Assembly (NCBI GenBank): GCA_009780595.1
Contig: WQZT01000034.1
Coordinates: 1-10,532, forward strand
Direction of reading: 5' to 3'
DNA from: Treponema sp.
GTDB taxonomy: Bacteria > Spirochaetota > Spirochaetia > Treponematales > Breznakiellaceae
Length of the DNA stretch: 10,532 bases
Below, piece by piece: positions 1-10,532 of this stretch. The position numbers and the translations under genes were made by a program. The notes below the pieces were generated by a model that ran no database searches, was not told the DNA's origin, and was given only the letters and a program-made list of their open reading frames with translations. Within the stretch, counting starts at the first letter, position 1, and each line of letters opens with the position of its first letter.

Positions 1-494
1 ATGATTGGTTTTGTATAGAGCCGGTCGTACGACAATCCGATGCCGAGGAAAAACGCAAACACGCAGGCGGGGAAAACGTACATCCCGTCGCCCACGATGG
101 CGGCGAACATCGTAGAAGGAAAAGCCGCCAGAATGCTGTCTGCCGTTGCAAGGGCAACTGCTTCGGTCTGCTCCACAACAAAAACGGGGATTCTCGCGGG
201 CGGAAACGCAAACGCGGCAAGAATACCCGCCCCTATCACAAAAACGGAGCTGGCAAGCATAACCGCAAAGGTTTTGAGAATCAGCCGCCAGAACTGCGAC
301 TCCTGGCGGAGTTCGTACACGGCAATCGTCAGCGAGAAAACGAGTATCGGCACAAGCGAATAGCGCCCGATGCGGATAGCCAGTTCGCTCAGCCACGCTA
401 TGCTATCCGCAACTGTCTGGTTATCTGATGGCACAAGAAATCCAAGTGTTACACCCAAAAAAGCGCCAATGAGAAATTTCAGCCAAACCTTCAT
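1..494 (-). CDS. Dicarboxylate/amino acid:cation symporter (DAACS/SDF family), N-terminal part, cut by window edge
   Basis: Secondary transporter of the inner membrane that would import dicarboxylates or acidic amino acids with Na+ or H+. Reading the minus strand from 494 gives 164 uninterrupted residues that continue past position 1. It begins MKVWLKFLIGAFLGVTLGFL, a hydrophobic first helix. Further hydrophobic helices follow, and the last part contains FPSTMFAAIVGDGMYVFPACVFAFFLG, which matches the conserved (I/F)P-N-(I/M)F ... FAxFLG region of this family. Family members are usually about 400 residues, so roughly the C-terminal 60% lies outside the window, including the substrate-binding hairpins. 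Start choice is uncertain: ATG at 494 has only a weak GGATGG upstream, and an in-frame TTG at 530 is possible before a stop at 554. Substrate cannot be assigned from this fragment. Confidence 0.8.
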   Translation of the reverse strand, partial: MKVWLKFLIGAFLGVTLGFLVPSDNQTVADSIAWLSELAIRIGRYSLVPILVFSLTIAVYELRQESQFWRLILKTFAVMLASSVFVIGAGILAAFAFPPARIPVFVVEQTEAVALATADSILAAFPSTMFAAIVGDGMYVFPACVFAFFLGIGLSYDRLYTKPI

Positions 495-634
495 CCATCC
501 AGCATACCGTATTGTGCGGGCGAGTTTCAAGATGGCGGGAGAAGCCGGGAGTTACGCTTGTCATTCACAGGCTGTTAACAAATTATTTCTTGAAAACCCG
601 TTGGAGCATCAGGAGCATCAAAGGAAGCGATGTA

Positions 635-1015
635 TTAATTGTCAATCCTGATACGTTTCGTTCCAACGCTGCCGTCATCAAGCTCCGCCGCTATCTCAAG
701 GAAGCCGATTTTTTCATTCTGCGCTATATGAAGTGTGTTGCCGTCAAAGCGAGTGCCCACACTTGTATTATTCATCACACGCCATGTTATAAGAAAGTTG
801 GGTACAGCTACGCCTTCAACAATAGCCTTGAAAGCAACTTTGTCTCCGGTGGATATGGGCTTGTCCATTTCTTCTGGAGGCACTATCTGCATCACAGTTA
901 CATCCAGTAATTCGAGGTTACCGTCAGAACAAGACACCATCATTATACAAGCGAAGAACAAACCAAGCCCTATCAGGCTTGGTACTCTGATTGATTTTCT
1001 TCTCTTGCTAATCAT
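635..1015 (-). CDS. Small lipoprotein with a single Ig-like (BIG2-like) domain
   Basis: Predicted 126-residue exported lipoprotein of unknown function. The N-terminus is basic (KRRK, residues 4-7), followed by a hydrophobic stretch and a relaxed spirochaetal lipobox MMVSC, with Cys29 as the likely lipidated residue. The mature part of about 98 residues has the rhythm of one bacterial Ig-like group 2 domain: a GDKVAFKAIV strand, an I-T-W-R-V motif near residue 80, a GNTLHIAQNE turn and a closing strand EIAAELDDGSVGTKRIRI. Domain assignment is by eye and only moderately sure. The start is well supported: GGGGAGG lies 4-5 bases before the ATG, and a perfect consensus promoter sits about 87 bases further upstream. 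No clear terminator follows in the 140 bases before the symporter gene, so read-through into it is possible. Confidence 0.75.
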   Translation of the reverse strand: MISKRRKSIRVPSLIGLGLFFACIMMVSCSDGNLELLDVTVMQIVPPEEMDKPISTGDKVAFKAIVEGVAVPNFLITWRVMNNTSVGTRFDGNTLHIAQNEKIGFLEIAAELDDGSVGTKRIRIDN

Positions 1016-1108
1016 AAAACCTCCCCTTTGTTGTATGATGATAAAAACTGTAGCTGATTAAACTGTTTGTCCCACTTATTTACCTTTATACAGTAATAAA
1101 ATATCCTC

Positions 1109-1137
1109 ATTATAATATCACAGAATAAAAATGTCAA
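1109..1137 (-). promoter_or_regulatory. Perfect-consensus sigma-70 promoter for the lipoprotein gene
   Basis: On the minus strand, TTGACA (1137-1132) is followed by a 17-base spacer and TATAAT (1114-1109). Both boxes match the housekeeping consensus 6/6 with ideal spacing. Transcription would start near 1102, giving a leader of about 87 nt before the ATG at 1015. That leader contains the short inverted pair ACTGTA/TACAGT. A match this complete suggests high basal expression or a need for a repressor. Confidence 0.85.
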
Positions 1138-1150
1138 GTTGTTTTTTTAG

Positions 1151-1189
1151 TATTGTCAACGATAAGTACTCACAAATATATTGACAATA
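1151..1189. repeat. Inverted repeat TATTGTCAA / TTGACAATA between the divergent promoters
   Basis: TATTGTCAA at 1151-1159 and its exact complement TTGACAATA at 1181-1189 are separated by 21 bases. The right arm overlaps the -35 box of the rightward promoter; the left arm lies 14 bases upstream of the -35 box of the leftward promoter. A third copy, TATTGTCAA, occurs at 1362-1370. The layout could be an operator shared by both promoters. However, TTGACA is itself the -35 consensus, so part of the repetition may just reflect promoter sequence. Confidence 0.5.
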
Positions 1190-1209
1190 CTTGTTCGTCA
1201 TGGTATAAT
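1181..1209 (+). promoter_or_regulatory. Perfect-consensus sigma-70 promoter facing right
   Basis: TTGACA (1181-1186), a 17-base spacer and TATAAT (1204-1209) on the plus strand match the housekeeping consensus 6/6. Initiation would fall near 1216. No gene with a ribosome binding site follows directly. The next strong element is the intrinsic terminator at 1420-1440, so the promoter appears to serve a small RNA or a leader of the gene at 1550. The -35 box is part of the inverted repeat described separately. Confidence 0.85.
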
Positions 1210-1215
1210 AAGCGC

Positions 1216-1440
1216 GGGTAATGAGGTGATTTTTCAGAATAATAGTGCCGTGGTAAAATAATGAGAATGAACATAATTGATAGACATGATGCAAACACGT
1301 TCACGCCGAATATGAGCCATAGCCTCATGTGGTACGATATGATGATACAGATTGTACAATTTATTGTCAACCAACCATCTAATAGTTTGATTGTTTCTCA
1401 ACTTTTTAGTAAATATCAGGCAGAGGAAACTCTGCTTTTT
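1216..1440 (+). ncRNA. Candidate small RNA or attenuated leader (about 225 nt)
   Basis: The unit is defined by a consensus promoter (-10 at 1204-1209, start near 1216) and an intrinsic terminator ending near 1440. Within it, an SD-like GAGGTGAT (1223-1230) lies near the 5' end but has no ATG, GTG or TTG at a usable distance followed by more than a few codons. The frame starting at 1261 lacks an SD and runs through the terminator. GTTTCTC (1393-1399) can pair with GAGGAAAC (1423-1430) with one bulge, which would break the terminator stem. That alternative fold would suit a leader that controls the outer-membrane protein gene at 1550. I do not recognise a known RNA family. Boundaries are inferred. 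Confidence 0.45.
1420..1440 (+). terminator. Intrinsic terminator with GAAA tetraloop
   Basis: GCAGAG (1420-1425), loop GAAA (1426-1429) and CTCTGC (1430-1435) form a perfect 6-bp stem closed by a stable GNRA loop, followed at once by TTTTT (1436-1440). It lies 110 bases before the next start codon and 210 bases after the rightward promoter. It either ends a small RNA or acts as an attenuator. Confidence 0.85.
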
Positions 1441-1444
1441 ATTG

Positions 1445-1459
1445 TACCCTGTCAGGGTA
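1445..1459. repeat. 15-base palindrome, possible operator
   Basis: TACCCTG, a central T, then CAGGGTA form perfect 7-base arms around one base. The arms are too close together for a normal RNA hairpin, so protein binding to DNA is more likely. It lies directly after the terminator and about 90 bases before the outer-membrane protein gene. A -10-like GATAAT at 1475-1480, without a good -35 box, may be a second promoter for that gene, and the palindrome would sit in its upstream part. Confidence 0.4.
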
Positions 1460-1549
1460 ATATCCCATATAGAGGATAATTTAGACTAAGCATCCACGTG
1501 ATATTCGTCTTGGTAAGCTCCGGGCGGAATCACAAGAAGGGGTTTTCGT

Positions 1550-2254
1550 ATGAAAAAAAGTTTCCTGGTTTTAACCCTCGCTGTGTGTGTGGCAGGAGGG
1601 GTTTTTGCACAGTCGCTGTTCAGCATTGGTGCTGGCGGTATTCTCAATTTTGGAGAAGTCGGCAATAACAGTGCTGAAAGAGGTAGAACAACAGGAGAAG
1701 ATGTCACAAGCGAACTGACGTATGGCGGCTTTGTTTTTTTTGATGCAACGTTTGTTGATCTTTCTGTTGCTATTGTAACTGGGTCTACAACAAGCTTAGC
1801 AACATTAGGAGGATCAAAGATAGAGAGAAACTCTTCGGTAACAGCGCTGGACTTTACGCTGCTGGGGAAATATCCCATCGCGCTTGGCGACACGTTTACC
1901 TTCTTCCCGCTTCTCGGCTTGGGTTACAACTATGTTCTTTCTGTAGAGTATGATAATATACCTACAGATCTTTTAGGCATTATGTCTTATGCTCCAGTTA
2001 CGAAGATAAGTGCGGCTGACTGGAGCGCTTTTAGATTCCATCTTGGTGTTGGTGGTGATTTAGATCTCAGCAAAAAAGTATATCTCAGAGGGCAATTGCT
2101 TGGCAGTTACCGATTCGCTTCCCCAGCTATCCAGGAGAAGTCGAAAATATATAAGCCTGTGCTTAGTTATCTTGCTGAGGGAGCGAACATACCTGTTGAT
2201 GCTAGCGGCGGCTTTGGTGGCACTGTCAAGATTGCCATAGGATTTAGGTTCTAG
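1550..2254 (+). CDS. Outer-membrane beta-barrel protein, Treponema type
   Basis: Predicted 234-residue outer-membrane protein of unknown specific function. Residues 1-20 form a Sec signal peptide (MKKSFLVL..., cleavage after VFA, mature start QSLFSIG). The mature part alternates polar and hydrophobic residues in short strands rich in Gly and aromatics. Examples are ALDFTLLGKYPIAL, FTFFPLLGLGYNYVL, FRFHLGVGGDL and VYLRGQLLGSYRF. It ends in the strand GTVKIAIGFRF with a C-terminal Phe, the usual signal for insertion by the BAM complex. Short barrels with the LGKYP...FPLLGLGY core are familiar from treponemes. AGAAGGGG lies 7 bases before the ATG. The segments between conserved strands are A+T-rich and use AGA and ACA codons, unlike the strands. 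Confidence 0.8.
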   Translation: MKKSFLVLTLAVCVAGGVFAQSLFSIGAGGILNFGEVGNNSAERGRTTGEDVTSELTYGGFVFFDATFVDLSVAIVTGSTTSLATLGGSKIERNSSVTALDFTLLGKYPIALGDTFTFFPLLGLGYNYVLSVEYDNIPTDLLGIMSYAPVTKISAADWSAFRFHLGVGGDLDLSKKVYLRGQLLGSYRFASPAIQEKSKIYKPVLSYLAEGANIPVDASGGFGGTVKIAIGFRF

Positions 2255-2263
2255 ATCTTCAAG

Positions 2264-2317
2264 CTGGGAGCGCCCAATTTCTCCTTCCCACAGAATATGG
2301 AAGCTCCCGGATTTTTT
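2264..2317 (+). terminator. Intrinsic terminator of the outer-membrane protein gene
   Basis: CTGGGAGC (2264-2271) pairs with GCTCCCGG (2303-2310) through eight pairs including one G-U, and TTTTTT follows at 2312-2317. An inner CTTCC/GGAAG pairing within the loop can extend or compete with the stem. It lies 10 bases after the stop codon and insulates the pot operon from the upstream gene. Confidence 0.75.
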
Positions 2318-2398
2318 CCAGTTTTACAATCAACAACCAAAAAATAAATCAAAAAAATCTTTTGAAAACCTGTTGACATTCTGGGGTAAATTTCGCAT

Positions 2399-2407
2399 TG
2401 TTATAAT
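2399..2407 (+). promoter_or_regulatory. Extended -10 promoter of the pot operon
   Basis: TG (2399-2400), one base, then TATAAT (2402-2407) forms an extended -10 element with a perfect hexamer. TTGACA occurs at 2373-2378 but is 23 bases away, too far for a standard -35 box, and the six bases at the normal distance (TTCTGG) do not match. Transcription would start near 2414. This excludes the in-frame TTG at 2410 as the potA start. Confidence 0.65.
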
Positions 2408-2445
2408 AGTTGCAAATTGCTCGGAAGGAGGCAAGAAGAAAAACA

Positions 2446-3564
2446 TTGAAAGGAAGCGAAGTGGTTGTCGAAGGAGTTGCCAAATCCTTCGGTACTGTTA
2501 AGGTCTTGAATGACGTTAATTTGAAAATCAAACGGGGCGAATTTTTCTCCCTTTTGGGGCCTTCCGGTTGCGGCAAAACAACGCTCTTGCGTATTCTTGC
2601 CGGCTTTGAAACCCCGGACTTCGGGGTGGTTACTTTTGACGGAATGAATGTCCTTCCTCTGCCCCCCAATCGGCGCCCGTCAAATACAGTTTTCCAAAGC
2701 TATGCTCTGTTCCCCCACCTGACGGTTTTCGAAAATGTGGCGTTTTCTATGCGGCTGAAAAAAATGCCGAAACAAAAAGTCGCCGCTAAAGTCGAAGAAT
2801 ACCTAAAACTCGTGCAGCTTGAGAATCACGCTCAAAAAAAGCCGAACCAGCTTTCGGGCGGTCAGAAACAGCGGGTGGCAATTGCGCGGGCGCTTATCAA
2901 CGAGCCAGATGTGCTTTTCCTTGACGAGCCGCTTTCCGCTCTCGATGCTAAACTCCGCCACCATATGCTCATTGAGCTTGATACGATCCACGACAAAATC
3001 GGCATCACGTTTATCTACGTTACCCACGATCAGGAGGAGGCGCTTTCTGTCTCCGACCGTATCGCGGTGATGAATCAGGGAAACGTGCTGCAAGTCGGCA
3101 CGCCGCACGAGATTTACGAAAGCCCCGCCACAGATTTTGTCGCCCGCTTTATTGGGGAGACAAATCTCTTTGATGCGACCGTTGCCTCTGTTGTACCGAT
3201 GGGCAACGAGTTTATGGTGGAGCTGGATATTCCCGAACTGGGGCGGATAAAAGTTACCGACAACGACGAGGTTCGCATCGGGCAGCGGGTGAGTTTTACC
3301 ATCAGGCCGGAGAAAATCGTCATTTCCAAAGAAAAACCTGCAACCAAGCGGGATGACATCAACCTTTTGCGGGGCGAAGTTGACGAGCCAATCTATTCCG
3401 GGTTTCAAACGAAGTTTTACGTTAAAACGGATAACCGCACGGTGATTGGGGTTACCAAGCAGCACGCGAAATACTCTGAAGAAGGGCCGGATATTGTGTG
3501 GAAGGACAATGTTTATATTTCCTGGAGCGCCCATGACGGGTATATCGTGGAGGTGCGGGAATAA
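2446..3564 (+). CDS. potA: Spermidine/putrescine ABC transporter ATPase PotA
   Basis: Cytoplasmic ATPase that powers polyamine import by the PotBC permease. Numbering from TTG 2446 gives 372 residues with every ABC motif: Walker A GPSGCGKTT (38-46), Q-loop Gln84 in VFQSYALFPH, signature LSGGQ (136-140), Walker B VLFLDE (156-161) and H-loop His194 in YVTHDQ. The C-terminal third (about 240-372) is a TOBE-type regulatory region, with RPEKI near residue 287, as expected for PotA. The start is uncertain. A strong AAGGAGG (2425-2431) lies 14 bases before TTG 2446, which is long, while AAGGAAG (2450-2456) lies 4 bases before GTG 2461. The frame is open further up, to TTG 2410, but that codon precedes the likely transcription start. 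The stop overlaps the potB start (TAATG). Confidence 0.93.
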   Translation: MKGSEVVVEGVAKSFGTVKVLNDVNLKIKRGEFFSLLGPSGCGKTTLLRILAGFETPDFGVVTFDGMNVLPLPPNRRPSNTVFQSYALFPHLTVFENVAFSMRLKKMPKQKVAAKVEEYLKLVQLENHAQKKPNQLSGGQKQRVAIARALINEPDVLFLDEPLSALDAKLRHHMLIELDTIHDKIGITFIYVTHDQEEALSVSDRIAVMNQGNVLQVGTPHEIYESPATDFVARFIGETNLFDATVASVVPMGNEFMVELDIPELGRIKVTDNDEVRIGQRVSFTIRPEKIVISKEKPATKRDDINLLRGEVDEPIYSGFQTKFYVKTDNRTVIGVTKQHAKYSEEGPDIVWKDNVYISWSAHDGYIVEVRE

Positions 3565-4556
3565 TGCGCGCGGCTGTTGAAAACAAGGAGCCACCAGGCC
3601 AGAGCGGAGCGGGGCAAAATCGCCCGGACGCCCAGACAGCCCTTGCAAAAAACCCGGCACTGAAGCAAAACTACGGACCGTTGTACTCGTTCCCCATCGG
3701 CGTGTGGTTTTCGATTTTCTTTCTCGCGCCGATTATCATTATCTTGATTTTCAGTTTCCTCAAACGGGGCGTGTACGGCGGCGTTGAGTGGGAGTTTTCG
3801 CTGTCCGCCTACCGCAGCCTTGTGGAAGCCGGCATTCTGCGAATTACTGTGCGGACGCTGGTCATTTCGACAATCGCCACGATAATCACGATTTTGATTG
3901 CGTTGCCCTGCGGCTACTATATGGCGCGGAGCAAGTATCAAACGGCGCTGCTCCTGTTGATCGTCATTCCCTTTTGGACAAACTTTCTCGTTCGGGTTTT
4001 CGCCTGGATGAATATTCTCGGCAGCAGCGGGTTTATCAACGAGTTCCTTTTGAACCTCAATCTTATTCTTGAACCGTTGTCGCTGATGTTTAATCAGCCG
4101 GCGGTTGTCATCGTGCTGGTGTATATGTACCTGCCGTACGCGATTTTGCCGCTGTTTGCCAGCATCGACAAGTTCGATTTTTCGCTGTTGGAAGCGGCGC
4201 GGGATTTGGGTGCGAGTAATTTTACTTCTATGGTAAAGGTGCTTTTGCCGAATATTAAAAGCGGTATTTTCACGGCTCTCATGTTTACGTTTATCCCGAC
4301 CTTTGGCGCGTACGCTGTGCCGCAGCTCGTTGGCGGGATGCACTCGTTTATGCTGGGGAACATCATCGCCAATCAGGTTACCCAAGCGAGAAACTGGCCA
4401 TTTGCCTCGGCGATTACGATGGTGCTTACGGTGATTAGCACGGTGGGAGTTGTGGTGATGATGATGGTTCAGCGGCGGGAAGCTGCCGTTTCCGCGCCGG
4501 GTGCGGTGTCTGCGGAGACGCAGGCGCACGCGGCTGCACAAGGAGCGCCGGTATGA
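3564..4556 (+). CDS. potB: Spermidine/putrescine ABC transporter permease PotB
   Basis: Inner-membrane permease subunit, 330 residues, forming the translocation path with PotC. About six membrane helices are visible, roughly at 44-65, 95-116, 127-148, 178-199, 234-256 and 283-303. The EAA loop that docks onto the ATPase is EAARDLGASNFTSMVKVLLP (210-229). The N-terminal 40 residues form a polar extension rich in Pro, Gln and Ala. The last 25 or so residues after the final helix are Ala-rich (ending AHAAAQGAPV). Both tails look dispensable and may vary between species. The ATG shares one base with the potA stop, and GGAGG (3549-3553) lies 10 bases upstream, indicating coupled translation. Confidence 0.93.
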   Translation: MRAAVENKEPPGQSGAGQNRPDAQTALAKNPALKQNYGPLYSFPIGVWFSIFFLAPIIIILIFSFLKRGVYGGVEWEFSLSAYRSLVEAGILRITVRTLVISTIATIITILIALPCGYYMARSKYQTALLLLIVIPFWTNFLVRVFAWMNILGSSGFINEFLLNLNLILEPLSLMFNQPAVVIVLVYMYLPYAILPLFASIDKFDFSLLEAARDLGASNFTSMVKVLLPNIKSGIFTALMFTFIPTFGAYAVPQLVGGMHSFMLGNIIANQVTQARNWPFASAITMVLTVISTVGVVVMMMVQRREAAVSAPGAVSAETQAHAAAQGAPV

Positions 4557-5425
4557 TGTTCAAAGGTTTAGCAATGCGCGGCATTCTCCCCAAGCGGGTG
4601 CATATTCCGCATGGCGAAGCATCGCGCCACGCCCGCCGTTCCAATAAAAGTGCGATTTCTGTTTCCAAGACGGTTTTTATCTTTGCGCTTGTGTTTCTCT
4701 TTCTGCCGCTGCTGGTGCTGGTGGTTTCCTCGTTCAACGATTCCACCAGTATGCGCTGGACAGGTTTTTCGCTCAGGTGGTACGAGCGCCTCATCAACGA
4801 GCGGCAGCTGTGGATCAGTTTCCGCAACAGCATTCTCATCGCGCTCACGTCAGCCACCGCCGCCACCGTCATCGGAACGCTCGGCGCAATCGGGGTTTGT
4901 TGGTATCGTTTCCGTCTGCGCGGCTATGTAAAGACGATTTCCTTTCTCCCGATGATACTGCCGGATATTATTCTGGGCGTGTCCCTTGCCATCTTTTTCG
5001 CGGGCGTTGGAATTCCGCTGGGGTTGACTACGGTTTTTATCGCCCACGCAACATTCACGTTGCCCTTTGTTTTTCTGATGGTAACAGCGCGGCTCGATGA
5101 GTTTGATCTTACCATTATCGAGGCTGCCCACGATTTGGGGGCGACTGAGCGGCAAACGCTTTTTAAGATAACCATTCCCTTTTGTATGCCGGGAATTCTC
5201 GCCGGTTTCCTGACAGCGATTACCCTGTCGCTTGAGGACTTCGTTGTAACTTTTTTCGTGGCGGGCCCCGGCGCGTCAACGTTACCGATTTTTATTTTTT
5301 CCGCCATTACTCGTAGAGGCGGTATAACTCCGATGATCAGCGCGCTCTCCGTGGTGATGATCGTAGCTACGGTAGTTCTGGCGTTTTTCCTGAGAAAGTT
5401 TCTCAAACAAATCGCGGCAAAATAA
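4553..5425 (+). CDS. potC: Spermidine/putrescine ABC transporter permease PotC
   Basis: Second inner-membrane permease, 290 residues, partner of PotB. Helices are visible near 39-60, 93-115, 129-152, 158-178, 211-234 and 262-281. The ATPase-docking EAA loop is EAAHDLGATERQTLFKITIP (190-209). The block LSLEDFVVTFFVAGPG after the fifth helix is typical of PotC. The gene overlaps potB by four bases (ATGA), and AAGGAG (4540-4545) lies 7 bases before the ATG. A second ATG follows at once. The first 38 residues are basic and polar and precede the first helix. Confidence 0.93.
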   Translation: MMFKGLAMRGILPKRVHIPHGEASRHARRSNKSAISVSKTVFIFALVFLFLPLLVLVVSSFNDSTSMRWTGFSLRWYERLINERQLWISFRNSILIALTSATAATVIGTLGAIGVCWYRFRLRGYVKTISFLPMILPDIILGVSLAIFFAGVGIPLGLTTVFIAHATFTLPFVFLMVTARLDEFDLTIIEAAHDLGATERQTLFKITIPFCMPGILAGFLTAITLSLEDFVVTFFVAGPGASTLPIFIFSAITRRGGITPMISALSVVMIVATVVLAFFLRKFLKQIAAK

Positions 5426-5458
5426 AAATCCCGGCTTTGGAAACCGAAGGTTTTTATT
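5421..5458 (+). terminator. Terminator-like hairpin between potC and potD
   Basis: CTTTGG, loop AAA and CCGAAG form a 6-bp stem with one G-U pair, flanked by AATAAAAA on the left and TTTTTATT on the right, which are also complementary. The stop codon of potC lies in the left A-rich arm. The stem is short, so termination is probably partial. That would lower or separate expression of the binding proteins unless a local promoter exists; a -10-like TATACT occurs at 5462-5467 without a good -35 box. Confidence 0.5.
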
Positions 5459-5489
5459 CTATATACTCTATATGAAGAGGAGAAGAAAG

Positions 5490-6539
5490 ATGAAAAAAGG
5501 TATACTCTTTCTTGCGAGAATGGCTGCGCTGATTGCGCTTGCCGCTTTGTTTTTTGGCTGCGACCGCAGAGAACGGTTGCATATTTTCAATTGGGCGGTG
5601 TACACACCTCAATCGGTAATCGAAGCGTTCGAAAAGGAATTCGGCGTGAGAGTGGTATACACCGAATTTGCCAGTAACGAGGAAATGCTTGCCCGGCTTA
5701 TGGCTGGTGGTGGCAAAGGGTTTGACATCGTGTTTCCTTCAGGTTACTACGTCGGGATTATGATCGAGCAGGGCTTATTGGCGCAGCTTGATCATTCCCT
5801 CATGCCCAATCTTGTAAATATCAACCCTGAGCTTCTTGAAAAAGTTAAGTACGACCCCGCAATGGACTACGCAATTCCCTATTTTTGGGGAGGAGCGGGA
5901 GTTATCGTGAACACTGCGATGGTTCCCGAATTTGAGCGGGACATAAGCATTTTCAGCCGCGAGGATCTTGCCGGAAGGATGACAATGCTCGACGATCCCC
6001 GCCACGTTATTGGCGATGCGTTGAATCATCTGGGCTTCTCGCCAAACTCAAGAAACCCCGAGGAAATTGCCGCCGCCCGCGATCACATTATCGCCACGTG
6101 GAGGCCGAACCTCGTAACGTTTAACTCCGAGATAATCGGCACGGGCTTTGCCAACGGCGAGTTTTGGGTGGTGCAGACCTGGGCGGAAAATGTTTTCCTT
6201 GAAATCATGGAAAACGAGGAGATGATGGCAAACGCTGTGTTCTTTCTCCCGCCGGGAACTCCTTCGTATACCGATAATATGGTTCTTCTCAAAGATTCGC
6301 GGAACAAGGAACTGGCGCACAAGTTTATCGATTTTATTCACCGCCCGGATATTTACGCGTTGTTTCTTGACGAGTTCGGGCTTCCTTCGACGGTCAATAT
6401 TCCGGCACGGCAGTACACCACGGTAACGCCGTGGTTTTCGGTGGAAGATATGGAACTAACTGGAGAAGTTTTTGACGATGTTGGTCCGGCGATGGCGCAT
6501 TTTACCGATGCGTGGTTTTCTATAAGGATCGGAAATTAG
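5490..6539 (+). CDS. potD: Polyamine-binding lipoprotein PotD, copy 1
   Basis: Substrate-binding lipoprotein that delivers spermidine or putrescine to PotBC, 349 residues. Signal and lipobox run through residues 1-23 (LAALFFG) with lipidated Cys24. PotD landmarks are FNWAVYTP (33-40), FPSGYYV (82-88), MLDDPR (166-171), QTWAENVF (229-236), YTDNMV (260-265) and DDVGPAM (329-335). Compared with ligand-contacting residues recalled for E. coli PotD, it keeps Ser83, Tyr85, Asp168, Trp229 and Asp257 equivalents. Glu171 is His172, Trp255 is Tyr260 and Gln327 is Phe328 here. GAGGAG (5477-5482) lies 7 bases before ATG 5490, so the in-frame ATG at 5472, which precedes that SD, is not the start. The gene follows potC after a hairpin and is tandemly duplicated. 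Confidence 0.92.
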   Translation: MKKGILFLARMAALIALAALFFGCDRRERLHIFNWAVYTPQSVIEAFEKEFGVRVVYTEFASNEEMLARLMAGGGKGFDIVFPSGYYVGIMIEQGLLAQLDHSLMPNLVNINPELLEKVKYDPAMDYAIPYFWGGAGVIVNTAMVPEFERDISIFSREDLAGRMTMLDDPRHVIGDALNHLGFSPNSRNPEEIAAARDHIIATWRPNLVTFNSEIIGTGFANGEFWVVQTWAENVFLEIMENEEMMANAVFFLPPGTPSYTDNMVLLKDSRNKELAHKFIDFIHRPDIYALFLDEFGLPSTVNIPARQYTTVTPWFSVEDMELTGEVFDDVGPAMAHFTDAWFSIRIGN

Positions 6540-6643
6540 GTTGTCGTTCGCGGCTGATTGCTGGTTAATCGATTGAGAGTAAGATGCCGAAACTCATTTC
6601 CGGGTACTCTTGCATTTTTACAAAAGGAAAGAAGAGAAGAAAG

Positions 6644-7693
6644 ATGAAAAAAGGGATGTTCTTTTTTGCAAGGGCAGTTGCGCTGTGTATGCTTGCGGTT
6701 TTGTTTTTCGGCTGCGACCGCAGAGAGCGGCTGCACATCTTTAATTGGGCGGTGTACACTCCCCAATCGATCATTCAGGCGTTCGAGAAAGAATTCGGTG
6801 TACGAGTAATTTACACCGAATTCGCCAGCAACGAAGAAATGCTCGCCCGTCTTATGGCAGGCGGCGGCAGAGGGTTTGACATTGTTTTTCCATCAGGCGA
6901 TTATGTTGGCATTTTGATTCGGCAGGGTCTGTTGGAAAAGCTAAATCATTCCCTTCTGCCTAATCTTGAAAATATCGATCCGTATGTTCTCAGCAAAGCT
7001 ATATACGATCCTGCAATGGAATATTCCGTTCCCTATTTTTTTGGCGCGGCGGGAGTTGCGGTTAACACTGCGATGGTTCCTGATTTTCCGCGCGATATGA
7101 GCATTTTCAGCCGCATTGATCTTGCCGGAAAAATGACAATGCTCGATGATCCCCGGCAAGTTATCGGCGATGCTCTGCACTATCTGGGCTTTTCGGTAAA
7201 CTCCAGAAACCCCGAAGAAATTGCCGCCGCCCGCGATCACATCATCACTCACTGGCGGCCGAATCTCGTAACGTTTAACTCCGAGATAATCGGCACGGGT
7301 TTTGCCAACGGCCAGTTTTGGGTGGTGCAGACCTGGGCAGAAAATGTTTTCGCGGAAATCGCCGATGATCCGCAGAAGCTCAACGACACGGAGTTTTTTG
7401 TCCCGCCGGGCGCTTCTTCATTTACCGACAATATGGTTATTATGAACGGCTCGCGCAACGTAGAACTGGCGCACAAATTTATCAACTTCATTCACCGCCC
7501 GGACATTTACGCGATGTTTGCTGATGCTTTCGCGTTGCCCTCCACCGTCAACGTTCCCGCGCGGAATTACACCCGCGTAACCCCGTGGTATTCTGTGGAG
7601 GATATGAAATTGACCGGGGAAATTCAAGACGATGTCGGTCCGGCGATGGAGTATTTTACAGACGCCTGGTTTTCTATAAAAGTTGGACACTAG
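6644..7693 (+). CDS. Polyamine-binding lipoprotein PotD, copy 2 (tandem paralogue)
   Basis: Second substrate-binding lipoprotein, also 349 residues and colinear with copy 1 without gaps. By eye there are about 74 differences in 325 mature residues (roughly 77% identity). Lipobox LAVLFFG with Cys24. The pocket differs: FPSGDYV puts Asp86 where E. coli PotD has Tyr85. Gln172 replaces the Glu171 equivalent, Phe260 the Trp255 equivalent, and Gln328 restores the E. coli Gln327 equivalent that copy 1 lacks. It may bind another polyamine or the same one with different affinity. The start at 6644 matches copy 1; the frame is open to ATG 6584, which would add 20 residues ahead of the signal peptide. 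The SD is weak (AAAGGAAAGAAG, 6623-6634). The 104-base gap after copy 1 shows no promoter or terminator, so co-transcription is likely. Confidence 0.9.
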   Translation: MKKGMFFFARAVALCMLAVLFFGCDRRERLHIFNWAVYTPQSIIQAFEKEFGVRVIYTEFASNEEMLARLMAGGGRGFDIVFPSGDYVGILIRQGLLEKLNHSLLPNLENIDPYVLSKAIYDPAMEYSVPYFFGAAGVAVNTAMVPDFPRDMSIFSRIDLAGKMTMLDDPRQVIGDALHYLGFSVNSRNPEEIAAARDHIITHWRPNLVTFNSEIIGTGFANGQFWVVQTWAENVFAEIADDPQKLNDTEFFVPPGASSFTDNMVIMNGSRNVELAHKFINFIHRPDIYAMFADAFALPSTVNVPARNYTRVTPWYSVEDMKLTGEIQDDVGPAMEYFTDAWFSIKVGH

Positions 7694-7771
7694 ATTTTCC
7701 CTGTTGAAATACCGCAGACGTTCTCGTCAGTCAATTTCTTTACCTTGAAAGTTAAATCTCCGCTTTAACCG

Positions 7772-8572
7772 TTACAGCATTTGCGTTGCTAGCAAGCCGA
7801 CAAGCACACCCGCCAGTGTTACCACAGATGCCGTGCGGTTGTTGGTCATAATTGTCGATTGCGGGATTATTTCGCCAAAGACGATGTACAGCATCGCGCC
7901 GCCCGCCGCCGCCAGCGAGAGTGCAATCGCAAAGTCAGAAATGCTCCCAATCAGCATCCCGATAATCCCGCCCGCAAGCGTTGTTGCCCCCGCCAGCGCC
8001 GTTAGAATCACAACCTTCACTTTGCCAACTCCCCCGGTGAGCAGGGGCGCGGCGATAGCCATTCCTTCGGGGATATTATGCACCGCGATCATCAACGCCA
8101 AAAGCGCACCCAATCTGTAATCGTACGCACCGCCTGAGCCAATTGCCATTCCTTCTGGAACGTTGTGCAAAGCAATCGCAATAAGCATCAGCATTCCCGA
8201 ACGAAGCATGCGCGGCGCGTTAACGTCTTTTTTATTGTTGATTATAGAGCTTTGGTGGTACAGTTCTTCAGGCGTGTGATGTACACCGCGAGCATCTTTC
8301 ATTCCAGTTATTTTATCAACCGCGCGGCTTAAAATCATTACAATAATGATACCGATTATAATACCAAAAAGCGAAGTTGCCAGCCCGGAAATATGGATTG
8401 CTTCCGGCACAAGCCCAAACGAGACGATGCTGAGCATAACTCCCGCTGCAAACGACAAAAGCCAGCAAATCATATTGTCCGAGGGCTTTCTTAATAAAAT
8501 CGCGGAAATCAATCCGCCAGCTCCCATTCCAACAATTCCCGCAATTGCGCTCAACAAAATAATCTGTACCAT
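7772..8572 (-). CDS. ZIP-family divalent metal transporter (ZupT/GufA-like)
   Basis: Inner-membrane importer of zinc and possibly iron or manganese, 266 residues. Eight hydrophobic segments can be traced. The two paired metal-binding helices carry HNVPEGMAIG (136-145) and HNIPEGMAIA (165-174), the hallmark of ZIP helices 4 and 5. GEIIP (233-237) lies in a later helix. The loop between the third and fourth helices contains His98, His99 and His106, typical of the variable His loop. The gene converges on potD copy 2 with 78 bases between stops and no strong terminator in that gap. ATG 8572 is the only usable start before an upstream stop at 8584-8582, but no SD precedes it. The promoter is placed so that the mRNA could begin at or next to the ATG. 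Confidence 0.9.
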   Translation of the reverse strand: MVQIILLSAIAGIVGMGAGGLISAILLRKPSDNMICWLLSFAAGVMLSIVSFGLVPEAIHISGLATSLFGIIIGIIIVMILSRAVDKITGMKDARGVHHTPEELYHQSSIINNKKDVNAPRMLRSGMLMLIAIALHNVPEGMAIGSGGAYDYRLGALLALMIAVHNIPEGMAIAAPLLTGGVGKVKVVILTALAGATTLAGGIIGMLIGSISDFAIALSLAAAGGAMLYIVFGEIIPQSTIMTNNRTASVVTLAGVLVGLLATQML

Positions 8573-8578
8573 GCAAGT

Positions 8579-8607
8579 AAGTTAGCACAAACTAACCAAT
8601 CTGTCAA
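8579..8607 (-). promoter_or_regulatory. Promoter of the ZIP gene, predicting a leaderless mRNA
   Basis: On the minus strand TTGACA (8607-8602), a 17-base spacer and TAACTT (8584-8579) preceded by TGC form a promoter with a perfect -35 box and an extended -10 motif, though the -10 hexamer matches at only 3 of 6 positions. Just six bases (8578-8573) separate the -10 box from the ATG, so initiation would occur at about the A of the start codon. Confidence 0.6.
8581..8596. repeat. Inverted repeat GTTAG-N6-CTAAC over the ZIP promoter
   Basis: GTTAG (8581-8585) and CTAAC (8592-8596) are perfect arms separated by six bases. They cover part of the -10 box and the adjacent spacer of the ZIP promoter, where a bound repressor would block polymerase. 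A metal-responsive regulator is an attractive guess for a metal importer, but the arms are short. Confidence 0.4.
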
Positions 8608-8650
8608 GCTACTTTTGAACTTTTTTATCTATAATTTATCTGTTATCTGC

Positions 8651-9739
8651 CTACGCTTTGTCGCTTTTAAGCCCCGCGCCGCACAGGGGAATGAGGCTGT
8701 CGCCTTCAATGAAATGCCCCGTTGTGTAAGCTTTGTACGCCGCGTACGTCGCCGCTGTCGTATGCTCCACGTGAAACCCGCTGCGGCTGAGTTCCTCGCG
8801 GGCGGGGATTATTCCCGCCTCCGGGGCTGTGATGACAACACGCTGCCCGCCGTAGCCCGCGCTGTCGAGGATTTCCGCCCCCCGCATTGGCTTTCCGATC
8901 GCGATGCCCTCAGCGTATGTTGGCTCAGGCGTAACCGTACGCGGGGCAGTACCGGTGTTGTACAGCGGGGCGCACCGTTCACTCTGCACGATGAAGATTC
9001 GTGGCAGACTTTTGATACATCCGGCGGTGTACAGCTCGTTCAGCGCAAGCTGGCTTCCAATGAGCAGCGTACCGTTGCCGACCGGAATAAACAAATTGTC
9101 GGGAATCTTGCCCAGTTGCTCGTAGATTTCGTATATGAAAGTTTTTGTCCCCTGATAAAACATAGGGTTGTAAACGTGGTTGGCGTAGTAGCAGCCTTCG
9201 TCGAGCGCAATTTTCCGGCACGCATCGGCAGTTTCGTCCCGCGTGCCGTCAAAGACAACGCAGTCCGCGCCGTGTGCTTCGATCATTTTGACCTTTGACG
9301 GCGATGTTCCGCTCGGCACAAAAATCCGGCAGGCGATACCAGCGCGGGCGCAGTACGCCGCAACCGCATTCCCCGCGTTGCCGCTTGAATCTTGCACAAC
9401 GCTCTTTACGCCGATGGTTTTGCAGAGCCAGATGAGCGCGGCGGCTCCGCGATCTTTGAACGAGAGCGTTGGCATCGCGTAATCGAGCTTGAACCAGAGT
9501 TTATCGCGGTACATCACCGTCGCCGTCATTCCCTCGCCCAGCGTTACCTCCCGCCACAGCTCGCTCAGCGGCGGCATAAAAGCGCGGTAACGGAAAATGT
9601 TCCACTCGGCGGTGTCCAGCAGCGCGGGGTCGTATTGTGGCGGCGCAAAGTCCAGCCGGAAAAGCCCGCCGCAACTGCACAAGCTGCGGGTGTCAAGCGG
9701 AGCGGTTTTGCCGCAGGTATAACACGCGAATTGCGCCAT
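8651..9739 (-). CDS. thrC: Threonine-synthase-like PLP-dependent enzyme
   Basis: Cytoplasmic PLP enzyme of fold type II, 362 residues. It probably converts O-phospho-homoserine to threonine and phosphate. An N-terminal four-cysteine motif, C6-x2-C9 and C21-x-C23, looks like the small zinc-ribbon-like element seen in many archaeal-type threonine synthases. LSFKDRG (92-98) contains the PLP lysine, Lys95. SSGNAGNA (118-125) binds the cofactor ring, GNGT (221-224) the phosphate, and PLCGAGLK (351-358) closes the active site. The usual threonine-synthase PTGSFKDRG is PTLSFKDRG here, so a related beta-replacing or eliminating enzyme is not excluded. The start lies 11 bases after the stop of the upstream hydrolase gene, with AAGGGCGG overlapping that stop, so the two form an operon. 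No clear terminator follows. Confidence 0.75.
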   Translation of the reverse strand: MAQFACYTCGKTAPLDTRSLCSCGGLFRLDFAPPQYDPALLDTAEWNIFRYRAFMPPLSELWREVTLGEGMTATVMYRDKLWFKLDYAMPTLSFKDRGAAALIWLCKTIGVKSVVQDSSGNAGNAVAAYCARAGIACRIFVPSGTSPSKVKMIEAHGADCVVFDGTRDETADACRKIALDEGCYYANHVYNPMFYQGTKTFIYEIYEQLGKIPDNLFIPVGNGTLLIGSQLALNELYTAGCIKSLPRIFIVQSERCAPLYNTGTAPRTVTPEPTYAEGIAIGKPMRGAEILDSAGYGGQRVVITAPEAGIIPAREELSRSGFHVEHTTAATYAAYKAYTTGHFIEGDSLIPLCGAGLKSDKA

Positions 9740-9750
9740 TGCCGCCGCCC

Positions 9751-10446
9751 TTAGCCGATTTGGTCTAAGTAACGGAGGAGCTGCGATTCTTCCCTAATCG
9801 TAGTCGGCTCGCCGTGTCCAGCGCAGACCACCGTGTCGCCCTCTATCGAAAGAAGGCGCTTCAGGCTTCGGCGCAGTTGATTCCAGTTCCCGCCGGGGAG
9901 GTCTGTACGCCCAAAGCTTCCCTGAAAGAGCGTATCCCCGGTAAAAGCAACCCCGGCGGCTTCATCGTGAAGGCAAACGCTTCCGCCTGTGTGCCCCGGA
10001 AGGTGCAAAACTTTGAACGGCCCCACGCTGTCCCCTTCTTCAAAAAAGAAGTCCGCATTCGGAAGCGTCTGCCACAGCGCGTTGACATACGCCGCGCTCC
10101 CCGCAGCAACGGTGAAACTCTCTTGGTGGGCGGCAAGTGCATCCGGGCACAAGTAATGCGCGTCTCCCCTGTGAATGCCGATTTTCGGGAGCGCCCCGTC
10201 TCCGCACACGTCAAGCAGCGCTGGCAACCCCGACAGGTGATCGAAATGCCCGTGGGTCATCAGTATATAGCAGGGCGACCAGTTTAACGTTTCAAGGCGG
10301 GCGGCAATACGTTCCGCATCAGCACCCGGGTCAATAACGACACACGGCTGCTTCCCGCCCGCCACCTCGTACGCGCCGTCTAACGCATACAGCCAGCAGT
10401 TGGTGCTAACATCCCCTACAACAATGCTGTCAATTTTCTTTTCCAT
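9751..10446 (-). CDS. Metallo-beta-lactamase-fold hydrolase (glyoxalase II / GloC-like)
   Basis: Cytoplasmic binuclear metal hydrolase, 231 residues, no signal peptide. The metal ligands are all present: THGHFDH (64-70, giving His65, His67, Asp69 and His70), His152 in PGHTGGS, Asp171 in GDTLFQGSFGRTD and His211 in GHGEPTT. The GDTLF...GRTD and C-terminal GHGEPTTI blocks are typical of the short YcbL/GloC branch, which hydrolyses thioesters such as S-lactoylglutathione. Length suits that branch, shorter than classic GloB. The true substrate in this organism is unknown. An insertion-like segment at about 85-125 separates the first motif from the rest. No SD precedes ATG 10446. The gene is first in a probable operon with the threonine-synthase-like gene. 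Confidence 0.85.
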   Translation of the reverse strand: MEKKIDSIVVGDVSTNCWLYALDGAYEVAGGKQPCVVIDPGADAERIAARLETLNWSPCYILMTHGHFDHLSGLPALLDVCGDGALPKIGIHRGDAHYLCPDALAAHQESFTVAAGSAAYVNALWQTLPNADFFFEEGDSVGPFKVLHLPGHTGGSVCLHDEAAGVAFTGDTLFQGSFGRTDLPGGNWNQLRRSLKRLLSIEGDTVVCAGHGEPTTIREESQLLRYLDQIG

Positions 10447-10455
10447 GGTGATGTT

Positions 10456-10475
10456 ATTGTAACCGCTTTTTGCGG
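10456..10475 (-). promoter_or_regulatory. Possible promoter with embedded inverted repeat upstream of the MBL hydrolase
   Basis: On the minus strand TACAAT (10461-10456) matches the -10 consensus at 5 of 6 positions and lies nine bases before the ATG, giving a leader of only two or three bases. The -35 region is poor (TAGCAA, 3 of 6 at 17 bases). The spacer contains CCGC-AAAAA-GCGG (10475-10463), an inverted repeat that might be an operator. Between 10476 and the window end nothing else is recognisable. Confidence 0.35.
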
Positions 10476-10532
10476 AGCTTGCTAGTTGTTTGGGGGGATA
10501 GAAATTAAATTATTTTTGTAGTATGCTAAACA

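Follow-up and report, generated by a model that had tools for sequence, protein, structure and literature searches.

A recurrent structured RNA before export-like genes in Breznakiellaceae, a probable 5' leader and candidate translation-coupled attenuator

In the attenuators of the trp and his amino-acid biosynthesis genes, the position of a ribosome on a leader ORF chooses between mutually exclusive hairpins. At the pil1 locus of Streptococcus gallolyticus, repeats in a leader ORF decide whether the ribosome reaches and melts a premature terminator, and pil3 is arranged like pil1, as far as these loci are described in PMC3894217. For Treponema, two candidate structured RNAs, HMP2_2105 and HMP2_3043, are given upstream of L7/L12 and L20 (86 and 57 bp) in PMC8040213. 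The leader presented here can be likened to these two by description only: all are cis-acting Treponema candidates directly upstream of genes, and HMP2_2105 and HMP2_3043 differ in preceding ribosomal protein genes (PMC8040213). A description of this leader is absent from the literature searched, which included sections of PMC11109978, PMC8040213, PMC8632094, PMC10319736 and PMC3894217 and had most subscription papers and supplements outside its scope.

The locus lies in a window of 10,532 nucleotides, the whole stretch of Treponema sp. DNA analyzed here (contig WQZT01000034.1). The initial annotation had read the segment between a promoter and a hairpin near 1440 as an orphan transcription unit that makes a 225-nt small RNA. 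From comparison with related sequences, we consider it probable that the segment is the 5' leader of the gene at 1550-2254, that it has a conserved fold, and that it controls this gene by translation-coupled attenuation. The proposed housekeeping promoter was recovered by a pattern scan (1181-1209, plus strand), with TTGACA at 1181-1186, a 17-base spacer and TATAAT at 1204-1209 (12/12 matches) and a TG before the -10 element. The scan reports 21 promoter-like sites in the window (10.0 +/- 3.1 in shuffled sequences), two of them with 12/12 matches. With the start of transcription placed from this promoter, the predicted leader spans 1216-1549 (plus strand); no ATG is present at the predicted start in the window copy, and the distance from the promoter to the first hairpin, H1, is 200 nt.

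Several other elements surround this promoter. The second 12/12 promoter, on the minus strand at 1109-1137, is divergent from it and precedes a small lipoprotein-like ORF (1015-635). A perfect inverted repeat of 11 nt, AGTATTGTCAA/TTGACAATACT, at 1149-1159 and 1181-1191 overlaps the -35 element, and TATTGTCAAC is found again at 1362-1371, where there is also a minus-strand promoter-like site with 11/12 matches (1370-1342). It is possible that these sites represent an operator and an antisense promoter inside the leader.

Four hairpins, all on the plus strand, can be placed between the promoter and the gene. H1 (1412-1443; pattern scan, MFE and covariation) is terminator-like, with an outer stem (1412-1415/1440-1443) and an inner stem (1418-1425/1430-1437) that carries a GAAA loop. 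H2 (1445-1459) is a TACCCT/AGGGTA hairpin read from the sequence on the family consensus, and the single-sequence MFE of the window pairs part of it otherwise. H3 (1462-1477; arm a at 1462-1465 and arm A at 1474-1477) comes from the family consensus; it is weak, with four pairs in the window copy, and is absent from the single-sequence fold. H5 (1498-1533; arm B at 1498-1513 and arm C at 1520-1533) is found in both consensus and MFE and ends 3 nt before the Shine-Dalgarno sequence AAGGGG (1537-1542, plus strand), which was recognized from the sequence and aligned with that of the siblings. The core at 1409-1552 is unusually stable (z -2.87). The gene that follows (1550-2254, plus strand, 234 codons) encodes a TDE1717-like outer membrane beta-barrel protein according to NCBIfam NF049866 (E 5.3e-24; 85.3 bits, below the cut-off of 135). 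Further along the window, two similar tandem ORFs (5472-6539 and 6584-7693) follow an ABC-transporter-like set (2410-5425) and look by eye like substrate-binding proteins of polyamine-type transporters.

Using blastn against 39 genomes, we found parts of 1379-1469 twice more in the genome that holds the window (64% complete, 1.73 Mb) and in none of the others. At both extra places the conserved DNA continues to the ATG of a signal-peptide gene, and the window sequence itself is conserved in siblings up to the ATG at 1550. The matched part begins at 1379, about 30 nt before H1, and GAGGTGAT near the 5' end falls outside it. A covariance model (R1) was built from six copies, including two from the congener G001 that lie before lipoprotein-like genes. 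At E<=1, it reports 23 places in G001, along with two weak ones in G003 (0.06 and 0.49) that were left uncounted. A MAFFT alignment of 27 copies gave a second model (R2), whose 3' end includes the start codon. R2 was run on the genomes of the genus and, with stricter filters and 16 candidates scored per genome, on 195 genomes of the family. At E<=0.01 per genome, R2 finds 102 copies (13 in the window's own genome, 41 in G001 and 48 in 27 other genomes), distributed over 29 of the 195 genomes and 8 of the 56 genera of the family Breznakiellaceae; the E-values, which apply to each genome singly, are rough, and about 2 of the matches in the 195 genomes could be due to chance. The only R2 match reported in the window contig is 1410-1552. 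Among 390 genomes drawn from the order, which include an unspecified number from the family itself, 17 have an R2 match at E<=0.001, all 17 within the family. The congeners G002 and G003 (77% and 86% complete) have none at E<=0.01; next to the 41 copies in G001, this may mean that the device is gained or lost quickly. We also tried a DNA pattern of the H1-H2 core in 117 relatives, which listed 41 matches versus 27 for a reversed control, mostly chance, and kept only its matches in the same genus. The initial annotation knew of no described family that fits, and Rfam gives no match in the window at E<=1 (there is no tRNA either), and for 12 member loci Rfam 15 gives two weak matches (ceN30 and SCARNA7), far under the gathering scores.

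We aligned 95 of the 102 copies (13 from the window's own genome, 41 from G001 and 41 of the 48 from the other 27 genomes, leaving out 7 of other genera); 27 of these 95 trained R2. Many copies are paralogues, so the counts below are not independent. Counts of promoters, repeats and frames omit copies that are short of upstream sequence or of the needed promoter, leaving 67, 76, 80, 83 or 42 copies.

The genes behind the leader share export-like starts. Among the 92 assessable downstream genes (3 of the 95 copies have none), 85 encode an export-like N-terminus, 69 of these with a lipobox-like motif by a crude rule, versus 43 of 227 control ORFs of at least 150 codons taken mechanically. When the remaining seven were inspected by eye, two (L105 and L110) looked like lipoproteins and three (L098, L177 and L178) seemed to be in the wrong frame; the count was kept at 85. 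The longest ORF starts at the last three bases of R2 in 70 of the 92, an agreement to be read knowing that the end of R2 was built on start codons, and the export-like N-termini lie outside R2. Pfam matches for 13 of the leader proteins are to beta-barrel, fn3, Chlam_PMP, LRR_5 and GLUG domains, or there are none, and 15 downstream proteins that were scanned have export-like starts in common and no common pathway. A tie between the leader and the beta-barrel family was considered and rejected: relatives of the beta-barrel gene in three named Treponema genomes (Gx485_bin165, Gx481_bin162 and Co333_bin15, which we would guess to come from termite guts) are not preceded by the leader, which therefore follows export and not a single gene family. 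A covariance search of relatives, as the initial annotation had suggested, finds the structured RNA recurring, mostly before export-like genes, so it is probably not an orphan. In the window, too, the unit is probably not an orphan, since no other plus-strand terminator-like site lies between 1437 and the ATG at 1550 and the siblings are conserved up to the ATG. Both the recurrence of the fold before export-like genes and that of the distance from promoter to hairpin lead us to read the RNA as the probable 5' leader of the gene at 1550.

The promoter distance was counted in 67 copies with 350 nt of upstream sequence. Strict promoters occur on the gene's strand in 28 of the 67 and on the other strand in 12, and those located 196-251 nt before H1 make up 20 of 31 strict sites on the gene's strand versus 1 of 13 on the other. 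With a looser scan the strands are less separated (44/76 and 31/76).

Covariation supports the fold. In the MAFFT alignment of 27 copies, which is not fitted to structure, 89.9% of the cells in H1, H2, H3 and H5 are paired, 12 of 29 pairs have changes on both sides (7.9 in shuffles), and the covariation score is 0.241, versus 0.150 in shuffled alignments, none of 500 attaining the observed value, and 0.106 at most in slid ones. The number of further pair types (32 versus 33.0 shuffled) is the one of five covariation measures without excess. In the alignment of 95 copies, which is fitted to the model and leans towards it, all 29 model pairs have changes on both sides and the score is 0.416 versus 0.190 shuffled. 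G-U cells outnumber A-C cells (250 versus 35 in the fitted and 59 versus 11 in the unfitted alignment), which points to an RNA of the plus (gene) strand.

The H1 stem and the T run (1436-1440) named by the initial annotation are there, yet the T run is partly paired: in the predicted fold, three of its five T are taken up by stems, two by the inner and one by the outer, which leaves 1438-1439 free. Terminator-like sites number 21 in the window (14.5 +/- 3.7 in shuffles). Across the family, 55 of 95 copies have a terminator-like H1 when loops may be as large as 45, where shuffles predict 5.8. With a loop limit of 8, the number is 21 of 95, where shuffles predict 2.5. The T run has 3 or fewer T in 21 of 95 copies, the 3' end of H1 is predicted to be paired in 78 of 95, and one copy (L084) has no H1 of the family kind by eye. 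We had considered that H1 is no terminator since its T run pairs with the 5' side, and dropped this given the 55 terminator-like copies with larger loops.

The segment was said to hold no credible protein, which does not agree with a 72-codon ORF (1261-1479, plus strand; sequence and frame count) that traverses H1 and has its stop codon (1477-1479) on arm A; by eye it has no clear Shine-Dalgarno sequence. In the window copy, 231 nt are open and end at arm A, and a frame of at least 150 nt with its end there is open in 1 of 40 shuffles of this copy. Frames open for at least 150 nt and ending at arm A are found in 52 of 83 copies, versus 16.1 expected from dinucleotide shuffles. Selection on the amino acids of the leader peptide is not seen in the part before the repeat of 11 G001 sibling ORFs, which is what the test covered rather than the window ORF (79 synonymous and 233 non-synonymous changes; expected synonymous fraction 0.214). 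A frame conserved codon by codon in relatives, which the initial annotation regarded as telling against its small RNA, thus finds divided evidence: the frame at 1261-1479 is open in relatives above shuffles, and amino-acid selection is not seen in that other part of the sibling ORFs. A coding frame read as protein was rejected: from H1 to the ATG, the frame of the gene is open in 7 of 95 copies and some frame in 21, and the tested part of the sibling ORFs shows no amino-acid selection.

In many siblings the upstream half has features that the window copy does not have. An ATG lies 6-8 nt after the -10 element, coinciding with the predicted transcription start, in 26 of the 42 copies with a promoter (7 in the window's own genome, 14 in G001 and 5 in others); chance at 3/64 would give about 2. 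Of 80 copies, 33 have tandem repeats within the 250 nt that precede H1 (8/12 own genome, 18/30 G001 and 7/38 others), versus 10 of 356 windows taken as controls and 12 of 160 sequences lying 5' of other ORFs; the window copy has none. Of the 26 predicted leaderless ORFs, 19 have a repeat and all 19 read into it, and the repeat unit is 2, 5, 7 or 8 bases, never a multiple of three. For 15 of the 19, one of the frames that follow the repeat has a stop codon whose end lies -2 to +9 nt from where arm A starts, and 26 of the 30 other frames of these copies stop before H1; as stored, 3 of the 15 sequences are in the long frame and 12 in a short one. In the other 4 ORFs with a repeat, none of the frames ends close to arm A. 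Separately, in the copies that were read (L054, L055, L091 and L094 in G001, and others), a dispersed repeat, ATGTAACTCCTTANCCTGTAACGACTTACG, follows poly-C runs of 8 to 30 bases. One genome has it at another 17 places, of which 14 lie upstream of an R2 match on the same strand (compared by eye), and it is likely another slippage site.

This layout resembles pil1 in its promoter, its leader ORF with repeats that are not multiples of three, its terminator-like hairpin and its surface-protein genes, and in both cases the short frame ends before the hairpin and the long frame enters it, as far as PMC3894217 describes the locus. The short frame ends 39 or 49 bp before the hairpin in pil1 (PMC3894217); among the 26 short frames that the 15 copies have, 20 end 70-130 nt before it. 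The pil1 leader ORF has a recognizable ribosome binding site where the siblings have an ATG at the predicted transcription start, and the family has further hairpins (H2, H3 and H5) with two exclusive pairings, and 41 copies in one genome. Moreover, pil1 is supported by genetics (PMC3894217), and the family by sequence alone. It is from the pil1-like layout and the excess of terminator-like H1 hairpins that we read the family as putative translation-coupled attenuators. The window copy has, like pil1, a terminator-like hairpin (H1, 1418-1437) inside the leader ORF; unlike pil1 it has no repeat, the frame-shifting repeat being found in 19 sibling copies. We would say that the window copy probably works like pil1, and do not file it as a member because it has no repeat, no ATG at the start, an ORF without a clear Shine-Dalgarno sequence, and a weak H3 and A:B pairing. 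It may be fixed in the long frame, or part of the device may have been lost.

The proposed mechanism is as follows. RNA polymerase would start near 1216. With no ribosome following, H1 would form and many transcripts would stop there, giving the 225-nt RNA; the small RNA of the initial annotation may thus exist as a premature-termination product of H1, and the structured RNA itself is most probably the leader of the beta-barrel gene. A ribosome translating the leader ORF (1261-1479) would open up H1 and H2 and end translation on arm A. Transcription would then continue, and arm B would pair with arm C beside the Shine-Dalgarno sequence and not with arm A. In many siblings, though not in the window copy, the tandem repeat in the predicted leaderless ORF would switch the frame and, with it, the gene. 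The choice between A:B and B:C, set by the ribosome ending on arm A, would form a second layer. As in the trp and his attenuators, ribosome position would choose between exclusive hairpins; unlike them, the family precedes genes for exported proteins, the choice would be set by the stop of the ORF, and no amino-acid selection is seen in the part tested.

The exclusive helix A:B pairs the downstream arm of H3 with the upstream arm of H5. In it, 87.3% of the cells are paired, four pairs have changes on both sides, and the covariation score is 0.148 versus 0.105 shuffled; further pair types (12 versus 10.3 shuffled, 67/500) show no clear excess. Within copies, the A:B and B:C duplexes are stronger than when arms are permuted across copies (-12.62 versus -10.93 and -14.20 versus -10.86 kcal/mol, 0/5000 permutations each), in permutations that take no account of relatedness, and a:A duplexes within copies are also stronger than all 5000 permutations. 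The control pairs A:C and a:B give 3528/5000 and 700/5000, and a pairing a:C was set aside as weak (216/5000). A:B and B:C hold separately in G001, in the window's own genome and in other genera (at most 11/5000), and a:A holds in two of these three groups (429/5000 in the own genome). Fold energies with A:B and with B:C are close in 89 copies (median difference -0.35 kcal/mol); in the window copy B:C is better by about 10 kcal/mol, A:B having only 4 pairs there. In the same 89 copies, the Shine-Dalgarno sequence has a mean unpaired probability of 0.43 in the free fold, 0.41 with A:B and 0.43 with B:C. Sequestration of the Shine-Dalgarno sequence, or an RNA thermometer, was rejected on this equal accessibility, which also makes the second layer the least certain part of the proposal.

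That accessibility does not depend on the fold also favors a leader without attenuation, whose hairpins only stabilize the mRNA or aid ribosome loading, with H1 no working terminator and the ORF untranslated. The partly paired T run of H1 agrees with it, as does the way in which the stable hairpins end just 5' of the Shine-Dalgarno sequence across the family. We regard this reading as unlikely, though it deserves to be kept in mind, given the excess of open frames that end on arm A, the frame-shifting repeat units inside predicted leaderless ORFs, and the co-adaptation of the alternative helix A:B.

An orphan small RNA, that is, a 225-nt transcript acting on other RNAs, would account for the perfect promoter and the terminator-like hairpin, both of which are pattern matches only. 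However, the segment 1216-1441 alone folds no better than its shuffles (z -0.24), the match within the own genome starts only about 30 nt before H1, and the conservation runs on to the ATG and is tied to the downstream gene, so that we hold this reading to be quite improbable. Similarly poor prospects attach to a cis switch sensing a small molecule or a protein (a riboswitch or protein-bound leader) that would choose A:B or B:C for a set of surface genes: the two exclusive, co-adapted helices and the conserved H3 would suit it, but the loops are poorly conserved across copies, Rfam gives no match, and the 15 scanned proteins have export-like starts rather than a pathway in common. A repeat acting at the DNA level (an operator, recombination site or mobile element) would fit the many copies per genome and the perfect inverted repeats in some of them, and is hardly credible given the preponderance of G-U over A-C changes and the export-like genes behind its 3' end, whose N-termini lie outside R2.

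Under translation-coupled attenuation, the apparent orphan small RNA becomes a testable leader. More tentatively, and with somewhat less than even confidence, we suggest that one RNA device may serve the surface-protein repertoire of the family: repeats slipping in leaderless ORFs would set where the ribosome stops, the stop codon would lie on the arm that selects one of two hairpins, and genes for lipoproteins and beta-barrel proteins, dozens of them in a genome (41 in one), would flip independently. The attenuating leader, if it is one, would be an RNA family without an Rfam match that is linked to exported proteins of Treponema relatives represented here by draft genomes, and a phase-variation mechanism shown at pilus loci in a single Streptococcus would be extended to surface proteins across a whole genome.
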